A stretch of DNA of 64,000 bases, from NCBI RefSeq assembly GCF_001886955.1, contig NZ_CP016804.1:1364001-1428000 (forward strand), in the 5' to 3' direction. The stretch comes from Halodesulfurarchaeum formicicum (GTDB lineage Archaea; Halobacteriota; Halobacteria; Halobacteriales; Halobacteriaceae). The notes under the pieces were generated by a model. It had not been told where the DNA came from. It did not search any database and saw only the letters and a program-made list of their open reading frames with translations. How positions within the stretch are numbered: position 1 is the stretch's first letter; each line of letters starts with the position of its first letter. A program made the position numbers and the translations under genes. This document shows, piece by piece, positions 1-64,000 of the stretch.

Positions 1-2098
1 TCTTTGACTCCACGGTCACCATGTCGCCGGTCTCGATGCCCCGTGCCTCGGCGTCCTCGGGATTGATGTGGAGATAGTTGCCCCGGTAGTCCTCCTCGTT
101 GAGATCGTTGCGTTTCGCGAAGTGGTCCTGTAGGCGCTCCTGGGGCTGGTTGCTCCCGTGTGAGAAGAACACCGAGCGCACGTCGTAGAACTCAAGCGGG
201 TACTCGTCGCTGGTCGAGTCCCCATAGGTTCCCGGCGGAATCCACTCGGGGGCCGTGCTCATGCCGGCTTCCTCCGCAGCCTGGGCGAAGCTTCCGACCT
301 GATCGAGGTCGAAGCGGAAGACGAAGTTGTCGTTGTCCTTCCACTTCTCGTAGTCGTACTCCTCGACCAGTTCGTAGTTCTTCTCGCCACTCGAGAGTTC
401 TTCGAGAGTGAGATCCAGCGTCGAAAGCTGGTCGTCGATGAAGTCCTCGTGAGAGTCCCACTGTTCGAAGATCCGCCAGTCGTCGTTGTCCGTCTTCTCG
501 GCCATCGCCGACGCGATGCCAGTCAGGATGTCGAAGTCCGGCTTCGTGTTCCACTGCGGGTCGACGGCCGCTTTGCCGCCGGTGACCCACTTGTGGTTGG
601 GATAGGCTGACCAGTTGCCGGTCCCGAGCGTGTCCTTCTCAAGAGACGTGGCTTCCGGAAGAACGACGTCCGCGTTTCGGGAGACGCCGTTCCAGTAGGC
701 GTCGATCGAGATGACCAGTGCCATCTCCTCGATAGCCCGGACCCACTCCTCCGCGTTCCCGTCCTTCAACGGATCGTCGTGGTGAACCACGATGCCGTTG
801 ATGTGACCGTTATCGACCATCTCGGGAACGAGGTTATGGGCGATGTCCGTGATGTGACGGACCGGGTAGTCGGAGTATTCCTCGTACTTCGTAATCGCCG
901 GCTCCTTGAACTGAGCCCGGTTCGTGTAGTCCATCTCACAGACTTCGCCGAACGAGGCAGTGCTTGCGTACTCCCAGAGGCGAAGCCCGCCCGGCCGGTC
1001 GATGTTGCCGACGAGGCCGTTGAGCGCCGTGATGTTCTGCGTGGCCTTCCAGCCGTTGCCCATCTGGGCCGTGCCCGTCCAGACCGAGATACCGGCCCGC
1101 GGGGCCGCCTCGGCGAAGCCACGAGCGACCTCGCGGATGTCCTCGGCGGGAATGCCCGTGATCTCCGCCGCGTCCTCCGGCGGCATGTCCGCGGCCGCTT
1201 CCTTGTAGGCGTCGAAGCCGTGGGTGTAATTCTCGACGAACTCCTGGTCGTACAGGTCCTCCTCGATGATGACGTTCGCCATCGCCAGCGCCAGCGCGCC
1301 GTCAGTCCGGGGCTCGATCGGCAGCCACTTGTCGGACTTCTCGGCGGTGATGGTGTGCTGGGGATCGATCGTGACCAGGGTCGCGCCCCGGTTCTCGATG
1401 GCCTCGAGTGTGCCCTTGGCCTCGAACTGTCCGGCAAAGGAGTTGAGCTGGTTGCGGCCCCAGGCGATGATGTAGTCGCTGTTCTGGTAGTCCGGGACGC
1501 GGTTGTTCGATCCCACGCCCATCATGCCGCCAGTGACGAAGGTCGGTCCCGCACAGACGTGGATCCCGCGGCTGATGCGTTCGGGTGTGCCGTAGAGTTC
1601 GCGCCACACCGTCGAGAAAATCGGCGTCTCGGCCCAGCTCGTCGCGTCGAGAAGCGTCTCCTCGCCATACTCATCAGCGAAGCTCACCAGCCGGTCGGCG
1701 GTGAACTCGAAGGCCTCCTCCCAGCTAACCTTCTGGAGCTCGCCGTTTTTCCGGATGTGGGGCTCCTTGATGCGTTTGGGGTCGTGGGTCTTGTCCTGCT
1801 GTCCCAGTCCCTTCGGACAGAGGGTTCCTTCGGTCCCCGGGCCGGCACTACCCCGTGGGTGACCATCGACACCGGTGATGTTCACGACCGACCCGTCGAC
1901 GACGGTCACCTCCTGCCCGCAGTTGTGCGAGCACATCCAGCAGTTCCCGAAGGCTTTGGAGACATCCGCACCGCCCGAGTCGGTTCCATCGTCACTGGAG
2001 AGACAGCCACCGAGTGCGACGGCGCCGGCGGCAGCACTTCCAGCCTTCAAAAGCGTCCGGCGGGTCAGCCCGCTGGAACTCTGGGCCTGGTTACTCAT
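1..2098 (-). CDS. Tat-exported molybdopterin oxidoreductase, catalytic subunit (Psr/Phs/DMSO-reductase family), C-terminus outside window
   Basis: The start ATG at 2098 opens a Tat signal (TRRTLLKAG) followed by a lipobox-like LGGC, so the enzyme should sit outside the membrane. Cys residues in CWMCSHNC and a later CPKG form the N-terminal 4Fe-4S site typical of the DMSO reductase superfamily. A Cys in GIHVCAGPT is a candidate Mo ligand. About 699 residues are visible and the C-terminus lies beyond base 1. The neighbouring rhodanese and TorD-like chaperone suggest polysulfide, thiosulfate or DMSO/TMAO reduction. The substrate cannot be fixed from sequence alone. A GGAGGTG Shine-Dalgarno lies just before the start, and the leader is long and structured. 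Confidence 0.9.
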   Translation of the reverse strand, partial: MSNQAQSSSGLTRRTLLKAGSAAAGAVALGGCLSSDDGTDSGGADVSKAFGNCWMCSHNCGQEVTVVDGSVVNITGVDGHPRGSAGPGTEGTLCPKGLGQQDKTHDPKRIKEPHIRKNGELQKVSWEEAFEFTADRLVSFADEYGEETLLDATSWAETPIFSTVWRELYGTPERISRGIHVCAGPTFVTGGMMGVGSNNRVPDYQNSDYIIAWGRNQLNSFAGQFEAKGTLEAIENRGATLVTIDPQHTITAEKSDKWLPIEPRTDGALALAMANVIIEEDLYDQEFVENYTHGFDAYKEAAADMPPEDAAEITGIPAEDIREVARGFAEAAPRAGISVWTGTAQMGNGWKATQNITALNGLVGNIDRPGGLRLWEYASTASFGEVCEMDYTNRAQFKEPAITKYEEYSDYPVRHITDIAHNLVPEMVDNGHINGIVVHHDDPLKDGNAEEWVRAIEEMALVISIDAYWNGVSRNADVVLPEATSLEKDTLGTGNWSAYPNHKWVTGGKAAVDPQWNTKPDFDILTGIASAMAEKTDNDDWRIFEQWDSHEDFIDDQLSTLDLTLEELSSGEKNYELVEEYDYEKWKDNDNFVFRFDLDQVGSFAQAAEEAGMSTAPEWIPPGTYGDSTSDEYPLEFYDVRSVFFSHGSNQPQERLQDHFAKRNDLNEEDYRGNYLHINPEDAEARGIETGDMVTVESK

Positions 2099-2114
2099 CG
2101 ATCGGCACCTCCAC

Positions 2115-2175
2115 ACCGCCCAGCCGTGGGCGGTTCCGAACTGTCGTCTTGTCCTCGGATCACCGTCGAATCCGA
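2115..2175 (-). promoter_or_regulatory. structured 5' leader of the oxidoreductase gene
   Basis: Two perfect inverted repeats lie between the promoter and the start. Bases 2115-2134 form ACCGCCCA/TGGGCGGT with a 4-nt loop, and 2155-2175 form TCGGAT/ATCCGA with a 9-nt loop. The first ends only a few bases before the Shine-Dalgarno element at 2106-2112. The predicted transcript start near 2241 gives a leader of about 140 nt, unusual among largely leaderless haloarchaeal mRNAs. Folding is deduced by eye; function is unknown. Confidence 0.5.
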
Positions 2176-2244
2176 TGTATATCTGCTCGGTAAGCGCATG
2201 GCTCTCTACATCTAGTAAAGGGGGGCCCCATCGAGATAGCCCAC

Positions 2245-2303
2245 ACTCGGGACCGGTTAAGGTTTTATAACGGCCGTGTGAACTCATCCCACGATATCGA
2301 GGG
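2245..2303 (-). promoter_or_regulatory. promoter and putative operator of the oxidoreductase gene
   Basis: A TATA box (TTATAAAACC on the minus strand, 2261-2270) starts a 26-bp block that matches 24 of 26 bases of the rhodanese promoter at 3676-3701. Upstream at 2288-2303 an imperfect inverted repeat reads CCCTCGATATCGTGGG on the minus strand. It resembles the repeat at 3709-3723, but lies exactly 10 bp further from its TATA box. Regulation by the adjacent Bat/DmsR-type proteins is inference. Confidence 0.6.
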
Positions 2304-2364
2304 AGTGAGACACCGCTCGACGAACTCGAAAAATCGGAGAAAACACTGGGCCGTGTCGGTTCGC

Positions 2365-3639
2365 TTACGAGCCGCAGCCGAAGCCGCCGCTCGTGTCCCC
2401 GACGATGTACTCGATGGCGTCCTTCTTGACCTGGTTCGCCTCAAGTGTCGCCAGTTCGGTCAGCTCCGCGTTGAGATCCGGATCGATGTCGAGCTGACTC
2501 GTGTCCGTGATCTCGCCAACGGTCCGTTCGTTGATGTCGGTCCGCCACGCTTCGTTGGGAGTTGGGTCCTGCTCGCCGTTGTACTGGCTCCAACTGAAGG
2601 TCCAGGAGCCGTCGTACAGCGCGACGTTTTCGTTGCCGACGATCCCGTCCAGAGCGAAGAAGGCGATGGTGCCCTTGAACCCGCTGTGACACATCGTCAC
2701 GATATCGCCGTTCGCCGCGTCGACACCCTCGTACCCGTTGACGTGCTCCTCGATCTCGGAAGCGGACTTCCACGGGTTCGCCGCGGTGAAGCTGTCGCCG
2801 TCGATGTAGGCTCCAGCCTGGTCGATATGGCTGCCGGCGATCTTCGCTTCGCCCTCGCCGTCTCCCTCACCACGCTGGTCGATGATCGACGGAGCCTCCT
2901 CGCCCGCGTTGATAGCATCGACGTCCTGAATCAGCTCGTTCAGGCCCTTGCGCCGGGTGTAGTTCGGCTCCTCGAAGGCCTCGACAGTGTAGTTCGAGTC
3001 GGGGGTTTCGACGTCCTCGAATACCAGGCCGAACTCGTCGTCGTAGGCACTCGAACCGCCCTGAAGGACTTTCACGCGCTCGCGGGGGAAGCCCCAGAAC
3101 CGAAGTACCCAGTAGGCCCGTGCGCTGTACATCGGGTTGTCCCCGGACAGCACGATCGTCGTGTTCGGACCGACACCAGCGTTCTGGATGATCTGGTCGA
3201 CGGTCTCCCCGTGCGGGACGAGCTTCTGTGTCTGGGCGAGCCCCTCGACACGGGTCGTGGCAAGTGTCGCCGATCCCTCGGCGTCGTTGCTGGCCAGTGG
3301 AACGGCGCCCGGAACGTGACCCGAATCGTAGTTACCGGCGTCGACACGGATGACTGAAACACGCGGATCGGCGTACACGTCGTCGCTGTTGACGAGCCCT
3401 GCGTCGACCCATTCTTTGAGCGTCGCCGGCTCGACCAGCGCGTTCTCGATTTCGCTTGGCGGTGTATAATCCGCCTCGGGCTCTTCAGTCGTAGGCTCTT
3501 CCGTGGTCGGTTCCGCCGTGGTCGGTTCCGGCGTGTCTGTCGGCGTGTCCTCACCATCACCGGCACAGCCGGCGATCGCGGCCATTCCTGCGGCACCGGA
3601 GATCTCGAGGAACCGTCGACGGTTGATGTTTCGCTCCAT
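2365..3639 (-). CDS. Tat lipoprotein with two rhodanese domains (sulfurtransferase)
   Basis: The 424-residue protein begins with a twin-arginine signal (NRRRFLEISG) and a lipobox (IAGC), then a Thr/Glu/Pro-rich linker to about residue 60. Two rhodanese-like domains follow. The first has Asp (SGDNPMYSARAYW) where the active cysteine would be, as in the structural N-domain of classical two-domain rhodaneses. The second has a candidate active loop MCHSGFKG. The C-terminus ends in a Gly-rich GFGCGS with an additional Cys. Outside the cell it could deliver or accept sulfane sulfur for the neighbouring oxidoreductase; that pairing is inferred from context. The visible active-site Cys and domain layout make the family assignment firm. 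Confidence 0.88.
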   Translation of the reverse strand: MERNINRRRFLEISGAAGMAAIAGCAGDGEDTPTDTPEPTTAEPTTEEPTTEEPEADYTPPSEIENALVEPATLKEWVDAGLVNSDDVYADPRVSVIRVDAGNYDSGHVPGAVPLASNDAEGSATLATTRVEGLAQTQKLVPHGETVDQIIQNAGVGPNTTIVLSGDNPMYSARAYWVLRFWGFPRERVKVLQGGSSAYDDEFGLVFEDVETPDSNYTVEAFEEPNYTRRKGLNELIQDVDAINAGEEAPSIIDQRGEGDGEGEAKIAGSHIDQAGAYIDGDSFTAANPWKSASEIEEHVNGYEGVDAANGDIVTMCHSGFKGTIAFFALDGIVGNENVALYDGSWTFSWSQYNGEQDPTPNEAWRTDINERTVGEITDTSQLDIDPDLNAELTELATLEANQVKKDAIEYIVGDTSGGFGCGS

Positions 3640-3675
3640 ACACGTGAGTAGAGGAGTGCTTCAAGGATGACCGTG

Positions 3676-3723
3676 ACTCGGGATCGGTTTAGGTTTTATA
3701 AGGGGTGCCCCACATTTCGTGGG
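3676..3723 (-). promoter_or_regulatory. promoter and putative operator of the rhodanese gene
   Basis: The TATA box at 3692-3701 and the sequence down to the expected transcript start copy the oxidoreductase promoter (24 of 26 bases at 3676-3701). A perfect inverted repeat CCCAC-N5-GTGGG lies 7 bp upstream at 3709-3723. The expected leader is about 30 nt and has no clear Shine-Dalgarno. Confidence 0.6.
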
Positions 3724-3742
3724 AATCAGTCACACAGCCCGA

Positions 3743-4378
3743 TCAGCAATCACAGTCGAGTTGTCGGAGGACGTTTGCCTCTGCACGCTGAAGCAGCTGG
3801 GAGAGCGCGGACGTGGAGACGCCCATTCGCTCCGCCAGGTGGTCCAGGGGGACTGACTCCCCGGAATCGTAATAGCCCGCTTCCTTCGCGTAGTGGAGCG
3901 CCCGTCGCTGTTTGTTCGTCAGCGAGGTGAGATCCACAATGTCGATCTCCGAGACCTCACCGTCGTCCGTCGGAACAATGGACTTGACCGAGACGTGATC
4001 GGAGATGGTACGGACCTCGTTGACGATCTCCGCGACCGTGTCCGTATCCGATGCGTAGGTCTCCATGACGAAGGAACCGTCGTCGATTCGTCTGTAGCGT
4101 GGCAGGCAGTCGTGTTTCGCGAAGATCTTGCCCGGACAGTGATCACAGAGGTCGTCAGTAAAAAATACCGTGCGAACCTGATCGTCCTCGTCGTCCTTGA
4201 CCGTGGCGTCGACGTTACAGGTCTCTTCGTCCAGGCGCACGTCCACATCGAGAACCCGACCGGCCAGGTCGTCCAGGCTACACGGGCCGCCCCGTTCGAT
4301 CTCGAGCACAATCCGCAGTTCGCGTTCCTCGCTTCGCGAGGAGCCCGCAGGCACGGCAGCGGACCGATGAACACCCAT
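3743..4378 (-). CDS. Bat/DmsR-type HTH_10 transcription regulator (paralog 1)
   Basis: This 211-residue protein has a C-terminal HTH_10 helix-turn-helix (LTNKQRRALHYAKEAGYY... GVSTSALSQLLQRAE), as in Halobacterium Bat and DmsR. The N-terminal half is a sensor-like region with Cys at GGPCS, ETCNV, LCDHCPGK and KHDCLPRY, and the C-terminus ends in CDC. The DHCPG motif is shared with the paralog encoded next door, which suggests metal or redox sensing. The position between the respiratory genes and their chaperone argues for control of anaerobic respiration, as known for DmsR. The effector is unknown. An inverted repeat TCGAA-N6-TTCGA lies directly upstream of the start. Confidence 0.8.
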   Translation of the reverse strand: MGVHRSAAVPAGSSRSEERELRIVLEIERGGPCSLDDLAGRVLDVDVRLDEETCNVDATVKDDEDDQVRTVFFTDDLCDHCPGKIFAKHDCLPRYRRIDDGSFVMETYASDTDTVAEIVNEVRTISDHVSVKSIVPTDDGEVSEIDIVDLTSLTNKQRRALHYAKEAGYYDSGESVPLDHLAERMGVSTSALSQLLQRAEANVLRQLDCDC

Positions 4379-4380
4379 GA

Positions 4381-4435
4381 TCGAAACTACGTTCGATTGG
4401 GCAAAAACAATGGCGAAATTCCCGCCCCGTGGGAA
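4381..4435 (-). promoter_or_regulatory. upstream region of regulator 1 with two inverted repeats
   Basis: Bases 4381-4396 form TCGAA-N6-TTCGA beside the start codon, where a bound protein would cover the transcript start. Bases 4419-4435 form TTCCC-N7-GGGAA. The latter carries CGTGGGA, also found in the operators of the oxidoreductase and rhodanese genes. I see no strong TATA box here. Autoregulation is inference. Confidence 0.4.
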
Positions 4436-4447
4436 CAGTCAGCCATG

Positions 4448-5089
4448 TCACTCCTCTTCGAAAAGCTGGGTCAACACGTGCCGTTCAGCTCGGGCGAGTC
4501 GCTGGGACAGCGCCGAGGTCGAGATGCCGATTTCCCCGGCCAACACTTCCAGTGACACCTCCTGTGAGAGCCCGTAGTACCCGCCCTTCACGGCCGCTTC
4601 CAGGGCCTCGTGCTGTTTGGCCGTCAACTGGGAGAGATCGATCTCCGCAGAGATCCCCGAAACGTCCTCGTTTCGCATGTCCACGATCCGAACAACCGTG
4701 ACACGCTCGGAGACCGCACGGAGGTCGGCGACCACGTCCGAGAGATCGTGGTTCGTCGGGAGATGAGTCTGGACGACGAACTCGTCGTCGTTGCGTTCCA
4801 AAAAACGCGGCACGAGACCGTAGTCCGCGAAGATCGTCCCTGGGCAGTTCTGACACACCTCGCCGCTGTAGTTGATAACCTCGACACGGCACGGATCGAC
4901 GCCGTCGTCCTCGGAGACAGTGACGTCGGCGTGACACTCCCCGTTCGGGAAGTGCAACTCCACGTCAGAAACCTGCCCCTCGAGTTGGTCCATGAAACAG
5001 GAGCCTTTCGGGACGATCTCGAAGACGACCTTGACGCCCCGCTCGCTCATGTGATTCCGCGTCGATTCGGTGGGTGTCTGCTGGGGCAT
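4448..5089 (-). CDS. Bat/DmsR-type HTH_10 transcription regulator (paralog 2)
   Basis: From ATG 5089 the protein has 213 residues, matching paralog 1 (211). It carries a C-terminal HTH_10 domain (LTAKQHEALEAAVKGGYY... [15 protein letters not shown]) and Cys at KGSCF, GECHA, DPCRV and VCQNCPGT. I chose 5089 because GGAG lies 5 nt before it and a TATA box at 5152-5159 puts transcription near 5129, downstream of the upstream in-frame starts (5146, 5137). ATG 5050 is another alternative. Retained cysteines and tandem placement suggest a duplicated sensor pair with different inputs. Targets are probably the flanking respiratory genes, by analogy with DmsR. Confidence 0.75.
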   Translation of the reverse strand: MPQQTPTESTRNHMSERGVKVVFEIVPKGSCFMDQLEGQVSDVELHFPNGECHADVTVSEDDGVDPCRVEVINYSGEVCQNCPGTIFADYGLVPRFLERNDDEFVVQTHLPTNHDLSDVVADLRAVSERVTVVRIVDMRNEDVSGISAEIDLSQLTAKQHEALEAAVKGGYYGLSQEVSLEVLAGEIGISTSALSQRLARAERHVLTQLFEEE

Positions 5090-5151
5090 ACTAACTCCAA
5101 ACTGGGCACTGCCGCGATGTGCTTCTGTGTTACTCATACTCGCCACAGTGC

Positions 5152-5159
5152 TTTATAAT
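5152..5159 (-). promoter_or_regulatory. TATA box for regulator 2
   Basis: The minus-strand ATTATAAA lies about 65 bp upstream of the preferred start at 5089, predicting a leader of roughly 40 nt that ends in a Shine-Dalgarno-like GGAG. Confidence 0.5.
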
Positions 5160-5223
5160 TGTGGACGGACCACCCACAACGCCGGCACCAAAACTGCCGA
5201 CCCGCACAGGCCAGGATGGCGTC

Positions 5224-5925
5224 TTAGGGGTCGAACACGGCGTCAGCCTGCTCGGGTACGGTCGACCCGTCCACTCGATCGGCCATCTCCTCGACCGCCG
5301 CCTCCGTCGGAGAGGGGATGTCGAGTCGCGTCCGCAGGTCGGCCACTACCTCGCGGAGGGTTTCGATCGTCCAGTCGTAGAACGGCTCGTCAGTCCTGGC
5401 ATCTTCGACGAGTTTGGCAAACGCCGGGAGCCAGTCCATGTGTTCATCGAGGAACGAGCGGTACTCCTCGACGGCACCGGCATCGAGCAGCAAGGCCCCG
5501 TATTCCAAAAGCAGGGCAACGTGATCGGCCGGGTACGCTGGCGGCGGCGACGCACCGAGGGCCTCGTATCGGTTCTCCATATCCGAGGCCGGGGGGCCAC
5601 CGAGCAACCCGCCCGATCGATCGCCGTACCAGGGCTTGTACGGGGACTCGACTGGTGGCGCAAAGGGCTGTTCCATGGCCTCGAAAAGCGAGAGATAGGC
5701 GCGCTGGAGGGTGGCCCGATCCGCCGGGTGAGGTGGGGCCGGATCCGAAACGGAAAGGGACAGCACATCTACATGATCGACCAGCTCAGCCTCCAGCCGT
5801 CCCGCTCGAACCTCCTCGACGAATCCCTCCGTCGGCGCTTTCAGACACTCCGCAAAGAGTGTGTGCAACGACGCCCACCGGTCGGGATGATCCAGCGGGA
5901 CGTCCTCGGTGGACGAGTGCGACAT
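5224..5925 (-). CDS. TorD/DmsD-family molybdoenzyme maturation chaperone
   Basis: This cytoplasmic, all-helical protein of 233 residues carries the family hallmarks: a central Tyr-Leu-rich helix (RAYLSLFEAMEQPFAPPVESPYKPWYGD) and later the conserved PADHVALLLEYGALLLDAGA segment. TorD/DmsD proteins bind the Tat signal of a partner molybdoenzyme and hold it for cofactor insertion before export. The obvious client is the Tat-signal oxidoreductase encoded at 1-2098. The gene heads the minus-strand cluster, separated from the regulators by about 130 bp, so it probably has its own promoter. Confidence 0.85.
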   Translation of the reverse strand: MSHSSTEDVPLDHPDRWASLHTLFAECLKAPTEGFVEEVRAGRLEAELVDHVDVLSLSVSDPAPPHPADRATLQRAYLSLFEAMEQPFAPPVESPYKPWYGDRSGGLLGGPPASDMENRYEALGASPPPAYPADHVALLLEYGALLLDAGAVEEYRSFLDEHMDWLPAFAKLVEDARTDEPFYDWTIETLREVVADLRTRLDIPSPTEAAVEEMADRVDGSTVPEQADAVFDP

Positions 5926-6055
5926 CGATCCATTATCGGGTGTCGCAATTCAACAGTCCACCGATTTTGGGTCAAAGCGAACGCCGATCGAACACCCAGT
6001 CGACAAAAATGGCACGGCGGGAACGGTTAAGTGCATTGGGAACAGTTGACAACCC

Positions 6056-6250
6056 ATGGGTGACACGAAGCGGGGACGCGAGCGGAAGGGACAGAAGAAA
6101 CGCGAGCAGCGGATCCGCCAGGAGATAGACGAAACGCTCGACGCTGCCGACGAACCGCCCGTGTCCGACGCCGAATCCCCGGACGTGACCGAGACCGATC
6201 TGGAGAACGTCTCAATTGTGACCACCGAGGACGAAGAAGAAGCCGCCTGA
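6056..6250 (+). CDS. small charged hypothetical protein
   Basis: The product has 64 residues: a very basic N-terminal third (TKRGRERKGQKKREQRIRQE) then an acidic tail (TEDEEEAA). No domain or membrane segment is visible. GGTTAAGT at about 6026-6033 sits 26 bp before ATG 6056, a good leaderless promoter, and codon use matches neighbouring genes. It stands alone between the respiratory and archaellum clusters. I do not recognise the family. Confidence 0.6.
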   Translation: MGDTKRGRERKGQKKREQRIRQEIDETLDAADEPPVSDAESPDVTETDLENVSIVTTEDEEEAA

Positions 6251-6380
6251 ACCAACCCGATTTTCGGACACGTTTCGTGCGGACGCCACTCCAAAATGTA
6301 CGAGTCACCACTGTGTCGGGCTGAATTCGGGCGATTCCGCCGGTTTATCGTTTATCAAATTCTATAGTTGGAGGCGAAGA

Positions 6381-6388
6381 TTAATAAC
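6381..6388 (+). promoter_or_regulatory. TATA box of the arl operon
   Basis: TTAATAAC is centred 29 bp before ATG 6412, which fits leaderless initiation of arlCE. Further upstream, 6343-6371 is AT-rich and contains TTATCG, one half of the palindrome found at the archaellin promoters. No full palindrome is present. Confidence 0.55.
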
Positions 6389-6411
6389 ACTCTACGCGTG
6401 AACTGGGACCA

Positions 6412-7977
6412 ATGGTACTCGTCGATCTCGGCCCGGTCCTTCCGGAGTTCCTCTCTTTGGGCCTCGTAGGCGTGGGCCTCGTGAGTTGGTTGGGCGATGA
6501 CGGCGCCGACGACGTGGAGACAGAGGGCGAGGACGGCGAGTTCGGCGAGGACGAATCGGAGTTCGGGATGGACGAGGAGTTCGATGTCGACGGGTTCGAC
6601 GACGACTTCGGCGGGATGGACGGGATGGACGAGGGGAACAATGCGAGTTCCTCCGAACTCGAGAATCGGATCGAGGACCTGGAAAGCGAGATCGCGAACG
6701 TCTCCTCGACGGCCAACACCGTCCGCAGCGAGAACGAACAGATCAGTGAGCAGGTCGACGATGTCGAGGAGAACGTCCGGAAACTGCTCGAGATCTACGA
6801 GATGGTGACCCGCGGGGTCAACCCCTTCGTCGACGACGTGAGCCCCGATGCGGGTATGGGCGGGTCCGGGGACTTCGGGCTGTTCGGCGACGATGAAGCG
6901 GAGTCGACCGCGGAGGAGGACGAGGACCTCGAATCGGACATCGCGGATGCCGAGGCCGAGGACTTCTTCGAGGACGATGCCTTCGACGACTTCGAGGACG
7001 AGAGTTTCGATGCAGGGGCGGAGACAGACGATGTGGACAGTTTCGATGCAGGGGCGGAGACGGACGATGTGGACAGTTTCGATGCAGGGGCGGAGACGGA
7101 CGATGGGGACAGTTTCGATGACTTCGAGGCGGATACCTTCGACGAGGAGCTCGGCGCCGAAGAAACCGAGTTCGACGATTTCGACGACCTGGACGACGGG
7201 GAAGAGGAAGCAATGACCGAGGACGAGACCGACGACTCCGGCGGTGGCACGTCTTTCGAGGAACTGAAAGCCGAGTACGAATCGGGAGAGGCAGACTGGG
7301 CCGAAGAGACAGATCTCGAAGCTGAGGAGTCCGGCGAGGCGGAGGCGGAGACGGAGACAGCCGACCCGGCCGCTGACACGGCCGAGGACGAAACAGAAGA
7401 GGCGGACCTCTTTCAGCAGGACGACCTGGCCGCGGGCGAGGAGACTGTCGAGGTCGGCGCGGAAAGCGAGCCCGAATCCACACCACTCCCCAGCGAGCCC
7501 GCTTCGGCGGGTGACAACGACACGACGGCTCCCGCCGAATCAGTCACGGACCCACAGCCAGGCGACGATGACGGGGCCGACGAGGGGGACTTCCAGTTCG
7601 GGGCGGCGACCGCAGCTGACGCCGCCGACCAGCCACACCTCGTGGACCCGCCGAATGGCTACCTGGCCGATGTGCTCCTGCTGGAGTGGCTGGATTATCT
7701 GGTGAGCGAGTTCGACGCCCGGAACGCCATCCGGGCGATCAATCACTACGAACGAATCGGCTGGATCGGCGAGCCGATGCGCGATCACTGCATCGGGGTC
7801 CTCCAGGGAATCGCAGACGCGGAATACCCCTACCGGGACGAGTCGGGCCCCACGGATCTCACGATGGACGATCACCGCCGGAGCCTCAGATACATCGAGG
7901 ACCTGGGGACCGGCCACTTGGATCGTGCCTTCGGCGACCGCATCTCCACACTCCAGGGGGATGGGATTCAGCGTTAG
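6412..7977 (+). CDS. arlCE: archaellum switch-complex protein ArlCE (FlaC-FlaE fusion)
   Basis: The 521-residue protein joins a short hydrophobic N-terminus, an ArlC-type coiled coil (about residues 80-140, ELENRIEDLESEIANV), a long Asp/Glu-rich linker, and a C-terminal ArlD/E domain (YLADVLLLEWLDYLVSEFDARNAIRAINHYERIGWI). Euryarchaeal ArlCDE forms a cytoplasmic ring under the motor and receives CheY through CheF. The linker holds three perfect or near-perfect copies of SFDAGAETDDVD (7003-7110). It is first in the arl operon and overlaps arlF by 17 nt. Confidence 0.92.
   Translation: MVLVDLGPVLPEFLSLGLVGVGLVSWLGDDGADDVETEGEDGEFGEDESEFGMDEEFDVDGFDDDFGGMDGMDEGNNASSSELENRIEDLESEIANVSSTANTVRSENEQISEQVDDVEENVRKLLEIYEMVTRGVNPFVDDVSPDAGMGGSGDFGLFGDDEAESTAEEDEDLESDIADAEAEDFFEDDAFDDFEDESFDAGAETDDVDSFDAGAETDDVDSFDAGAETDDGDSFDDFEADTFDEELGAEETEFDDFDDLDDGEEEAMTEDETDDSGGGTSFEELKAEYESGEADWAEETDLEAEESGEAEAETETADPAADTAEDETEEADLFQQDDLAAGEETVEVGAESEPESTPLPSEPASAGDNDTTAPAESVTDPQPGDDDGADEGDFQFGAATAADAADQPHLVDPPNGYLADVLLLEWLDYLVSEFDARNAIRAINHYERIGWIGEPMRDHCIGVLQGIADAEYPYRDESGPTDLTMDDHRRSLRYIEDLGTGHLDRAFGDRISTLQGDGIQR
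7003..7110 (+). repeat. three tandem 36-bp repeats inside arlCE
   Basis: Three in-frame units (7003-7038, 7039-7074, 7075-7110) encode SFDAGAETDDVD, with Gly replacing Val in the last. Nucleotide identity is almost complete, so expansion is probably recent or maintained by slippage or recombination. Confidence 0.95.
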
Positions 7978-8425
7978 CGGCGGGACGGCGATCATCCTCA
8001 TCGCCGCCGTCGCCAGCGCCGGCATGCTCTATACGACGGCGTACAACGGCTACGAGAGTGTGCAGGACGCAAACGAGATCGAATCGGCGAGTGACCTGGA
8101 GCGAGCGAACACCGAGGTCGAAATCGTGAACGTGACCCACGACACCAGCGTCTCCCCGGACGAGATCGCGGTGACAGTTCGAAACGAGGGGTCGAACAGC
8201 CTGTCTGTCACTGACACGGACCTCCTGCTAAACGGCACCTACCAGATCAACACGACTCGAACCGTCAGTACCGACGATGGCACACTCACCGCAGGCGCGG
8301 ACGGGACCGATCTCTGGCAACCGCAGGAGGAACTGACGATCTCGGTCCGGGAGGACCACTCCGAACCGATCTCCGTGAAAATCGTGACCGGACCAGGGGT
8401 CACAGCCACGGAGGTCTACCCCTAA
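7961..8425 (+). CDS. arlF: archaellum stator-associated protein ArlF
   Basis: From ATG 7961 the protein has 154 residues: a type III signal-like hydrophobic N-terminus (MGFSVSGGTAIILIAAVASAGMLY) and a pseudo-periplasmic beta-sandwich domain with NxT sequons (IVNVTHDT, LLNGTY). ArlF binds the S-layer and with ArlG forms the stator of the archaellum. The start lies inside the end of arlCE and follows a GGGGG run. An upstream in-frame ATG at 7925 is less likely because it buries the signal segment. It overlaps arlG by the last base. Confidence 0.9.
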   Translation: MGFSVSGGTAIILIAAVASAGMLYTTAYNGYESVQDANEIESASDLERANTEVEIVNVTHDTSVSPDEIAVTVRNEGSNSLSVTDTDLLLNGTYQINTTRTVSTDDGTLTAGADGTDLWQPQEELTISVREDHSEPISVKIVTGPGVTATEVYP

Positions 8426-8877
8426 TGGCGATCGTCTCCTCGGAGACGCTGATCCTGTTCATCGCGGCCGTGCTCGTGGCGGGAAGCGTCGCGGGGGCGA
8501 TGACCGGCGGGGTGAGCCAGTTGAGCGAGGCACTCGAGGACCGAAGCCTCGATGTAAGCCAGGAGATCCGCACGGATATCGAGGTCATCAGCGATCCGGG
8601 GAGTGGCCAGATCTACGACGATGGGACCAACACCGTCACGCTCCTCCTCAAGAACACCGGCTCGAACACCCTCTCGACGGACCCGACCACGGTCGATACG
8701 GTGATCGACGGTCAGTACCGAACCGACCAATCGATCGAGATCCTCGATGCCACCCAGTGGGGGCCAGGGTCGGTCGCCCGTCTCACCGTCTCGAATGTCA
8801 CCCTGGGAACGGACACCGACCACCGTGTCGTGCTGAACGTCAATGGCAACCGCGAACGCTTTGACTTCCGAACATGA
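8425..8877 (+). CDS. arlG: archaellum stator protein ArlG
   Basis: The 150-residue protein has an N-terminal hydrophobic helix ([21 protein letters not shown]) and an extracytoplasmic beta domain with sequence in common with archaellins ([24 protein letters not shown]). ArlG forms filaments capped by ArlF and contributes to the stator. Start and stop overlap both neighbours by 1-4 nt (TAATG with arlF, ATGA with arlH), so translation is probably coupled. Confidence 0.9.
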
Positions 8878-9638
8878 GCCAACACCAACGCCTCTACTCG
8901 CTCGGCCTGGACGAACGCGATCGGCTCAACAACGAACTCGGCGGCGGGATTCCCCGTGGGAGCATCGTGCTCGTGGAGGGCGATTACGGGGCCGGCAAGA
9001 GCGCGTTGAGCCAGCGACTGGCCTACGGGCTCTGTGACCAAGATGTCTCCGTGACCCTGCTCTCGACTGAACTCACGGTCACGGGTTTCATCGACCAGAT
9101 GCACTCCCTTTCCTATGGGGTCGAGGAACACCTGCTCGACGAACGGCTCCTCTTTCTCCACGCGGACGTGGACACCGGTGGCAACGCCCTCAGAGGCGGG
9201 GCCAAAGACGACACGAACCGGAAAAAGCTGCTCAAGCGGTTGATGGAGGCCGAAGGGATGTGGGAGGCCGAAGTGGTGATCATCGACACCTTCGACGCCA
9301 TCCTCCGGAACGATCCGAACTTCGAAGCTCTGGTCCGCCAGAACGAGGAGCGACAGGCGGCCCTGGAGATCATCTCCTTCTTCCGGGATATCGTCACCCA
9401 GGGGAAGGTCATCGTCCTCACCGTCGACCCCTCGACGGTGGACGAGGAGGCGATCGGTCCCTTCCGATCGATCGCCGACGTGTTCCTGGAACTCCAGATG
9501 GCCGAGGTCGGCAACGACGTCCGGCGGTCGATCCAGGTGCGACGGTTTGCCGGGATGGGCGAACAGGTCGGCGACTCGATCGGGTTCTCGGTTCGGTCGG
9601 GGACCGGAATCGTCATCGAGAGCCGGAGCGTGGCTTGA
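8874..9638 (+). CDS. arlH: archaellum motor ATP-binding protein ArlH
   Basis: This KaiC/RecA-like protein has 254 residues, a Walker A motif [10 protein letters not shown] near residues 34-43 and a Walker B-like [11 protein letters not shown] near 135. ArlH binds ATP, forms a ring and regulates the motor ATPase ArlI inside the ArlCDE ring. It sits between arlG and arlI, with only one base before arlI. Length and motifs are typical. Confidence 0.95.
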
Positions 9639-9639
9639 A

Positions 9640-11463
9640 ATGGCGGATCACGGCTCTCGCGAACTGGGACACGAGTTGCGAGAAGCCGCGGGGCGACACC
9701 CCCATCTCCGGGAGTACCTTCAGCGGTTCAAGCAGTTCACCGGCGAGTTCCCGGAGTACATCGAGGAGCCGAGTTCCGAATGGGAGGCCGAGAAGCCAAA
9801 CGTCCTCTACAACGTCGGCGGCCCGATCTTCTGTCACATCTACGGTGACGTGGGAAAAGACACCAAGTATCACACCATCGAGCCGGAACTCTCCGGCCCC
9901 GAACAGGCCGTCTTCGACGACGTCCGGACTCGCATCCTCGAGAAGTCCGTCCAGCACCCCGCTCCCGAAGCCGAATCGGAGTACACCGACCGGATCGAGG
10001 AATTGCTGGAGAGCACGGTCCGAATCGGCGAGGCGGCCGGTGGTGGGCTCTTGACCCGGCTCAAGTCGGCCGCACCGGATCGGCTCACCCGGGACTCGCG
10101 CGGCCAGATCTCCCTCGACGTGGACGTCGAGGCGAACCTCCCGAGCGGGCTGGTCAGTAACGCGAAAGCCGCCGCCGGGCGGCCAGGACGGATCCTCCAG
10201 GAGACCGTCGAGAAGTCCCTCGGAATGGGTCGAATTCCGGTCTCGGAGACGACCTACGACACGATCCGCTATCGACTCAACCGCGACATCGTGGGGTTGG
10301 GACCGCTCGAACCCGTGATGCGGGACCCGTACAACGAGGACATCCACGTCATCGGGCCCCACCAGACCTACGTCGATCACGGAACCTACGGCCTGTTGCC
10401 GACGACCGTGGACTTCGGGGACCCGGCGGCGTTCGACAACTGGCTGCGGAACATCGGCGAGCGGATGGGCGATCCGGTCTCGGACTCGGACCCGATCGTG
10501 GACTCGACACTCCCGGATGGCTCCCGTATCAACATCATCTACTCCAGTGACGTGAGTCTCAAAGGCCCCTCGCTCACCATCCGTCAGGGCGACGAGGTCC
10601 CCCTCTCGGTCGGACAGATCACCAAGTGGGGCACGCTCTCCCCGGAACTGGCGGCCTATCTCTGGCTCTGTCTGGAGAACGAACAGACGGTCTTCGTGGT
10701 CGGGGAGACCGCCTCGGGCAAGACGACGACGCTGAACGCGATCACGGCCTTCATTCCCCGGGACTCGAAGATCTATACCGCCGAGGACACCGCGGAGGTC
10801 CTGCCACCACACGACACCTGGCAACAGCTCCTGACCCGGGAGGGCCAGGGCGAGAACAGCGCCGACGTGGACATGTTCGACCTGGTTGCGGCGGCGCTGC
10901 GGTCCCGCCCGGACTACATCATCGTGGGCGAGGTTCGTGGGGCCGAGGGTCGGATGGCCTTCCAGGCCGCCCAGACGGGCCACCCGGTCATGCTGACCTT
11001 CCACGCCAGCGACATCGTCTCGATGATCCAGCGGTTCACCGGGGAACCGATCAACGTCCCGGAGACGTTCATGGACAACGCCGACGTGGCCCTGTTCCAG
11101 AACCGGGTGAAACAGGGCGACGACGTGCTTCGCCGGGTCACCAGCGTCCAGGAGATCGAGGGCTACTCGAAGGAGATGGGCGGGGTCGTCACCCGCCAGG
11201 CCTTCTACTGGGACCCCGTCGAGGACGAGATCGTCTTCCAGGGGCGAAACAACTCGTATGTCCTCGAAGAACAGATCGCGACGCTTTTGGGATACGAGGA
11301 CACCCGCGAAATCTACGACGAGATGGACTTCCGCACCGAAATCATCGAACGCATCATCCAGGAGGACCTGATCGGCTATCACGACTTCAACGACGTCGTC
11401 GCCGCGTTCCAGCGGGACGGCGTCGAGGGCCTCCCCTTCACGATGGCCCGACGGGACCTCTGA
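9640..11463 (+). CDS. arlI: archaellum motor/assembly ATPase ArlI
   Basis: The 607-residue secretion-superfamily ATPase has an N-terminal accessory domain and a C-terminal RecA-like core: Walker A VVGETASGKTTT near residue 355, an Asp box region and Walker B DYIIVGEVRG near 427. ArlI powers both filament assembly and rotation. The start chosen is ATG 9640, 2 bp after the arlH stop codon begins; an in-frame ATG at 9547 would overlap arlH by 92 nt. A one-base gap separates it from arlJ. Confidence 0.95.
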   Translation: MADHGSRELGHELREAAGRHPHLREYLQRFKQFTGEFPEYIEEPSSEWEAEKPNVLYNVGGPIFCHIYGDVGKDTKYHTIEPELSGPEQAVFDDVRTRILEKSVQHPAPEAESEYTDRIEELLESTVRIGEAAGGGLLTRLKSAAPDRLTRDSRGQISLDVDVEANLPSGLVSNAKAAAGRPGRILQETVEKSLGMGRIPVSETTYDTIRYRLNRDIVGLGPLEPVMRDPYNEDIHVIGPHQTYVDHGTYGLLPTTVDFGDPAAFDNWLRNIGERMGDPVSDSDPIVDSTLPDGSRINIIYSSDVSLKGPSLTIRQGDEVPLSVGQITKWGTLSPELAAYLWLCLENEQTVFVVGETASGKTTTLNAITAFIPRDSKIYTAEDTAEVLPPHDTWQQLLTREGQGENSADVDMFDLVAAALRSRPDYIIVGEVRGAEGRMAFQAAQTGHPVMLTFHASDIVSMIQRFTGEPINVPETFMDNADVALFQNRVKQGDDVLRRVTSVQEIEGYSKEMGGVVTRQAFYWDPVEDEIVFQGRNNSYVLEEQIATLLGYEDTREIYDEMDFRTEIIERIIQEDLIGYHDFNDVVAAFQRDGVEGLPFTMARRDL

Positions 11464-11464
11464 G

Positions 11465-13189
11465 ATGGCGACCGAATCCGAGGAGGGCGTTTCGTTCGAG
11501 CTCTCCACCCTGCTCGTGTCCATCAGGGACGCCTACCGCCAGATGGAGATCCCCGTCTCCCGCTATGTCGGGGGTATTCTGCTCCCCGGGGTCCTCTTTT
11601 TCCTGGTCACGATCGTGGCTGCAATCGGTTTGGACATGCCCCTTTTCGTCCGGCTCCCGATGCCGGCACTGGGGCTTTTGATCGTCGTGGCGGCCTTTAT
11701 TTACCCCAAACTCCGACTGGACCAGCGTCGAAAGCGGATGGAAGAAGTCTTTCATCTGTACGTGACCCACATGACGGTGCTCTCGACGACGAACATCGAT
11801 CGGGTGGAAGTCTTCCGGCGGATCGCCGCCACGGACGACTACGGCCCGCTCTCCGAGGAGACCCGCCGGATCGTTCAACTTGTCGACACCTGGAATCAGA
11901 GTCTAGACGACGCCTGTCGGATGCGGGCGAAGAAAGTCCCCAGCGACGCGGTCTCGGATTTCTTCGATCGGCTCTCCTACACGATCAACGCCGGGGAGAG
12001 CCTCTCGAACTACCTGGTGAGCGAGCAGTCGGCGATCATCCAGAACTACACGACCATCTACGAGGGGCAACTGGAGAACCTGGAAGTGATGAAAGATCTG
12101 TACCTCTCGATGATCCTCTCGGTCACCTTTGCGCTGGTCTTTGGCACCGTGCTGCCGATCATCTCCGGGACCGATCCCACGATCACGGTCACGGCCGTCG
12201 TCGTGATGTACTCGTTCATCCAACTGGGCTTTCTCTACGCGATCTACACCGTCTCCCCGACAGACCCGGTCTGGTACGTGCCCGAGCAGCACACGACAGC
12301 CACGGAACGACGTATGCAACGGGCGGTCCTGGTGGGTGGGTCGCTGTCCATCCTTGCGATCGCTGCCACGCTCGTGGTGATGCTCGGGGCGACCGGAATC
12401 GACCCAGACACCGTGCCGCTGCCGATCTACGCCGCCTTCCCGACGACACCGCTGCTGATACCGGGGCTGGTCGCCCGCCAGGAGGAAGGAGACATCAAAG
12501 ATCGAGACAGCGAGTACGTGAGTTTCATTCGCGCGCTCGGGTCGAGCGAAACCGCCCAGCAGACCACCACGACGGCGGTTTTGGAGGGGCTTCGCGAGAA
12601 GGACTTCGGTCCCTTGACCGAGAACGTTACCGACCTCTACACGCGCCTGAAGATGCGGCTCTCGCCCGAGGAAGCCTGGCGGTTTTTCACCGCCGACGCC
12701 CACTCCTATCTCATCCAGAAGTTCAGCGAGATGTACCTCATCGGGCGACAGATGGGTGGCGATCCCAAACATCTCGGAGAGCTCATTAGCGAGAACATGA
12801 ACGAGGTGCTCCAGTTGAGAGAGCGCCGAAGCCAGTCGACGATGACCCTGATCGGCGTCCTCTATGGGATCTCCGCCGCCGCCACGTTTGCCTTCTTCAT
12901 CGGGCTGGGGATCGTCGAACAGCTTTCGGGCCTGTCGGCCGGGCTCGCCTCGACGGGGAGTTTCGACTTCAACTCGCTCATCCACACGGAAGTGTACAAC
13001 GTCGGTCTGATCGAATTCCTGCTCACCGTGACCGTCCTGATCAACGCCCTCATCTCCGCACTCATGGTCCGGGTCGTCGACGGGGGCCACACGGTGAACA
13101 GCTACCTGCACTTCGTCGCGCTCACCTGGCTGGGAGCCATCATCGGGTCCGGGACGCTGGAACTCGTTGGCACCCTGTTGGGGATCTGA
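11465..13189 (+). CDS. arlJ: archaellum membrane platform protein ArlJ
   Basis: The 574-residue polytopic membrane protein carries two GspF/T2SF-type cytoplasmic domains separated by hydrophobic segments, with three membrane segments at the C-terminus. ArlJ anchors ArlI in the membrane. It closes the arl operon; the following gene has its own TATA box. Confidence 0.93.
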   Translation: MATESEEGVSFELSTLLVSIRDAYRQMEIPVSRYVGGILLPGVLFFLVTIVAAIGLDMPLFVRLPMPALGLLIVVAAFIYPKLRLDQRRKRMEEVFHLYVTHMTVLSTTNIDRVEVFRRIAATDDYGPLSEETRRIVQLVDTWNQSLDDACRMRAKKVPSDAVSDFFDRLSYTINAGESLSNYLVSEQSAIIQNYTTIYEGQLENLEVMKDLYLSMILSVTFALVFGTVLPIISGTDPTITVTAVVVMYSFIQLGFLYAIYTVSPTDPVWYVPEQHTTATERRMQRAVLVGGSLSILAIAATLVVMLGATGIDPDTVPLPIYAAFPTTPLLIPGLVARQEEGDIKDRDSEYVSFIRALGSSETAQQTTTTAVLEGLREKDFGPLTENVTDLYTRLKMRLSPEEAWRFFTADAHSYLIQKFSEMYLIGRQMGGDPKHLGELISENMNEVLQLRERRSQSTMTLIGVLYGISAAATFAFFIGLGIVEQLSGLSAGLASTGSFDFNSLIHTEVYNVGLIEFLLTVTVLINALISALMVRVVDGGHTVNSYLHFVALTWLGAIIGSGTLELVGTLLGI

Positions 13190-13209
13190 TCGCAGCAGGC
13201 ACACTTATG

Positions 13210-13216
13210 TATAAAA
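13210..13216 (+). promoter_or_regulatory. TATA box of the MinD-like gene
   Basis: TATAAAA is centred 24 bp before ATG 13237. The more upstream in-frame ATG at 13207 lies within this promoter and is therefore unlikely to be the start. Confidence 0.65.
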
Positions 13217-13236
13217 CACAGAAAACACTGGACAGC

Positions 13237-14154
13237 ATGCCGGACGCGGACGCTGATGGCTACGCCCTGGCGATCGCCTCCGGGAAGGGTGGCGTCGGCA
13301 AGACGACGACCGCGGTGAATCTCGGTGCGGCCCTGGCCGGAGACTACCGTGTCGCGGTCGTCGACGTCGACCTCGGGATGGCGAATCTGGGCGCGATGGT
13401 CGGACTCACCCAGCCCGAGGCGACGGTTCATGACGTCCTCGCCGAGCGAGCACCGCTCTCAGCCGCACTGCACGAGGCCCGCGGGCTCACGGTCGTTCCT
13501 GGGGCGACCGACCTGCGCGAGTACGCCGACGCCGGCACGGAGTCACTCGAAGCGGTTATCGCCCAACTCAAATCGAGGTTCGACGTGGTCGTCCTCGACG
13601 CCGGAGCCGGGTTGAGCGACGACGTCGCCGCCGCACTCGACGTGGCAGATGGCGTCCTTTTAGTCACGACGGCAGAGCTACACGCCCTGACAGACGCGTC
13701 CAAGACCGGCGAACTCGTCGAGCGGCTGGAAGTGCCTGTCGTCGGAGCTGTCCTCACTGGGACTGGCTCCGGGTCCTTCGACGACGTGGAGGGACTCGCG
13801 ACGGCCCTCGGAACCACCGGCTCGGTGACGGTCAGCGTCCCGGCCGACAGGGAAGTTCAAAAGAGCATTCGAACGGGCGTTCCGGTCGTCTTCGAGAACG
13901 AATCCACGCCGGCAGCCGTCGCCTACAGACGGCTCGCCGCATCGCTCGCGGAGACACTCGAATTCGGCGAGGACTCACCGGCGGATCCGGATGGATTCGA
14001 GTGGGTCGATCCGGAAAGCGGGGCGGAGATCGACGAGGACCCCGGTCCGGTCATGGAGGTCCCCCTCGAGACGCTCATCGACGAGGCCGGACTCGAAAAC
14101 GAAGCGGATCGAACCCAGCTTCTCGGTCGGGTTCGGTCCTGGTTCGAGCGATGA
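13237..14154 (+). CDS. MinD/ParA-type ATPase of the archaellum locus
   Basis: The 305-residue protein has a deviant Walker A (SGKGGVGKTTT, residues 15-25), a Walker A' region VVDVDLGMANLG and the MinD-type VVLDAGAG. After the ATPase fold comes an acidic linker from about residue 245 and a C-terminal LLGRVRSWFER that looks like an amphipathic membrane-targeting helix. In Haloferax volcanii, MinD4 promotes polar placement of archaella and chemosensory arrays; location next to arlJ suggests the same role. It has its own leaderless promoter. Orthology to MinD4 is inferred, not shown. Confidence 0.82.
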   Translation: MPDADADGYALAIASGKGGVGKTTTAVNLGAALAGDYRVAVVDVDLGMANLGAMVGLTQPEATVHDVLAERAPLSAALHEARGLTVVPGATDLREYADAGTESLEAVIAQLKSRFDVVVLDAGAGLSDDVAAALDVADGVLLVTTAELHALTDASKTGELVERLEVPVVGAVLTGTGSGSFDDVEGLATALGTTGSVTVSVPADREVQKSIRTGVPVVFENESTPAAVAYRRLAASLAETLEFGEDSPADPDGFEWVDPESGAEIDEDPGPVMEVPLETLIDEAGLENEADRTQLLGRVRSWFER

Positions 14155-14155
14155 G

Positions 14156-14446
14156 CTAGTTTCGCGAGACGATGCTGTACATGACGAAGAGAAACCCAAC
14201 GGTCGTGATGGCGTAGTTGACCGTCAGGAGACCGACCACCTGTGAGTAATCGCCGAGGAACGTGCTGATTGTCGTCCCGAGCGCGGCCGCGACGATCAGG
14301 ACGAACCCGATCGACAGGTGGAGCATCGCGGCCTGTCGGACGTCGGCGTAGGCCTGAATGGCGAGCGCGACAACCGAGAGACCAGCGAGGGCGAGCGTGC
14401 CGCTGAAGGCTGCAAAGAGGGCCTCGATAAGTGTTATGGGGGCCAC
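14156..14446 (-). CDS. small DUF7521-like membrane protein
   Basis: From GTG 14446 the protein has 96 residues with three hydrophobic segments and ends in VMYSIVSRN. An upstream GTG at 14476 lies inside the TATA-like TTTTAAGT (14476-14483), so I prefer 14446. Small membrane proteins of this kind are often encoded next to winged-helix regulators in haloarchaea, as here (wHTH gene at 14511). Function is unknown. It runs convergent to the MinD-like gene with a single-base gap. Confidence 0.65.
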   Translation of the reverse strand: MAPITLIEALFAAFSGTLALAGLSVVALAIQAYADVRQAAMLHLSIGFVLIVAAALGTTISTFLGDYSQVVGLLTVNYAITTVGFLFVMYSIVSRN

Positions 14447-14510
14447 GGTACACGCAGAAATCCCTGCAACTGGCACTTAAAATTTGCCCACCGATTACAA
14501 CATTCAATAA

Positions 14511-14870
14511 TCAGGCCTGGTCCCGTAAATCCGACCATACGTCGACGAGGTTGTTCTTGGCCTCCGTCCGACGGGTCAGGTCCAGTTCGCAGTCGCCGTT
14601 GCCGAAGGTGACCGAAATCTCGTCGATTTTGCGGCGATAGACTTTGGTCCGGCGGCCCTCATCCGAGAACTCCTGGCCCTCGAGGGCCAGCAAGTCGTGG
14701 TCCTGCAGCTCCTCGATTCGGCGATAGGAGGTGGCAATCGGAATATCCAGTTCCTCCGAGAGGTCCTGTGCGGACTTCGGCTTGTGGGTTGCCCGAAGTA
14801 TCTGGGCATTGTACTTGTTTCCAAGGACACGCAACACCGCCTCCGGATCCATCACTTGACGACAAATCAT
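14511..14870 (-). CDS. winged-helix transcription regulator
   Basis: The 119-residue protein is mostly one ArsR-like winged helix: AVLRVLGNKYNAQILRATHKPKSAQDLSEELDIPIATSYRRIEELQ forms the recognition helix region, followed by a wing with YRRKIDEISVTF. AATAAC near 14896 sits about 26 bp before ATG 14870. ATG 14852 is a possible alternative. It is cotranscribed in direction with the small membrane protein downstream and lies between the arl and che operons, so it could control either. No direct evidence for targets. Confidence 0.72.
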   Translation of the reverse strand: MICRQVMDPEAVLRVLGNKYNAQILRATHKPKSAQDLSEELDIPIATSYRRIEELQDHDLLALEGQEFSDEGRRTKVYRRKIDEISVTFGNGDCELDLTRRTEAKNNLVDVWSDLRDQA

Positions 14871-14980
14871 GGGGGTGGCAAAAGAGTACCGGCGTTATTC
14901 CGTGGGAAAATGTGCTGACAGTTACCAGTTAACGGGCCAAGCCCCAATCCTTATTCGGTTCCGGTATGAGCAGATTGATA

Positions 14981-15382
14981 ATGAGTAACGAAGATACAAG
15001 TGTCCTCGAATTTTCGCTGGGAGACGACCGATATTGCATCGACATCACACAGGTCGAAGAAATCGTCGACGCCGACGAGGAGATCACGGCCGTTCCGAAC
15101 GCGGCTCCGGAAGTCGAAGGCGTCGTGGATCTCCGCGGGGAGACGACCACAATCATCGATCCCACGGTCGCCCTGGATGTAGACACGACAACCAGCGGCC
15201 AGCGGATCGTCGTCCTGGCAGACGAAGACGGGACCGGCCTGCTCATCGACGACGTTCACCAGGTGTTGTCGGTCACGTCGGCAGCCGTCGACGAGTCGAC
15301 CAGTTCGGCGACCACACGCGGGGTCATCAGAGTGGATGATCGGTTCGTGGTCTGGGTCGAGCCGTCGGCGCTACTCGGGTAA
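14981..15382 (+). CDS. cheW: chemotaxis coupling protein CheW (first copy)
   Basis: The 133-residue CheW-fold protein (VLEFSLGDDRYCIDITQVEEIVDADEEITAVPNAAPEVEGVVDLRGE in outline) links receptors to CheA. The start at 14981 is preferred over ATG 14966 because TTATT near 14951-14955 lies about 27 bp upstream. The gene is followed 9 bp later by the chemoreceptor, which it presumably couples. Confidence 0.92.
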   Translation: MSNEDTSVLEFSLGDDRYCIDITQVEEIVDADEEITAVPNAAPEVEGVVDLRGETTTIIDPTVALDVDTTTSGQRIVVLADEDGTGLLIDDVHQVLSVTSAAVDESTSSATTRGVIRVDDRFVVWVEPSALLG

Positions 15383-15391
15383 AAGACACTC

Positions 15392-17431
15392 ATGAACGCG
15401 ACATCAATGACAGACACCGACCGGGAGGAGTCCAGGGACGACCGACGCGAAGCAATCGGCGAGATCCAGTCCGTACTTCGGGCCATGGCCGAGGGGGACT
15501 TCACGGCCAGACCGGCCGTCTCGCCGGACGACCCTGAACTCGCCGAAGCGGTATCGCTGCTGGATACGGTCGCCGAATCGCTCGAACACACCTTCGCGAC
15601 CGTCGACCGCTTCGCCGGGGATGTCACCGACACGAGCCAGGAAGCGACCCGCGGCATCGAGGACGTCCGCCAGGAGAGCCAGGTCGTCCGCCAATCGACC
15701 GAGGCGATCAGCGAGGCGACCGACGAGCAGGAGGACAACGTCGAGGCCGTCTCCGCGGAGATGGCAAACGTTTCGGCGACCATCGAGGAAGTCACGGCCA
15801 CTGCCGACGACGTGGCCGATCAGTCCGAACGGATGGCCGAACGGGGAGAGAAAGGCGGGAAAGCGGCGGAACGAGCCGTTGCGGAACTCGATCAGATCGA
15901 AACAGGCGTCTCCGGGGCTCGCGAGACTGCAGAGCATCTCACCGACCAGACCGCCGAAATAGACGAGGTCGTCGAGTTCATCGCTGACATCGCCGATCAG
16001 ACCAACCTGCTCGCGTTGAACGCCTCCATCGAGGCTGCCCGGGCGGGCGAGGCCGGGGACGGGTTTGCCGTCGTCGCCGAGGAGATCAAGTCCCTCGCGG
16101 AGGAGACCCAGGAGGCGACCGACGAGATCGGGAGCCTGCTGACCGACGTGCACAGTCACGCCGAGGACACCGCGGCCGAACTCGACGCGACGGCCGAGAA
16201 CGTCTCCAGCGGAATCGAGACTGTCGAGGGGGCCCTCCAATCACTGGAGCAAATCGCCGACCAGGCCACCGAGACCAACGTCGGGGTTCAGGAGATCAAC
16301 GACGCGACCGCCGAGCAGGCAGAAGCGGCCCAGCAGGTCTCACAGATGGCCGACGAACTGTATGACCTGGCCCAGCAGACGACCGAGGAGACAGACAGCG
16401 TCGTCCAATCGATGGAGTCCCAGGAGGGCGAGTTCGCCGCGATCGGTCACGACGTGAAGACACTCTCCGCACAGGCCACCGTCCTCGAGGAGCAACTCGG
16501 GGAGTACGACTACCGAAACGTCCAGGGTGTCACCACCCTCGACTCGGAGACTCGCGAGAGTGTCGGAGCAGCCGAATCCACCCCGATCGTCATCGGCTCC
16601 AAGCCCTTCACCGCGAACAAGATCCTCGCCTATCTCGCCTACGAACTTCTCGAAGCCGAAACCGACCTCTCACCGGTCGATCAGGTGGGGACCGGAGTCA
16701 CCGAGGAGAACTTCCGACAGCTACGGAACGGCGATCTGGACCTCTACTGGGAGTACACCGGTACGATCTACGGGGAGTTCCTCGACCGAACCGAGTCCAT
16801 CACGGACACTCACAAACTCTACGAGGCGGCCAAGCAGGGAATCGAGTCGACATACAAGCTAACCTACGGCGAACGAGCCACCCATAACAACACCTACGGC
16901 ATCCTCGCTCCCCGGGTCTGGTGTGAGGAGACGGGTGTCCACTCCCTGGACGACCTGGCGACCTACGCTAACGAGCACGACGGCGAAGTCACCGCCGTGG
17001 TCGGGCCGGACTTCCGGGACCGGGACGACGGCTGGCGCGGCCTGCTTGAGACCCACGGTTTCGAGCCCGACGTCCAGGATGCAGTCTGGGAGCGAACGGC
17101 AACGATCGACGCCTCGGAGGAGCGCTACGAGATGATCGGCCGGTCGACGGTCGATGTGACCATGGGGCTGACCGTCGACGCCCTCATCGACATCCACGAC
17201 CTGGAGGAACTCGACGATCGGCGACAGTTCTTCCCGATCTACAACCCGGCACCGCTGGTTCGAAACGACCTGGTCCAGGCCCACCCCGAGGTCATGGACG
17301 TTCTCAACCGGATCGGCCCCACCTTCGAGGACGTCTCGGAGATCCGTCGGCTGGTCAGACAGGTCGACATCGGGAAGCGCCACCCCCGCGTGGTGGCCCA
17401 CGAGTACCTCGAAACGGCAGGGCTGCTCTGA
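15392..17431 (+). CDS. cytoplasmic chemoreceptor fused to a ProX/OpuAC-type substrate-binding domain
   Basis: The 679-residue protein has no signal peptide or membrane segment. Residues about 15-70 look HAMP-like ([11 protein letters not shown]). Residues about 70-370 are a methyl-accepting coiled coil with the conserved tip [19 protein letters not shown] and [15 protein letters not shown]. From about residue 396 a betaine/choline-type periplasmic binding domain follows ([42 protein letters not shown], and a C-terminal lobe). Such binding proteins normally act outside the cell. Here the fusion should sit in the cytosol and sense an intracellular solute such as glycine betaine; ligand is inference. 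Adjacent cheW supports a chemotaxis role. Confidence 0.88.
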
Positions 17432-18217
17432 TCAGACCTCGATCGTGGACCCGACACCCACGTACTCGTAGGCCTCGGGGAACCGCTCGGCGAAGATCCG
17501 CTCGCCCACGTGACCGGTGCAGTGAGAGGGCGCGAACAGATCGAGTCGGTTGCCGATCCAGTCGGCGATTTCCTGGATCTCCGCGGGGCTCGATCCGACC
17601 AGGTGTGTCCCGCCGATGACAGCCCGAACTTGCTCGCCCGTCACTGCTTCTGCGTGTTCGATCGTGTTTCGCAATCCCGCGTGACAGCAGCCACAGACGA
17701 GGGCAATTCCGTTCGCCGTCTCCACCGCCAGTGACTGGTCGTCCGCGATCTGATCGGCCTCTCGGGAGCCGTCCGAACGAACCGTCGTCCCGAGCGGATT
17801 GTCGGGATGGGGTCGAGGGATTTCCCCGAGAGCGTGAATTCCGTCGGCGACTTCGATCGGCCCGTCGTGGGTGTGGATTTCGACGTCGGCCGCCAGTCGT
17901 TCCCGCCGATACGGGAGCCCGATGTACGTCCCGTCCTGGAACTTCGGATCGAACGCATCGGGATGGGCGTACACGGTTTCGGCGCCGTCGAGAAACGCGG
18001 GCAAGCCGCCAGTGTGATCGTAGTGCCCGTGGCTCAATACGATCTGCTCGTAGCTCGGCTCCAGTCCGAGCCGGCGGGCGTTCTCGACGGCTTCGCCGGT
18101 CTGCCCCGTGTCGAAGAGGACATCCCCAACGACCGCTGCAAAGCCGTGTTCGGCCCGCAAGCCCATCGGTCGGGTCCCGGCAACGCGGTCGTCCATCACG
18201 ATTTGAATCGTGGTCAT
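17432..18217 (-). CDS. MBL-fold metallohydrolase (COG1237-like)
   Basis: The 261-residue protein shows the metal-binding LSHGHYDHTGG motif and later His residues (GCCHAG, GGTHLVG, APSHCTGH). These fit the COG1237 subfamily, related to enzymes acting on methanopterin-precursor-like pterin phosphates; substrate here is unknown. ATG 18217 lies 8 bp after the stop codon of the coiled-coil gene upstream, suggesting one transcript. An upstream in-frame start at 18259 would overlap that gene. It lies oppositely oriented within the chemotaxis island. Confidence 0.8.
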   Translation of the reverse strand: MTTIQIVMDDRVAGTRPMGLRAEHGFAAVVGDVLFDTGQTGEAVENARRLGLEPSYEQIVLSHGHYDHTGGLPAFLDGAETVYAHPDAFDPKFQDGTYIGLPYRRERLAADVEIHTHDGPIEVADGIHALGEIPRPHPDNPLGTTVRSDGSREADQIADDQSLAVETANGIALVCGCCHAGLRNTIEHAEAVTGEQVRAVIGGTHLVGSSPAEIQEIADWIGNRLDLFAPSHCTGHVGERIFAERFPEAYEYVGVGSTIEV

Positions 18218-18225
18218 CGTGTCAG

Positions 18226-19704
18226 TCACCCGAAGACGTCCGAAAGCTGGTCGCGCCACTCCTGGACTGCATCGAGTTCCGATTCGAGGGTCTCCACCTG
18301 CTCGGACAGGGCTTCGAGTTCGAGTTGCGTGGACTCCACCTCATCGACCCGTTCGTCGAGGGCCTCGAGGTCCCCACGCAACCGTTCGATCTGCTCGGCC
18401 ACGCCGGCGATGGCCTCGACAGTGTCCGTGAGGTTCTCAAGGTGCTCGTTCATCGTGTCCCGGTCAGTCTCGGCCTCATCGAGGCGCTCCTCCACGCGCG
18501 CCAAGTCCGCGCCCAGGGAGTCGATTTCGGCCTCCAGGTCCGAGAGTACCTGCTGGGCGCTGCCGTTGTCGTCGATGAACTCCGCCAGCGCGTCCGAATA
18601 CGCCTCCAGGTCCGAGAGCCGGGTCTGGAGGTGTTCGATCCGAACGCGATCGCTCGGCGACTCGGTCCGGACCGCCTCGCGAATCGTCGCGAGCGCCTCC
18701 TGGTCGACGGTTCCGGCCTCGATCTCTTCGGCGAGTGCAGTGGCAATCGACTCGGACTCGGTCTCGGGCTTCATTGGTGTTTCGGGGGTCGGATCAGTGG
18801 CTTCGTCCTCGGCGGCGTCGGCAGGCACTGGTTCGGCGTCGGCGACCGCCGACGGTGTCGAATCCTCGGAGGCGGACGCTGCGACGCCCGCCTCTGAGGC
18901 CGACGCTTCGATCGGTTCATCTGCCGTCTCGGCCGTGGGGTCACCGGCGTCCGTCTGGGCCGCCGTTTCCGTCTCCGGATCGGTCTCATCGGCCATAGTA
19001 TCGGAATCAGTCTCATCGGCCATAGTATCGGACTCAGTCTCGTCGGCCATAGTATCAGGCTCGGACTGGTCTGTCTCCGCCCACATCTCCGCCGGGGCGG
19101 TCTCGGAATCCGTGACGGTCTCCTCGACCAGTCCAGCAACAGTCCTGCGGGCCGCCTCGTCGGCGTCGGCTGGTTCCGTGCTGGGGTCGGCTCCGCCTTC
19201 CTCGCCAGGTTCGTCGCTGGCTGTCTCCGCGGCCAGCCCAGGGACACTCTCCCGGTCCCCGCGAGCCAGCTCCCGGACCAGTTCGGAGCTCTCGGCGGGA
19301 ACAACGGTGTCTGTCTCCTCCCCTTCGGATTCCGTCTCGGGGACCGCCGCCTGAGTGCCCGCGTTCACCTCGACGGTCGGTTTTTCGAGGAAGAGTGTCG
19401 GCTCGGTGTCGGCAGCCATTCTGATACCATAGAGTGTGGTGAAACTCGCGTCCGATTCGACGGTGCGTTCGAAGCGGACTTCACCGTTCCCGGTCGCAGT
19501 CCAGTCCTCGCTTCCGTACGCCGGATGGAACCCGATCTGCTCGATTCCAAAGTCCTCGGGGATCGTATCCGTGATCGTCAACTCCACCGGCTCCGCCCGG
19601 GTCGACTCGACCGCGAAGGTCACGGCCGGGACCGGGAACTCCTCGGCGTCGAAGGACTTGGTCACCGTGACGCCGTCGCTCACGACGACTGTCTCCTCGT
19701 TCAC
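18226..19704 (-). CDS. beta-domain and coiled-coil protein of unknown function
   Basis: The 492-residue protein has three parts. An N-terminal domain to about residue 110 is beta-rich (TVTKSFDAEEFPVPAVTF, EPVELTITDTIPEDF), resembling immunoglobulin-like or DUF11-type repeats. A long acidic low-complexity region (about 120-320) contains three tandem MADETxxDT repeats. The C-terminal 170 residues are a coiled coil (LSDLEAEIDSLGADLARVEERLDEAETDRD). No signal peptide is visible. The start GTG 19704 is preceded by GAGGTGG; a GTG at 19755 sits next to the TATA-like TTTTAAGT. It lies among che genes and precedes the MBL gene. I do not recognise it. Confidence 0.72.
   Translation of the reverse strand: MNEETVVVSDGVTVTKSFDAEEFPVPAVTFAVESTRAEPVELTITDTIPEDFGIEQIGFHPAYGSEDWTATGNGEVRFERTVESDASFTTLYGIRMAADTEPTLFLEKPTVEVNAGTQAAVPETESEGEETDTVVPAESSELVRELARGDRESVPGLAAETASDEPGEEGGADPSTEPADADEAARRTVAGLVEETVTDSETAPAEMWAETDQSEPDTMADETESDTMADETDSDTMADETDPETETAAQTDAGDPTAETADEPIEASASEAGVAASASEDSTPSAVADAEPVPADAAEDEATDPTPETPMKPETESESIATALAEEIEAGTVDQEALATIREAVRTESPSDRVRIEHLQTRLSDLEAYSDALAEFIDDNGSAQQVLSDLEAEIDSLGADLARVEERLDEAETDRDTMNEHLENLTDTVEAIAGVAEQIERLRGDLEALDERVDEVESTQLELEALSEQVETLESELDAVQEWRDQLSDVFG
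18970..19050 (-). repeat. three tandem 27-bp repeats inside the coiled-coil gene
   Basis: In-frame units at 19050-19024, 19023-18997 and 18996-18970 encode MADETESDT, MADETDSDT and MADETDPET. They lie in the acidic low-complexity linker. Confidence 0.93.
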
Positions 19705-19837
19705 GGGGACCACCTCACGTTGTGTTCCATGCCCTGATTTGGGAGGATAATCCACTTAAAACGCCCGGCACCCCTCTCGGTTTTGAGAACGGCGTAGCCC
19801 GGGTGGATTTATGACCCTGAGTGTCAAACGTCGTTGT

Positions 19838-20449
19838 ATGGACCCGCCTCGGGATCAGGAGGAGATGCCGGACGACTCAGTTCTCACGCCCGAGGACCTG
19901 GATTTCAGGGAGGAAGAAGAAGTGGCAGAGCTGGACGAGAGCCGGTTCGTCATCGGGGCGGAGGGCCGGCCGGACGTAGACAAATCAGCGATGGGAAAGT
20001 CACCGGAAGAGGATCACCGCCGGTCGACCCCGGACACCGAAGCACCGACGAAAAAGACGACTCAGCAGGGGGCCGCGGGGACCGAGTCCCAGGAGCTCCG
20101 GGGGAGTGATGTCAAACGCTGGATCGGCGCGAACCTGCGGCGAACCGACAGCCAGTACGCCTACCGGCTCGCGGCCAAGACGGGCGAGAACGTGAGCCAT
20201 CAGCAACTTGCCTCCGACGACATCGGAATGGCCTTCGACGGCCTGCTCATGTGGTACGCCCAGCAGGTCGGGGACGGAACGGCGGTCGAGGACACCCTGG
20301 GGATCTTGCTCTCGGAGTCGAACGTCCGGGTTCGCTATCCTGTCACGGGGCTGCTGGCGTACCTCGAGGAACACGACCTCGACCCCGAGGATTCGATCGG
20401 CGACCTCCTGGAAACGGTTCGGGAGCACGACGGCCTGGTCTTTCCCTGA
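19838..20449 (+). CDS. haloarchaeal protein of unknown function beside cheW
   Basis: From ATG 19838 the product has 203 residues. The N-terminal half is charged and probably disordered (LDFREEEEVAELDESRFVIG). The C-terminal half is helical (LRGSDVKRWIGANLRRTDSQYAYRLAAKTGENVSHQQLASDDIGMAFDGLLMWYAQQV in outline). A TATA-like ATTTATG at 19807-19813 lies 28 bp upstream, arguing against the ATG at 19811. The helical domain resembles a family seen next to haloarchaeal che genes (DUF7500, from memory). It is followed by cheW, so a regulatory or receptor-accessory role is possible. Confidence 0.65.
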   Translation: MDPPRDQEEMPDDSVLTPEDLDFREEEEVAELDESRFVIGAEGRPDVDKSAMGKSPEEDHRRSTPDTEAPTKKTTQQGAAGTESQELRGSDVKRWIGANLRRTDSQYAYRLAAKTGENVSHQQLASDDIGMAFDGLLMWYAQQVGDGTAVEDTLGILLSESNVRVRYPVTGLLAYLEEHDLDPEDSIGDLLETVREHDGLVFP

Positions 20450-20515
20450 CTTTCGATTTTGATAGCTGTCGCGAAACAATTATACTCCGCTCTGCCGGTG
20501 GTTGGGACAGCGACG

Positions 20516-21070
20516 ATGACCGCCACCGATTCCGATACCGCGATGGCCCGCGAGAAGCGCGAGGAGACTGCCGCGGAACCAGCCACGGAGGTGGTCGAGT
20601 TCATGCTCGGAGCCGAACGCTGTGCGATCGACATCGACGCAGTCGACAGTATCGTCGAGCCAAAACAGATCACCAGAGTGCCGCGGGCCCCCGAGGCGGT
20701 CGAGGGCGTGATGGACCTTCGCGGGGAAACTACGGCTGTGGTGGACCCGACGCTGTTCCTCGCGATCGAAAACGACGGGACGGCCGCGAACATTTTGGTT
20801 CTGGATCGCGACGGCGACAAGCAGAAGATCGGGATCCGGGTCGGGTCCGTCGAAGAGGTCACCAGCTATCCACCCGCCCAGATCGACCGGAACGGTGATC
20901 TGGCGGGCATCCAGACCAGCGCGATCGAGGCCGACCTCGTCCAGGGCGTGCTGCGAAAGCACCTCGGAGAGGGAGACGAGGATGGGGTCCCTGAGGACAT
21001 CTCGCTGGTGCTCTGGCTGGACATCGCCCGGCTGATCGATGCAATCTCGACTGACGGACCAGGCGTCTAG
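20516..21070 (+). CDS. cheW: chemotaxis coupling protein CheW (second copy)
   Basis: The CheW domain spans about residues 30-184 (VEFMLGAERCAIDIDAVDSIVEPKQITRVPRAPEAVEGVMDLRGE in outline), with a polar N-terminal extension. It shares the VExVxDLRGETT core with the first CheW but has a longer C-terminus. AATTATAC at about 20478-20485 lies 34 bp before ATG 20516. A second in-frame ATG at 20546 is possible; ATG 20459 lies upstream of the promoter and is unlikely. Two CheWs suggest separate receptor sets sharing one CheA. Confidence 0.88.
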   Translation: MTATDSDTAMAREKREETAAEPATEVVEFMLGAERCAIDIDAVDSIVEPKQITRVPRAPEAVEGVMDLRGETTAVVDPTLFLAIENDGTAANILVLDRDGDKQKIGIRVGSVEEVTSYPPAQIDRNGDLAGIQTSAIEADLVQGVLRKHLGEGDEDGVPEDISLVLWLDIARLIDAISTDGPGV

Positions 21071-21103
21071 TCGACAATCATATCTGATAACGGGCAAGGT
21101 GGC

Positions 21104-21111
21104 TTTATAAT
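21104..21111 (+). promoter_or_regulatory. TATA box of the cheYBA operon
   Basis: TTTATAAT is centred 28 bp before ATG 21136, consistent with leaderless or nearly leaderless transcription of cheY and the tightly packed genes after it. Confidence 0.65.
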
Positions 21112-21135
21112 ACCCTTCGTACTAACAGGCTACGT

Positions 21136-21498
21136 ATGGCACAGGACGTGCTTCTCGTTGATGACTCGGAGTTCATGCGGAATCTCCTTCGCGAGATCCT
21201 GGAGGGCGAACTGGAGATCGTCGGCGAGGCGGAGAACGGCGTCGAAGCCGTCGAGATGTACAAGGAGCACCACCCGGACCTGGTGATGATGGACATCGTG
21301 ATGCCGATCCGCGACGGGATCGAGGCGACGGCGGCTATCAAGGACGCCGACGCCGGCGCCCACGTCATCATGTGCACGTCCATCGGACAGGAGGAAAAGA
21401 TGAAGAAGGCGGTCAAGGCGGGCGCGGACGGCTACATCACCAAGCCGTTCCAGAAGCCCAGCGTGATGGACGCCATCGAAGACGTGCTCGCGGCATGA
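21136..21498 (+). CDS. cheY: chemotaxis response regulator CheY
   Basis: A single receiver domain of 120 residues with acidic pocket D9/D10, phosphoacceptor D53 (MMDIVMP), T81 and K103 (ITKPF). Phospho-CheY binds the archaellum switch through CheF in archaea. The stop overlaps the cheB start (ATGA), so the two are probably translationally coupled. Confidence 0.96.
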   Translation: MAQDVLLVDDSEFMRNLLREILEGELEIVGEAENGVEAVEMYKEHHPDLVMMDIVMPIRDGIEATAAIKDADAGAHVIMCTSIGQEEKMKKAVKAGADGYITKPFQKPSVMDAIEDVLAA

Positions 21499-22532
21499 CA
21501 CGCGTCCTGGTCGTCGACGACTCGCATTTCATGCGGACGGTCATCACCGACATCCTCGAGGACGCCGGGCTGACCGTCGTCGCCCAGGCCGCAAACGGTC
21601 GCGAGGCGGTCGAACTCGTCGCCGACCACGACCCCGATGTCGTCACGATGGACGTCGAGATGCCCGAGATGAACGGCATCGAAGCGGTCGAGGCGATCAT
21701 GGACCACGACCCGGTCCCGATCATGATGCTCTCGGCGCTGACGACCGACGGGGCCGACGCCACGCTCGAGGCCATGGAGAAAGGCGCCGTCGACTTCTTC
21801 GCGAAGCCGAGTGGGACCATCTCGACTGACCTCTCCGCCCACGCCGAAGCGCTGGTTCGCACCGTCGAATCGGTCGCCCAATCCGATCCGACCGCTCAAA
21901 CGATCTCGACGGGGCAGCGATCGACGGCCGATCGCGAGGGGACCTACGTCGACCATCCGACCCTCGTGATCGGAGCCTCGACCGGTGGCCCGAACGTCGT
22001 GGAGTCGATTCTCGCCGACCTCCCGCGTTCTGCAGACTTCCGGGTCCTCGTGGTTCAGCACATGCCCGATCAGTTCACCGGGCGATTCGCGAAGCGACTG
22101 GACGGGCGGTCGGCCTACGATGTCCGGGAAGCGAGCGACGGGGACCGGATCGGGGGTGGCGAGGCACTGATCGCGAAAGGCGATTACCACATGGTCGTGA
22201 GCGGGTACAGTAGCGGTCGGCTCCGGGTCCGGCTCGAACAGTCCGCGCCCGTTCACTCCGTGCGGCCGGCCATCGACGTGACCATGGAATCCGTCGCCGA
22301 GACGATCGACGACCCAGTCACCGCCGTCGTCCTGACGGGAATGGGCTCGGACGGAGCGGCGGGGGTCGAGGCGATCGACGCTATCGGCGGCCAGGTGCTA
22401 GCACAGGACGAGGAAACGAGCGCGGTCTTCGGCATTCCCGGCCGAGCCATCGAGACCGGTTGTGTCGACGGGGTGCACCCGGCGGACGAACTCGTCGACG
22501 CCGTTCTCGACACGATACGGGACCGAACCTGA
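21495..22532 (+). CDS. cheB: chemoreceptor methylesterase/deamidase CheB
   Basis: The 345-residue protein joins a receiver domain (D8, D9, phosphoacceptor D53) by a linker to the methylesterase domain. The catalytic triad is visible: S162 in GASTGG, H189 in VVQHMP and D286 in GMGSDGAAG. It removes methyl groups from receptors during adaptation. ATG 21495 overlaps cheY and the stop overlaps cheA by one base. Confidence 0.96.
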   Translation: MTRVLVVDDSHFMRTVITDILEDAGLTVVAQAANGREAVELVADHDPDVVTMDVEMPEMNGIEAVEAIMDHDPVPIMMLSALTTDGADATLEAMEKGAVDFFAKPSGTISTDLSAHAEALVRTVESVAQSDPTAQTISTGQRSTADREGTYVDHPTLVIGASTGGPNVVESILADLPRSADFRVLVVQHMPDQFTGRFAKRLDGRSAYDVREASDGDRIGGGEALIAKGDYHMVVSGYSSGRLRVRLEQSAPVHSVRPAIDVTMESVAETIDDPVTAVVLTGMGSDGAAGVEAIDAIGGQVLAQDEETSAVFGIPGRAIETGCVDGVHPADELVDAVLDTIRDRT

Positions 22533-24439
22533 TGGAAGACTATCTCGAAGAATTCGTCCGCGAGGGCGAAGACCACGTCACCGAGCTGAACAACGCGCTG
22601 CTCACCCTCGAGAGCGACCCCGAGGACGACGGGGCTATGGAGCGGATCTTCCGGACGGCCCACACCCTGAAGGGCAACTTCGGAGCGATGGGCTTCGAGG
22701 ACGCTTCGGACCTCGCCCACGCCGTCGAGGACCTCCTCGACGCGATGCGCCAGGGCGAGATCGCGGTCACCGCCGACCGGATGGACCACATCTTCGCCGG
22801 CGTCGACGAGATCGAGGCCTGTCTCGACGAGATCGAGGCCGACGGCGAGGTTGCCCGAGACGTCAGGCCGACGATCACGGACCTCAGAGCGGTCCTTGAT
22901 GGAGCTGACGAGCCGGCCACCGAGACGGCTGCCCAGGAATCGACCACCGAGGACGTCGCCTTCGATCCAGCGACACTGGACGCCGATGGCGAGCGCGTGG
23001 TTCAGGCGACAGTGGAGATGGCCGACTCGGAGATGCCAGGGGTCGACGCGATGTTCGTCCTGGAGGACATCCAGGAGACCTTCGACGTGCTCGGGGCCGT
23101 CCCCGAGATCGACGCGATCGAGGACGGCGAGTACGATACGGACTTCACGCTGGCACTTGCAACAGACGCCGGCGATGTCGCCTCGGAAATCGCGGAAAAC
23201 GGCGACGTCACGAACGTTACCGTCCAGGAACTCGACACCGAGAGCGAGGGTAGCGAGACGGAGACGGCAGCGGACAATGCTGGGGAGTCGGGCACGGACT
23301 CGGTCGGCGAGATCCAATCGGTCCGCGTGAACGTCGATCAGCTCGACGAACTCCACGGCCTGGTCGAACAGCTAGTGACCACCCGGATCAAACTCCGGCG
23401 GAGCGTCGGCGAGAACGACCGCCGGACCGAGGAGGAACTCGACGACCTGGACAAGATCACCTCGAACCTCCAGGACACCGTGATGGACATGCGGCTGGTC
23501 CCGATGAAGAAGATCGTCGGGAAGTTTCCCCGATTGGTCCGGGATCTCGCCCGCGAGGAGGACAAACAGGTCGAGTTCACGATCGAGGGTGACGACGTCG
23601 AACTCGATCGCACGATCCTCACCGAGATCAGCGACCCGCTGATGCACATTCTGCGGAACGCAGTCGACCACGGGATCGAATCGCCTGAGAAACGCGAAGC
23701 CGCCGGCAAGGACCCGACCGGTTCGATCACGCTCCGGGCCGAGCGCGAACGGGACCGGGTGAAGATTCAGGTCATCGACGACGGGCAGGGCGTCGATCAC
23801 GACGCGATTCGAACGAAAGCCGTCGAGAAGGGCATTCTCGACAGTGCAGAGGCGGAGGACCTGACGGAAGACGAGGTGGCCGAACTGATCTTCCACTCCG
23901 GGTTCTCGACCACCGAGGAGGTAACAGACGTCAGCGGGCGCGGAGTCGGGATGGACGTGGTCAACGACACCGTCACGCGACTCGATGGCTCGGTGTCGGT
24001 CACGAGCGAACCGGGCGAGGGGACGACTGTGACCCTCACGCTGCCAGTGACCGTCGCCATCGTGAAGGTGCTGTTCGTGGAGTCCGGCGGGGAGAAATAC
24101 GGGATCCCGATCAAGACTATCGACGAGATCAGCCGGATGCGCCCGCTCAAACAGGTCGACGGCGAGGAAGTGGTCACCTACGACGACACGGTCTATCCAC
24201 TCGTGCGCCTGGGCGACGCCCTCGACGTGCCCGGTGAAACCCGGAACGGCGACGGCATGCTTGTCAAGATCCGGGACACGGAACGCCAGGTAGCGCTGCA
24301 CTGTGACGCCGTCCAGGGACAGGAGGAAGTCGTCGTCAAGCCATTCGAGGGCATCTTGAGCGGCATTCCGGGCCTCTCCGGGGCGGCGGTCCTCGGGGAG
24401 GGCGACGTGGTGACCATCCTCGACGTGGCGACGCTCTGA
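22532..24439 (+). CDS. cheA: chemotaxis histidine kinase CheA
   Basis: The 635-residue protein has the standard order: P1 with phospho-acceptor H44 (RTAHTLKGN), a P2 region (about 160-240), P3 dimerisation (VRVNVDQLDELHGLVEQL), P4 ATPase with N, G1 and G2 boxes (HILRNAVDHGIE, DDGQGVD, GRGVGMDVV) and P5 CheW-like domain at the C-terminus. It phosphorylates CheY and CheB. Start ATG 22532 uses the last base of the cheB stop codon. Confidence 0.96.
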   Translation: MEDYLEEFVREGEDHVTELNNALLTLESDPEDDGAMERIFRTAHTLKGNFGAMGFEDASDLAHAVEDLLDAMRQGEIAVTADRMDHIFAGVDEIEACLDEIEADGEVARDVRPTITDLRAVLDGADEPATETAAQESTTEDVAFDPATLDADGERVVQATVEMADSEMPGVDAMFVLEDIQETFDVLGAVPEIDAIEDGEYDTDFTLALATDAGDVASEIAENGDVTNVTVQELDTESEGSETETAADNAGESGTDSVGEIQSVRVNVDQLDELHGLVEQLVTTRIKLRRSVGENDRRTEEELDDLDKITSNLQDTVMDMRLVPMKKIVGKFPRLVRDLAREEDKQVEFTIEGDDVELDRTILTEISDPLMHILRNAVDHGIESPEKREAAGKDPTGSITLRAERERDRVKIQVIDDGQGVDHDAIRTKAVEKGILDSAEAEDLTEDEVAELIFHSGFSTTEEVTDVSGRGVGMDVVNDTVTRLDGSVSVTSEPGEGTTVTLTLPVTVAIVKVLFVESGGEKYGIPIKTIDEISRMRPLKQVDGEEVVTYDDTVYPLVRLGDALDVPGETRNGDGMLVKIRDTERQVALHCDAVQGQEEVVVKPFEGILSGIPGLSGAAVLGEGDVVTILDVATL

Positions 24440-24441
24440 TC

Positions 24442-25029
24442 ATGTCCACGAAGATCGACATCCGACGACTCAGGGACGTCAATCGGCTCGCCAAGGCCGG
24501 TGCCGAGACGGTTGCGGAGCATCTGACCCAACTCACCGGCGTCGAGACGGAGATGCAGATCACGAAGATCAACGTGCTTGACATCGAGGACCTGGGGGCG
24601 CATCTGGGCCGGGAGCGGGTCGTTGGTGTCAACGTGCCCCTGCTCGAACACCCACACGGGTCAGTACTGATCCTCTTCGAGGATGAGAGCGCGAAAAAAC
24701 TGGCTCACTCGATGCTCGGGAGCGAACCGAGCGGCGGCCCGACATACTCGGAAATGGAACGGTCGGCGATCAAGGAAGTCGGCAACATCATGACCAGTGG
24801 CTTCATCGACGGCTGGGCGAACGTCCTCGGGCGAACCATCGACATCTCGACACCCCAACTGCTGCGGGCCGAGGGCGACACGATCGTCGAGCACAGCGTC
24901 GAAGCGGGCGAACACGAGATCGCACTGGTCTTCGATTCGACCCTGGAGGCCCCGGATGTCGACGTCGAAGCGACCATCTACACGTTCCCGAACATCGAGG
25001 AGTTCGTGGAACTCATCAACTCGATCTAA
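24442..25029 (+). CDS. cheC: CheY-phosphate phosphatase CheC
   Basis: The 195-residue CheC-fold protein has one clear catalytic motif, SAIKEVGN followed by FIDGWANVLGRTIDISTP. The equivalent N-terminal helix (DVNRLAKAGAETVAEHL) lacks ExxN, so only one active centre is evident. CheC proteins dephosphorylate CheY and bind CheD. It lies 2 bp after cheA and 1 bp before a second, duplicated CheC gene. Confidence 0.92.
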   Translation: MSTKIDIRRLRDVNRLAKAGAETVAEHLTQLTGVETEMQITKINVLDIEDLGAHLGRERVVGVNVPLLEHPHGSVLILFEDESAKKLAHSMLGSEPSGGPTYSEMERSAIKEVGNIMTSGFIDGWANVLGRTIDISTPQLLRAEGDTIVEHSVEAGEHEIALVFDSTLEAPDVDVEATIYTFPNIEEFVELINSI

Positions 25030-25030
25030 C

Positions 25031-26197
25031 ATGCGTGTCGATCTTGCCTCCCTTGGCACGTTCAACCGGATCGGTACCGCCGGTGCAAAAACGGCCGCGG
25101 ACGCCCTCGCCACCCTGACAGGTGCCGAAACCTTCGTCGAGACGACGAAGGTGAACTTCGCCCCGATCGACTCGATCGATACCCTGGTGGCCGATTTCGA
25201 GACGGCCGTCGCCGTCGAGTACGAGGGCGGACTGGAGGGGCACGCACTCCTGGTCTTCGACGGCGAAAGCGCCGATTTCGTGCTCTCCGAACTAGCTGGC
25301 GCCGGTCCGGATCCGGACCCCGCCTACCTTAACGAGGTTGGGAATATATTGACCAGCAGCTTCGTCGACGGGTGGGCCGAGCAGCTCGCCGAGACCATCG
25401 ACATCTCCACCCCCACGACGATCGAAGACCCGACCCAGCGGGTTCCTGACGCGGATCTGGCGGCGTTCTCCTTCGTCTTCGAGAGCCAGATCGAGGTCGG
25501 AGCTGGCCACGAATGCCGGTTCTACCTGCTCCCGGACCCGACGAGCTTCCTCGAGATGCTCCAGGAGGCAGGCGCCGACGCCAGCGACTCGGCGGTGTCG
25601 GTTCAGGAGCTCTCGACGTTCATCCGGTTGACCGCCGCCGGGGCCGAGACCGTCGCCGAGAACCTGGAAGCGATGACCGGCCTGGCGACCGACGTCGCGG
25701 TCACCCATCTCGATTTCGTCCCCATCAAGGACGTCTCCGGGGCGGTCGACGAGTCGGAGTACGTCGGCACGGTCTTCGAGTTCTCCGGGGTGATGGACGG
25801 CTTTCTCGCGGTCCTCTTCGAGGCCGAACACGCCAAAACGGTCACCGAGGCCCTGGTACCGGGAGACGCCTCCGACGAGGCCATCCAGCGGAGTGCAATC
25901 GAAGAGATCGGGAACATCACGGCCAGTGGGTTCATCGACGGGTGGGCCAACGCCCTGGGGACGACCATCGATCACTCGGTCCCGGACTTCGTGGACGATC
26001 TGGGCCAGGCTGTCCTGGAGTCGATCGCGGCCCAGCTCGGCCGCAACCAGGAGTTTGCCTACGTCTTCGACGTCGCGATCACCGCCGAAGACCCGTTTAC
26101 CTGCCGGCTCTTCGCGTTCCCCGATGCCGACGGGTTCCAGTCAGTCGTCTCGGCACTCGACGAGGATCTGGACGTCTCGACTGTGGAGCGTGTCTGA
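25031..26197 (+). CDS. tandem double-CheC protein
   Basis: The 388-residue protein consists of two CheC domains, about residues 1-185 and 195-388. Each has its own catalytic-type motif: LNEVGN ... FVDGWAEQL in the first, SAIEEIGN ... FIDGWANAL in the second. Together with the preceding gene, three CheC domains are encoded in a row. In-frame ATG 25031 begins one base after the cheC stop. It may act as a bifunctional phosphatase or CheD-binding scaffold; activity is inferred from the motifs. Confidence 0.88.
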   Translation: MRVDLASLGTFNRIGTAGAKTAADALATLTGAETFVETTKVNFAPIDSIDTLVADFETAVAVEYEGGLEGHALLVFDGESADFVLSELAGAGPDPDPAYLNEVGNILTSSFVDGWAEQLAETIDISTPTTIEDPTQRVPDADLAAFSFVFESQIEVGAGHECRFYLLPDPTSFLEMLQEAGADASDSAVSVQELSTFIRLTAAGAETVAENLEAMTGLATDVAVTHLDFVPIKDVSGAVDESEYVGTVFEFSGVMDGFLAVLFEAEHAKTVTEALVPGDASDEAIQRSAIEEIGNITASGFIDGWANALGTTIDHSVPDFVDDLGQAVLESIAAQLGRNQEFAYVFDVAITAEDPFTCRLFAFPDADGFQSVVSALDEDLDVSTVERV

Positions 26198-26198
26198 A

Positions 26199-26675
26199 AT
26201 GCAAACACGGGGGGAGCGGATCCGGGTCGGCGTGGCTGACATGGCGGTGACCGACGAGCCACGACTGATCGTGACCAGTGGGCTGGGGTCCTGTGTAGCC
26301 GTCGCCATCCACGACGGTGATGGGATCGGCGGCCTGTTGCACGCAATGTTACCGACCGTCCCAGCCGCTGACGAACCGACGCCGAAGTACGTCGATTCGG
26401 GGATCGAGTTGCTGACCGCCGAATTGGCGGCCCTCGGTGCGGGCCCTGAAGAACTGACAGCAAAACTGACCGGTGGCTCCTCGATGCTCGACATCGGGAG
26501 CGACGAGCCGATCGGCGACACGAACGTCTCGGCCGCCCGAACAGCCCTCACCGAGGCAGGGATCGACCTCGCCGCCGAGGAGACCGGCGGGAGTTCGGGC
26601 CGCTCCGTGTCGTTTCACCCGGCGACCGGAGCCCTGACGATCGAACGGGTGGACGCGGAGACGACAGTGCTATGA
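26199..26675 (+). CDS. cheD: chemoreceptor glutamine deamidase CheD
   Basis: The 158-residue protein has the CheD catalytic triad: T26 and C32 in [12 protein letters not shown]48 in GGLLHAML. It deamidates receptor glutamines and is controlled by binding CheC. It follows the double-CheC gene with one base between the stop and the ATG, and overlaps cheR by ATGA. Confidence 0.94.
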
Positions 26676-27466
26676 ACGCTTTCGAAGACCTCATCACGTA
26701 CATCGAATCGGAGACGAGTTTCGCATCGAGTTACTACGACGAGTCCTACCTCGACCGACGGATCTCAGCCCGCATGCGGCGGACCAAATCCGAGGACTAC
26801 GGAGCGTACTTCGACCTGCTCAAACGAGACGAGGACGAGCGGGCCGAACTACTTGATACGCTCTCGGTCAACGTCACGAGTTTTTTCCGTGACGAGAAGG
26901 TCTGGCACGCGCTCAGGGAGGTCGTTCAGGACCTGGCAGCGGAAAACCGGTCGGTCGACATCTGGAGTGCGGCGTGTGCAGATGGCCGCGAACCGTACTC
27001 TCTCGCGATGTTGGCCCTCGACGCCGGGCTCTCGCCACGGTCGGTCGACATTCTCGCGACCGACATCGACGAGAACGCCCTGGACCGGGCCCGGCAGGGC
27101 GTCTATCAGAGCACCCGGACGACCGACCTCGACGACCAGCTTTCCTTCCTCGAGGATCCCCACGAGTACGTGGCCCAGGACGGGGACCAGATCACGCTCG
27201 CAAAGCAGGTGAAAGATCTCATCAGCTTCGAGCGCCACGATTTGATCACCGGCGATCCAAAATCGGGCTTTGACCTCGTGCTCTGTCGGAACGTCTGCAT
27301 CTATCTCGACAGCGAGTACAAACACCCGATCCTTGAGACCGTCAGCGAGTCACTCAGGCCGGGTGGCTATCTCGTCCTCGGGCAGACCGAGACGATTCCG
27401 CCGGACATCAAAGCCCGGTTCGAGGCCGCCGACCCCCGGCTTCGAATCTATCGACTGATCGAGTGA
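26672..27466 (+). CDS. cheR: chemoreceptor methyltransferase CheR
   Basis: The 264-residue protein has the all-helical N-terminal domain ([34 protein letters not shown]) and an AdoMet-binding domain ([45 protein letters not shown]). It methylates receptor glutamates. Length and motifs are ordinary for the family. Confidence 0.95.
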
Positions 27467-27501
27467 TCTAAGAGCCCGCCGGTCCAGGATTTGATCGACA
27501 A

Positions 27502-28368
27502 ATGGGTGATTCCGTCGTCGCGGACTTCGTCACGGACGTGGTTCCCGATACCGGCCGGTACGACGAGCCAGTCCGGGGCCGCGTGGTGATGAACCGCGAG
27601 GAAGTGGTCCTTGTCACCCCAGAGGACCGTGTGAACTTCGGTGTCGGGGACGTGTTCGACATCGCCTACGGAAGCGCCCCATCAGAGCTCCGGGCGTTCT
27701 TCGAGGACACCGTGACGGTGGCCTACGAACGGGCCGGTTCCAAGCGGGCCGCACTGATCGAGGGGGCCGACGAGACAGTCGAGCGTTTTACCACCTTGCT
27801 CTTCAAGGCCGTGCTGAACGACACCGTCGTCGCGGTCAAACACCCCGCCAAAGTTGGAGGCCGGATCACCGATGAAGCCTACGAACGAGCATCGCTCTTT
27901 GTCGATTCGGCGACGGTGCAGTTCAGAGGCGAGGACCCCTTCGAAATCGAGGTCTCGACGGTCTCGCACTTCGAGCGGATCGAGCGAGAGGTGGGCGGTC
28001 GGACCCGGCCCGTGCTCTCTGTTCGGCACGCAGATGGCGGGGAGATCGCCACGAGCGAGATCGCCCTGCAACCCGAGCGAAAGATGAACGTGCTGGGCCG
28101 GTTCCTCCGGATCGAGTACACCCAGCTCAAAAAGGATCTCGCGGAGATCGACCTGCGGGACGAGGAGATCGAAATCCTCGTGGGACTCTATTCGGGTGCG
28201 AGCGAGGGGAATCTCGCGGGAATGCTCGGCGTGGACGCGAGCCGGGTCTCGACGATGCTTCGTCGACTGGCCGAGAAGTCCTTGCTCGAAGAGGCCGCCT
28301 CGGGGTGGACACTCACCCCGACCGGCAAGCTGGCCGTCGGGGAGAACCTCGAACAGGTCAACCTGTGA
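27502..28368 (+). CDS. cheF1: archaeal chemotaxis-archaellum adaptor CheF (first copy)
   Basis: The 288-residue protein belongs to the CheF (DUF439) family: an N-terminal beta region (RGRVVMNREEVVLVT), a central domain (VKHPAKVGGRITDEAYERASLFVD) and a C-terminal helix-turn-helix-like segment (LVGLYSGASEGNLAGMLGVDASRVSTMLRRL). CheF bridges CheY, CheC and CheD to the archaellum switch. Its stop codon abuts that of the convergent cheF2 with no gap. Confidence 0.92.
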   Translation: MGDSVVADFVTDVVPDTGRYDEPVRGRVVMNREEVVLVTPEDRVNFGVGDVFDIAYGSAPSELRAFFEDTVTVAYERAGSKRAALIEGADETVERFTTLLFKAVLNDTVVAVKHPAKVGGRITDEAYERASLFVDSATVQFRGEDPFEIEVSTVSHFERIEREVGGRTRPVLSVRHADGGEIATSEIALQPERKMNVLGRFLRIEYTQLKKDLAEIDLRDEEIEILVGLYSGASEGNLAGMLGVDASRVSTMLRRLAEKSLLEEAASGWTLTPTGKLAVGENLEQVNL

Positions 28369-29244
28369 TCACTCCTCGTTGATGACCTCACTGGCGATGT
28401 TGCGCCCACGAGTCTTCATCGTGACCTCCCGTCGGGTCCGGACCTCCTCCAGGATGTCGAGTTCGATAAGCCGGTCGTAGATCGACTCGACTTCGTCGAC
28501 GTCCATCCCCAGGAAGTCGGGGATTTCGAACGGGGAGACACCAGAATACAGGCCCATGAGGACCCGTTTCTCTGTCTCCGAGAGGTCAACTGCGCCCTGG
28601 CTTTGCTCGACACCACGCTTGAAGAGGGATTCGAGGACGGCCATGGCGTGGGACTCGCCAGCGAAGTAGGTCTGGACGCTGGTCCCCTCCTGGGCGTGTT
28701 CGACCTTGAGGATGGGGCGGGCCGTCCCAGCCACCTGCTGATTGTCCGCCTCCACACTTCCCACGTCGTCCAGATCGATCGGCACAAAGGCTCCGGAGGA
28801 GAGTGCGACGTTGAGTTCGCGGTCGTCATCAGAGACCTTCACCCGTGCCTGCTCGTAGGTGGTATCCTGGACGACCCCACCCTCGACGGCCGGGTGCTTG
28901 ACCTGGACTTGCTCCTGGTCCAACATGGCACCGAAAAGCGAGAACTCGAAGGACTCGGTGTTCGAACCCAGCGAAATGAGCACCACACTCTCGTTCGCGA
29001 GCTGAATACTGACGTAATCCGAGACCTTGGCGACGGTCTGGTTCACGTCGTACCGACCGCTCAGGCTCGTGATCTTCGACAGCGGGAGGGTCCGCTTCCC
29101 GTCGTTGCTGACCAGAATGAGCCGCTTGTTCGAGAGGATGATCCGGCCGGGCGACCAGTCGGCGTCCTTCAACCGTCGGCCGTCTTTGACCGCCTGGAGG
29201 AACTTGCCTTTCGTGTCCTCGATCTTGTACTCGGACTCGCTCAT
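28369..29244 (-). CDS. cheF2: archaeal chemotaxis-archaellum adaptor CheF (second copy)
   Basis: From ATG 29244 the protein has 291 residues and aligns with cheF1 across its length (VKHPAVEGGVVQDTTYEQARVKV, VLMGLYSGVSPFEIPDFLGMDVDEVESIYDRL). In Halobacterium salinarum two CheF proteins and a HEAT-repeat protein (OE2402F, OE2404R, OE2401F) are found together, as here. An in-frame ATG at 29259 is an alternative start. A 24-codon reading frame ends on the ATG (ATGA overlap). Confidence 0.92.
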   Translation of the reverse strand: MSESEYKIEDTKGKFLQAVKDGRRLKDADWSPGRIILSNKRLILVSNDGKRTLPLSKITSLSGRYDVNQTVAKVSDYVSIQLANESVVLISLGSNTESFEFSLFGAMLDQEQVQVKHPAVEGGVVQDTTYEQARVKVSDDDRELNVALSSGAFVPIDLDDVGSVEADNQQVAGTARPILKVEHAQEGTSVQTYFAGESHAMAVLESLFKRGVEQSQGAVDLSETEKRVLMGLYSGVSPFEIPDFLGMDVDEVESIYDRLIELDILEEVRTRREVTMKTRGRNIASEVINEE

Positions 29245-29315
29245 TCCCATCCCCTCCACGGGCGAGAAGCTCCCCGTCGGATCGGCCCCAACCCGGTCGC
29301 CCCCGCCGACATCAT
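29241..29315 (-). CDS. possible 24-residue leader peptide before cheF2
   Basis: ATG ATG at 29315/29312 opens a frame of 24 codons whose TGA overlaps the cheF2 ATG at 29244. The TATA box at 29341-29348 predicts transcription from about 29318, so this ATG would be at or next to the 5' end and could be read leaderlessly. It is short and may be chance. Confidence 0.3.
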   Translation of the reverse strand: MMSAGATGLGPIRRGASRPWRGWE

Positions 29316-29340
29316 GCTACTTGGACCTTCACAGGGTCGC

Positions 29341-29348
29341 TATAAAAC
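29341..29348 (-). promoter_or_regulatory. TATA box of cheF2
   Basis: Minus-strand GTTTTATA, about 100 bp before the cheF2 start, implies a leader of about 70 nt that contains the short reading frame described above. Confidence 0.55.
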
Positions 29349-29362
29349 ATTTGTCTGACTGT

Positions 29363-30595
29363 TCAAAACTCGAAGCCTTCGAGATCGGGCGAGGACTGTT
29401 CGAGTTTCGAGAGTGCCGCAAAGGCGTACTGCCGTACCTCCTCGCTCTCGGTCTCGTCGACCAGCCGTTCGAGTTTCTGGCGCGAGCGGTCACCCCCAAT
29501 TTTCCCAAGCGTAAATGCGGCCTTTCCAACCGCCGCCTCGGTGCCGGTATCCAGCACCTCGAGCAGTTCGGTCTCGACCCGTCTGCCGCCGATCTCGGCC
29601 AGGCTCGTGGTGGCGAACTGCTGGATCAACTGATCATCGGCGTCCAGGACGGACAGGAGCGCATCGATGGCCACCCCATCGCCTTCCTCGGCCACCCGCC
29701 CAAGCATCCACACGGCGTTGCGCCGCTGGTGAAGCTGGGTTCCCTCTTCGATGATCTCGGCGAGGGATTGGACGATGCTCGGATCGCCGCTCGCGCTCAT
29801 TCGATCGACGACGGCCTGTCTGAGTTCGTCGCTCTTCGAGGCGTCGACGTTCGAGAGGATCTCGATCAGCGAGAAGACCGCCGCCCGCCTGACCAGATCG
29901 CTCTCGTCGCCGAGCAGATCCACGAGCGTGTCGATCGGCTCCGTATTGCCAAAGCGCCCGAGCGAGGCAGCCACGGTTCGCCGCATCGCCTCGCTATCGT
30001 CATCGGCCATCGAAAGCAGGCCCTCGAGGGCGGGCCGGTTGCCGAGGTAACCCAGCGCGTCAGCAACGGCTCGCCTGACCGGGAGCGGTTCACCCTGCAG
30101 ATGCTCGACGAGCGCGCCCGCGGCCCCCGGATCTGCGATCCGACCGAGTGCCCGGGCAGCCCTGACCCGCACTCGGGGGTCCGGATCGGAGAGGGACTCC
30201 ACCAGCGGGCCGACAGCGTTCTCGTTCTCCAGCCGGCCGAGGACGTTCGCGGCGGCCAGCCGGAGCTCCGGCGCGTCCGCGGAGAGATCCCGGACGAACG
30301 TCTCGGCTATTTTCCAGTCCGCAGCGTCTTCCGGGACGTCCCGGCCCAGCGCGTGGAGAAGCGCGTCGACGGCGTCAAGCGCCGTTAACGCGTCGATGGC
30401 CGCTGCCCGAACGGCCTCGTTGTCGTCTGCCTGTACGACCTCGACGAGCGCTTCGATGCCGGCTTCGTCAGTCTCGTCGAGACTGCCAAGGATTTCGGCG
30501 GCCCGCTCTCTTACTGTCGGGTTGTCACTCTCGGTGACCACCGCGGTCAGGGTCTCGACGTCCCGATCTCGTTCCAGTCCGAAGAGCGAGGGCAC
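29363..30595 (-). CDS. HEAT-repeat protein of the chemotaxis cluster
   Basis: The 410-residue protein is built of HEAT/PBS-lyase-type repeats of about 31 residues (for example DPDPRVRVRAARALGRIADPGAAGALVEHL). It has no membrane segment or enzyme motif. A homologous protein (OE2401F) binds chemotaxis components in Halobacterium but is not essential for taxis. The start is GTG 30595, with TATATTTG on the plus strand at 30621-30628 giving a leaderless-type spacing of about 30 bp. Confidence 0.87.
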   Translation of the reverse strand: MPSLFGLERDRDVETLTAVVTESDNPTVRERAAEILGSLDETDEAGIEALVEVVQADDNEAVRAAAIDALTALDAVDALLHALGRDVPEDAADWKIAETFVRDLSADAPELRLAAANVLGRLENENAVGPLVESLSDPDPRVRVRAARALGRIADPGAAGALVEHLQGEPLPVRRAVADALGYLGNRPALEGLLSMADDDSEAMRRTVAASLGRFGNTEPIDTLVDLLGDESDLVRRAAVFSLIEILSNVDASKSDELRQAVVDRMSASGDPSIVQSLAEIIEEGTQLHQRRNAVWMLGRVAEEGDGVAIDALLSVLDADDQLIQQFATTSLAEIGGRRVETELLEVLDTGTEAAVGKAAFTLGKIGGDRSRQKLERLVDETESEEVRQYAFAALSKLEQSSPDLEGFEF

Positions 30596-30620
30596 TGACC
30601 AGGAGTACCAGCGGCAGGGG

Positions 30621-30628
30621 TATATTTG
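30621..30628 (-). promoter_or_regulatory. TATA box of the HEAT-repeat gene
   Basis: Minus-strand CAAATATA lies about 30 bp before GTG 30595. Confidence 0.5.
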
Positions 30629-30660
30629 TACTCATCCCGGCCCCCAAATCCGGTGGGTGA

Positions 30661-31293
30661 CTACCGGAGCGAGACGGCAGATCTGGTCCGAATCCGCTCG
30701 GGAACCCGGATCTCGATCCGCTTGGTGGCCCCCGATTCGAGCTGGAGCCGGACCGCAAACCGGTCGTGAACTGAAAGCGGTGGCGTCTCGATCACCACCG
30801 CGAACTGATCCGCAGTTTCGGTGACGACGGGGGCCGAGCCGTCCGGATCTGAAAGTGCCTCGACAGAAAATGTCTCGCCCGCAGTCGGTGTGTCGGCACT
30901 GTACTCGAGGTCGTCGATCGCGCCTGGAGTTTCGACGAGCGCCGTGGCCTGTCGCAAGTCCACCGAAACGGGCGCTTGTGAGGTCGAGACGATTACCCGA
31001 ACGTCGGTCAGCGTACTGGGGTCGGCGGTCTGATTCACGCGGCCGGTCACCGCGACGACCGTGAGCGGCGAGTCGACTTCTGACGTGACGGCCTCGCCCG
31101 TGATATCAGCCCTGGATTGAAGCACGTCAGTGACGTTGAACAGAACACCGGCCGTCGTCGCGGCGACGATCAGGACGGCCACGAGAATGACGATCGTTCC
31201 GGCCCCGATCTGGGCCCGGGTGGGTCCAAACTCGGACCCACTGCCCTCTTGACTCCGCTTGTGGCGGTCCACGTGCCGCCGTCGTCCCGCCAT
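30661..31293 (-). CDS. divergent archaellin-like protein
   Basis: From ATG 31293 the product has 210 residues. A basic leader of about 27 residues ends before RAQIGAGTIVILVAVLIVAATTAGVLFNVT, matching the prepilin-peptidase site and N-terminal helix of archaellins (compare [11 protein letters not shown] in the major ones). The C-terminal domain ends in EIRVPERIRTRSAVSL, also like the archaellins, but the middle is shorter and diverged. It may be a minor filament component or cap. The start overlaps no gene but follows the upstream stop by 1 base (TGATATG). Confidence 0.82.
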   Translation of the reverse strand: MAGRRRHVDRHKRSQEGSGSEFGPTRAQIGAGTIVILVAVLIVAATTAGVLFNVTDVLQSRADITGEAVTSEVDSPLTVVAVTGRVNQTADPSTLTDVRVIVSTSQAPVSVDLRQATALVETPGAIDDLEYSADTPTAGETFSVEALSDPDGSAPVVTETADQFAVVIETPPLSVHDRFAVRLQLESGATKRIEIRVPERIRTRSAVSLR

Positions 31294-31294
31294 A

Positions 31295-31843
31295 TCAGGA
31301 CTGGACCATTCGATAGCCCAACCCGACGAGGGAGAGAATGGCACCGAGGAAGGCGACTAATGCGAGTTCGGTGCGATCGATGGGGCCGCCAAGTTCGGCG
31401 GGATGAGATTCGAGCACCTCGATCGTGTGCACCTCGGAGACGTCGGCGGGCTGGCGGGTTTCGGCGTCGAGAACCGAGAACCGGAGGCCGTGTGTGCCGA
31501 CCGTGCTGGCGTTGATCGCCCGCGAGACACTGGCTTGCTCGCCGGGATCGATCGTGATCGTCTCGACCTCGTAGGCCTCCGTCTCGTTTTCCGGGCTGGC
31601 GGTGTGGAGGACGACCGTCCCACTCGTGACGGTCTCGCCCGTGTTTCGGACCGTCACGGTGAACTCGCCCTGTTCACCGAGGACGAGTGACTCCTCGCTC
31701 AACTCGACGGCCTCGATGCAGAGCGAGCGATCCTCGATGGGGTCACAGTCCGCCTGGGCGTTCGCGCCGGTGGGCAGCAGTGGTCCCGAGGCTGCGAGCC
31801 CGAGGAAGATGACGCCGATCAGGAGCACGCGTGTCGTGTTCAT
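31295..31843 (-). CDS. secreted CARDB-like protein with C-terminal membrane anchor
   Basis: The 182-residue protein has an N-terminal signal peptide (VLLIGVIFLGLAASGPLLPTGANA), a beta-sandwich domain of CARDB type (LGEQGEFTVTVRNTGETVTSGTVVLHTA) and a C-terminal membrane helix (LALVAFLGAILSLVGLGYRMV). The domain therefore faces outward. It is cotranscribed with the divergent archaellin gene, one base upstream. Function is unknown; an anchoring or stator-accessory role is a guess from context. Confidence 0.75.
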   Translation of the reverse strand: MNTTRVLLIGVIFLGLAASGPLLPTGANAQADCDPIEDRSLCIEAVELSEESLVLGEQGEFTVTVRNTGETVTSGTVVLHTASPENETEAYEVETITIDPGEQASVSRAINASTVGTHGLRFSVLDAETRQPADVSEVHTIEVLESHPAELGGPIDRTELALVAFLGAILSLVGLGYRMVQS

Positions 31844-31895
31844 TGGTGGTGTGGTGTGGTTCTAAAGCGTTCGAAAGTGAGAGAAAGTGTGGGCC

Positions 31896-32906
31896 TTACA
31901 GGCTCACGGCTTCCTGATTCGCCAGCGAGTCGGGGACCCGGATCTCGAGGGACTTCGTCGCACCCGAGGGGGTCGTAATCGAGACTTCCGTACTCGTGCC
32001 GGCATCGAGGTAGCCCGGATCGATGTGCATCGTGAAGCGGTCGCCGGAGGTCAGCACGGGCACGGTGTTGTCGTCGTCCTGAACGGCCGAGAGAGTGAAG
32101 CTCGTGTCCTCCTCCGGCACGGCGTTGTTGTTCAGGCCTTCGTAGGTCAGGTCGTGACTGCCGTCGGGGGCGACGAGCGAGATGGTCGTGCCCTTCATGT
32201 CGATGTCACTGGCACCGGGGGCCTGGGTGACGATCATCTCGACCTTGTTCACCCGCGGGGTCACGCCGTCATCGTTGGCCGTGATCTCGAAGGATTCGGT
32301 GGCGGTGAGATTCGCCGTGTAGTCCGTGTCGTCGTCGGTGATCGTTACCGAGGTATCGCCATCCGCGGTCAGGTTGGAACTCGCGTTGAAGGTGAACGTA
32401 TTCGGTTCGTTCGCCGCTTCGCGGTCCCAGTACTGGAGGGTGTACTCGTCGTGCCCCTCGTCGTTGACCTCGACACTCGTCACGGTGACTTCGTGGGTGG
32501 TGTTGTATTCGCCGAGTTCGAGTGCGTTGTCTGGGCTACCCACCTCCTGAAGGGAGGCGGTATCACCGTCATTGACGGTCGAATTAGTCACGTTGACCTG
32601 TAGTACCTCACTCTCCCGGATGTCGAAGTTCTGACCACTGTCGTTTTCCACGTTCAGTTCCGCGGAGGAGACCAACCCAGTCGTACTCACGATTTGCAGC
32701 TGGTTCGTGACCTGCTGGGTGCTCTCTTCGCCGGTCTGTTCGGCCGAACTCTGGAGGAAGCCGGCCGTGTTGATCAGTACGCCCGCCGCGATAGCCGCGA
32801 CGAGGACCATCGCGATGAACACGATCAGGGTACCGATACCCACCTGGCCGTGCTCTCCCGATTTCGGGAGCCGTTCTTTGATCGATCCGAGTGTGTCGCG
32901 TATCAT
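31896..32906 (-). CDS. arlA2: archaellin (second copy)
   Basis: The 336-residue protein starts [12 protein letters not shown], with the prepilin-peptidase site [13 protein letters not shown] and the hydrophobic polymerisation helix. The outer domain is rich in Asp and contains several NxT/NxS sequons, suggesting N-glycosylation. The C-terminus ([16 protein letters not shown]) is identical to that of the first archaellin. A start at 32918 would add MRDT; the paralog supports 32906. A palindrome, TATA box and leader hairpin precede it. Confidence 0.94.
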
Positions 32907-32915
32907 AGTATCTCG

Positions 32916-32936
32916 CAAGCACCGGTCGGGTGCCTG
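32916..32936 (-). promoter_or_regulatory. leader hairpin of the second archaellin gene
   Basis: Minus-strand CAGGCACC-CGACC-GGTGCTTG forms an 8-bp stem with a 5-nt loop, 9 bp before the start codon. The stem is identical to that at 34089-34109 while the loop differs. Confidence 0.6.
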
Positions 32937-32961
32937 CCTACCACCCCGTTCAGCAAATTAC

Positions 32962-32998
32962 TATAAGAAAGTACGGTCGCTATTATCGGCTGCGATAA
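32962..32998 (-). promoter_or_regulatory. promoter and palindromic operator of the second archaellin gene
   Basis: The TATA element (plus-strand TATAAG at 32962-32967) is 15 bp from a perfect palindrome TTATCG-GCTG-CGATAA at 32983-32998. The same distance and palindrome arms recur at 34136-34172. Confidence 0.65.
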
Positions 32999-33031
32999 CA
33001 CAGGCGAGCCACGGCGTTCGTGGGCCGGCGA

Positions 33032-33050
33032 AGAAAAAAATCGAAACGGC
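33032..33050 (-). terminator. oligo-T terminator after the first archaellin gene
   Basis: The minus strand has a run of seven T within CGATTTTTTTCTTC about 20 bp after the archaellin stop codon, the usual form of haloarchaeal terminators. Confidence 0.5.
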
Positions 33051-33059
33051 GTCCGAAAG

Positions 33060-34079
33060 TTAGAGACTCACGGCTTCCTGGTTGGCCAGCGAGTCAGGGA
33101 CACGGATCTCCATGGACTTCGTCGCGCCCGAGGGCGTCGTAATCGAGACTTCCGAGCTCGTGCCAGCGGCCAGGGTGCCAGGATCGACGTGGATCGTGAA
33201 GCGGTCGCCGGAAGTCAGGACTGGGACGGTGTTGTCGTCGTCCTGAATCGCCGAGAGGGTGAAGCTGGTGTCCTCGACAGGATCGGTTTCACCTGGAGGC
33301 CCTCGGTAGACGAGGTCGTGACTGCCATCAGGGGCGACCATGCTGATCGTGGTGCCCTTCATGTCGATGTCGTTCGCACCGGGTGCCTGGGTCACGATCA
33401 TCTCGATGTCCGAGACCAGCGGCGTGACCCCTTCGTCGGAGCCCGAGACTGTCGCGTTGGTGTTGTTGATCTCGACAGTCGTGCCGTCAAGGGTCAGTTC
33501 GGCGAATACCTCGGAATCATCTACGTAGCCTTCGTAGGTCAGATTCTTGCTGGCGTTGAACGTCGCTTCCCGCGGCTGGTCGAACTCCTCGGGGTTCCAG
33601 TACTGGAGCGTGTAGGTGTCAGCCCCGTCGTCGTTCAGCGTGACGTCCGAAACTTTCACCGTGTGTGTCTGGTTCAAATCACCGAGCTGGAGGGTCGCAT
33701 CACCGTCCTCCTCGGTCAAATTCGCGGAGCTCTCTCCCAGCGAGTTGTTGCCATCGGTTACGTTAGCTTCGAAGGTCAAGTCCTCGTGGACATTGAATTC
33801 CGCGTTCGAACTCTCGTTCTCGATCGTCAGCTCCGTCGCCGCGACCTCCCCAGTCGTACTCACGATCTGGAGCTGGTTCGTGACCTGTTCGGTGCTCTCC
33901 TCGCCTGTCTGTTCGGCCGAACTCTGCAGGAAGCCGGCCGTGTTGATCAACACGCCTGCCGCGATGGCCGCGACCAGCACCATCGCGATGAACACGATCA
34001 GGGTACCGATACCAACCTGACCGTGTTCTCCCGAGTCGGGGAGACGTTCCTTGATCGATCCGAGTGTGTTGCGTATCAT
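33060..34079 (-). CDS. arlA1: archaellin (first copy)
   Basis: The 339-residue protein starts [14 protein letters not shown] and carries the processing site [13 protein letters not shown], the polymerisation helix, and an outer domain with many N-glycosylation sequons ([31 protein letters not shown]). N- and C-termini are almost identical to the second archaellin whereas the middle differs, as expected for exposed filament surface. It has its own promoter, palindrome and leader hairpin, and a T-rich terminator. Confidence 0.95.
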
Positions 34080-34088
34080 GGGTCCTCA

Positions 34089-34109
34089 CAAGCACCGGGC
34101 TGGTGCCTG
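34089..34109 (-). promoter_or_regulatory. leader hairpin of the first archaellin gene
   Basis: Minus-strand CAGGCACC-AGCCC-GGTGCTTG forms an 8-bp stem 9 bp before ATG 34079. From the TATA position, the mRNA should begin near 34113, just before this stem, leaving a single-stranded GTGAGGACC before the start. Confidence 0.6.
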
Positions 34110-34135
34110 CCTATCCAGTCCGTTCAAAATCGTAG

Positions 34136-34172
34136 TATAAGTAATTAGGGCGGCAGTTATCGGCTCCGATAA
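34136..34172 (-). promoter_or_regulatory. promoter and palindromic operator of the first archaellin gene
   Basis: TATAAG on the plus strand (34136-34141) is 15 bp from the perfect palindrome TTATCG-GCTC-CGATAA at 34157-34172. The intervening 15 bases differ from those of the second copy. Confidence 0.65.
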
Positions 34173-34225
34173 TAATTTCAGGGCACAAGCGAGTTAGTGG
34201 ATCAAAGCAATAAGACAGTATAAGC

Positions 34226-35071
34226 ATGACCGAACGACGCGTCGACTGGATGATTCTGGGGCTCGACGTGGCGGGGTTGCTGGTCGTGCCGGTCGTGGTG
34301 TCGCTCCTTCATTTCACGGCAACTGAGTCGTTCCTTGCGAGCCTGACCCACTACGCCGACGCCACCACACTCCAGGGCCTGTTCGGTCACTGGGCGGTCC
34401 ACCACTCGACAGCGCACCTGGTGGGAAACGTGATGGGCTACGGGCTCGTAGCCGGGGCGGCCTACGGGCTCGCGTGGCTCGTCAAGGAGCGATGGTGGTT
34501 CCGACTCTCCGGGCTCACGATCCTGGTAGTCGTGCCGCCGAGCACTGCGCTCGCCAGCGATCTGGTATTCGGCTGGCTTCTTCCGGGTTTCAGCTATGCC
34601 GCTCGCGGCGCGTCAGCGGTCGTCGCAGCCATGCTGGGACTGCTCTACGTGCTCTTTCTGGGTTTTCTCCAGCGGGAATTCGACCGCCGTGTCGCTATCA
34701 GTGTCGGCGGCAACGTCCTGATCGGCACGCTGGTGGGGCTGCTCTGGGTGGTCGGCGACCCGCCCTGGACGACCGTTATCGGGATCCTTGGCGCCGGCGT
34801 CGCGGTCCTGCTTTTCGACGTGGGCAGTCGGATCCGTAGCGATCAGGAACGCCAGCGCCCAGCCGGCCGGATACATCGAGTTGAAGCAAGCCTACTCCTC
34901 ACGACAGCGGTCTTTACCGTCCTGCTCGCGAGTGCAATTGCCCTCGTTCCGGCAAACCCGTTTGCCGGCCCCGCGATCAGCAACGTCTACGCACACGCGA
35001 CTGGGTTTGGAATGGGGATCACGGTCGGGGGCTGGGGCCACCGGTACTGGACGGCACGTTCTTGGTTTTGA
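34226..35071 (+). CDS. rhomboid-like intramembrane protein
   Basis: The 281-residue protein has six or seven hydrophobic segments. A rhomboid-type HLVGNVMGYG follows the first loop, the candidate serine lies in ARGASAVVAAML, and a late His is in YAHATGFGMG. The usual GxSG is here GASA, so the residue after Ser is Ala instead of Gly; activity is uncertain. It is divergent from the archaellin gene and upstream of arlD. An accessory role in archaellum or surface-protein processing is only suggested by location. Confidence 0.7.
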   Translation: MTERRVDWMILGLDVAGLLVVPVVVSLLHFTATESFLASLTHYADATTLQGLFGHWAVHHSTAHLVGNVMGYGLVAGAAYGLAWLVKERWWFRLSGLTILVVVPPSTALASDLVFGWLLPGFSYAARGASAVVAAMLGLLYVLFLGFLQREFDRRVAISVGGNVLIGTLVGLLWVVGDPPWTTVIGILGAGVAVLLFDVGSRIRSDQERQRPAGRIHRVEASLLLTTAVFTVLLASAIALVPANPFAGPAISNVYAHATGFGMGITVGGWGHRYWTARSWF

Positions 35072-35086
35072 AAATTAGGCCAGTAG

Positions 35087-35093
35087 TTTAAAG
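35087..35093 (+). promoter_or_regulatory. TATA box of arlD
   Basis: TTTAAAG lies about 42 bp before ATG 35132, predicting a leader of about 15 nt. Confidence 0.45.
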
Positions 35094-35131
35094 AGCGAAC
35101 TACGCAAAGTAGCGAGCAACCGGGCGTCACT

Positions 35132-35608
35132 ATGACAGATCCTCCCCTTCAATCCGAACGAGAAGCCCGTGAATCCCGACGGGAGTCGGCACCCAGTGTT
35201 CGCGAAGAAGACATCCAGGCCCTCCGAGAGGACCTCGCCGGGGCGGACGCTGGGCCGGCCGAGTTCCCAGAAAAGCGGCTGAAGGAACTCCTCCTCCTGG
35301 AGGGCGGGGCGGACCCGGCCGATCTGGAGCGGCCCTATCTCGAACGGGTCCCCGAACAGTACGCTGCCAGGCTCACCGTCTTCGAGTGGTTGCAGTTCAC
35401 CCTCGAGCGGGCCGGATCCAGACAGACCCTCCAGGCCCTGGAGTACTACGGCGACATCGGCTGGCTCGGGGAGGGGGCCGCCGCCGACCTGCGTGACTAC
35501 GTCAGAGTCTTCGAGGACGGCGGAACAGGTGACGGAGGGCATTCCCTTCAGACAGCCGATCACCTCGTGAGTCTGGTGTACATTGCCCGGTTGGCGTCGA
35601 TGGCCTGA
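35132..35608 (+). CDS. arlD: archaellum switch-complex protein ArlD
   Basis: The 158-residue protein has a charged N-terminus and a C-terminal ArlD/E domain (RPYLERVPEQYAARLTVFEWLQFTLERAGSRQTLQALEYYGDIGWLG in outline) similar to that in ArlCE. It completes the ArlCDE ring although encoded about 27 kb from arlCE. It is last in the motility island, directly before aCPSF1. Confidence 0.88.
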   Translation: MTDPPLQSEREARESRRESAPSVREEDIQALREDLAGADAGPAEFPEKRLKELLLLEGGADPADLERPYLERVPEQYAARLTVFEWLQFTLERAGSRQTLQALEYYGDIGWLGEGAAADLRDYVRVFEDGGTGDGGHSLQTADHLVSLVYIARLASMA

Positions 35609-35631
35609 GAAGGGGAAACTGGTGCGAAGGT

Positions 35632-35639
35632 TTTTATAC
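35632..35639 (+). promoter_or_regulatory. TATA box of the aCPSF1 gene
   Basis: TTTTATAC in GGTTTTTATACC predicts a transcript start near 35660, giving a leader of about 140 nt before ATG 35803. Confidence 0.6.
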
Positions 35640-35644
35640 CGGGC

Positions 35645-35752
35645 ACCGTGAATACGTCGTTAAAGCGGGTTCTCACGGTCGACTCCCGCGCCCCACGTTG
35701 GGCAGTCGTATCCATTCACGAGTGTAACATGACCGGGCCATTCGACCCGGCG
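35645..35752 (+). promoter_or_regulatory. inverted repeats upstream of aCPSF1
   Basis: ACCGTGA (35645-35651) and TCACGGT (35673-35679) flank the predicted transcript start and may be a DNA operator. GCGGG (35665-35669) can pair with CCCGC (35685-35689), and further on CCGGG-N8-CCCGG lies near 35733-35751, both inside the mRNA leader. Pairings were found by eye. Confidence 0.4.
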
Positions 35753-35806
35753 AAGAAAGATGCTGATGCAATGACCGACCACCGAACCCGTACTATTCGA
35801 CTATGA
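35729..35806 (+). CDS. possible 25-residue upstream ORF of aCPSF1
   Basis: ATG 35729 opens a 25-codon frame (MTGPFDPAKKDADAMTDH...) whose TGA overlaps the aCPSF1 ATG at 35803 (ATGA). It has no clear Shine-Dalgarno. The exact overlap, common between coupled haloarchaeal genes, is the main support. Confidence 0.35.
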   Translation: MTGPFDPAKKDADAMTDHRTRTIRL

Positions 35807-37719
35807 GTGCTGTAGACCGGCAACTAGAGGAACTTCACGAGACGATCACCGAGGCGGTACCAGCCGACATCTCCGTCACCGAGGTGAAATACGAGGGCCC
35901 GGAACTGGTCGTGTACACCCGCGACCCGAAGCGATTTGCTCGCAACGGCGATCTGATCCGGGATCTCGCGAGTCAGCTGCGCAAACGAATTACGGTCCGA
36001 CCCGACCCGGCGGTGCTCTCCCGGCCCGACAAGGCGCGGGAGGCCGTCATGCGTGTCATCCCGGACGAGGCCGGCGTGACCGATCTGGACTTCCACGAGG
36101 ACACCGGGGAGGTCGTCATCGAGGCCGAAAAACCGGGCCTCGTGATCGGCCGACACGGAAGTACGCTCCGGGAGATCGCCCAGGAGGCCGGCTGGACGCC
36201 CGAAGTCGTCCGGACACCGCCGATCGAGTCCTCGACGGTCTCGAACGTGCGGAACTTCCTGAAACAACAGCGGGAGGAACGCCGAGACATTCTGGAACGG
36301 GTCGGCCGTCAGATCCACCGCGAGAAGATGTCCGACGAGGAGTGGGTCCGGATCACGACCCTGGGCTGCTCGCGGGAGGTCGGCCGGGCCGCGTTCATCC
36401 TCTCGACGCCGGAAACCCGGATTCTCGTCGACGCGGGTGACAAACCCGGATCGGACGACGTTCCGTACCTCCAGGTTCCCGAGGCGCTTGGTGCCGGGGC
36501 GACGAACATCGACGCCGTCGTTCTGACTCACGCCCACCTCGATCACTCGGCACTCGTCCCGCTGCTCTTCAAATACGGATATGACGGCCCGATCTACACG
36601 ACCGAGCCCACGCGGGACCTGATGGGGCTGCTCACGCTTGACTACCTCGACGTCGCGGCCAAGGAGGGCCGCACGCCGCCTTACGACTCCGAGATGGTCC
36701 GGGAGGCGATCAATCACACCATTCCGCTGGAGTACGGCGACGTGACCGACATCGCACCGGACATCAAACTCACACTCCACAACGCTGGCCACATTCTGGG
36801 GTCGTCGATCTCTCACTTCCACATCGGTGACGGGCTCTACAACGTCGCGTTCTCGGGTGACATTCACTACGAGGACACGCGCCTGTTCAACGGCGCAGTC
36901 AATGACTTCCCCCGCGTCGAGACCCTGGTGCTCGAATCGACATACGGTGGGCGAAACGACTACCAGACCGACCAGGCCGACGCCGAAGCGCACCTCAAAG
37001 AGGTCATTAACGAGACCGTCGAGCAGGACGGCAAAGTCCTGATCCCCGCCTTCGCAGTCGGTCGATCCCAGGAGATCATGCTCGTCCTCGAAGAGGCGAT
37101 GCGAAAGGGCGAGATCCCGGAGATGCCGATCCACCTTGACGGGATGATCTGGGAGGCGACCGCGATTCACACCACCTATCCGGAGTACCTCCGGGATGAC
37201 CTGCGGGACCGCATCTTCCACGACGACAAGAACCCCTTCCTCGCCGAGCAGTTCAACCAGGTCGACGGCGGAGAGGACGAGCGACAGGACATCGCTGACG
37301 GCGACCCGGCGATCATCCTCTCGACCTCGGGGATGGTCACTGGCGGGCCGATCATGTCCTGGCTCGAACACCTCGGCCCTGATCCCAAATCGACGATGGT
37401 CTTCGTCGGCTACCAGGCACAGGGGACCCTGGGCCGCCGGATCCAGAGTGGCTGGGACGAGATCCCGATCTCCTCGGGGGGCGGTCGCAGCGAGCGACTC
37501 AGCCTTGAGGTCGACGTGGAGACCGTCGACGGGTTCTCGGGCCACGCCGACCGGCAAGGCCTCGAGGACTTCGTGAAGACGATGAACCCCCGTCCAGAGA
37601 AGATCCTCTGTGTCCACGGCGACGAACGCTCCACCCAGGAGCTCTCTTCGGCGCTCTATCACAAGTACGACATCCGCACGTTCGCGCCGAAGAACCTCGA
37701 AACCTTCCGGTTCGTCTAG
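35803..37719 (+). CDS. aCPSF1, KH and beta-CASP transcription-termination ribonuclease
   Basis: The 638-residue protein has two N-terminal KH-type domains (to about residue 145, VIGRHGSTLREIAQEAG) and a metallo-beta-lactamase/beta-CASP nuclease. Visible motifs are THAHLDH, AGHILGSS, FSGDIHYE, ESTYGGR and IPAFAVGRSQE. aCPSF1 (FttA) cleaves nascent RNA and drives factor-dependent termination in archaea. Its last 4 nt overlap the convergent nth gene. The leader is long and contains a possible small ORF. Confidence 0.95.
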   Translation: MSAVDRQLEELHETITEAVPADISVTEVKYEGPELVVYTRDPKRFARNGDLIRDLASQLRKRITVRPDPAVLSRPDKAREAVMRVIPDEAGVTDLDFHEDTGEVVIEAEKPGLVIGRHGSTLREIAQEAGWTPEVVRTPPIESSTVSNVRNFLKQQREERRDILERVGRQIHREKMSDEEWVRITTLGCSREVGRAAFILSTPETRILVDAGDKPGSDDVPYLQVPEALGAGATNIDAVVLTHAHLDHSALVPLLFKYGYDGPIYTTEPTRDLMGLLTLDYLDVAAKEGRTPPYDSEMVREAINHTIPLEYGDVTDIAPDIKLTLHNAGHILGSSISHFHIGDGLYNVAFSGDIHYEDTRLFNGAVNDFPRVETLVLESTYGGRNDYQTDQADAEAHLKEVINETVEQDGKVLIPAFAVGRSQEIMLVLEEAMRKGEIPEMPIHLDGMIWEATAIHTTYPEYLRDDLRDRIFHDDKNPFLAEQFNQVDGGEDERQDIADGDPAIILSTSGMVTGGPIMSWLEHLGPDPKSTMVFVGYQAQGTLGRRIQSGWDEIPISSGGGRSERLSLEVDVETVDGFSGHADRQGLEDFVKTMNPRPEKILCVHGDERSTQELSSALYHKYDIRTFAPKNLETFRFV

Positions 37720-38513
37720 ACTGTTTCTGCGGGATCGGTGACGGTCCCGGCGTCGAGATCCACGCCGACTCGATCGCAGCGATCGAAGAGCGGGCAGGCC
37801 GCAGGGTCCTTTAGACAGACAGGGTCCCGGGCCGTGCAGTACTCCCGCCCGAACTGGATGCTCGTCGTATGGCCGTAACCACATTTCTGTGGCGGCACCT
37901 CCCGCTCCAGTACCTCACGAACCCCTTCGTGATCGGCGTCCGGTGGGGCAATCCCGAGACGGCGGTAGATGCGGTGGACGTGTGTATCGACCGGAAAGAC
38001 ACCGTCTCGCCCACCGGCAAAGAGCAGGACACAGTCCGCGGTCTTCGGCCCGACACCCTTCAGCGTGAGCAACGTGTCTCTGACCTCGACAGCGTCCTCC
38101 TCGCGCACGTACCGGTCGAACGCGTCGGCGCTCCCGTAGGCGTCGAGCACGTGTTCGGCCGTGCGCTGGATGACAGCCGACTTCTGGTTGTACAGCCCCG
38201 CGGACTTGATCGCGGACACGATGGCCTCGCGATCCGCCTCGGCAAGCGCCCTGGCGAGGTCCCCCTCGCCGTCGAATCGCTCCAGCAGCGCGTCGTGAGC
38301 CGGCTGACTCGCCTGGTCGCTCGTGTTCTGTGAGAGGATTGTCCGGACGAGCGATTCGAAGGCCGCCTGATCGCCGTACGTGCTCCGCCAGAAAAGCTCC
38401 CCCAGACGATCCACGACCGCCTCGGCCCGGGTTTCGGGCTCCTGCCCGCCGGGCTGCTCCTCGGCAGGTGTCCCGGCGGCGATGTTGTGTGCAGGTTCGG
38501 ATCGCTCGGTCAT
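37716..38513 (-). CDS. nth: endonuclease III (DNA glycosylase/AP lyase)
   Basis: The 265-residue protein has the helix-hairpin-helix TLKGVGPKTADC with catalytic Lys in GPK, catalytic Asp in FPVDTHVHRI and a C-terminal 4Fe-4S site. The last Cys pattern is C-x6-C-x6-C-x5-C, four residues longer in the middle than the bacterial C-x6-C-x2-C-x5-C. An N-terminal acidic extension of about 30 residues is typical of haloarchaea. It removes oxidised pyrimidines. It overlaps aCPSF1 by 4 nt tail to tail. Confidence 0.92.
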   Translation of the reverse strand: MTERSEPAHNIAAGTPAEEQPGGQEPETRAEAVVDRLGELFWRSTYGDQAAFESLVRTILSQNTSDQASQPAHDALLERFDGEGDLARALAEADREAIVSAIKSAGLYNQKSAVIQRTAEHVLDAYGSADAFDRYVREEDAVEVRDTLLTLKGVGPKTADCVLLFAGGRDGVFPVDTHVHRIYRRLGIAPPDADHEGVREVLEREVPPQKCGYGHTTSIQFGREYCTARDPVCLKDPAACPLFDRCDRVGVDLDAGTVTDPAETV

Positions 38514-38573
38514 GGGTGACAGTCGGGGAGCGGGCCGTTCAACAGTTTTGGTCGCCCTCGAAACACACCGGGA

Positions 38574-38993
38574 TCACTCGACCCGCAAAACGACGGTGAG
38601 GTCGGCCCCGTTCGCGAGCGCGGCGACGAACTCCCGGTCCAGGTCGGCCGCGGCCGCGTCAGCCTCGACCATGATCGTCCGGTCGTCCACGTAGTTACTT
38701 GTGCGACCGACCATGCTCCGCTCGTTCTCGAAGGTGAGCCGCGGATCCCCACGACCCGTGATGGTAAGTTCACGATCGGCCGCCTGGAGGGTGGCTGTGA
38801 TCGTCGCCGAGGCGTTTTTCGCGGCGGCGACGAACTCGGGGTCGAAGTCCGTCGGTGCGCGGTCGGCGTCGATGCCCAGAATACAGTCGCCGGCTTTCGT
38901 GAGGTAGTCGTCGGTGGTCACCTCGAACGTGCTCGCGTGTTCGGCCAGGACGTTCTCGTGTCCCGACGCCGAAATTCGTTCCTCGATCGGCAT
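38574..38993 (-). CDS. DUF371 family protein
   Basis: From ATG 38993 the protein has 139 residues and starts MPIEERISASGHENVLAEHASTFEVT, the typical DUF371 opening. The rest (GDCILGIDADRAPTDFDPEFVAAA, ERSMVGRTSNYVDDRTIMVEADAAAADLDREF) is also characteristic. DUF371 is a widespread archaeal family without known function. An upstream in-frame start at 39179 is rejected because the added residues are low-complexity Arg/Ser. Confidence 0.85.
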   Translation of the reverse strand: MPIEERISASGHENVLAEHASTFEVTTDDYLTKAGDCILGIDADRAPTDFDPEFVAAAKNASATITATLQAADRELTITGRGDPRLTFENERSMVGRTSNYVDDRTIMVEADAAAADLDREFVAALANGADLTVVLRVE

Positions 38994-39027
38994 AGCCACG
39001 CTACACGGGAGTCGCCCTTGAGTGATG

Positions 39028-39213
39028 CTACTCGCGACGGGGCAGTGTTCCACGAGCGGGTTCGGGGTCGGCCGAGACCGTGATCGTGATCGCCTCACAG
39101 TCACACTCGTAGGCGTGTCGCAGGCCATCGGGCGTTCGCATCGAGAGCTTCCGGTCGCTCGAATCGAGGGGTGCCCCACAGCGGGTACAGGTCAGCGCGA
39201 GGTCCGCGAGCAT
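39028..39213 (-). CDS. small zinc-ribbon-like protein
   Basis: The 61-residue protein contains LTCTRCGAPL and ECDCEAI, two Cys pairs that could bind one zinc, and a short beta-rich middle (MRTPDGLRHAYEC). I chose ATG 39213 (MLADLALTC); ATG 39228 is possible. Similar single zinc-ribbon proteins are common in haloarchaea. It sits just downstream of the divergent leader of the coiled-coil gene. Function unknown. Confidence 0.6.
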   Translation of the reverse strand: MLADLALTCTRCGAPLDSSDRKLSMRTPDGLRHAYECDCEAITITVSADPEPARGTLPRRE

Positions 39214-39297
39214 AGTTTGACCCAGCACTGCAGCCCCCTTGATGGCGACCCTGGCGCGGAGTGAAAGTGAAAGTAGTCCCCTGAATCAACAGCGAAA

Positions 39298-39307
39298 CAC
39301 TTAATCG
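39298..39307 (+). promoter_or_regulatory. TATA box of the COG1340 gene
   Basis: CACTTAATCG is about 155 bp before ATG 39457, predicting a transcript start near 39328 and a leader of about 130 nt. Confidence 0.45.
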
Positions 39308-39340
39308 GGGTCCCAAGATACACGTAGATACCAGAAGATC

Positions 39341-39430
39341 ACGAGTGTTCGCGCACAGCCCGACAAACGATCGAAGGTTCTCACACGTTGGCTTCGGATC
39401 GATGAGGAGCCGTCGCCCTGCGAACGTCGT
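39341..39430 (+). promoter_or_regulatory. structured 5' leader of the COG1340 gene
   Basis: An outer stem pairs ACGA+GTTCGC (39341-39344, 39347-39352) with GCGAAC+TCGT (39420-39425, 39427-39430). Inside it, CGATCGAAG (39368-39376) pairs with CTTC and GATCG (39392-39395, 39397-39401) around one bulged G. A purine-rich GAGGG then lies about 9 nt before ATG 39457. This looks like a genuine folded leader; ligand or protein partner unknown. Confidence 0.5.
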
Positions 39431-39456
39431 GACAGTATGGAATAGAGGGTAAAACA

Positions 39457-40356
39457 ATGGCAGAACAAGTTGAAATCACGGTATCGAGTGCGGACGAACT
39501 TATCACAGACGAAGAGCTTCAGGAAAAATCCAAGGGCCAGCTGATCAAGAAGGCCGGCCAGTTCCGGGACCGACGCAACGAGCTCAACCAGCTCGCCAGC
39601 TCCCGGGCCTCAAAGCGGGACGATCTCAACGCAAAAACCCGCGAGAAGGTCGACAGCGCCCAGGAACACCGGGAAATTCGCGACACGCTCAACGACCGCG
39701 TCCAGGCCCACAAGTCGGTCCGGAACGAGCTGAACGCGAAAGCAAACGAGCTCTTCGAGAAGGTCGAGGACATGAAGGCCGACCTCGAACTGGACGAGGG
39801 CAAGGACCTCGAAGAGCTGAAATCCGAAATCGAGGACCTGGAGTTCAAACAGCAGACCGAAGTCCTCTCGACCGAGGACGAGCGGGAACTCATCGAGAAG
39901 ATCGAGGAGAAACGCGAGGAGTACCAGAGCCGCAAGGAGAAACTCGACCAGAACGACGACCTCGAGGAGTTCGTCGACCGCGCCGAGGAGGTCCGGGCGG
40001 AAGCCTCCAAGCACCACGAGAAGGTCACCGAACTGGCCGATCGGGCCCAGAAACATCACAATCAGATGATCGAGGCCTACCGGGAGGCCGACGACGTTCG
40101 GGACCGGGCCGACGAGACACACGAAGAGTTCGTCAAGGCACAGGAAGCGGCCGACGCACACCACCAGGCCTTCGTCGAGGTTCAGAAGCGCCTGCGCGAA
40201 CTGGACAAAAAGGAGGAGGAACAGCGCAAGGACCAGCGCGAGGAGAAGCGTCAGGAAGCTCGCGAGGAGGCCGAGGAGATCTACGAGCGGTTCAAGGAGG
40301 GCGAAACCCTCGACACCGAGGACCTGCGCAAGCTCCAGAAGAGCGGTCACCTGTAG
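39457..40356 (+). CDS. COG1340-like archaeal coiled-coil protein
   Basis: The 299-residue protein is almost entirely alpha-helical coiled coil, rich in Lys, Glu and Arg (ELKSEIEDLEFKQQTEVLSTEDERELIEKIEEKREEY in outline), with no membrane segment. It resembles the COG1340 archaeal coiled-coil family. A conserved ASRASKRDDLNAKTREKVDSAQEHR segment lies in the first third. Function is not established. The unusually long and structured leader suggests post-transcriptional control. Confidence 0.82.
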   Translation: MAEQVEITVSSADELITDEELQEKSKGQLIKKAGQFRDRRNELNQLASSRASKRDDLNAKTREKVDSAQEHREIRDTLNDRVQAHKSVRNELNAKANELFEKVEDMKADLELDEGKDLEELKSEIEDLEFKQQTEVLSTEDERELIEKIEEKREEYQSRKEKLDQNDDLEEFVDRAEEVRAEASKHHEKVTELADRAQKHHNQMIEAYREADDVRDRADETHEEFVKAQEAADAHHQAFVEVQKRLRELDKKEEEQRKDQREEKRQEAREEAEEIYERFKEGETLDTEDLRKLQKSGHL

Positions 40357-40401
40357 GCGACACCGGAGGTTTTTATTCCGTCGGGGCGAGTTGACAGCCG
40401 A

Positions 40402-41541
40402 ATGCAGACCCTGGTCGTGGCGATCGATCGCACCGGTGACGTCCCGGGCAAGACCGGTGTCTCACTGCCCGTCAGCGGTGTGGAAACCGTCTCCGATCTG
40501 ATCGTCGAGTTCGGGATGCAGGACCCGGAGGACTCGACGGTCAACACGCTACTCGAGGCACTCGCCGTCGGCCGGGACATCGAGGCGACGGGAGAGTCAG
40601 CCGTCGTCGGGATCGTTTCGGGCAACGCCGAGAACGTCGTATCTGCCGACCAGGCCATCGCGAAACAGATCGAGGAGTTGATCGAGACACACGACCCGGA
40701 CTCGGCCGTGGTAGTCATCGACAGCACCGAGGACGAGCGACTGCTGCCGATCATCGAGAGCCGGATTCGAATCGATTCGGTCGATCGTGTGGTCGTCCGC
40801 CAGGCCAGGGACCTCGAATCGACCTACTACTTGCTCAAGCAGTTCCTCGCGGACGAGGAGCTCCGGGGCACCGTGCTGATCCCGATCGGGATCGTCATGC
40901 TGGTGTTCCCGGCGATTCTCATGCTGAGCGACGTGGCCGTCGCGGTGGGATCGATCACGGCCGTCATCGGGACCTTCCTCCTCTATCGCGGGTTCGGGGT
41001 GGACGAGCGGCTCGCAACCCTCTCCACGCAGGCCCGCGATGCGCTTTACTCCGGCCGGATCTCGATCGTGACCTCCGTGATCGCCGCTGGCCTTGCGCTT
41101 GTCGGAATCTTCGTGGGCGTGCTTGGCGCTTCAGAACTGCCGGTCGAGGGGCTGGAGTTCGTGACCGTGATGGCCTTCGCGTACTACAGCGTGCCCTGGA
41201 TCGCCCTGGGCGCGATGGCAGCCTCGATCGGTCGACTCGTCGACGAGGTCCTCCGGGACGAAACGATTCGCACTGCCTCTCTGAACCTGCCCTTCGGAGC
41301 GCTGGCCATGGGACTGGTCGTTCGGGGATTCGCCGCGTACTTTCTGGAACGGGCGGCCATCATCGATGGGATCGTCCTCGAACCGACCCGGATCGGTGCG
41401 ATCACCATCCGTGGACTCACACTCTCGCCGGAACACCGGCTGGCCGGATTCGTCTTGCTGGGTATCCTCGTGAGTCTGCTCGGGATCGGGCTCACCTCGC
41501 GGTTGACCCACGAGGGCGACCGGGACCTCGAGGCGGCCTGA
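40402..41541 (+). CDS. DUF373 family membrane protein
   Basis: The 379-residue protein has a soluble N-terminal domain (TLVVAIDRTGDVPGKTG, VVIDSTEDERLLPIIESR) and a membrane part with about five or six segments from residue 150 on. This arrangement is the DUF373 family, archaeal and uncharacterised. TTTTTATTCC just upstream at 40370-40379 is a plausible TATA. No operon partner is evident. Confidence 0.85.
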   Translation: MQTLVVAIDRTGDVPGKTGVSLPVSGVETVSDLIVEFGMQDPEDSTVNTLLEALAVGRDIEATGESAVVGIVSGNAENVVSADQAIAKQIEELIETHDPDSAVVVIDSTEDERLLPIIESRIRIDSVDRVVVRQARDLESTYYLLKQFLADEELRGTVLIPIGIVMLVFPAILMLSDVAVAVGSITAVIGTFLLYRGFGVDERLATLSTQARDALYSGRISIVTSVIAAGLALVGIFVGVLGASELPVEGLEFVTVMAFAYYSVPWIALGAMAASIGRLVDEVLRDETIRTASLNLPFGALAMGLVVRGFAAYFLERAAIIDGIVLEPTRIGAITIRGLTLSPEHRLAGFVLLGILVSLLGIGLTSRLTHEGDRDLEAA

Positions 41542-41579
41542 GTCGGGCTGGTTTTCCCGCTCGAACACGAGTTTGGGGC

Positions 41580-42290
41580 ATGGAAGACGGGCAGTGGGTC
41601 AGTCTCTTCTCGGGGGGCAAGGACTCGGTCGCGGCCTTCGTCATGGCCCGGGAGGCCGGGTTGGCCGTGGATCGGCTGGTGACCGTCCACCCGGAGGGAG
41701 ACTCCTATCTCTATCACGTGCCGGCAACCCGCCTGGCCGAGTTGGCTGCAACGAGCATCGGGACCGAGTTGACGGCGGTCTCCGGCGGCCCGAGTTCGGG
41801 CCACGATTCGAGCGAACGCGGGGACGAAGAACTCGAACCGCTCGAAGAAGCCCTCAAAGCCCTCGACACGGAACTGGCCGGTGGCCTGGCCGGCGTGACC
41901 GTCGGCGCAATCGAGAGCGAGTTCCAGGCGACCCGAATCGAGGCGATGTGCCGTCGGCTCGGGATCGATATGTACGCACCACTCTGGCAGCGGGACCCGG
42001 TCGAACTTGGAGAGTGGCTTCTCGACCGGGGCTTCGAGATCCGGATCGTGGCCGTCGCCGCGGCGGGACTCGGCGAGACCTGGCTCGGGCGGCCCCTGGA
42101 CCGCGAGGCGTTCTCGGAGCTTCAGGCACTCAACGAGCAGTACGGGGTTCACGTGTTGGGCGAGGGTGGGGAGTTCGAGACACTCGTCACGGACGGCCCG
42201 CACATGGATCGGCCGATCGAAATCGAGTACACGACCCACTGGGATGGCACCCGCGGCCACGTCGAAATCGAGTCAGCTCGGCTCGGGTGA
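41580..42290 (+). CDS. dph6: diphthine-ammonia ligase-type PP-loop ATPase (Dph6)
   Basis: The 236-residue protein has the PP-loop LFSGGKDSVAAF, then the family motifs VTVGAIESEFQATRIEAMCRRLGIDMYAPLWQRD and GEGGEFETLVTDGP. Dph6 amidates diphthine on elongation factor 2, the last step of diphthamide synthesis. The other diphthamide genes are not in the window. It ends 1 bp before the convergent nucleotidyltransferase gene. Confidence 0.9.
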   Translation: MEDGQWVSLFSGGKDSVAAFVMAREAGLAVDRLVTVHPEGDSYLYHVPATRLAELAATSIGTELTAVSGGPSSGHDSSERGDEELEPLEEALKALDTELAGGLAGVTVGAIESEFQATRIEAMCRRLGIDMYAPLWQRDPVELGEWLLDRGFEIRIVAVAAAGLGETWLGRPLDREAFSELQALNEQYGVHVLGEGGEFETLVTDGPHMDRPIEIEYTTHWDGTRGHVEIESARLG

Positions 42291-43259
42291 TCAGTTCGTC
42301 GCGGAGAGATCCGTGTGTGCGCCGACGAGCGCGCCCGAGAAGTCGATATTCTCGATGCAGGTTTCCTCGTCGATGATCGAATCCCGCACGTCACAATTTC
42401 GGATCGTGGCGTTCGGAAAGACGACCGAGTTCTGCACGTGAGAGTCCTCGATACGGGCCCCGGCCATGACGTGGACGTTCTCTCCGAGGGTGGCGTCGAC
42501 GAGCGTGGCATCCTCGGCCACGACCGTCTCGCCGTCGAGGGCCCAGCGGACCGCATCGAGATAACTCTCCGGGGTTCCGATATCGAACCACGCGCCGTCG
42601 AAGGTAAAGGCATGGACCGGCCCCCGCTCCTGAAGCCACTGGATGAACCACCCCGGCTCGTCGGGGTTGTTATCACCCGCCAGGTAGGTCTCCAGGTGCG
42701 ACAGTGACTCGGCGGGGAAGGCGTAGGTGGCGATCGAGACGAGCGTGCTCTGCGGGTCGGCCGGCTTCTCCTGGAAGTTCGTGACCGCGGTACCGTCCAG
42801 TTCAACCAGCCCGTAGGACTTGGCGCGTTCCCGACTGCCGACGTCGTAGGCGGCGATGGTCGGGGTGCCCCGGGATTCGAAGAAGTCCACGAACTCACTC
42901 ACGTCGAAGCTGATGAGGTTGTCCCCCGCCAGCACGATCAGATCGTCTTCGACGCCCTCGCGGTCGACCAGTTGAGCGAGGGCCCCGATCACGCCAAATT
43001 TCTCCGATTCGGCGGTCGTCTCCTCGATCGAGAGCTGCGGTTTCTCGTAGTCAGTGGCCTGCAGGTGCTCACGGAAGTCCGGGGCAAAGCGCTCGTTCGT
43101 GCTCACGTAAACCGTCTCGATGCGATCGTCGGCCTCGAGTTCGGCGAAGATCCGATCGATGACCGTTTCGGATCCGATCGGGAGAAACATCTTCGGCCGA
43201 TGTTTCGTGATCGGCCACAGCCGGGTCGCATATCCCCCCGCAAGTACGACAGCATCCAT
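42291..43259 (-). CDS. sugar-1-phosphate nucleotidyltransferase
   Basis: The 322-residue enzyme begins with the signature VLAGGYATRLWPITKHRPKMFLPI and has the later metal site LAGDNLISFD. The C-terminal 70 residues form a left-handed beta helix (LGENVHVMAGARIEDSHVQNSVVFPNATIRN in outline). It makes an NDP-sugar from sugar-1-phosphate; RmlA and AglF are relatives, the latter feeding N-glycosylation in Haloferax. Sugar and nucleotide cannot be fixed here. ATG 43259 is chosen because upstream sequence is not family-like. Confidence 0.88.
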   Translation of the reverse strand: MDAVVLAGGYATRLWPITKHRPKMFLPIGSETVIDRIFAELEADDRIETVYVSTNERFAPDFREHLQATDYEKPQLSIEETTAESEKFGVIGALAQLVDREGVEDDLIVLAGDNLISFDVSEFVDFFESRGTPTIAAYDVGSRERAKSYGLVELDGTAVTNFQEKPADPQSTLVSIATYAFPAESLSHLETYLAGDNNPDEPGWFIQWLQERGPVHAFTFDGAWFDIGTPESYLDAVRWALDGETVVAEDATLVDATLGENVHVMAGARIEDSHVQNSVVFPNATIRNCDVRDSIIDEETCIENIDFSGALVGAHTDLSATN

Positions 43260-43317
43260 AACCCTACCCTCCGCACGCGGTCCTAAGTCCTTTTTCATCC
43301 ACGGTGCCGGGGAGCTT

Positions 43318-43464
43318 TCACTCGGTTTCGTCCTCCCGGAGTTCCGAGAGCGGTGCTTTGACTGCCCGTTCGGTGGCCGTCGCTGGGGCCATCGCTTCGT
43401 GGTCCGAACCGTCACTGGGCTGGAAGCGAGCACGAAACCACTCGACCAGCGAAAAGCGCCACAT
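43318..43464 (-). CDS. 48-residue protein translationally coupled to aroE
   Basis: The ATG at 43464 directly follows the aroE stop codon (TGAATG). The frame encodes MWRFSLVEWFRARFQPSDGS and continues with an acidic, Glu/Asp-rich tail. GC-rich third positions match neighbouring genes. No domain or family is recognised. A short amphipathic N-terminus might touch a membrane; this is a guess. Confidence 0.5.
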   Translation of the reverse strand: MWRFSLVEWFRARFQPSDGSDHEAMAPATATERAVKAPLSELREDETE

Positions 43465-44271
43465 TCACTCCGCCCCCAATGTTGCTCGCAACGCCTGATT
43501 CATCGCCTCGACTGGCGCATTTTGTCCCGTCCACCGCTCGAAGGCGGCGACCCCCTGGTAGAGCAGCATCCAGGCCCCATCGATCGTCTGTGCGCCGGCC
43601 GCCGCGGCGTCCCTGAGAAACCGCGTTTCCAGCGGGGTGTAGACGGCGTCCATGACAGCCATCTCCGGACGGAAAATCGACGCAGACACGGGCGAGCGAT
43701 CCGACTCCATGCCCACGCTGGTCGCGTTGATGAGGAGATCCGCGTCTGAGGCGATCTCGGGAACGGCATCGAGTGAGTGCCCCGTCGCGTCCAGGTCCGC
43801 CGCGAGCGATTCGGCTCGCGAGGCGGTCCGGTTCGCGACGTGGACAGTTGCCCCGGCCTCGACGAGCATGAACCCGATCGCCCGGGCGGCCCCACCAGCC
43901 CCGATCAGCAGGGCCGTTCGTTCGCCCGGGTCGACATCGTGATGCGTGAGCGCTCGCCTGGCTCCGGCGGCATCGGTGTTGTGCCCGGTCGGCGTTTCGC
44001 CCGAGAAGTCGATCGTGTTGACCGCGCCGATCCTGGCGGCGGTCTCGTCCGGTTCGACCAGTTCGAGAACGCCCTCTTTGAACGGAATCGTCACGTTCAG
44101 GCCGTCGATCCCCAGGGCGGCGGCGCCCTCGATCGCCGCCCCGAGCCGGTTCGGATCGGTCTCCAGGGTCACGTAGCGTGCGTCCAGTCCGAGGGCGTCG
44201 TACGCCGCCTCGTGGAGCGCAGGCGAGACGGAGTGCCCGACGGGGTTCCCGACGAGTCCGTAAACCTCCAT
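43465..44271 (-). CDS. aroE: shikimate dehydrogenase
   Basis: The 268-residue enzyme has the shikimate-binding NPVGHSVSP, the catalytic-region [12 protein letters not shown] with the Lys, and an NADP-binding fold ([29 protein letters not shown]). It reduces 3-dehydroshikimate in aromatic amino acid synthesis. A small coupled ORF follows directly, and the gene starts about 45 bp from the end of the antiporter gene. Confidence 0.95.
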
Positions 44272-44315
44272 ACCCGCGGTCGGACCCGTGGCAGGTTAAG
44301 CGTTGTCGCCCGCAG

Positions 44316-45617
44316 TCAACGCGACGGTAGGGCCGCCCCGATCGTCTGGCTCGCCCGACCCAGAAGGGCCGTAAACGCGCTCCACCGGGTGAGGAAGAGA
44401 ATCGCGCCGAGGACGAGATAGATCCCCGTGTAGGCGAGCAGCAGTTCGTGGCTGGTCAGGGGCAGTGCCACGGCATCCCGAATGATCAGGAATTCGAGGC
44501 CGACCTGGGAGACGAAAAGCCCCAGCAGCATGAGGGCCTCGCGGACCGAGATCTCGAAGTTCGTGAGGATGCCCAGGGCGAAGAAGGACTGGGCGGCAGT
44601 CAGCCAGATTTCGGCCGCCTGCTTCGCGTCGAATGGGAGCACACCGTAGGACCCGTAGGCGATCGAGTAGACGACCACCAGGGTCCCGATCAGGAGCGTC
44701 CACTGGTTGAGCTTCGAGGAGATCAGCGCGTTGAACCCGGCCGTGGATCGGGCCTTGTTCACGAGGTAGACCACGACGATGAGTTCCGGCGATTCGGAGG
44801 CCAGGGGCGCGATCCACTGGATCATGAAGAAGGCGGGCACGCCGATGTTCGTCCCGATCGTCTCGAGGCCGTGCGCGAAGGGCTCGACGGCGGTGAAGAT
44901 GATCAATCCCGAGTAAGCAAACAGGGCCAGAACCGTCGAGACCCGTCGCCACTTCGGCTGGGCCTGGAGGGCCGCCGGCACCCCGACGTGTTCCTCCTCT
45001 GGCTCGATATCACCCCGAAGAATGACCAAAATGTAGGTCACGTAGATGCCAACCAGGACCGCCATGTCCAGGGCGTCGATCCCGCCAAAGAGCGGGACGA
45101 AAAACGCCCAGAAAGTCGCAGCCAGGAGAAAGGTGATGTCGAGGGCGAGATCCTTGTGGACGGTCACGGCGTCGGCGAGAAAGCCGTCCCGATGCTCGAC
45201 GGCTGGATCGAGGTCTGCCCCGCTCCGATAGACGGTGAACAGGGCGATTCCGGCCCACCCGATTCCGATGAGAATCCGGTTGGCCCCGGTCATGTTCGCG
45301 ACCGCGAGGTTCCCGGCCTCGATCCCCCGGGCCGTCCCCGCGAAAGCCCCCGCGTTCCAGGCATAGAGGGCGTCGACCGAATACTCGGGCGCAACGGCCA
45401 AGACCGCGAGCACCGCGATCGCGAATGGTCGGGGCACGTCACGCTCGGCCGTTTCGGCCGCCCAGGCCAGGAGGAACGCCGCTCCCAGCACCGAGATGCC
45501 GCTGACGAACACGGTCAGGTTCGTCGACAGCCCCTCGACCGAGAACAGCCAGACGACGAGCCACGGGACCGTCAGCCCGATCGCACCGAGCAACGCGCCG
45601 GCTGTTTGGCGGTTCAT
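44316..45617 (-). CDS. sodium/calcium exchanger family antiporter
   Basis: The 433-residue membrane protein has about ten or eleven hydrophobic segments and two inverted halves. Each half carries a CaCA-type alpha-repeat: APEYSVD and GNLAVANMTGANRILIG in the first, APLASESPELIVVVYL in the second. It probably exchanges Ca2+ or another cation for Na+ or H+. The start ATG 45617 (MNRQTAGALLG) is preferred to 45677. A symmetric CTTAAAAG at 45716-45723 may be its TATA. Confidence 0.85.
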   Translation of the reverse strand: MNRQTAGALLGAIGLTVPWLVVWLFSVEGLSTNLTVFVSGISVLGAAFLLAWAAETAERDVPRPFAIAVLAVLAVAPEYSVDALYAWNAGAFAGTARGIEAGNLAVANMTGANRILIGIGWAGIALFTVYRSGADLDPAVEHRDGFLADAVTVHKDLALDITFLLAATFWAFFVPLFGGIDALDMAVLVGIYVTYILVILRGDIEPEEEHVGVPAALQAQPKWRRVSTVLALFAYSGLIIFTAVEPFAHGLETIGTNIGVPAFFMIQWIAPLASESPELIVVVYLVNKARSTAGFNALISSKLNQWTLLIGTLVVVYSIAYGSYGVLPFDAKQAAEIWLTAAQSFFALGILTNFEISVREALMLLGLFVSQVGLEFLIIRDAVALPLTSHELLLAYTGIYLVLGAILFLTRWSAFTALLGRASQTIGAALPSR

Positions 45618-45744
45618 GGAGCCAGCCCTCCCTGTGCCGACACGGCCGTCGAGCCCCCGTCCAGTCCACGATTGCACCAGAACATCGCTACTGTTTGCAG
45701 GTCACTCCGGGGACCCTTAAAAGCCACAAGATTGTTCGAAACTG

Positions 45745-45802
45745 GCGGTTCGTCGGGGTGAGACCGCAACTCGTGGCCGGGAAGTGAGATAGACCGGCCA
45801 CG
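45745..45802. promoter_or_regulatory. two consecutive inverted repeats in a 290-bp intergenic region
   Basis: GCGGT/ACCGC (45745-45767) and the perfect 9-bp CGTGGCCGG/CCGGCCACG with a 13-nt loop (45772-45802) lie between two minus-strand genes. The adjacent symmetric CTTAAAAG (45716-45723) could serve as TATA in either direction; to the right it would start a transcript near the first repeat. No coding frame or T-run is visible. The rest of 45618-45907 shows nothing I can identify. Confidence 0.35.
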
Positions 45803-45907
45803 GGCGGAAACAGCGTCGAAATGTGTCGACACGTAGAGAAACACCACTCTCGGCGATAGATCGTTCACTGTCCGCCTCGATCACTGAAGCGATCGATCCC
45901 GCCCCAG

Positions 45908-46099
45908 TTAGTCCTCGAGAACTTCGACGGCGGCGTCAGCTGCGCCCCGTTTCACGCTCTGAATCCCCCGTTTCGCGCCCTGTTTCGAGCTGTAGCCCTC
46001 GCCGCTGTCCGCGATGATGTTCCCGTTCGCGGCAACGAGTCGCCATCGCCACTCACCCGCCTTGTCCTCGAAGATTTCGAATCGTTGCCCAGTACTCAT
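45908..46099 (-). CDS. DUF1508 (YegP-like) protein
   Basis: The 63-residue protein is a single YegP-type module: FEIFEDKAGEWRWRLVAANGNIIADSGEGYSSKQGAKRGIQSVK in outline. Many bacteria have two tandem copies; single-copy forms such as HVO_2922 are common in haloarchaea. The function is not known. It is monocistronic, divergent from the tRNA deacylase gene. Confidence 0.85.
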   Translation of the reverse strand: MSTGQRFEIFEDKAGEWRWRLVAANGNIIADSGEGYSSKQGAKRGIQSVKRGAADAAVEVLED

Positions 46100-46178
46100 C
46101 GCCTGAATCAACGCTCGGGAGCCACTAAACTTCCACGGGCTTCGACGCCCTTAATCGCCGCTCGATACTACAGGAGTT

Positions 46179-47468
46179 GTGATCGGAATCGTCTGCAGCA
46201 CCGCGGATCAGGCCTCGGTTACGATCGCCGAGGAGTTGCTAAACCTCGTCGAGTGGACCGAGACCGAACCCGGGGTCTACCGTCACGGTGGGTTCGAACT
46301 CCGGGAGTTCGATCAGCTCCACCTGGAACTGGACGAGGTGGCGGCGGCCTTCGACGACCCGGAGTATGTCGTCGTGGCCTCGAAACACTCCGGGGACAGC
46401 GGCCCGCTTTTGAGTGCGCACTTCACGGGAAACTTCGGTGCCGCCGAGTACGGCGGCGAGCCCCGAAGTGTCTCCCAGCCCGCGCCTGGCGCGCTCAAAC
46501 ACGTCATTCGCGAACTCGACAATCTCGCACCGGAGCCATACGAGGTCGCCATGGAGTGTACCCACCACGGTCCGACCGAGTACGGCGCGCCCGCGATGTT
46601 CGTTGAACTCGGTAGCGGCCCGGAACAGTGGGACGACTCGGTTGGCGGCCGGGCAGTCGCGGAGGCCATCCTGTCCCTGGCAGGGGTTGGTCCCGACGCC
46701 GAGCGAACGTTCGTCGCCGTCGGCGGGAACCACTACGCCCCGCAACCAACTCGGCTCCTCCTGGAGACCGACGCCGCGATCGGACACGTGGCCGCGGACT
46801 GGAGTCTCGAGGAACTCGGCGACCCCGAAGCCAATCGGGACCTGGTCCAGGCGCTTTTCGAGCGCAGCAACACGTCCGCCGCGGTCTTCGACGGGGACTA
46901 CCCCGAGGTGGCCGCAGTCGTCGAGTCACTGGGGTACGAGATCGTGAGCGAGACGTGGATCCGGGAGACCAGCGGCGTCGATCCGGCCCTCGTCGAGCGG
47001 CTGGAGTCCCGGTTAGGGGCCGTCGAGGAGGGGCTTCGATTCGGCGAGCGGACGGCGACTGAGGATCTGGACGTGCGCTCGCTCCCAAGCGAACTGCTCG
47101 ACGCTGCCGCGGCGATCGACCCGGCGGATACTGTGGCGACCGTCGCGGCACACACGGTGGCCTACCAGAGCGAGGAGAACGGGAACCGGGTCGGCGATCG
47201 GGCCGCGCTTCCGGACGAGGCGGCCTATGACGCGCTGATCGATGGCCTCGTCGGGCTACTCGAACGGGAGTTCGAGACGGTGAAACGAGTCGACGGACAA
47301 GTAATCGCCGAACGGGAGGGCTTCGATCCGGCGCTCGCAGCGGACCACGGAGTGCCCGAGGGGCCGCTGTTCGGCCGGCTTGCAGCGGGTGAGTCAGTCA
47401 CTGTCGACGGGGAGACGATCGAACCGGAGACAGTCTCCAGTCGGGAAACCCAGCAATTCGACGTCTGA
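46179..47468 (+). CDS. dtdA: D-aminoacyl-tRNA deacylase
   Basis: The 429-residue protein matches archaeal/plant DtdA (GEK1): IGIVCSTADQASVTI at the start, SKHSGDSGPLLSAHFTGNFG and ECTHHGPTEYGAPAMFVELGS, then VGGNHYAPQPTRL. It removes D-amino acids from mischarged tRNA. A C-terminal extension of about 180 residues follows the core and is longer than in many homologs. GTG 46179 is 26 bp downstream of CTTAATCG, a leaderless promoter. Confidence 0.93.
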   Translation: MIGIVCSTADQASVTIAEELLNLVEWTETEPGVYRHGGFELREFDQLHLELDEVAAAFDDPEYVVVASKHSGDSGPLLSAHFTGNFGAAEYGGEPRSVSQPAPGALKHVIRELDNLAPEPYEVAMECTHHGPTEYGAPAMFVELGSGPEQWDDSVGGRAVAEAILSLAGVGPDAERTFVAVGGNHYAPQPTRLLLETDAAIGHVAADWSLEELGDPEANRDLVQALFERSNTSAAVFDGDYPEVAAVVESLGYEIVSETWIRETSGVDPALVERLESRLGAVEEGLRFGERTATEDLDVRSLPSELLDAAAAIDPADTVATVAAHTVAYQSEENGNRVGDRAALPDEAAYDALIDGLVGLLEREFETVKRVDGQVIAEREGFDPALAADHGVPEGPLFGRLAAGESVTVDGETIEPETVSSRETQQFDV

Positions 47469-47526
47469 CGGCCGCGTGACGAGAGGGGAAAGGTAATTAA
47501 GGTTCATCCGGTAACCGATACCCAAG

Positions 47527-48648
47527 ATGGACTCTATCGTCGAGGACGCGATCGACGAGGCCGAAACGGGGAGCGCGGCCTCGGGGGACACTGAACACCC
47601 AACGGGGGAGATGACAAACGAGGAACTCGAGGCGGTCCTCGAGGACCTCAAGACCGACATCACCGTGGTTGGCTGTGGCGGGGCCGGAAGCAACACGATC
47701 AACCGGATGTTCGAGGAGGGCATTCACGGCGCGTCGCTGGTTGCGGCCAACACCGACGTCCAGCATCTGGTCGACATTCAGGCCGACAAGAAGATCCTGA
47801 TGGGCCGGGAGAAGACCCAGGGCCGCGGCGCCGGGTCGCTCCCACAGGTCGGCGAGGAGGCCGCCCTTGAGAGCCAGGACGAGATCCGCGAGACGATCTC
47901 CACCTCGGACATGGTCTTTGTCACCGCCGGCCTGGGCGGGGGCACGGGCACCGGCTCCGCGCCGGTCGTCGCGAAGGCCGCGCGAGAGACCGACGCACTG
48001 ACCATTGCAGTTGTCACAACCCCGTTCACGGCCGAGGGCGAGGTCCGGCGGACGAACGCCGAAGCCGGGCTGGAGCGGCTTCGGGACGTGGCCGATACGG
48101 TCATCGTCGTTCCGAACGACCGACTGCTTGATTCCGTCGGGCAACTGCCGGTTCGCCAGGCCTTCAAGATCTCCGATGAGATCCTGATGCGCTCGGTCAA
48201 AGGGATTACCGAACTGATCACCAAGCCGGGGCTCGTGAACCTGGACTTCGCCGACGTGCGGACGGTCATGGAGAAAGGCGGCGTCGCGATGATCGGCCTG
48301 GGCGAAGCGGATTCGGACAGCAAGGCCACGGCGTCGGTGAAGGAGGCTCTACGGTCTCCGCTTCTGGACGTGGACATCGCCGGTGCGAACTCCGCGCTGG
48401 TGAATGTGACCGGCGGGCCCGACATGTCCATCGAGGAGGCAGAAGGCGTCGTCGAGGAGATCTACGACCGGATCGATCCGGACGCGCGGATCATCTGGGG
48501 GACCTCGATCGACGAGGACCTCGACGGGCACATGCGGACGATGGTCGTCGTCACCGGCGTTCAGTCCCCGCAGATCTACGGCCGGCAGGAGGAGGCGACA
48601 GAGCAGACCCCCGCCCAGGAACTCGAGGACTTCGATTACGTCGAGTAG
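47527..48648 (+). CDS. ftsZ1: cell-division protein FtsZ (FtsZ1-type)
   Basis: The 373-residue tubulin-like GTPase has the signature [19 protein letters not shown], the N-terminal [11 protein letters not shown] nucleotide loop and the T7 region [14 protein letters not shown]. It forms the division ring with FtsZ2 in haloarchaea. The C-terminal tail is short (EDFDYVE). The following secE and spt5 genes are the usual FtsZ1 neighbours in haloarchaea, so the FtsZ1 assignment rests on context. Confidence 0.92.
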
Positions 48649-48698
48649 CGAGAGCGTTTTCCAATAGATAGAAAAGCACCCGCCCCAAACGGAGGTCC

Positions 48699-48869
48699 AT
48701 GGACGTACCTTACGAGTTAAACGCCTACACGCGGGTGCTGAAACTCGCCAGCACTCCGGACTGGGAGGAGTTCTCCCGCATCTCGCTCATCGCGGCCGCC
48801 GGGATCCTCCTCATCGGCCTCATCGGCTTTCTCATCTTCCTCATCATGGGTGTACTGCCGGGTGCCTGA
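48699..48869 (+). CDS. secE: protein translocase subunit SecE (Sec61 gamma)
   Basis: The 56-residue protein starts with an amphipathic region ([21 protein letters not shown]) and ends with one membrane helix ([17 protein letters not shown]), as in archaeal SecE/Sec61-gamma. GGAGGT lies 5 nt before ATG 48699. It is followed after 2 bp by spt5. Confidence 0.93.
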
Positions 48870-48871
48870 TC

Positions 48872-49309
48872 ATGTCGATATACGCCGTCAAAACCACGGC
48901 CAGCCAGGAACAGACCGTGGCGAGCATGATCGCGAACCGCGAGGAGAAGAAAGTCCACGCCGTGCTGGCCCCGGAGTCACTCACCAGCTACGTCATGGTC
49001 GAGGCCGAGGACACGGGCGTGCTCGAGCGGGTGCTCGAAGACATTCCCCACGCACGAAGCATCGTGCCCGGGGAGAGCAGCATCACGGAAGTCGAGCACT
49101 TCCTCTCGCCAAAGCCCGACGTCGAGGGCATCGCGGAGGGGGACATCGTCGAACTGATCGCCGGCCCGTTCAAGGGTGAGAAGGCCCAGGTCCAGCGGAT
49201 CGACGAGGGCAAGGACCAGGTGACAGTCGAACTGTACGAGGCGACAGTCCCGATTCCGGTCACGGTCCGTGGGGACCAGATCCGGGTGCTGGACAGCGAC
49301 GAGCGGTAG
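48872..49309 (+). CDS. spt5: transcription elongation factor Spt5 (NusG)
   Basis: The 145-residue protein has the NGN domain ([17 protein letters not shown]... [17 protein letters not shown]) and one KOW domain ([25 protein letters not shown]). It associates with RNA polymerase clamp through the NGN domain. Order secE-spt5 is typical for archaea; L11 does not follow here. Confidence 0.94.
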
Positions 49310-49310
49310 G

Positions 49311-49580
49311 TTACTCGGCGGCCGTTAGCTGCTCCCCGACCGCGGCCAGGATCTGTTCTCGCCAGCGGATCGCGTCGGAGTCAGCGTCGTAGTGTCTCAC
49401 ATACTCCGCTCGCGTGTGCTCCTCGAAGGCGTGTCTGATAGCGAAAAAGCCCGCGGGGACCCGTTCCCCACAGATCTCACAAGTGTGACCTTCGTGATCG
49501 TCTCTCTGGTGTGCGAGGAGGGACTCGACGTCCTCGAAGCCCACCATACAGCCCTCGATCGCACAGAGCCAGCGCGACAT
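49311..49580 (-). CDS. C2H2 zinc-finger protein
   Basis: The 89-residue protein has two C2H2-type fingers: LCAIEGCMVGFEDVESLLAHQRDDH and HTCEICGERVPAGFFAIRHAFEEH. A short helical tail (RWREQILAAVGEQL) follows. From ATG 49580; the frame extends upstream to 49637 but adds Arg-rich residues over the promoter (AAATCTTATG, minus strand). It may bind nucleic acid. It is convergent with spt5 with one base between them. Confidence 0.75.
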   Translation of the reverse strand: MSRWLCAIEGCMVGFEDVESLLAHQRDDHEGHTCEICGERVPAGFFAIRHAFEEHTRAEYVRHYDADSDAIRWREQILAAVGEQLTAAE

Positions 49581-49669
49581 AGCGGCCCTTGGCGAGGCGG
49601 TCCCATAAGATTTCCCACGGCGGGACCAGTTTCGCAAGGGAGATTACCGGGCCGTGTGTAGCCCGATTC

Positions 49670-50425
49670 GTGTCGGAAACGCGTGTCGATCCCCACGTGA
49701 AAATCCTCGACGAACAGGTCATCGAGCGGGCGAAATCCCGCGGGCTCGACGTCCTGGTCTACGCACCACACTTCACCAGACTCCCCGCGGCCCGCCGACG
49801 GGCCGAACGTCTGAGTGACGAGGACCTGCTCGTGGTCCCAGCTCGCGAGATTTTCACCGGCCCCTGGCAACACCGCAAACACGTGCTGGCGCTGGGGCTA
49901 GACGAACCCGTCCCGGATTTCATCACGCTTGAGGGAGCCATGCGGGAACTCGACCGCCAGGACGCGGTGGTCCTCGCCCCACACCCCGAATTCCTGACCG
50001 TGAGTCTCGACCGCGGCGATCTGCGGGCCTACGAGTCACAGATCGACGCCCTGGAAGTCTACAATCCAAAACACCTCGAACGGCACAACGAACGGGCCGT
50101 GGAGCTGGCCAAAACCCTGGACATGCCGGAGTTCGGATCCTCGTATGCCCACCGGAAACAGACGATCGGCGAGGTCTGGACGGCCATCTCGGGCGATATC
50201 GATTCGGAGACGGCCCTGCTCGAAGCGTTTCGAGAGGGGCGTGATCGCCGTGTCGAGCGTCGGAACGGTTCGCGACACGACTGGCGCTGTCGGGCCGAAT
50301 TCGCCCACCTGGCCTGGGAGAACACCTGGAAGAAGTTCGATCGACTGCTGCTCTCCGGGACCGAACCGACCCATCCGGACCACGTCGCCTACGACGGCCG
50401 GTTCGACGACGTGGCCGTGTACTGA
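49670..50425 (+). CDS. PHP-domain-like metal-dependent hydrolase
   Basis: From GTG 49670 the protein has 251 residues: VDPHVKILDEQVIERAKSRGLDVLVYAPHFTRLP resembles a PHP first motif with variant residues, then VVPAREIFTGPW, VVLAPHPEFL and ALEVYNPKHLE. These acidic/His residues could hold metal ions. The Tyr-Asn-Ser series and C-terminal HDWRCRAEFAHLAWENTWKKFDRLL are typical of a haloarchaeal PHP-related family. Substrate is unknown. Its last 37 bp overlap the convergent cinA gene. Confidence 0.7.
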   Translation: MSETRVDPHVKILDEQVIERAKSRGLDVLVYAPHFTRLPAARRRAERLSDEDLLVVPAREIFTGPWQHRKHVLALGLDEPVPDFITLEGAMRELDRQDAVVLAPHPEFLTVSLDRGDLRAYESQIDALEVYNPKHLERHNERAVELAKTLDMPEFGSSYAHRKQTIGEVWTAISGDIDSETALLEAFREGRDRRVERRNGSRHDWRCRAEFAHLAWENTWKKFDRLLLSGTEPTHPDHVAYDGRFDDVAVY

Positions 50426-50925
50426 TCCCGGACCGCTTCGAGGACGGCCCGAAGCGCGTCGTGAGCGGCCTGTGACTTGATCGCCGTCCGCGACCCGTCG
50501 TATTCGTGATGGCTAACTCTCGTTCCAGTGGTTCCAGTGCCCCACTCGCCGGCGTAGGCGACCCCCACGTACACTGTGCCAACCGGTTTTTCTGCCGTGC
50601 CCCCAGTCGGCCCGGCGATGCCAGTGCTCGAAACGGCCCAAGTAGTGCCCGCCGCGTCTCTGGCGGCCTGGGCCATCTCGCGGGCCACCGGTTCGCTCAC
50701 GGCGCCTTGTTCGTCCAGGGACTCCCGGGTTACCCCCAGGTCGAGTTTGGCCGCGTTCGAGTAGGTGACAAAGCCACGGTCGAAGTAGGCACTCGACCCC
50801 GACACGTCGGTCACGAGCGAGCCGATCAGGCCGCCAGTACACGATTCGACGGTCGCGAGGGTCTGGTCCCGGGCGTCGAGGGCCGCCCCCAGACGGGCCT
50901 CGATGGGTTCGTCCTGGTCGCTCAT
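50389..50925 (-). CDS. cinA: CinA-type nicotinamide-nucleotide amidase
   Basis: The 178-residue protein is the single-domain PncC/CinA C-terminal form: TLATVESCTGGLIGSLVTDVSGSSAYFDRGFVTYSNAAK and STGIAGPTGGTAEKPVGTVYVG. It hydrolyses nicotinamide mononucleotide to nicotinate mononucleotide. ATG 50925 is the family-like start. It is divergent from the Get3-like gene and overlaps the PHP gene by 37 bp at the 3' ends. Confidence 0.9.
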   Translation of the reverse strand: MSDQDEPIEARLGAALDARDQTLATVESCTGGLIGSLVTDVSGSSAYFDRGFVTYSNAAKLDLGVTRESLDEQGAVSEPVAREMAQAARDAAGTTWAVSSTGIAGPTGGTAEKPVGTVYVGVAYAGEWGTGTTGTRVSHHEYDGSRTAIKSQAAHDALRAVLEAVRDQYTATSSNRPS

Positions 50926-51006
50926 GGTGGCATTCGGTCGGCCCCTGGCAAGAACCTGTGGGCCGGTCGAAGAAAAGATACTCCCGGCTCCGTGCGAAGA
51001 CAGAGC

Positions 51007-52026
51007 ATGGACGACATCGAGGTCGAAGCAGTCGACTCCCTCGAACCGGGCGTGGCCGGTGGGACGGCCGAGTACGTGCTCTACGGCGGGAAAGGTGGCG
51101 TCGGAAAGACCACGATGGCCGCGGCGACCGGGCTGGCCAGCGCACTCGACGGGACCGACACCCTCGTCGTCTCGACCGACCCGGCCCACTCGCTGGGAGA
51201 CGCCTACGGCGTCTCGATCCCATCCGAACCGACCCGAATCCGCGAGGACATCCCGCTTTTCGCCGTCGAGATCGACCCGGAGACGGCCCTCCAGGAGGTC
51301 GGCGCGTTCGGTGGCGACCTCTCGATGGGCGGGGTCGGCGACCTGCTGGGCGGCGAGGAGCCGGATCCCCTGCTGGACGGCCAGTTCCCCGGCGCGGACG
51401 AAGCCGCGGCGATGCAACTCTTGCTTGAGTACCTGGACGACGACCGGTTCGACCGGATCGTCATCGACACGGCCCCGACCGGACATACCTTGCGACTGCT
51501 CGAACTGCCCGAGATGATGGAGACGATGATGGGCCGGTTCGTCCGGTTGCGGGACCGACTCGGCTCCCTCGGTGAGAGTCTGACGGGCCTGTTCGGCGAG
51601 TCGGAAGGAGCCGACGGCCCGGACCTCGACCCCCAGATCGAGCGCGTCGAGCGGTTGCGAGCGCTGCTCGCCGATCCGGAGCGCACCGACTTCCGAATCG
51701 TGACCGTGCCCGAGGAGATGGCCGTCGAGGAGGCAAAACGACTGGAGAACCAGTTGCAGGGCTTTGGCATTCCGGTTTCGACGGTCGTGGTCAATCGCGT
51801 GATGGAGCCACTCGAATCGATCCTCGACGACGTGGCCCCCGGGGAGTACGTCGCCCCGAACCTCGATGATTGCCAGTTCTGTCAGCGACGCTGGGATGTC
51901 CAGCAGTCCGCACTCGGAACGGCCCAGGAACTCTTCATGGGCTATGACGTGAAGCGGGTCCCGCTCTTCGCCGAAGAAGTCCGTGGCGAGGAGCTACTCC
52001 GACTCGTCGCCGCCTGCCTTGAGTGA
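51007..52026 (+). CDS. ArsA/Get3-type ATPase
   Basis: The 339-residue protein has deviant Walker A GGKGGVGKTT, switch motifs DPAHSLGDAYG and DTAPTGHTLRLLELP, and a zinc-site CQFC near the C-terminus as in Get3. Archaeal Get3 homologs bind tail-anchored protein helices. The absence of other arsenic genes makes Get3 more likely than arsenite export. Its final 33 bp overlap the convergent glycerate kinase gene. Confidence 0.87.
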   Translation: MDDIEVEAVDSLEPGVAGGTAEYVLYGGKGGVGKTTMAAATGLASALDGTDTLVVSTDPAHSLGDAYGVSIPSEPTRIREDIPLFAVEIDPETALQEVGAFGGDLSMGGVGDLLGGEEPDPLLDGQFPGADEAAAMQLLLEYLDDDRFDRIVIDTAPTGHTLRLLELPEMMETMMGRFVRLRDRLGSLGESLTGLFGESEGADGPDLDPQIERVERLRALLADPERTDFRIVTVPEEMAVEEAKRLENQLQGFGIPVSTVVVNRVMEPLESILDDVAPGEYVAPNLDDCQFCQRRWDVQQSALGTAQELFMGYDVKRVPLFAEEVRGEELLRLVAACLE

Positions 52027-53355
52027 GCCCTCTTCGACGAGCAGGATCCGCAGATCGTTGACGTTCGTCCCGGTCTGTCCAGTCAGGATGGTCCGGTCCC
52101 GGGCCTGAAGGTACGCCCCGGTATCGTTCGCGTCGAGGGCGGCCTGGGCTGCCTGGCGATCCACGACCGATTCGTCGACGAGCGCGCCTGCGGCGTCGCT
52201 CGCGCCGTCGATCCCGTCGCTGTCGACCGCACCCACGATTGTCGAGTCGTCCAGGGATAGCCCCGCGGAGAGGGCAAACTCCTGGTTCGGCCCTCCGGAG
52301 CCCCCATCGCCGTCGATGGTGACGGTGGTCTCGCCGCCCGAGAGAATCGCTGCGGGCGGTTCGATCGGCGTTCCCGTGGCCCGAATCTCGTTTGCGATCG
52401 CGGCGTGAGTTTTCGCCGCCTCGGCGGCCTCGCCCTCCACTCGCGAGGAGAGCACGAGCGAGTCATACCCCGCCGCCTCGGTCACGTCCGCGGCGGCTGT
52501 GAGGGCCGTCATCCCATCCGCGATGACGTGGGTCGAAACGTGCTCGAAGATCGGATCGCCCGGTTTCGGCGTCTCCTCGAGGTCCCCCGCAACCCCGGCT
52601 CGAATGCGTTCGCTGACCGAATCCGGGAGCGAGAGGTCGAACCGATCGATCACGGCCTGGGCGTCCGCGAAGGTGCTCGGATCGGGCACGAGCGGGCCGC
52701 TGGCGATCACATCGAGGTGATTCCCCACTACGTCACTGAGAACGAGTGAGACGACCGTCGCCGGGGCCGCCAGGGCCGCGAGTTGCCCACCCTTGATCGC
52801 CGAGAGGTGTTTGCGGACGGCGTTGATGTCCTGGATCGGCGCGCCGCTCTGGAGCAACTGATCGGTCGTCTCGACCAGATCGTCGAGTTCGATGCCTGCC
52901 GCCGGGGCCGGCATCAGCGCGCTGCCGCCACCGGTGATTACACCCAGGACGAGGGTCTCCTCGGTGGCTGCTGCGGCCCGGTCCAGGAGTTGCCGGGTCG
53001 ATTCGACGCCGCGCTCGCTCGGCACCGGGTGATCCCCGGGCCGCACCGTCACCCGCTCGGTCTCTACTGGATCGTCGGTGACGACCAGGCCGCCGTCGAG
53101 CCGGTCCCCGAGGACCGCTTCGAGCGCCCGCGCGACCTGCGAAGCCGCGTTGCCGCCACCCAGGACGACGACCTCGCTGTAGGCTGCCAGGTCGTAGGTC
53201 GTCTCCCCAACCCGGAGCTGGTCACCGTCGAGTGAGACCGTCGACTCGACGACCGTCGCCGGGTCACTCGCCTCGATGCCAGCGAGCAGTGCGTCGAGAA
53301 CCGTCTCGTGAGCCGGCGACTGGGCGAGTGCCGCCCGATTCTGAATCCGTGTCAT
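51994..53355 (-). CDS. gckA: MOFRL-type glycerate 2-kinase
   Basis: The 453-residue protein matches archaeal glycerate kinases of the MOFRL family: GGGNAASQVARALEAVL, VITGGGSALMPAPA, DINAVRKHLSAIKGGQLA, and the C-terminal MOFRL motif region SGGETTVTIDGDGGSGGPNQEFALSA with TGTNVNDL. It phosphorylates glycerate, typically to 2-phosphoglycerate. The upstream SDR gene stops with ATGA over its start, so both are probably cotranscribed. Confidence 0.9.
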   Translation of the reverse strand: MTRIQNRAALAQSPAHETVLDALLAGIEASDPATVVESTVSLDGDQLRVGETTYDLAAYSEVVVLGGGNAASQVARALEAVLGDRLDGGLVVTDDPVETERVTVRPGDHPVPSERGVESTRQLLDRAAAATEETLVLGVITGGGSALMPAPAAGIELDDLVETTDQLLQSGAPIQDINAVRKHLSAIKGGQLAALAAPATVVSLVLSDVVGNHLDVIASGPLVPDPSTFADAQAVIDRFDLSLPDSVSERIRAGVAGDLEETPKPGDPIFEHVSTHVIADGMTALTAAADVTEAAGYDSLVLSSRVEGEAAEAAKTHAAIANEIRATGTPIEPPAAILSGGETTVTIDGDGGSGGPNQEFALSAGLSLDDSTIVGAVDSDGIDGASDAAGALVDESVVDRQAAQAALDANDTGAYLQARDRTILTGQTGTNVNDLRILLVEEGSLKAGGDESE

Positions 53356-54170
53356 GCACCGAGCCTCCGCAAAAGCGAGAAGATGCGATCCCGAACCCGA
53401 TCCGGGAGCAGACGGGCGAGCGTGAGGTATTTCGCGGCCGGGCCGACGGTATACCGCGACTGCGGGTCCGTCGAGGTCCCAGCTTCGAGGATCACATCAG
53501 CCACCCGCTCTGGTGGCACGGAGCCCATCTCGCCCACGATACCCGCGTCGGTGAGCGCACCGTAGAGGTCCTCGTAGGCCGCGGTCCGGTCGAGGTCAGC
53601 AAGCGAGGACTGGGCACGGTCCTCGAACTGTGTGTCTACCGGCCCGGGCTCGACGAGGGCCACGTCGATGTCGAAGGGCGTGACCTCCGCCCGGAGCGCG
53701 TCGCTCATCGATTCGAGGGCGGCCTTCGAGGCGGAGTAGACACCCATTCCCGGCGCCGAGAGCAGCCCGGAAACGGAGGAAACGTTGACGATGGTCCCGC
53801 GTTCGGCCTCACGCATGTGGGGGAGGGCGGCCCTGACGAGTCGATGCGGGCCGAAGACGTTCACGTCGAACTGGGACTCGACGTGTCGGGTCGGCACGTC
53901 CTCCAGCGGGCCGAACTGCGCGTAGCCCGCGTTGTTCACGAGACAGTCCAGCCGCCCCGTCTCCGCGATCGTCCAGTCGATCACATCCTGGCACTGGGCA
54001 GGTTTGGTCACATCGAGTTCGTGGGTGAGCGCTCCCTTCTCGGCAAGGTCCGTAATGTCTGCCTCCTCGCGAGCAGTCGCGATCACCGTCCACCCCTCCG
54101 AAAGAAAGGCCTCGGCCGTCGCGTGGCCGATGCCCGAGGAGCACCCGGTGACGAGTACGGTCCGTTCCAT
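53352..54170 (-). CDS. short-chain dehydrogenase/reductase
   Basis: The 272-residue enzyme has the NAD(P) motif VTGCSSGIGHATAEAFL, NNAGYAQFG and catalytic Ser-Tyr-Lys (NVSSVSG, YSASKAA). The C-terminal VRDRIFSLLRRL extension is found in a retinol-dehydrogenase-like subgroup. Substrate is unknown. It overlaps the glycerate kinase gene by 4 nt and follows nfi with 24 bp between them. Confidence 0.9.
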   Translation of the reverse strand: MERTVLVTGCSSGIGHATAEAFLSEGWTVIATAREEADITDLAEKGALTHELDVTKPAQCQDVIDWTIAETGRLDCLVNNAGYAQFGPLEDVPTRHVESQFDVNVFGPHRLVRAALPHMREAERGTIVNVSSVSGLLSAPGMGVYSASKAALESMSDALRAEVTPFDIDVALVEPGPVDTQFEDRAQSSLADLDRTAAYEDLYGALTDAGIVGEMGSVPPERVADVILEAGTSTDPQSRYTVGPAAKYLTLARLLPDRVRDRIFSLLRRLGA

Positions 54171-54194
54171 ACCCCACCCTCGCCCGAGAGGCAG

Positions 54195-54977
54195 TTAATG
54201 CTTGCAGTCCGACGCGGCCCGATCGGCCAGCCGAATCGGCTCGGGGAGCTTGTAGCCGGCCCCCATCGCGGCGACTAGCGACACGGCAGTCTCGGCGCTC
54301 ACGCGATGGCCCGGACTCACGTAAATGGGGTTCACGTGCCGCCTCTCGGGATTCGGAAACTGGCGTGATTGGGAGGCGTAGCCGAGAATCGTCCCCGGCT
54401 CGGCCGTCACCGATTCGTCCGCGTAAATCGGTACCCGCGTTCCCTCCGGCAACGGCTCAGCCAGCGATTCGGCCGGCTGGCCACAGAGCAGGTTCTTCGC
54501 CACGCCGATGGCTGGGCGGTCATAGACCACACCCAGATGGGTCGCGAGCCCGGCCTGGCGATAATGGATGCGCCCGCTTCCATCGAAGACCAGGAGGTCC
54601 GGATCGACCGTGAGTGAGTCCAAGGCGTCGATGATCGGCCCGCCCTCGCGAAAGGAGAGCAAGCCGGGGATGTAGGGGATCGAGAGTTCGGTCCGCCCAC
54701 AGGCGACCTCGACGACCGAGTCGCCCTGGATCGCGACGACCGCGCTCACAGCGACTCCGTCCAGAAAGGCCTGATCGACGCCGGCGACGATTGGCCCGGT
54801 GCCCGCTAGCGAACGCCGCTGGTCGAGGTCGAGTGGCTCCTCGATCTCGACGGCTGCGGGGGCGGGACAGCCAGCGTCGGCAAACGTGGCGACATTCGCG
54901 ATTTCGCGCTGCTGGGCCTCCATTTCGTCCCGGGAGGCGTCGGGGTTCGGAACGTACTCGGCACGGGCCGGCTCCAT
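54195..54977 (-). CDS. nfi: endonuclease V
   Basis: From ATG 54977 the protein has 260 residues. Catalytic acidic residues appear in AGVDQAFLDG and LLVFDGSGRIHYRQAGLATHLGV, close to the family VDG-G..HPR..GLASHLG with Tyr in place of Pro. It cuts near deaminated bases (inosine). The gene begins 1 bp after the AN1-rhomboid stop, so both share a transcript. ATG 55067 would overlap that gene. Confidence 0.88.
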   Translation of the reverse strand: MEPARAEYVPNPDASRDEMEAQQREIANVATFADAGCPAPAAVEIEEPLDLDQRRSLAGTGPIVAGVDQAFLDGVAVSAVVAIQGDSVVEVACGRTELSIPYIPGLLSFREGGPIIDALDSLTVDPDLLVFDGSGRIHYRQAGLATHLGVVYDRPAIGVAKNLLCGQPAESLAEPLPEGTRVPIYADESVTAEPGTILGYASQSRQFPNPERRHVNPIYVSPGHRVSAETAVSLVAAMGAGYKLPEPIRLADRAASDCKH

Positions 54978-54978
54978 C

Positions 54979-55884
54979 TCAGCGGCGACGACGGCGATTG
55001 GGACCGTTGCCCCCGATCCGAAGCTGCTGGGGGGCCCGGGTTCCAGTCCGCTTGAGGTACAGGCCATACAGCAGGCCGATTCCGAGTCCCGAAAGATGGG
55101 CGATCTGGGCGACGCCGCCGAACCCGACCCCGCCAGCGGTGCTCACGAGCACCGAGTAACCCGCGAACAGCGCGGTCGCGACCCAGAGGGGCATGGGCAG
55201 GATGAAGTACAGATAGATGCGGAGGTTCGGGTTGAGCACCGTCAAGACACCCAACAACGCCGCGATGGCCCCGCTCGCGCCGAGCACGGTGGCCGTCCCG
55301 CCAACGGCCAGGGTCGCGAGGACCTGCGCCAGGCCGGCGGCGACCCCACTGACGAGGAACAGCGCCGCGAAGGCCTTCGATCCGATCTTCCGCTCGACGA
55401 CCGGGCCGAAGAAGTACAGCACGATGCTGTTGAAGAAGATGTGCATGAAGTTCGTCGGGGAGTGGGCGAAGACGGAGGTGACCCAGGTCCAGACGTACTC
55501 GATGTGATTCGTATCGAGTGTGAAGAGGGCGCTGAAGAGCTGTGCGTCCTGGAGGCCGAACGCGACCAGGAGTTCCAGCGGGAAGACAAGCCAGATGATC
55601 GCGAGGAAGACGTAGGTCATGTTCCGCCGGACGTAGCCCCCGATCCCACCCGGGCCGCTCCCCAGACCGAGCCGTTCGAGGAAACTCCGGCCGGCCCGCG
55701 TGGAGGAGCCCGAGACCGAGTCGTCGAACCCCGAGTCGAAGACCCCGCCGGGGTCCTCCCACTGATCCAGTCCCGGACAGTCGTGGTTCTCGGGGAGCCG
55801 GTGCTCGGAACAGAACGTGCCGCCGCACATGCGACACTGGTACGGCATGCCCTCTTCGCGCCCACAGTAGTCACATCGCACCAT
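54979..55884 (-). CDS. rhomboid protease with N-terminal AN1-type zinc finger
   Basis: The 301-residue protein starts with an AN1-like zinc finger (CDYC, CRMC, FCSEHRLPENHDC) in about residues 4-36. Six membrane helices follow, with rhomboid motifs HIFFNS, the active Ser in GASGAIAALLG and His in AHLSGLG. Zinc finger-rhomboid fusions occur in many haloarchaea. It probably cleaves membrane proteins; the finger may bind the cytoplasmic partner. ATG 55884 starts the finger. Confidence 0.92.
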   Translation of the reverse strand: MVRCDYCGREEGMPYQCRMCGGTFCSEHRLPENHDCPGLDQWEDPGGVFDSGFDDSVSGSSTRAGRSFLERLGLGSGPGGIGGYVRRNMTYVFLAIIWLVFPLELLVAFGLQDAQLFSALFTLDTNHIEYVWTWVTSVFAHSPTNFMHIFFNSIVLYFFGPVVERKIGSKAFAALFLVSGVAAGLAQVLATLAVGGTATVLGASGAIAALLGVLTVLNPNLRIYLYFILPMPLWVATALFAGYSVLVSTAGGVGFGGVAQIAHLSGLGIGLLYGLYLKRTGTRAPQQLRIGGNGPNRRRRR

Positions 55885-55967
55885 GGGCTCGGGTATGTCA
55901 GTCCTCGGGATAAAACTCCCGACGACGGACGTGTGGATTTTTGGGGCCCGGCGCGGTAGGAAGAGCC

Positions 55968-56408
55968 GTGCAGGATTACGAACGCGAGCGACTCCTCGAA
56001 CGGATCGATCGCGAGGGCGCCACGGTCGGGGCCTCGATCCCCGACTCCCTCGAGGTGAACGGCGAACAGATCGATCTCGCGGCGTTCGTCCTCGACGCGA
56101 GGGGCGACGGCCCCGAACCGTCGGCGGAAGAAGTCCAGTCGCTGATCCGGGAGCTGCGAGGCGAACGAAAGCGACGCCGGGCCAAAATCGAAACGGGAGA
56201 AATTTCCCGTGATCGCGGCGAACGGCTCGCGGAGTCGATTCTCGGGATCGATCGGGCACTGACAGCGCTGGAATCCGACGCCGACACCGACCTGGAAGCC
56301 GAAGCAAGACGACGCAAACGGGCCGATCAGAAGCGGTGGCGATCCTTTCTCGATTCGGCGACCGGCGAGGACGAGAACCGAGGCGGTCGCCGGGGGAACA
56401 CATGGTGA
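55968..56408 (+). CDS. DUF5788-like haloarchaeal protein
   Basis: From GTG 55968 the protein has 146 residues, soluble and highly charged: YERERLLERIDREGATVGASIPDSLEVNGEQIDLAAFVLDARGDG, then a helical basic region (RELRGERKRRRAKIETGEISRDRGERLAESILGIDRAL). This matches the DUF5788 family as I recall it. Function unknown. Its last bases overlap the polX start. Confidence 0.7.
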   Translation: MQDYERERLLERIDREGATVGASIPDSLEVNGEQIDLAAFVLDARGDGPEPSAEEVQSLIRELRGERKRRRAKIETGEISRDRGERLAESILGIDRALTALESDADTDLEAEARRRKRADQKRWRSFLDSATGEDENRGGRRGNTW

Positions 56409-58150
56409 CAAACAACACAGTCGCCGACCGGCTGGAGGAATTCGCGGCCCTCCTGGAGGCCCAGGACGTCGAGTACAAGCCCAGAGCCTACCGGAACGCG
56501 GCCGCGAACGTTCGCTCCCACCCGGAGCCGATCGAGGAGCTCGCCGCGTCGGGACTGGATGCCGTCACGGCGATCGAGGGGGTCGGCGAGGCCATCGGTG
56601 AGAAGATAATCGAGTACGTCGAGACCGGCTCGATCGAGGAACTCGAAGCAGAGCGAGCGAACCTGCCGGTGGACATGGCGGCACTCACCCGCGTCGAGGG
56701 CGTGGGCCCGAAGACAGTCGGAGCGCTCTACGAGGCCCTCGGCATCGAGACCCTCGACGATCTCGAAGCCGCCGCCGAAGCCGGCGAGATCCAGACCGTC
56801 TCGGGGTTCGGGGCCAAAACGGAGCAGAACATCCTGGCGAACATCCCCTTCGCCAGACAGGCCGGCGAACGGGTCCTGCTCGGGAACGCCCGTCCAGTCG
56901 GCGAGGACGTCCTCGCCTTCGCGAGAGGCCTCGACGGCGTGGAGCGAGCCGCACTGGCGGGGTCGCTCAGACGCTGGCGACCCACGATCGGGGACGTGGA
57001 CGTGCTGATCGCGAGCGACTCGAAGGCCGCGGTCACCACCCGGCTCACCGACTGGGAGCGTGTGGAGTCCGTGGCCGAATCGGGCGAGACCAAGACGAGT
57101 CTCCGCGTGGCCGACATGCAGGTCGATTTTCGGTTGGTGGATCCCGGGGAGTTCGGGAGCGCGCTCGTGTACTTCACCGGCAGTCGTGATCACAACATCG
57201 CGCTGCGGAACCGGGCGATCGAGCGTGACCGCAAGGTCAACGAGTATGGCGTCTTCGCCGTCACCGAAGAACAGCGGGCCGCACAGGACACGCGTGCCGG
57301 AACGCGACTCGCCGGCGAAGACGAGACTGCGGTCTACGAGGCCCTCGATCTCCCCTGGATTCCGCCGGAATTGCGGGAGAACCGGGGCGAGATCGCTGCG
57401 GCCGGCGAAGACTCGCTACCTGACCTCCTCGAAGCAGCGGATCTCCGCGGCGATCTCCACGCCCACACCGACTGGTCTGACGGTGAGAACACCATCGAGG
57501 AGATGGTGACCGGGGCCGCCGAGTACGGCCACGACTATCTGGTTATCTCGGATCACGCCGCCGGCCCGGGCGTGTTCGGCGACAGCGGGCTCGAAGACGA
57601 CGAGATTCGCGAGCAGATCGAGGAGGTACGGGCCGTCGCCGCGGACGCACCGATCGAGGTCCTCACCGGAATCGAGGCGAACGTCGGCCCGGACGGCACG
57701 GTTGGCGAAACCGATACGGCCGTGCTGGCGGAACTGGACGTGGTGATCGCCTCGCCACACGCGGACCTGCGAGACGACGCGGATCGGACCGAACGCCTGA
57801 TCAAAGCGATGGAAAACCCGGCTGTCGACGTGCTCGGCCATCCCAGCGGTCGGCTGCTGAACCAGCGGCCCGCAATGGAGTTCGACGCCGATCGGCTCGG
57901 CGCGGCGGCGGCCGAAAACGGCGTCGCCCTGGAGGTCAACGCCAACCCCCACCGGCTGGACCTCTGGGGGAGTGCCGTCAAGGCAGCGATCGAAGCCGGC
58001 GCGACCATCGCCATCGACACCGACGCGCATGCGCCCAGCGAGTTCGCCTACCAGCGGTTCGGTGTCCACACCGCCCGTCGCGGCTGGGCGGAAGCGACGG
58101 ACGTGCTCAACACCCGTGACATCGACGGCCTGCGCGAGTTCCTCCATTGA
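56402..58150 (+). CDS. polX: family X DNA polymerase with PHP domain
   Basis: The 582-residue protein has an N-terminal 8-kDa-type domain with helix-hairpin-helix motifs (AIEGVGEAIGEKI, RVEGVGPKTVGALY), the nucleotidyl transfer motif GSLRRWRPTIGDVDVLI and a C-terminal PHP domain (DLHAHTDWSDG, ISDHAAGPG, GIEANV, SPHAD, ATIAIDTDAHAP). PolX acts in base-excision repair, and the PHP domain is a 3'-5' exonuclease or phosphodiesterase. Starts inside the DUF5788 stop and overlaps Mut7-C. Confidence 0.93.
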   Translation: MVTNNTVADRLEEFAALLEAQDVEYKPRAYRNAAANVRSHPEPIEELAASGLDAVTAIEGVGEAIGEKIIEYVETGSIEELEAERANLPVDMAALTRVEGVGPKTVGALYEALGIETLDDLEAAAEAGEIQTVSGFGAKTEQNILANIPFARQAGERVLLGNARPVGEDVLAFARGLDGVERAALAGSLRRWRPTIGDVDVLIASDSKAAVTTRLTDWERVESVAESGETKTSLRVADMQVDFRLVDPGEFGSALVYFTGSRDHNIALRNRAIERDRKVNEYGVFAVTEEQRAAQDTRAGTRLAGEDETAVYEALDLPWIPPELRENRGEIAAAGEDSLPDLLEAADLRGDLHAHTDWSDGENTIEEMVTGAAEYGHDYLVISDHAAGPGVFGDSGLEDDEIREQIEEVRAVAADAPIEVLTGIEANVGPDGTVGETDTAVLAELDVVIASPHADLRDDADRTERLIKAMENPAVDVLGHPSGRLLNQRPAMEFDADRLGAAAAENGVALEVNANPHRLDLWGSAVKAAIEAGATIAIDTDAHAPSEFAYQRFGVHTARRGWAEATDVLNTRDIDGLREFLH

Positions 58151-58602
58151 TGGCCCGGCCCGCGGACACCCGACTTCTCCTCGACGTGATGCTCGGCGGC
58201 CTCGTCTCGATCCTCCGGATGGTTGGCTACGACACGGCCTACGCCCTCGACCGGGGCATCGAGGCCGACGAGGCGATCCTCGCCTGGGCCGAGCGGGAGG
58301 ATCGCCTGCTTCTCACCCGGGACGTGGAGGTCGCCGAGCGAGCGGCTGACAGCCTGCTGCTGAAGGAACTCGATCCACAGGACCAGCTCGCGGAACTGGC
58401 CGACGCCGGGTTCGGACTCGAACTGACGGAGCCGACCCGCTGTTCGCGCTGTAACGGGCCGTTAGCGCGGGTCGAATCGGGCCCCGGTCCAGAAGCCGGG
58501 CCCGACCCCACCGACGAGCGGGTCTGGCAGTGTCGGGACTGTGGGCAGTTCTACTGGATCGGGAGCCACTGGGAACACCTCCGGGCGCAGTTACCCGATT
58601 AA
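58150..58602 (+). CDS. Mut7-C RNase-domain protein
   Basis: The 150-residue protein has RLLLDVMLGGLVSILRMVGYDTAYA and LLLTRDVEVA, typical for Mut7-C (PIN-like) nucleases, followed by a four-Cys zinc ribbon (CSRCNGPL ... CRDCGQFYW). ATG 58150 overlaps the polX stop. Probably an RNA-acting enzyme; target unknown. Confidence 0.85.
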   Translation: MARPADTRLLLDVMLGGLVSILRMVGYDTAYALDRGIEADEAILAWAEREDRLLLTRDVEVAERAADSLLLKELDPQDQLAELADAGFGLELTEPTRCSRCNGPLARVESGPGPEAGPDPTDERVWQCRDCGQFYWIGSHWEHLRAQLPD

Positions 58603-59510
58603 CTCGCGTTCCCCTGCCACCACTGGCAGGCCGCCATGTCGTCCATCGGTTCCTCGGAGAGCCCACAGTAGGGATGCATGTCGCCGTCCCGCTCGGTGTA
58701 CTCGAAGTGCGTACAGTTCCCACAGTACTGGTCCGGCCCGGTACCGGGTTCGTCCATCACTTCGCCGTCGTCTACCTGGGTCGTCGGCTCCGCACCCGGT
58801 TCGACGATCTCGGCATCCGCCGAGACCCCGCCGTCGGATACCGACCCGGCCTGTTGGTGTGGCTGTGGCCCGAGATCCGTTGTCTCGGTTTCGTCCCCGA
58901 AGGTCCCGATGCCGCCCAGACCGCTACTGATGGCCTTGCCGGCGTTCTGGAACTCAGTCTGAACGGCCTCCACGGCCCGCACCGTCGCCCCCGGATTGTC
59001 GACCGAGAGCGAGACTGTGCCCCCGGGATCGTTGCGGGTCTTGAAGGTCGCGACGGCGGTGAAAAGCGTCCAGAAGGAGACCAGGATGCCGGCGAAGTAG
59101 ACCAGCAGCAGGGCCAGGACCAGCGTCGAGGGGACACCGGGGCTGGCATACCAGTTCTCGGGGTAGGCATGCCGGAAGAGCGCCACGCCGACGAGGGCCA
59201 GTGCGGCCCCGAGTCCGGCAGCGGTCTTGTGGAACCGCGTCGCTGGGAGGACGATCGTAACTCCCAGGAACACCGCTGGGATCCCGACGCCGCCGAGGAT
59301 GCCCGCGATCTCCCGGCTCTCCAGGACGCCAAAGCCGTTCTCCACCAGGAGGCCAGTGCCACCGATCAGGATCGCGGCCACGAGGAGGGCAGCTCCGGCG
59401 ACGAAGAGCCCGGTTCCCAGGAGGACCTGCTTGCGGCTCGCAACCCCGACCCGGCGCTCGTAGGTCTCCCCCAGGCTTGGCATACGGCCCCGTTGGAACC
59501 GGAGGCCCAT
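58599..59510 (-). CDS. membrane protein with C-terminal Cys-rich module (DUF7139-like)
   Basis: The 303-residue protein has four to five membrane segments (residues about 30-170, including LVLALLLVYFAGILVSFWTLF) and a cytoplasmic tail ending in a possible metal site (QYCGNCTHFEY, HPYCGLSEEPMDDMAACQWW). A shorter start at 59483 (MPSLGETYERR) is also possible. I recall the DUF7139 family starting similarly. Its end overlaps the Mut7-C gene by 4 bp. Confidence 0.65.
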   Translation of the reverse strand: MGLRFQRGRMPSLGETYERRVGVASRKQVLLGTGLFVAGAALLVAAILIGGTGLLVENGFGVLESREIAGILGGVGIPAVFLGVTIVLPATRFHKTAAGLGAALALVGVALFRHAYPENWYASPGVPSTLVLALLLVYFAGILVSFWTLFTAVATFKTRNDPGGTVSLSVDNPGATVRAVEAVQTEFQNAGKAISSGLGGIGTFGDETETTDLGPQPHQQAGSVSDGGVSADAEIVEPGAEPTTQVDDGEVMDEPGTGPDQYCGNCTHFEYTERDGDMHPYCGLSEEPMDDMAACQWWQGNAS

Positions 59511-59582
59511 AACACTATGTCAGACGGGCCGGTGGCGCAGTGCATCGAAAGCTTGAATCGGCGGCCGAGAAAAGTCCCCTCC

Positions 59583-59864
59583 ATGGCCGAGGACACCGAC
59601 GAAGCGGACGGCGTCGAACTGGGTTCGGGCCCCGACGTGGAGGGCGCCCCGATCGCCCGGGTCGCCGAGCGACTGACCTGGGCGATTCAGAAGAGCGAAA
59701 TCGACCGCAAAGAGGGCGACACCGCCGTCCGGACGCCGGACGGGCCCCAGGAACTCACCGACATCCTGGCGGAGATCGACGAGACGTACTTCCCCACTCG
59801 ACAGGCCTTCCGCGAGGCCGTCGACGGGGTCATCGGCACCGGCCCGGTTCCAACCGAGGAGTAA
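59583..59864 (+). CDS. small DUF5789-like protein
   Basis: The 93-residue acidic protein has a helical core (RVAERLTWAIQKSEIDRKEGDTAVRTPDGPQELTDILAEIDETYFPTRQAFREAV in outline) like haloarchaeal DUF5789 proteins. It is divergent from the membrane-protein gene and its stop abuts that of the convergent CPBP gene. Function unknown. Confidence 0.7.
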   Translation: MAEDTDEADGVELGSGPDVEGAPIARVAERLTWAIQKSEIDRKEGDTAVRTPDGPQELTDILAEIDETYFPTRQAFREAVDGVIGTGPVPTEE

Positions 59865-60644
59865 TCAGATCGCCGCGGGCACGTCTCCCATGACCGAGAT
59901 CGAGACGTAGAGCAACAGCACGAGGGTGGAATTGTACACCCCGTGGATCAAAATTGGGACCACCAGGTTCTCCGTTCGTTCATACGCCACCCCGAAGACA
60001 AGACTCGGCAGGAAGAGGATCGCGATGGCGATGAATCGGGCCCCGCTCCCGCCGGTCAGCGAGAAGTAGTGAACCAGCGCGAAGAGGGCGGCCGTCAGCG
60101 GGATCGCGAGTGGGGCCGAAAACGCCTCGCGAAGTCGCCCCTGGACGACCCCCCGGAACAGGAACTCCTCGCTCGGTGCAATTACGAAAAGCGAGAGCGG
60201 GACGAGCCAGAGCAGCAGTTCCGGGTTCTCGATGCCCAGTTCCGCGGCCTGGTTTGTGGTCTCCGGCTGGACACCAAAGACAGTGAGCAACACGCCGGCG
60301 GCGAAGACAAGTCCCATCGCGGCCACGTAGCCGCCACCCGCGTAGAGGAGATCACGCAGCCCCGGAACGGCCGCCGGGACGTAGGATCGGGCCGAGAGGC
60401 CACGATACCGGAGATAGAGGACGCCCCCACCCGCCAGCCCCAGGGCACTCGTGAGAAAGAGGAGGCCAACCATGACGAGAAAGGAGACACCACCCAAGAA
60501 CCGGCCGACACCAAGTCCGAACAGCGCAGTGAGCACGAAGGCCAGGAAAATGCCACCGACACCCGCTGCGATCGCCCCGAGCAGGGCGTACCCGCGATGG
60601 GAACCACGGGGGGCCACCGGTCGCCACGGGTCAGTATCGCTCAT
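59865..60644 (-). CDS. CPBP family intramembrane metalloprotease
   Basis: The 259-residue membrane protein has the CPBP/ABI motifs: APSEEFLFRGVVQGRLRE (Glu-Glu and Arg), FALVHYFSLTGG with His, and LIHGVYNSTLVL. They fit prenyl-endopeptidase-type membrane enzymes (Rce1-like). Physiological role in archaea is unclear. It stands before nreA, separated by about 45 bp. Confidence 0.9.
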   Translation of the reverse strand: MSDTDPWRPVAPRGSHRGYALLGAIAAGVGGIFLAFVLTALFGLGVGRFLGGVSFLVMVGLLFLTSALGLAGGGVLYLRYRGLSARSYVPAAVPGLRDLLYAGGGYVAAMGLVFAAGVLLTVFGVQPETTNQAAELGIENPELLLWLVPLSLFVIAPSEEFLFRGVVQGRLREAFSAPLAIPLTAALFALVHYFSLTGGSGARFIAIAILFLPSLVFGVAYERTENLVVPILIHGVYNSTLVLLLYVSISVMGDVPAAI

Positions 60645-60689
60645 ACCAAACCTGGGAGCGGAGCCCGATTAATCCTTCTGGCCCCGGCA

Positions 60690-61982
60690 CTACGCCTGGA
60701 AGTCCGTCAGCCCGGCCTGCCGGCCCGCGACGAGTTCTGACTTCCGGCGAAGCGCTCCCAGCGAAACCGGGAGGTGGGGGACGATCTGTCCGATGGCCGA
60801 CTCGAAGGTCTCGGCGACCCCTGGTTCGCCCGCCAGATCTGGCTTTGGCCCCTCCGCAAAGGCGTTGCGCACGCTCTCTCTGACCTGCCAGACCCCGACT
60901 GGAGCCCAGTAATCGTCCGACACTTCCCGCAGCACCAGGGCTTTGGCCTGCCGCCCGATCGATTCGAGGTGTTCGAGCACGCCCAGACGGGCGGCGTAGT
61001 ACGCCCCGGCGGTCTCCTCGACGTAGCCCGAGCGGCCCTCGTAGTTCTCGTAGGCACTCGACATGAAGATCTCGCCGGTCGGCTCCGGGTTCCAGATGCT
61101 GCCCGGCGCTTTCATCTCCACGAGTTCGAACTCCCAGGACCCGGGAGCCAGCACGATCCAGTACCGGTTGCCGATGTACTCGTTGACGAATACCTGCACC
61201 TGATCGATCGACGGCGCGTTCCGGATCGACCCGCGGAGGAACTTCGAGACGGTGTCGTCGACGGCCGTGATCGACCAGCGGGTGGGCACGAGCCGCCGGT
61301 TCTGTGACTGGCCGAGTGCCCCCACCGAGAGCACCTGGTTGATGTCGTACACGTCAAAGCCACGGCGATAGAGGTAGGTCATCGCACCCTCGGCCCGCCA
61401 GTCGTCGTCCTCCAGGGTCTTTTTGACCTGCCGAGGCACGTGTGGATTTTCACCTAACTCCGCCCGGTCGGCGGTCGCACTCGGACCGCTCGGCGCGTTG
61501 GCCTGCGGGTTGCGATACCGTTCCAGGTCGATCTCCGGGGTGTCCCGGAGCCCGATCTCGACGTCGACCGGCCGGTCGGCGATGGCGACCTCACGCTGGG
61601 TGCCGACAAAGCCGTCCCAGACGTCCTCGACGTCAACCTTGGCCGACCGCCGGGAGTTGAGCAAGCCGGTGCGGTACTGCAGGACGTTCTCGATGTCCAG
61701 CCCTCGCTGGTACCACTCGCCGCTGGTGGCAAACTCGGCGGCGGTGTCCTCCTGCCCGACCGGGGCAAGAATCCCGGTGCTCACGTTCGGGTACGACGAG
61801 CGGCCCACGAACACTGACGGGGCGGTACTTCCCACGAGCGAATCACCCTGCAGCGAGGACTGAAGACCGGTCTGGAGGTCCTCGACGTAGTCGATGATCT
61901 CGTAGGACTTCTCCTCGGCGAGGCGGCGACGGCGGGCCGACTCGTCGGGCTGGAAGCCCTCGATGTACTCGTCGAGGCGCAT
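60690..61982 (-). CDS. nreA: DNA repair protein NreA
   Basis: The 430-residue protein matches archaeal NreA: a charged N-terminus, SVFVGRSSYPNVSTGILAP, and conserved blocks (RDTPEIDLERYRNPQANAPSG, LVPTRWSITAVDDTVSKFL). The last residues QAGLTDFQA resemble a PCNA-interacting peptide (QxxLxxF). NreA is involved in repair of DNA alkylation or mitomycin damage in Haloferax with PCNA. The neighbouring topA suggests a replication/repair set. Confidence 0.92.
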   Translation of the reverse strand: MRLDEYIEGFQPDESARRRRLAEEKSYEIIDYVEDLQTGLQSSLQGDSLVGSTAPSVFVGRSSYPNVSTGILAPVGQEDTAAEFATSGEWYQRGLDIENVLQYRTGLLNSRRSAKVDVEDVWDGFVGTQREVAIADRPVDVEIGLRDTPEIDLERYRNPQANAPSGPSATADRAELGENPHVPRQVKKTLEDDDWRAEGAMTYLYRRGFDVYDINQVLSVGALGQSQNRRLVPTRWSITAVDDTVSKFLRGSIRNAPSIDQVQVFVNEYIGNRYWIVLAPGSWEFELVEMKAPGSIWNPEPTGEIFMSSAYENYEGRSGYVEETAGAYYAARLGVLEHLESIGRQAKALVLREVSDDYWAPVGVWQVRESVRNAFAEGPKPDLAGEPGVAETFESAIGQIVPHLPVSLGALRRKSELVAGRQAGLTDFQA

Positions 61983-62023
61983 TACTGGAATCCAGGGCCG
62001 GGATCGGGTTAAAACTCTCGGGG

Positions 62024-64000
62024 TCAGCCCACGCTCTGTTGCCAGTCCCGGATCCGGTCGGCCGAGACCCCATCGACCTCGCCAGCCAACTCGTCCGGGT
62101 CGGCCTTTAGCAGGGCCGGCACCGACTCGATGCCCGCCTCGACGAGCTTGTCCTTGGTCTTTTCCCCGATTCCGTCGATGGATTCGAGGTCACCGTTCTG
62201 CCGGGCGGCGTACTCCTGATAGTTACAGATCGGACAGCCGAACTCCCAGGGCTCATCGTCATCGTCGTCGTGAATGCGGAGTTTGGGCAGGTCGTGGTCC
62301 GCACAGCGCTCCTCCGTGACCTCGATCTCACCGCGGCGGGGCAGCGGGACGGCATACTCACAGTCGGGGTAGCGGGTACAGCCCACCAGTCGGGAGCCGT
62401 TTCGGAGGTGTTTGATCGCCAGTTCGCCGCCGTGTTCCTCGCCACACTCCGGACACGGGCCGATGACCGTGTCCTCGGTCGACTCGGCGTCCTCGACCTG
62501 ACAGAGCGGACAGCCGTGGACGAAGGTGTTTCGCCCGTCGAGCATCTTGACGTGGTGCAGATCGTGTCGGTCACAGGTCTCGTCCATGACCTGGGGCTCG
62601 CCACGATTCGGGAGCGGAGCGGTGAACTCACAGTCCGGATAGCCATCACAGCCCACGAAGTAGGAGCCATACCGGTTTTCGCGAATCAGGAGGTCCCGGC
62701 CACACTCCGGACACGGCCCGAGGGTTCGGTCGGCCTTCAGCGAGGACCGGAGGTGCTCACCGATCTCCGCCCGCGAAGCCCCGAGCAGGTCGAAGATTCG
62801 GTCCAGTGCGTCCCGGGAGTCCGCAGTGACGTCCTCGAGTTCCTTCTCGCCCTCGACGATGGCCGTCATCTCCGCTTCGAGCTCCTGGGTCATCTCCTCG
62901 CTGACGACCAGGTCGGCGTACTCCTCGGCGGCCTCAACGACCGCCATCGCGAGCTGGGTCGGACGCGGCGGGTCGTCCTCCAGATACCCGCGGTCGTAGA
63001 GCTTCTCGATGGTGTTGTGGCGGGTACTCTTCGTCCCGATGCCCAGCTTCTCCATGGTCTCGATGAGTCGAGACTGGCCGTACCGTCGGGGTGGCTGGGT
63101 CTCCTTCTCTTCGAGGTCCACGGCGTCGATCGACAGGGTCTGGCCCTCCTCCAGATCGGGGACGTAATTCTCCGAGGTGTCGACGTAGGGGTAGACCGCG
63201 TGATATCCCGGCTCGACCAGGCGCTTGCCGTTCGCCTTGAGCGTGCGGCCCTCGGCGACGGCCACCACGCGCAGGTGCTCCCAGACGGCCGGCTCCGCGA
63301 GCGTCGCGAAAAAGCGACGGGTCACGAGTTCGTAGACCGTCCACTCGTCCTCGGAGAGATCCCCCTGGTCGGGCACGTCCGGCGTGGGGTGAATCGGCGG
63401 GTGATCGGTCGTCTCGGACTCCCCACGGGTCGGCTCCAGGTCCTCGCCCGCAAGGAGCGAACTCGCCGCCTCGTCGAAGGGGGTCCCCTCGAAGACCGCG
63501 AGCAACTCGGCGGGCTCCAGGTCGTCCGGATAGACGGTGTTGTCCGTCCGCGGGTAGGTGATGTAGCCAGCGGTGTACAGATCCTCGGCGATGCTCATCG
63601 CCTGACCCGCGTTGAACCCCAGCGACCCGGCCGCCTTGATGAACTGCGTGGTGTCGAAGGGTGCGGGCGGGTCGTCGGTGCGCTGTCGTCGCCGGACCGA
63701 TTCCACACTCGCGGTCCCGGCCCCGGCGAGGTCCGCCTCGGCATCGGTGGCATGCGTTTCGTCCCAGATCCGCTCGGCCTCGGAGCCGTCATCGTCGTAG
63801 AAGTACTGGGCCTGGAAGGTCGTCTCGCCACCCGCGAGATCGGCGAAGAGCTCCCAGTAGGTCTCGGGATCGAAGGCCTGGATCTCCCGCTCCTTGTCGA
63901 CGACGAGTTTGAGCGTGGGCGTCTGGACCCGCCCCACGCTGATGAAGTCCTGGCCGCGCTGTCCGGCCGAAAGTGAGAGAAATCGGGTGAGTGCGGCCCC
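62024..64000 (-). CDS. topA: DNA topoisomerase I (type IA), N-terminus outside window
   Basis: The visible 658 residues carry the type IA core from SAGQRGQDFISVGRVQTPTLKL onward, the catalytic tyrosine motif YITYPRTDN, and three or more C-terminal zinc modules (CPECGRDLLIRENRYGSYFVGCDGYPDCEF, CPLC, CPECGEEHGG... CTRYPDCEY, CPIC). The last 60 residues form a helix-hairpin-helix (DGIGEKTKDKLVEAGI, DGVSADRIRDW). The N-terminal Toprim part lies beyond base 64000. It relaxes negative supercoils. Confidence 0.95.
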   Translation of the reverse strand, partial: GAALTRFLSLSAGQRGQDFISVGRVQTPTLKLVVDKEREIQAFDPETYWELFADLAGGETTFQAQYFYDDDGSEAERIWDETHATDAEADLAGAGTASVESVRRRQRTDDPPAPFDTTQFIKAAGSLGFNAGQAMSIAEDLYTAGYITYPRTDNTVYPDDLEPAELLAVFEGTPFDEAASSLLAGEDLEPTRGESETTDHPPIHPTPDVPDQGDLSEDEWTVYELVTRRFFATLAEPAVWEHLRVVAVAEGRTLKANGKRLVEPGYHAVYPYVDTSENYVPDLEEGQTLSIDAVDLEEKETQPPRRYGQSRLIETMEKLGIGTKSTRHNTIEKLYDRGYLEDDPPRPTQLAMAVVEAAEEYADLVVSEEMTQELEAEMTAIVEGEKELEDVTADSRDALDRIFDLLGASRAEIGEHLRSSLKADRTLGPCPECGRDLLIRENRYGSYFVGCDGYPDCEFTAPLPNRGEPQVMDETCDRHDLHHVKMLDGRNTFVHGCPLCQVEDAESTEDTVIGPCPECGEEHGGELAIKHLRNGSRLVGCTRYPDCEYAVPLPRRGEIEVTEERCADHDLPKLRIHDDDDDEPWEFGCPICNYQEYAARQNGDLESIDGIGEKTKDKLVEAGIESVPALLKADPDELAGEVDGVSADRIRDWQQSVG

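Follow-up and report, generated by a model that had tools for sequence, protein, structure and literature searches.

A gene at positions 15392–17431 (+) of the window, that is, of the whole 64,000-nucleotide stretch analyzed here (1364001–1428000 of a 2.086-Mb single-contig genome), encodes a soluble chemoreceptor of 679 residues with a fused ProX/EgtU-type solute-binding domain (PF04069), as judged from Pfam, hydropathy, and an AlphaFold model. The fusion is real, conserved, and rare, and on balance we take it to be a cytosolic receptor for a betaine-type zwitterion, which would read the imported pool of this compound.

Architecture of the Receptor

The initial annotation had read one 679-residue frame as an MCP joined to a ProX/OpuAC domain, and the domain search and structure prediction that it proposed as a check recovered both the PF00015-type and the PF04069 parts, the latter with an SBP fold. 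Pfam places MCPsignal at residues 158–322 (E 6.9e-41) and OpuAC at the C-terminus, residues 398–674 (E 9.9e-46), both well past the cut-off. An N-terminal segment at about residues 22–65 (15455–15586, +) is HAMP-like, with a weak match (E 5e-4 for the isolated segment, below the curated cut-off). The signaling hairpin (15533–16498, +), formed by helices 48–217 and 219–369, has the conserved MCP tip, which identifies the protein as a chemoreceptor. A flexible linker of about residues 370–397 (16499–16582, +) leads to the OpuAC/ProX-type binding domain (16583–17428, +).

In the full-length AlphaFold2 model, a long hairpin of helices is joined by a disordered linker (residues 370–394, pLDDT <50) to an SBP fold that starts at residue 398; the model is of moderate confidence (pLDDT 74, pTM 0.45) and does not give the relative placement of hairpin and SBP. 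The isolated OpuAC domain was modeled with a pLDDT of 94.1. This model matches F-III structures in Foldseek (EgtUC, AfProX, and OpuBC/OpuCC; E about 1e-29 to 1e-23), and the domain has both the sequence family of F-III proteins and the two-lobed type II fold. An alignment of all fusions shows that the linker varies in sequence and is similar in length.

Distribution and Origin of the Fusion

The survey of domain order suggested by the initial annotation shows that five genomes in all encode the fusion, with no further OpuAC–MCP fusion seen among the OpuAC matches examined from approximately 800 distinct haloarchaeal and related genomes (a class sample, two whole families, and a phylum sample). 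Besides the window genome (G000), the receptor is found in a second genome of the genus (G001; 96% identity overall), in a different haloarchaeal family and genus (G317; 63%), in another haloarchaeal genus of a third family (G372; 47% overall), and in a Halodesulfurarchaeum MAG, where it is split into two contig-end halves. The MCP motif was sought in those long frames of both the haloarchaeal and the phylum sample that had an OpuAC match, and only four fusions were positive; it should be noted that the phylum-wide survey rests on the best matches listed, and low-scoring fusions outside the Halobacteria could be missed. A common architecture can be ruled out for the genomes sampled, given only four complete fusions and the split MAG copy.

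The receptors of the window genome and G001 differ at 13, 10, and 120 first, second, and third codon positions, a pattern of strong purifying selection in both domains. Recurrence in five genomes and this codon-level selection rule out an artefact of frame or assembly. Phylogenetic analysis places the OpuAC halves of the five fusions in a single clade (100/100 support) on a long and separate branch, with one state change on the tree. The MCP half of the window receptor is likewise closest to those of the other fusions (61% in G317, 53% in G372), as against 39–42% identity to the other receptors of its own genome and at most about 41% to plasmid receptors among the best matches listed. No plasmid record was found to match the full receptor over at least 80%, and viral contigs matched the MCP part only. 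A single ancient fusion, followed by patchy retention or transfer, would explain this distribution best.

Two observations were made beside the more distant copies. A truncated second OpuAC fragment adjoins the G372 fusion gene (L042:12152–12908, −) and looks like a decayed duplicate, and a divergent neighbor of the G317 fusion (L041:10828–12099, +) encodes a Tat-lipobox-type protein with no NCBIfam match.

Cytoplasmic Location

The receptor had been described as free of signal peptide and transmembrane segments, and this is borne out: no transmembrane helix was found, its highest 19-residue Kyte–Doolittle mean being 1.03 (the maximum for the genome's single membrane MCP is 2.39), and a search for signal peptides, Tat signals, and lipoboxes found none in this or the other complete fusions. 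The reading frame is closed by a stop three codons 5′ of the ATG, so that an earlier start or a signal peptide hidden upstream is ruled out. Among free haloarchaeal homologues the N-terminus was inspected in 38, and every one of these has a lipobox-like Cys and a signal of the Tat type; none of the complete fusions does, so loss of export accompanies the fusion. The earlier proposal of a ligand domain facing the cytosol is thereby well supported. The receptor is in these respects a cytoplasmic chemoreceptor of the Car kind, and it has neither the export signal and lipoprotein anchor nor the partner permease of an ABC transporter SBP, its gene neighbors being CheW and a metallo-beta-lactamase-fold (MBL) gene.

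Genomic Context

The receptor gene sits within an arl/che cluster. Upstream are the archaellum motor genes for KaiC-like ArlH, ArlI (T2SSE ATPase), and ArlJ (T2SSF) (8874–13189, +; Pfam), and 9 bp before the receptor lies a CheW coupling protein gene (14966–15382, +; Pfam CheW E 1.1e-23), which probably shares its transcript. Downstream follow a second CheW, of the main che operon (20459–21070, +; E 8.9e-24), and CheY, CheB, and CheA (21136–24439, +; Pfam Response_reg, CheB_methylest, and Hpt/H-kinase_dim/HATPase/CheW), and after CheA there are frames read by eye as CheC-like, CheD, CheR, and CheF-like. Both G001 (97% identical) and the MAG retain the CheW–receptor synteny; no CheW adjoins the fusion gene in G317 and G372, so the pairing is not constant among the fusions.

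Three further genes of the cluster are worth recording. A MinD/ParA-like ATPase (13207–14154, +) is possibly involved in the polar placement of arrays or archaella. The receptor gene is followed by the MBL gene (17432–18259, −), a hydrolase that is absent at that site in the MAG (L038), and by a gene for a very acidic protein of 509 residues without a Pfam match (18226–19755, −), which is conserved in the MAG (L038:1094–2836).

The window belongs to a salt-loving and probably sulfur-respiring archaeon, Halodesulfurarchaeum being known as a sulfur-respiring genus. The window genome is 99.97% complete, and the receptor is its sole PF04069 protein. Four of its five MCPs are soluble: the OpuAC fusion, one each of the PAS and protoglobin types, and a short receptor with no recognized sensor; the fifth has membrane helices and no recognized extracellular domain. 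CheW genes adjoin three of the soluble-receptor loci (contig C1, 419051–421567, 439535–440805, and 1379002–1381431, the last being 14966–17431 of the window). Separately, a PAS-type soluble MCP (L001:769–2148) has a cysteine-rich stretch, VKCMNQANSSVCGTEDCTKK, in its PAS region, and is possibly a metal or redox sensor. The genome also encodes three BCCT carriers, which could import betaines; glycine betaine uptake in haloarchaea is mostly by sodium symporter and rarely of the ABC type (PMC4230888). A cell without an external betaine-binding protein could sense betaine internally after import, and the lone OpuAC protein, the three carriers, and the mostly soluble receptors form a context that fits steering by an internal pool.

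The Ligand Pocket

Pocket positions were assigned by alignment to EgtUC, with residue roles and equivalences taken from the EgtU study (PMC9732360), and are K404, Y455, T458, N500, Y502, R544, L593, and Y617 in the receptor. In EgtU, K242, T296, and R379 bind the ligand carboxylate, and the cage residues include F293, N339, Y341, Y419, and Y443 (PMC9732360). The carboxylate triad is present in all five fusions as K404/T458/R544, N500 corresponds to N339, and Y455, Y502, and Y617 to the cage residues F293, Y341, and Y443. The equivalent of the cage residue Y419 is Leu593: Leu in 5/5 fusions, Phe or Tyr in the transporter relatives. The aromatic pocket on which the initial annotation had staked its reading therefore stands for the most part, with the triad, Asn500, and three of the four cage aromatics kept and one wall replaced by Leu593, so a normal ProX-like affinity for betaine cannot be assumed. 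The replacement could mean weak binding or a different ligand.

At the positions of the Lys and the Thr, some relatives carry Met/Ala and Gly. The fusions are of the Lys/Thr type, which would favor a carboxylate zwitterion over choline. Among solved sequences the closest to the OpuAC domain are the EgtUC ergothioneine-binding domains, followed by AfProX, and for this reason "betaine" here means a betaine-type zwitterion. On the thioimidazole side, EgtU E375 and G244 are replaced by D540 and F406, and the domain does not have the residues of an ergothioneine receptor at these positions. Between the window receptor and the most distant fusion, in G372 (46% over the domain), 7/8 pocket positions are identical, and the eighth changes from Tyr to Trp.

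Proposed Function and Alternative Explanations

We propose that the C-terminal domain binds a compound with a quaternary amine and a carboxylate in the cytosol, with glycine betaine as the first candidate. The ligand would enter through the BCCT carriers, which require no external binding protein. Closure of the two-lobed domain on its ligand would alter how the MCP hairpin packs at its base, or the packing of the HAMP segment, and this would shift CheA activity through the CheW encoded directly upstream, such that the cell would steer toward sites where its imported osmolyte pool fills. The linker of ~25 residues is predicted to be disordered, and mechanical coupling is thus not obvious. Leu593 may lower the affinity to match millimolar internal pools. 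Ligand identity, affinity, coupling through the linker, use of the adjacent CheW, the attractant response, and the behavior are all what we infer from these data. A fuller scenario can be put forward tentatively, as a possibility that we rate clearly below the core proposal: an SBP would have been moved into the cytosol by MCP fusion, with export lost and its pocket detuned by Leu593 for a millimolar osmolyte, giving an "internal osmotaxis" by the fill state of imported betaine in a cell where none of the five receptors has a recognizable extracellular sensor domain.

In the main rival reading, the architecture is unchanged but its altered cage (Leu593, Asp540, Phe406, and Val436) would bind some other quaternary or cationic metabolite of the cytosol, for instance ergothioneine, choline, carnitine, or a similar compound, perhaps one that reports redox or nutrient state. 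We consider this somewhat unlikely, yet it draws on real features: the EgtUC domains rank before AfProX, the fusions have specific changes at or near ligand-contact positions, and they form a long separate branch. But EgtU, ProX, and OpuC all match the predicted fold well, and the order of the matches is not enough to decide between ligands. Ergothioneine in particular is spoken against by D540 and F406, and by the search for its synthesis gene EgtD (PF10017), which gave no match in the genus's three genomes; a retained carboxylate triad, for its part, is not what one would expect of a sensor for choline alone.

The OpuAC domain might instead have given up ligand binding and become a protein-interaction or docking module, for carriers or polar landmarks, with sensing left to the HAMP or N-terminal part. 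The flexible tether and the cage residue lost in all fusions would suit such a module, which we nevertheless find distinctly improbable, since the pocket is conserved as far as G372, where the one changed position is still aromatic, and the domain is under strong purifying selection. Least credible of all, and in our view very improbable, is that the binding domain acts outside the cell in the manner of CosB or BasB, through non-classical export or a secreted fragment. Its inspected close free relatives do all resemble exported lipoproteins; against this, the Tat signal, lipobox, and transmembrane segment are absent from the window protein and the other complete fusions, the stop codon precedes the start by three codons, and the MCP part has to face CheA and CheW in the cytosol.

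Should the ligand of the cytosolic receptor proposed here be a betaine, the protein would amount to a naturally occurring osmolyte gauge of the cytosol that is connected to motility. External binding proteins would then prove recyclable as internal receptors, and taxis would be tied to uptake and not to outside concentration. A soluble receptor of defined fold would also provide a membrane-free system for studying ligand control of MCP signaling.

Comparison with Known Systems

The F-III proteins EgtUC, A. fulgidus ProX, and OpuBC/OpuCC have the fold in common with the window domain (TM-scores within the family reach about 0.9), as well as most pocket residues, but they are extracytosolic parts of ABC systems with four aromatic walls, whereas the window domain is cytosolic, fused to an MCP, and has Leu593 for one wall. 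TlpD-type CZB receptors likewise combine a soluble MCP hairpin with a C-terminal sensor, which in their case is a small zinc-binding domain, unlike the 280-residue solute-binding fold found here. A further soluble haloarchaeal SBP–MCP fusion was observed on the Natronomonas pharaonis plasmid PL131 (NC_007427.1; L068:1585–4116; WP_232503995), where a Peripla_BP_6/5–MCPsignal protein, annotated only as a urea ABC transporter substrate-binding protein, represents an independent internalized fusion; the idea of a soluble SBP–MCP is thus not unique to the window. It differs from the window fusion in its Peripla_BP_6/5 family, its N-terminal SBP, and the degraded signal-like segment in the open frame upstream of it.

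There is general precedent for receptors in the cytoplasm, for osmolyte taxis, and for cytosolic signaling proteins with a binding-protein fold (PMC3579733; PMC9602780). Internal receptors are thus an established class; for the soluble OpuAC–MCP pairing itself, we found no paper or other description in the open-access literature. Car (Htr11) of Halobacterium salinarum, a cytoplasmic arginine receptor, is like the window receptor a soluble haloarchaeal MCP, and it senses an internal metabolite; the cytoplasmic Htr11, Htr13, and Htr15 of that species co-purify preferentially with CheW2 (PMC3579733). This preference offers a parallel for the pairing of a soluble receptor with a CheW of its own. 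The ligand of Car is arginine, unlike the candidate betaine-type ligand here, and to our knowledge Car has no OpuAC domain.

Among the closest known counterparts are CosT/CosB and BasT/BasB of H. salinarum, which serve osmolyte and amino-acid taxis; as proposed here, an OpuAC/ProX-type protein informs a haloarchaeal MCP on compatible solutes (PMC3579733, Table 2; PMC4230888). In CosT/CosB, binding is left to a separate external protein, and the receptor CosT has two transmembrane helices, whereas the window receptor is one soluble chain without any, in a genome with no other PF04069 protein that could be a separate external lipoprotein. The internal model and that of CosT/CosB are separated by a simple prediction: under the former, without uptake there would be no taxis.

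Follow-up and report, generated by a model that had tools for sequence, protein, structure and literature searches.

In M. voltae, M. maripaludis and H. salinarum, minor archaellins are described as building a basal, hook-like region; the same source, PMC8821640, calls both the start of the archaellum filament at the membrane and the role of the minor archaellins unresolved. The H. salinarum filament is described in PMC11239922 by a 45-residue helix and an eight-stranded beta-sandwich. Here, a 64,000-nucleotide stretch (the window) of a haloarchaeal genome of 2,085,946 bases was analysed for two adjoining genes, one for a divergent archaellin and one for a membrane-anchored ectodomain protein (the partner). 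No paper containing both 'archaellin' and 'CARDB', the domain first proposed for the partner, was found in the open-licence PMC literature, and no title or abstract opening describing such a pair was found among the papers listed in related searches. That the two genes stay close together even in distant relatives suggests a hitherto undescribed accessory component of the archaellum, with which archaea swim.

Gene order of the locus

Both open reading frames were read directly in the window and are intact on the minus strand, at the positions given in the first-pass annotation (Table 1). Along this strand giant archaellin 2 and giant archaellin 1 are followed by 52 bp, the partner, 1 nt, the divergent archaellin, 65 bp, the HEAT-repeat gene and the CheF-type gene. 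The coupling described earlier was recovered: in the junction TGATATG the stop codon of the partner and the archaellin ATG are separated by a 1-nt spacer, which is identical in the sister genome G002 and suggests that the two proteins may be expressed in a fixed ratio. Since ArlF, ArlG, ArlH, ArlI and ArlJ are each encoded separately in the window, at about 7.9-13.2 kb, the pair is an addition to the standard archaellum set, as its description as a two-gene unit outside the standard archaellum genes had implied.

In the 65-bp gap (30596-30660) the TATA-like ACAAATATA was found ahead of the HEAT gene; it suggests that this gene probably has a TATA-like promoter of its own and that the pair may thus end the archaellin transcript. 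A homologue of the HEAT gene is present in 17 of 26 family genomes, and the slot adjoining it is often filled by an ordinary archaellin in the family. The divergent archaellin was considered as a leftover of the last ordinary archaellin at this slot and the idea was rejected, because the protein groups with Halorussus relatives and not with the slot archaellins; the position itself may be inherited.

The giant archaellins (31896-34079) are similar to filament proteins of 454-463 aa whose structures have been solved (9v95, 9v96 and 9xtb). In the rhomboid-like protein, for which a Pfam search of 34226-35071 gave no match, catalytic-type HxxxN, GxS and H motifs were read by eye, with GFSG in the Halorussus homologue (L181:6615-8258). 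In G185 and G135, too, a homologue adjoins the giant archaellin. A link of this gene to the membrane helix of the partner was considered and is noted only as a possibility, as no homologue was called in the fetched loci of G250, G515, G516, G279 and G413.

Table 1. Features at and around the gene pair, in window coordinates.
Feature	Position	Strand	Properties
Divergent archaellin-family protein	30661..31293	-	210 aa; ATG at 31293; PF01917 63 bits
Divergent archaellin, alternative start	in-frame GTG upstream of ATG 31293	-	would make 227 aa
Membrane-anchored Ig-like ectodomain protein (partner)	31295..31843	-	182 aa; Sec-type signal; C33/C42; sequon N86-x-T88; Ig-like domain about 41-144; LGGPID motif; C-terminal membrane helix
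Giant archaellin 1	31896..32918	-	340 aa; 52 bp upstream of pair, same strand; PF01917 114 bits
Giant archaellin 2	33060..34079	-	339 aa; PF01917 120 bits
HEAT-repeat protein	29363..30595	-	downstream of pair; HEAT_2 179.6 bits
CheF-type taxis protein	28369..29259	-	PF04283 230 bits
Rhomboid-like membrane protein	34226..35071	+	divergently oriented from archaellins; similarity 37-48 bits

An archaellin with an altered helix and its anchored partner

The divergent archaellin matched PF01917 with an E value of 5.4e-17 and 63.0 bits (gathering score 29.5), residues 27-194 being aligned to positions 1-161 of the 162-position profile; its counterparts in G185 and G250 scored 78 and 67 bits. The class III signal noted in the first reading was recognised as a predicted cleavage site, RA|Q, at residue 27 and a single long hydrophobic helix (24-58), and the N-terminal model TIGR02537 reached 14.2 against a cut-off of 20. 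Two other early impressions were not confirmed. The protein had been called shorter than an archaellin, and it seems so only next to the two giants; archaellins in relatives are commonly about 190-200 aa long, so that 210 aa is normal. It had also been said to lack resemblance in the middle, and here the whole beta-sandwich was recovered, matching 9eq7 of the Halobacterium salinarum filament at Z 16.9 and rmsd 2.0 over 126 aligned residues. This is the eight-stranded archaellin beta-domain, which other archaellins match at Z 11-15. In the underlying model (mean pLDDT 64.5) the blocks of the beta-domain mostly lie at 65-91 and the N-terminal helix below 50. The divergent archaellin is a full-length, untruncated member of the archaellin family.

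The same fold search returned Sulfolobus FlaF (Z 12.2) and FlaG (Z 10.0), and ArlF and ArlG are themselves derived from archaellin duplication in the account given in part of PMC8667602. A third duplicate of this kind, residing in the pseudoperiplasm as a stator accessory and not in the filament, is nevertheless very unlikely: the best fold match is the filament archaellin, the ArlG model NF052591 gave 19.4 bits against a cut-off of 110 (27.2 and 26.5 bits for G185 and G250), and no ArlF match to NF052590 (cut-off 110 bits) was obtained up to E 1. Moreover, the long helix is kept in the divergent archaellin whereas those of ArlF and ArlG are 15-20 residues shorter, again according to the available part of PMC8667602, and standard ArlF and ArlG are present in the window. 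Of the base, cap or stator accessory suggested in the first-pass annotation, stator membership fell below the cut-offs; a special, probably cell-proximal place is favoured by the altered helix and the anchored partner.

For the comparison of helices, a motif filter was applied to the fetched loci and yielded 87 ordinary archaellins. It excluded one ArlG and five rows that look canonical but have an HG|Q site; two of the HG|Q rows, those of the window, were restored for the helix count. The 32-residue haloarchaeal consensus is matched exactly by 77 of the 87, and the worst differs at seven positions. In the seven divergent archaellins 17, 17, 13, 17, 17, 13 and 14 mismatches were counted. With 17 of 32 positions changed, the protein of the window does not carry the nearly invariant helix of a bulk filament archaellin. 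Positions 14, 27, 28 and 30 depart from the consensus in all seven, and the helix varies also among the lineages of divergent archaellins. The altered N-terminal helix, the part by which archaellins pack in the filament core, is the distinguishing feature of the divergent archaellin.

In the partner, both hydrophobic segments claimed earlier were found: an N-terminal signal and a C-terminal helix followed by YR, between which lie two cysteines and an Ig-like domain. The basic residues after the C-terminal helix predict that the domain is placed outside. In an alignment of 17 partner rows, C33, C42, N67, G69, P100, G101, G116, H118, L151 and G153 are invariant, the two cysteines among them; 16 of the rows have the sequon at 86-88, and an LGG motif precedes the helix in all except G332. 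A stringent hydrophobicity cut-off detected the helix in 13 of the 17 rows; in the other four the corresponding segment is less hydrophobic. The AlphaFold model places strands at 41-144 and a helix at 154-181. A fold search returned 491 of 997 chains at Z at least 8, the best at 12.0 over 103 residues, so that the whole domain is Ig-like; because the top matches (Z 10.7-12) are many and unrelated Ig-like domains, the fold tells nothing of the function. The CARDB identity proposed at first proved weak, since PF07705 gave 16.5 bits against a cut-off of 22.7 (13.7 bits for the G185 homologue).

Distribution, co-occurrence and origin

A profile of the partner family identified 17 members in 392 genomes drawn from the order (E 9.5e-49 or better, the next at 3.4e-13); the matches below the threshold are nearly all pieces of large open frames. 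Family-wise searches (f17, 2 of 28 genomes; f4, 4 of 146; f5, 19 of 170) added ten genomes to give 27 in total. No full-length homologue was detected in the g4 genomes, which belong to the same family as the window. The base of the partner family tree is unresolved, with the partners of G332 and G518 forming a distant pair. Archaellum specificity of the partner was not supported, as most other family members lie away from archaellum genes: 10 of the 27 stand beside some archaellin, 11 beside USP-like genes and 2 (G332 and G518) elsewhere, the remaining 4 being outside this count. In G279, G413 and G261 the partner lies in an archaellum locus without a divergent archaellin, the first two also having giant archaellins. 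In f5 genomes (L072, L074, L076 and similar) its neighbour is a universal-stress-protein-like gene, in many cases together with a large ATPase-like gene, a setting that suggests another role of the family there.

The divergent archaellin was detected in five of the 392 genomes (271-327 bits, the next at 158), and the partner is present in all five. This score gap was dropped as proof because the five best rows were the sequences that had built the profile. A fairer check was provided by G515 and G516, which were held out of both profiles and carry the two genes side by side; at 206 and 184 bits, their archaellins outscored the best of the others (162 bits). Among the later-added genomes the search for the divergent archaellin covered f5 (170), and the added partner-negative f4 genomes were left out. 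In f5 it was found above the ordinary archaellins in three genomes. All 12 f5 genomes with a match at E 1e-42 or better have the partner, an overlap that mainly reflects kinship, since nine of them rest on ordinary archaellins only. The genes of the relatives were called with a codon-composition script, which may miss genes.

Altogether, the divergent archaellin occurs in seven genomes of three families, with the partner within 2.2 kb in each, and the co-occurrence on which the first-pass annotation depended was thus found. Under random spread, the chance that five given genomes of 392 all fall among the 17 partner carriers is 8e-8; this value is too small because the carriers are related and the real number of lineages is three. 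Three ARRANGEMENTS of the pair are known across the seven genomes. In G000 and G002 the archaellins are followed by the coupled partner and divergent archaellin at 1-nt spacing. In G185 and G135 the rhomboid-like gene, a giant archaellin, the partner, a type I surface protein of 561-566 aa and the divergent archaellin follow each other on one strand, the partner and the archaellin being about 2.15 kb apart. In G250, G515 and G516 the two genes stand back to back (separated by 254 bp in G250, 270 bp in G516 and no more than 121 bp in G515), a 625-aa membrane protein or its homologue comes after the partner, and the main giant archaellins are elsewhere. The giant archaellins of G000, G002, G185, G135, G250 and G279 cluster in the tree (9 rows, 88/94), and the pair therefore goes with giant archaellins.

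Several further features were observed around these loci. The 561-566-aa protein (L181:10613-12295; L094:8443-10140) is secreted and has a Thr-rich stalk; other large type I surface proteins adjoin archaellins in G006 and G012 (L028:2954-4492; L027:4068-5576), and one beside archaellins in G250 (L117:6327-8138) is weakly similar (35-39 bits). The g59 genomes G262, G268, G209, G357, G233, G163 and G453-G456 contain 5-8 ordinary archaellin matches over the chromosome, several of them single genes. Between giant archaellin and partner of G279 (L091:6269-8032) two toxin-antitoxin-like pairs were recognised by eye, one PIN-type and one nucleotidyltransferase/HEPN-type, and G413 retains a called remnant of the latter only. 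A phage search gave no match, and the search of genome contigs with the window archaellin gave no relative.

The back-to-back arrangement, in which the two genes are at a distance from the main archaellin genes, would suit a short filament of its own kind. This would be a pilus or adhesin of archaellin type, built by archaellum or pilus machinery with the anchored protein as base or display partner. G185 and G135 also possess other ordinary archaellins elsewhere, and an altered helix that packs poorly with bulk archaellins may still pack with itself. However, no ATPase or platform gene of its own was seen beside the pair, which adjoins a giant archaellin in G000, G002, G185 and G135, and the helix differs between lineages too; we consider a separate filament distinctly unlikely. 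It is unlikely as well, if a little less so, that the protein is a fast-evolving minor archaellin mixed at low amount into the ordinary filament, with the Ig-like protein as a generic envelope neighbour. In its favour, a single Halorubrum filament is known to contain several divergent archaellins (PMC7349177), ordinary archaellins are often scattered and multiplied, and the partner family is often distant from archaellum genes. This reading does not fit well with a proximity kept in seven of seven genomes and three arrangements, two of these genomes having been held out of the profiles, nor with the near-invariance of the helix in the 87 ordinary archaellins.

Decay of an isolated duplicate, raised as a possibility at the outset, was rejected: the frame of the divergent archaellin is open in 7/7 genomes, and between G000 and G002 its dN/dS is 0.29, near that of archaellin 1 (0.26), with 0.19 for the partner, indicating purifying selection.

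In trees of whole mature proteins the first five divergent archaellins fall on one side of a branch with 97/98 support (94 rows), and all seven group with 95/95 in a thinned set of 55 of these rows. The tree of the beta-domain alone did not unite the seven (a single clade appears in 2% of bootstrap trees), though such a clade was not rejected (p-AU 0.706). Profiles with the own genus left out scored higher for the group than for ordinary archaellins with the protein of the window (128.0 vs 104.7) and G135 (152.3 vs 124.6), slightly lower with G185 (129.4 vs 140.2) and clearly lower with the g80 members (e.g. 102.5 vs 140.1); 66, 21 and 55 of the 87 ordinary archaellins outscore left-out divergent members. 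From these comparisons, the link between the divergent archaellins of the window and of Halorussus appears good, a single origin of all seven is unsure, and the g80 archaellins may represent a second, parallel helix change beside the same partner. Under common origin or parallel change, the helix change is tied to the partner in each case.

Proposed role and relation to known systems

Our preferred reading, held tentatively and at somewhat less than even confidence, is that the pair consists of a specialised, probably cell-proximal archaellum subunit and its membrane-anchored ectodomain partner. The divergent archaellin would be a specialised minor archaellin, processed by the archaellin peptidase and passed to ArlI/ArlJ. 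As its helix departs from the one that hardly varies among bulk subunits, it would sit where the packing differs, most likely at the cell-proximal end, where the filament leaves the membrane. The partner would be kept in the membrane by its C-terminal helix, with a predicted disulphide-stapled and N-glycosylated Ig-like domain in the pseudoperiplasm that would touch the first filament segment and act as its collar or bushing, or help in assembly. Among base, tip and separate filament we infer the base. It is preferred to the tip since the partner is held in the membrane, as are the other recurrent neighbours, the type I protein of G185/G135 and, in G250, G515 and G516, the 625-aa membrane protein or its homologues; such proteins suit the cell surface more than the far end of a filament. 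More doubtful is the wider proposal of a third archaellin-fold class beside ArlB and ArlF/ArlG. It would be a coupler close to the cell, with a helix packing of its own and a dedicated, anchored, putatively glycosylated Ig-like holder, found chiefly in organisms with giant archaellins and passed as a cassette between haloarchaeal families. The helix-altered archaellin and its anchored ectodomain offer an entry point to the start of the filament at the membrane, and the fixed proximity names the partner gene as a candidate interactor of the divergent archaellin.

The hook archaellin ArlB3/FlaB3 of methanogens is likewise a divergent paralogue in an archaellin cluster that forms its own group across species and for which a basal or terminal segment has been proposed; a dedicated membrane-anchored partner goes unmentioned in the available part of PMC8821640, and the likeness is drawn from published descriptions. 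The H. salinarum archaellins (9eq7) share the beta-sandwich and, at about 190-210 aa, the size, but not the altered helix. Halorubrum FlaB1/FlaB2 are also strongly diverged archaellins in one organism, and proteins of these types range in length between 187 and 481 aa in different genera; there, however, the N-terminal region is the more conserved part, as far as the available part of PMC7349177 goes, whereas here the helix is changed. With ArlF/ArlG the divergent archaellin has the archaellin-derived fold in common, yet it scores below both equivalog cut-offs and keeps the long helix. CARDB and bacterial Ig-like domains (PF07705) are like the partner in their beta-sandwich (Z about 12), whereas the partner scores below the CARDB cut-off and has invariant residues of its own.
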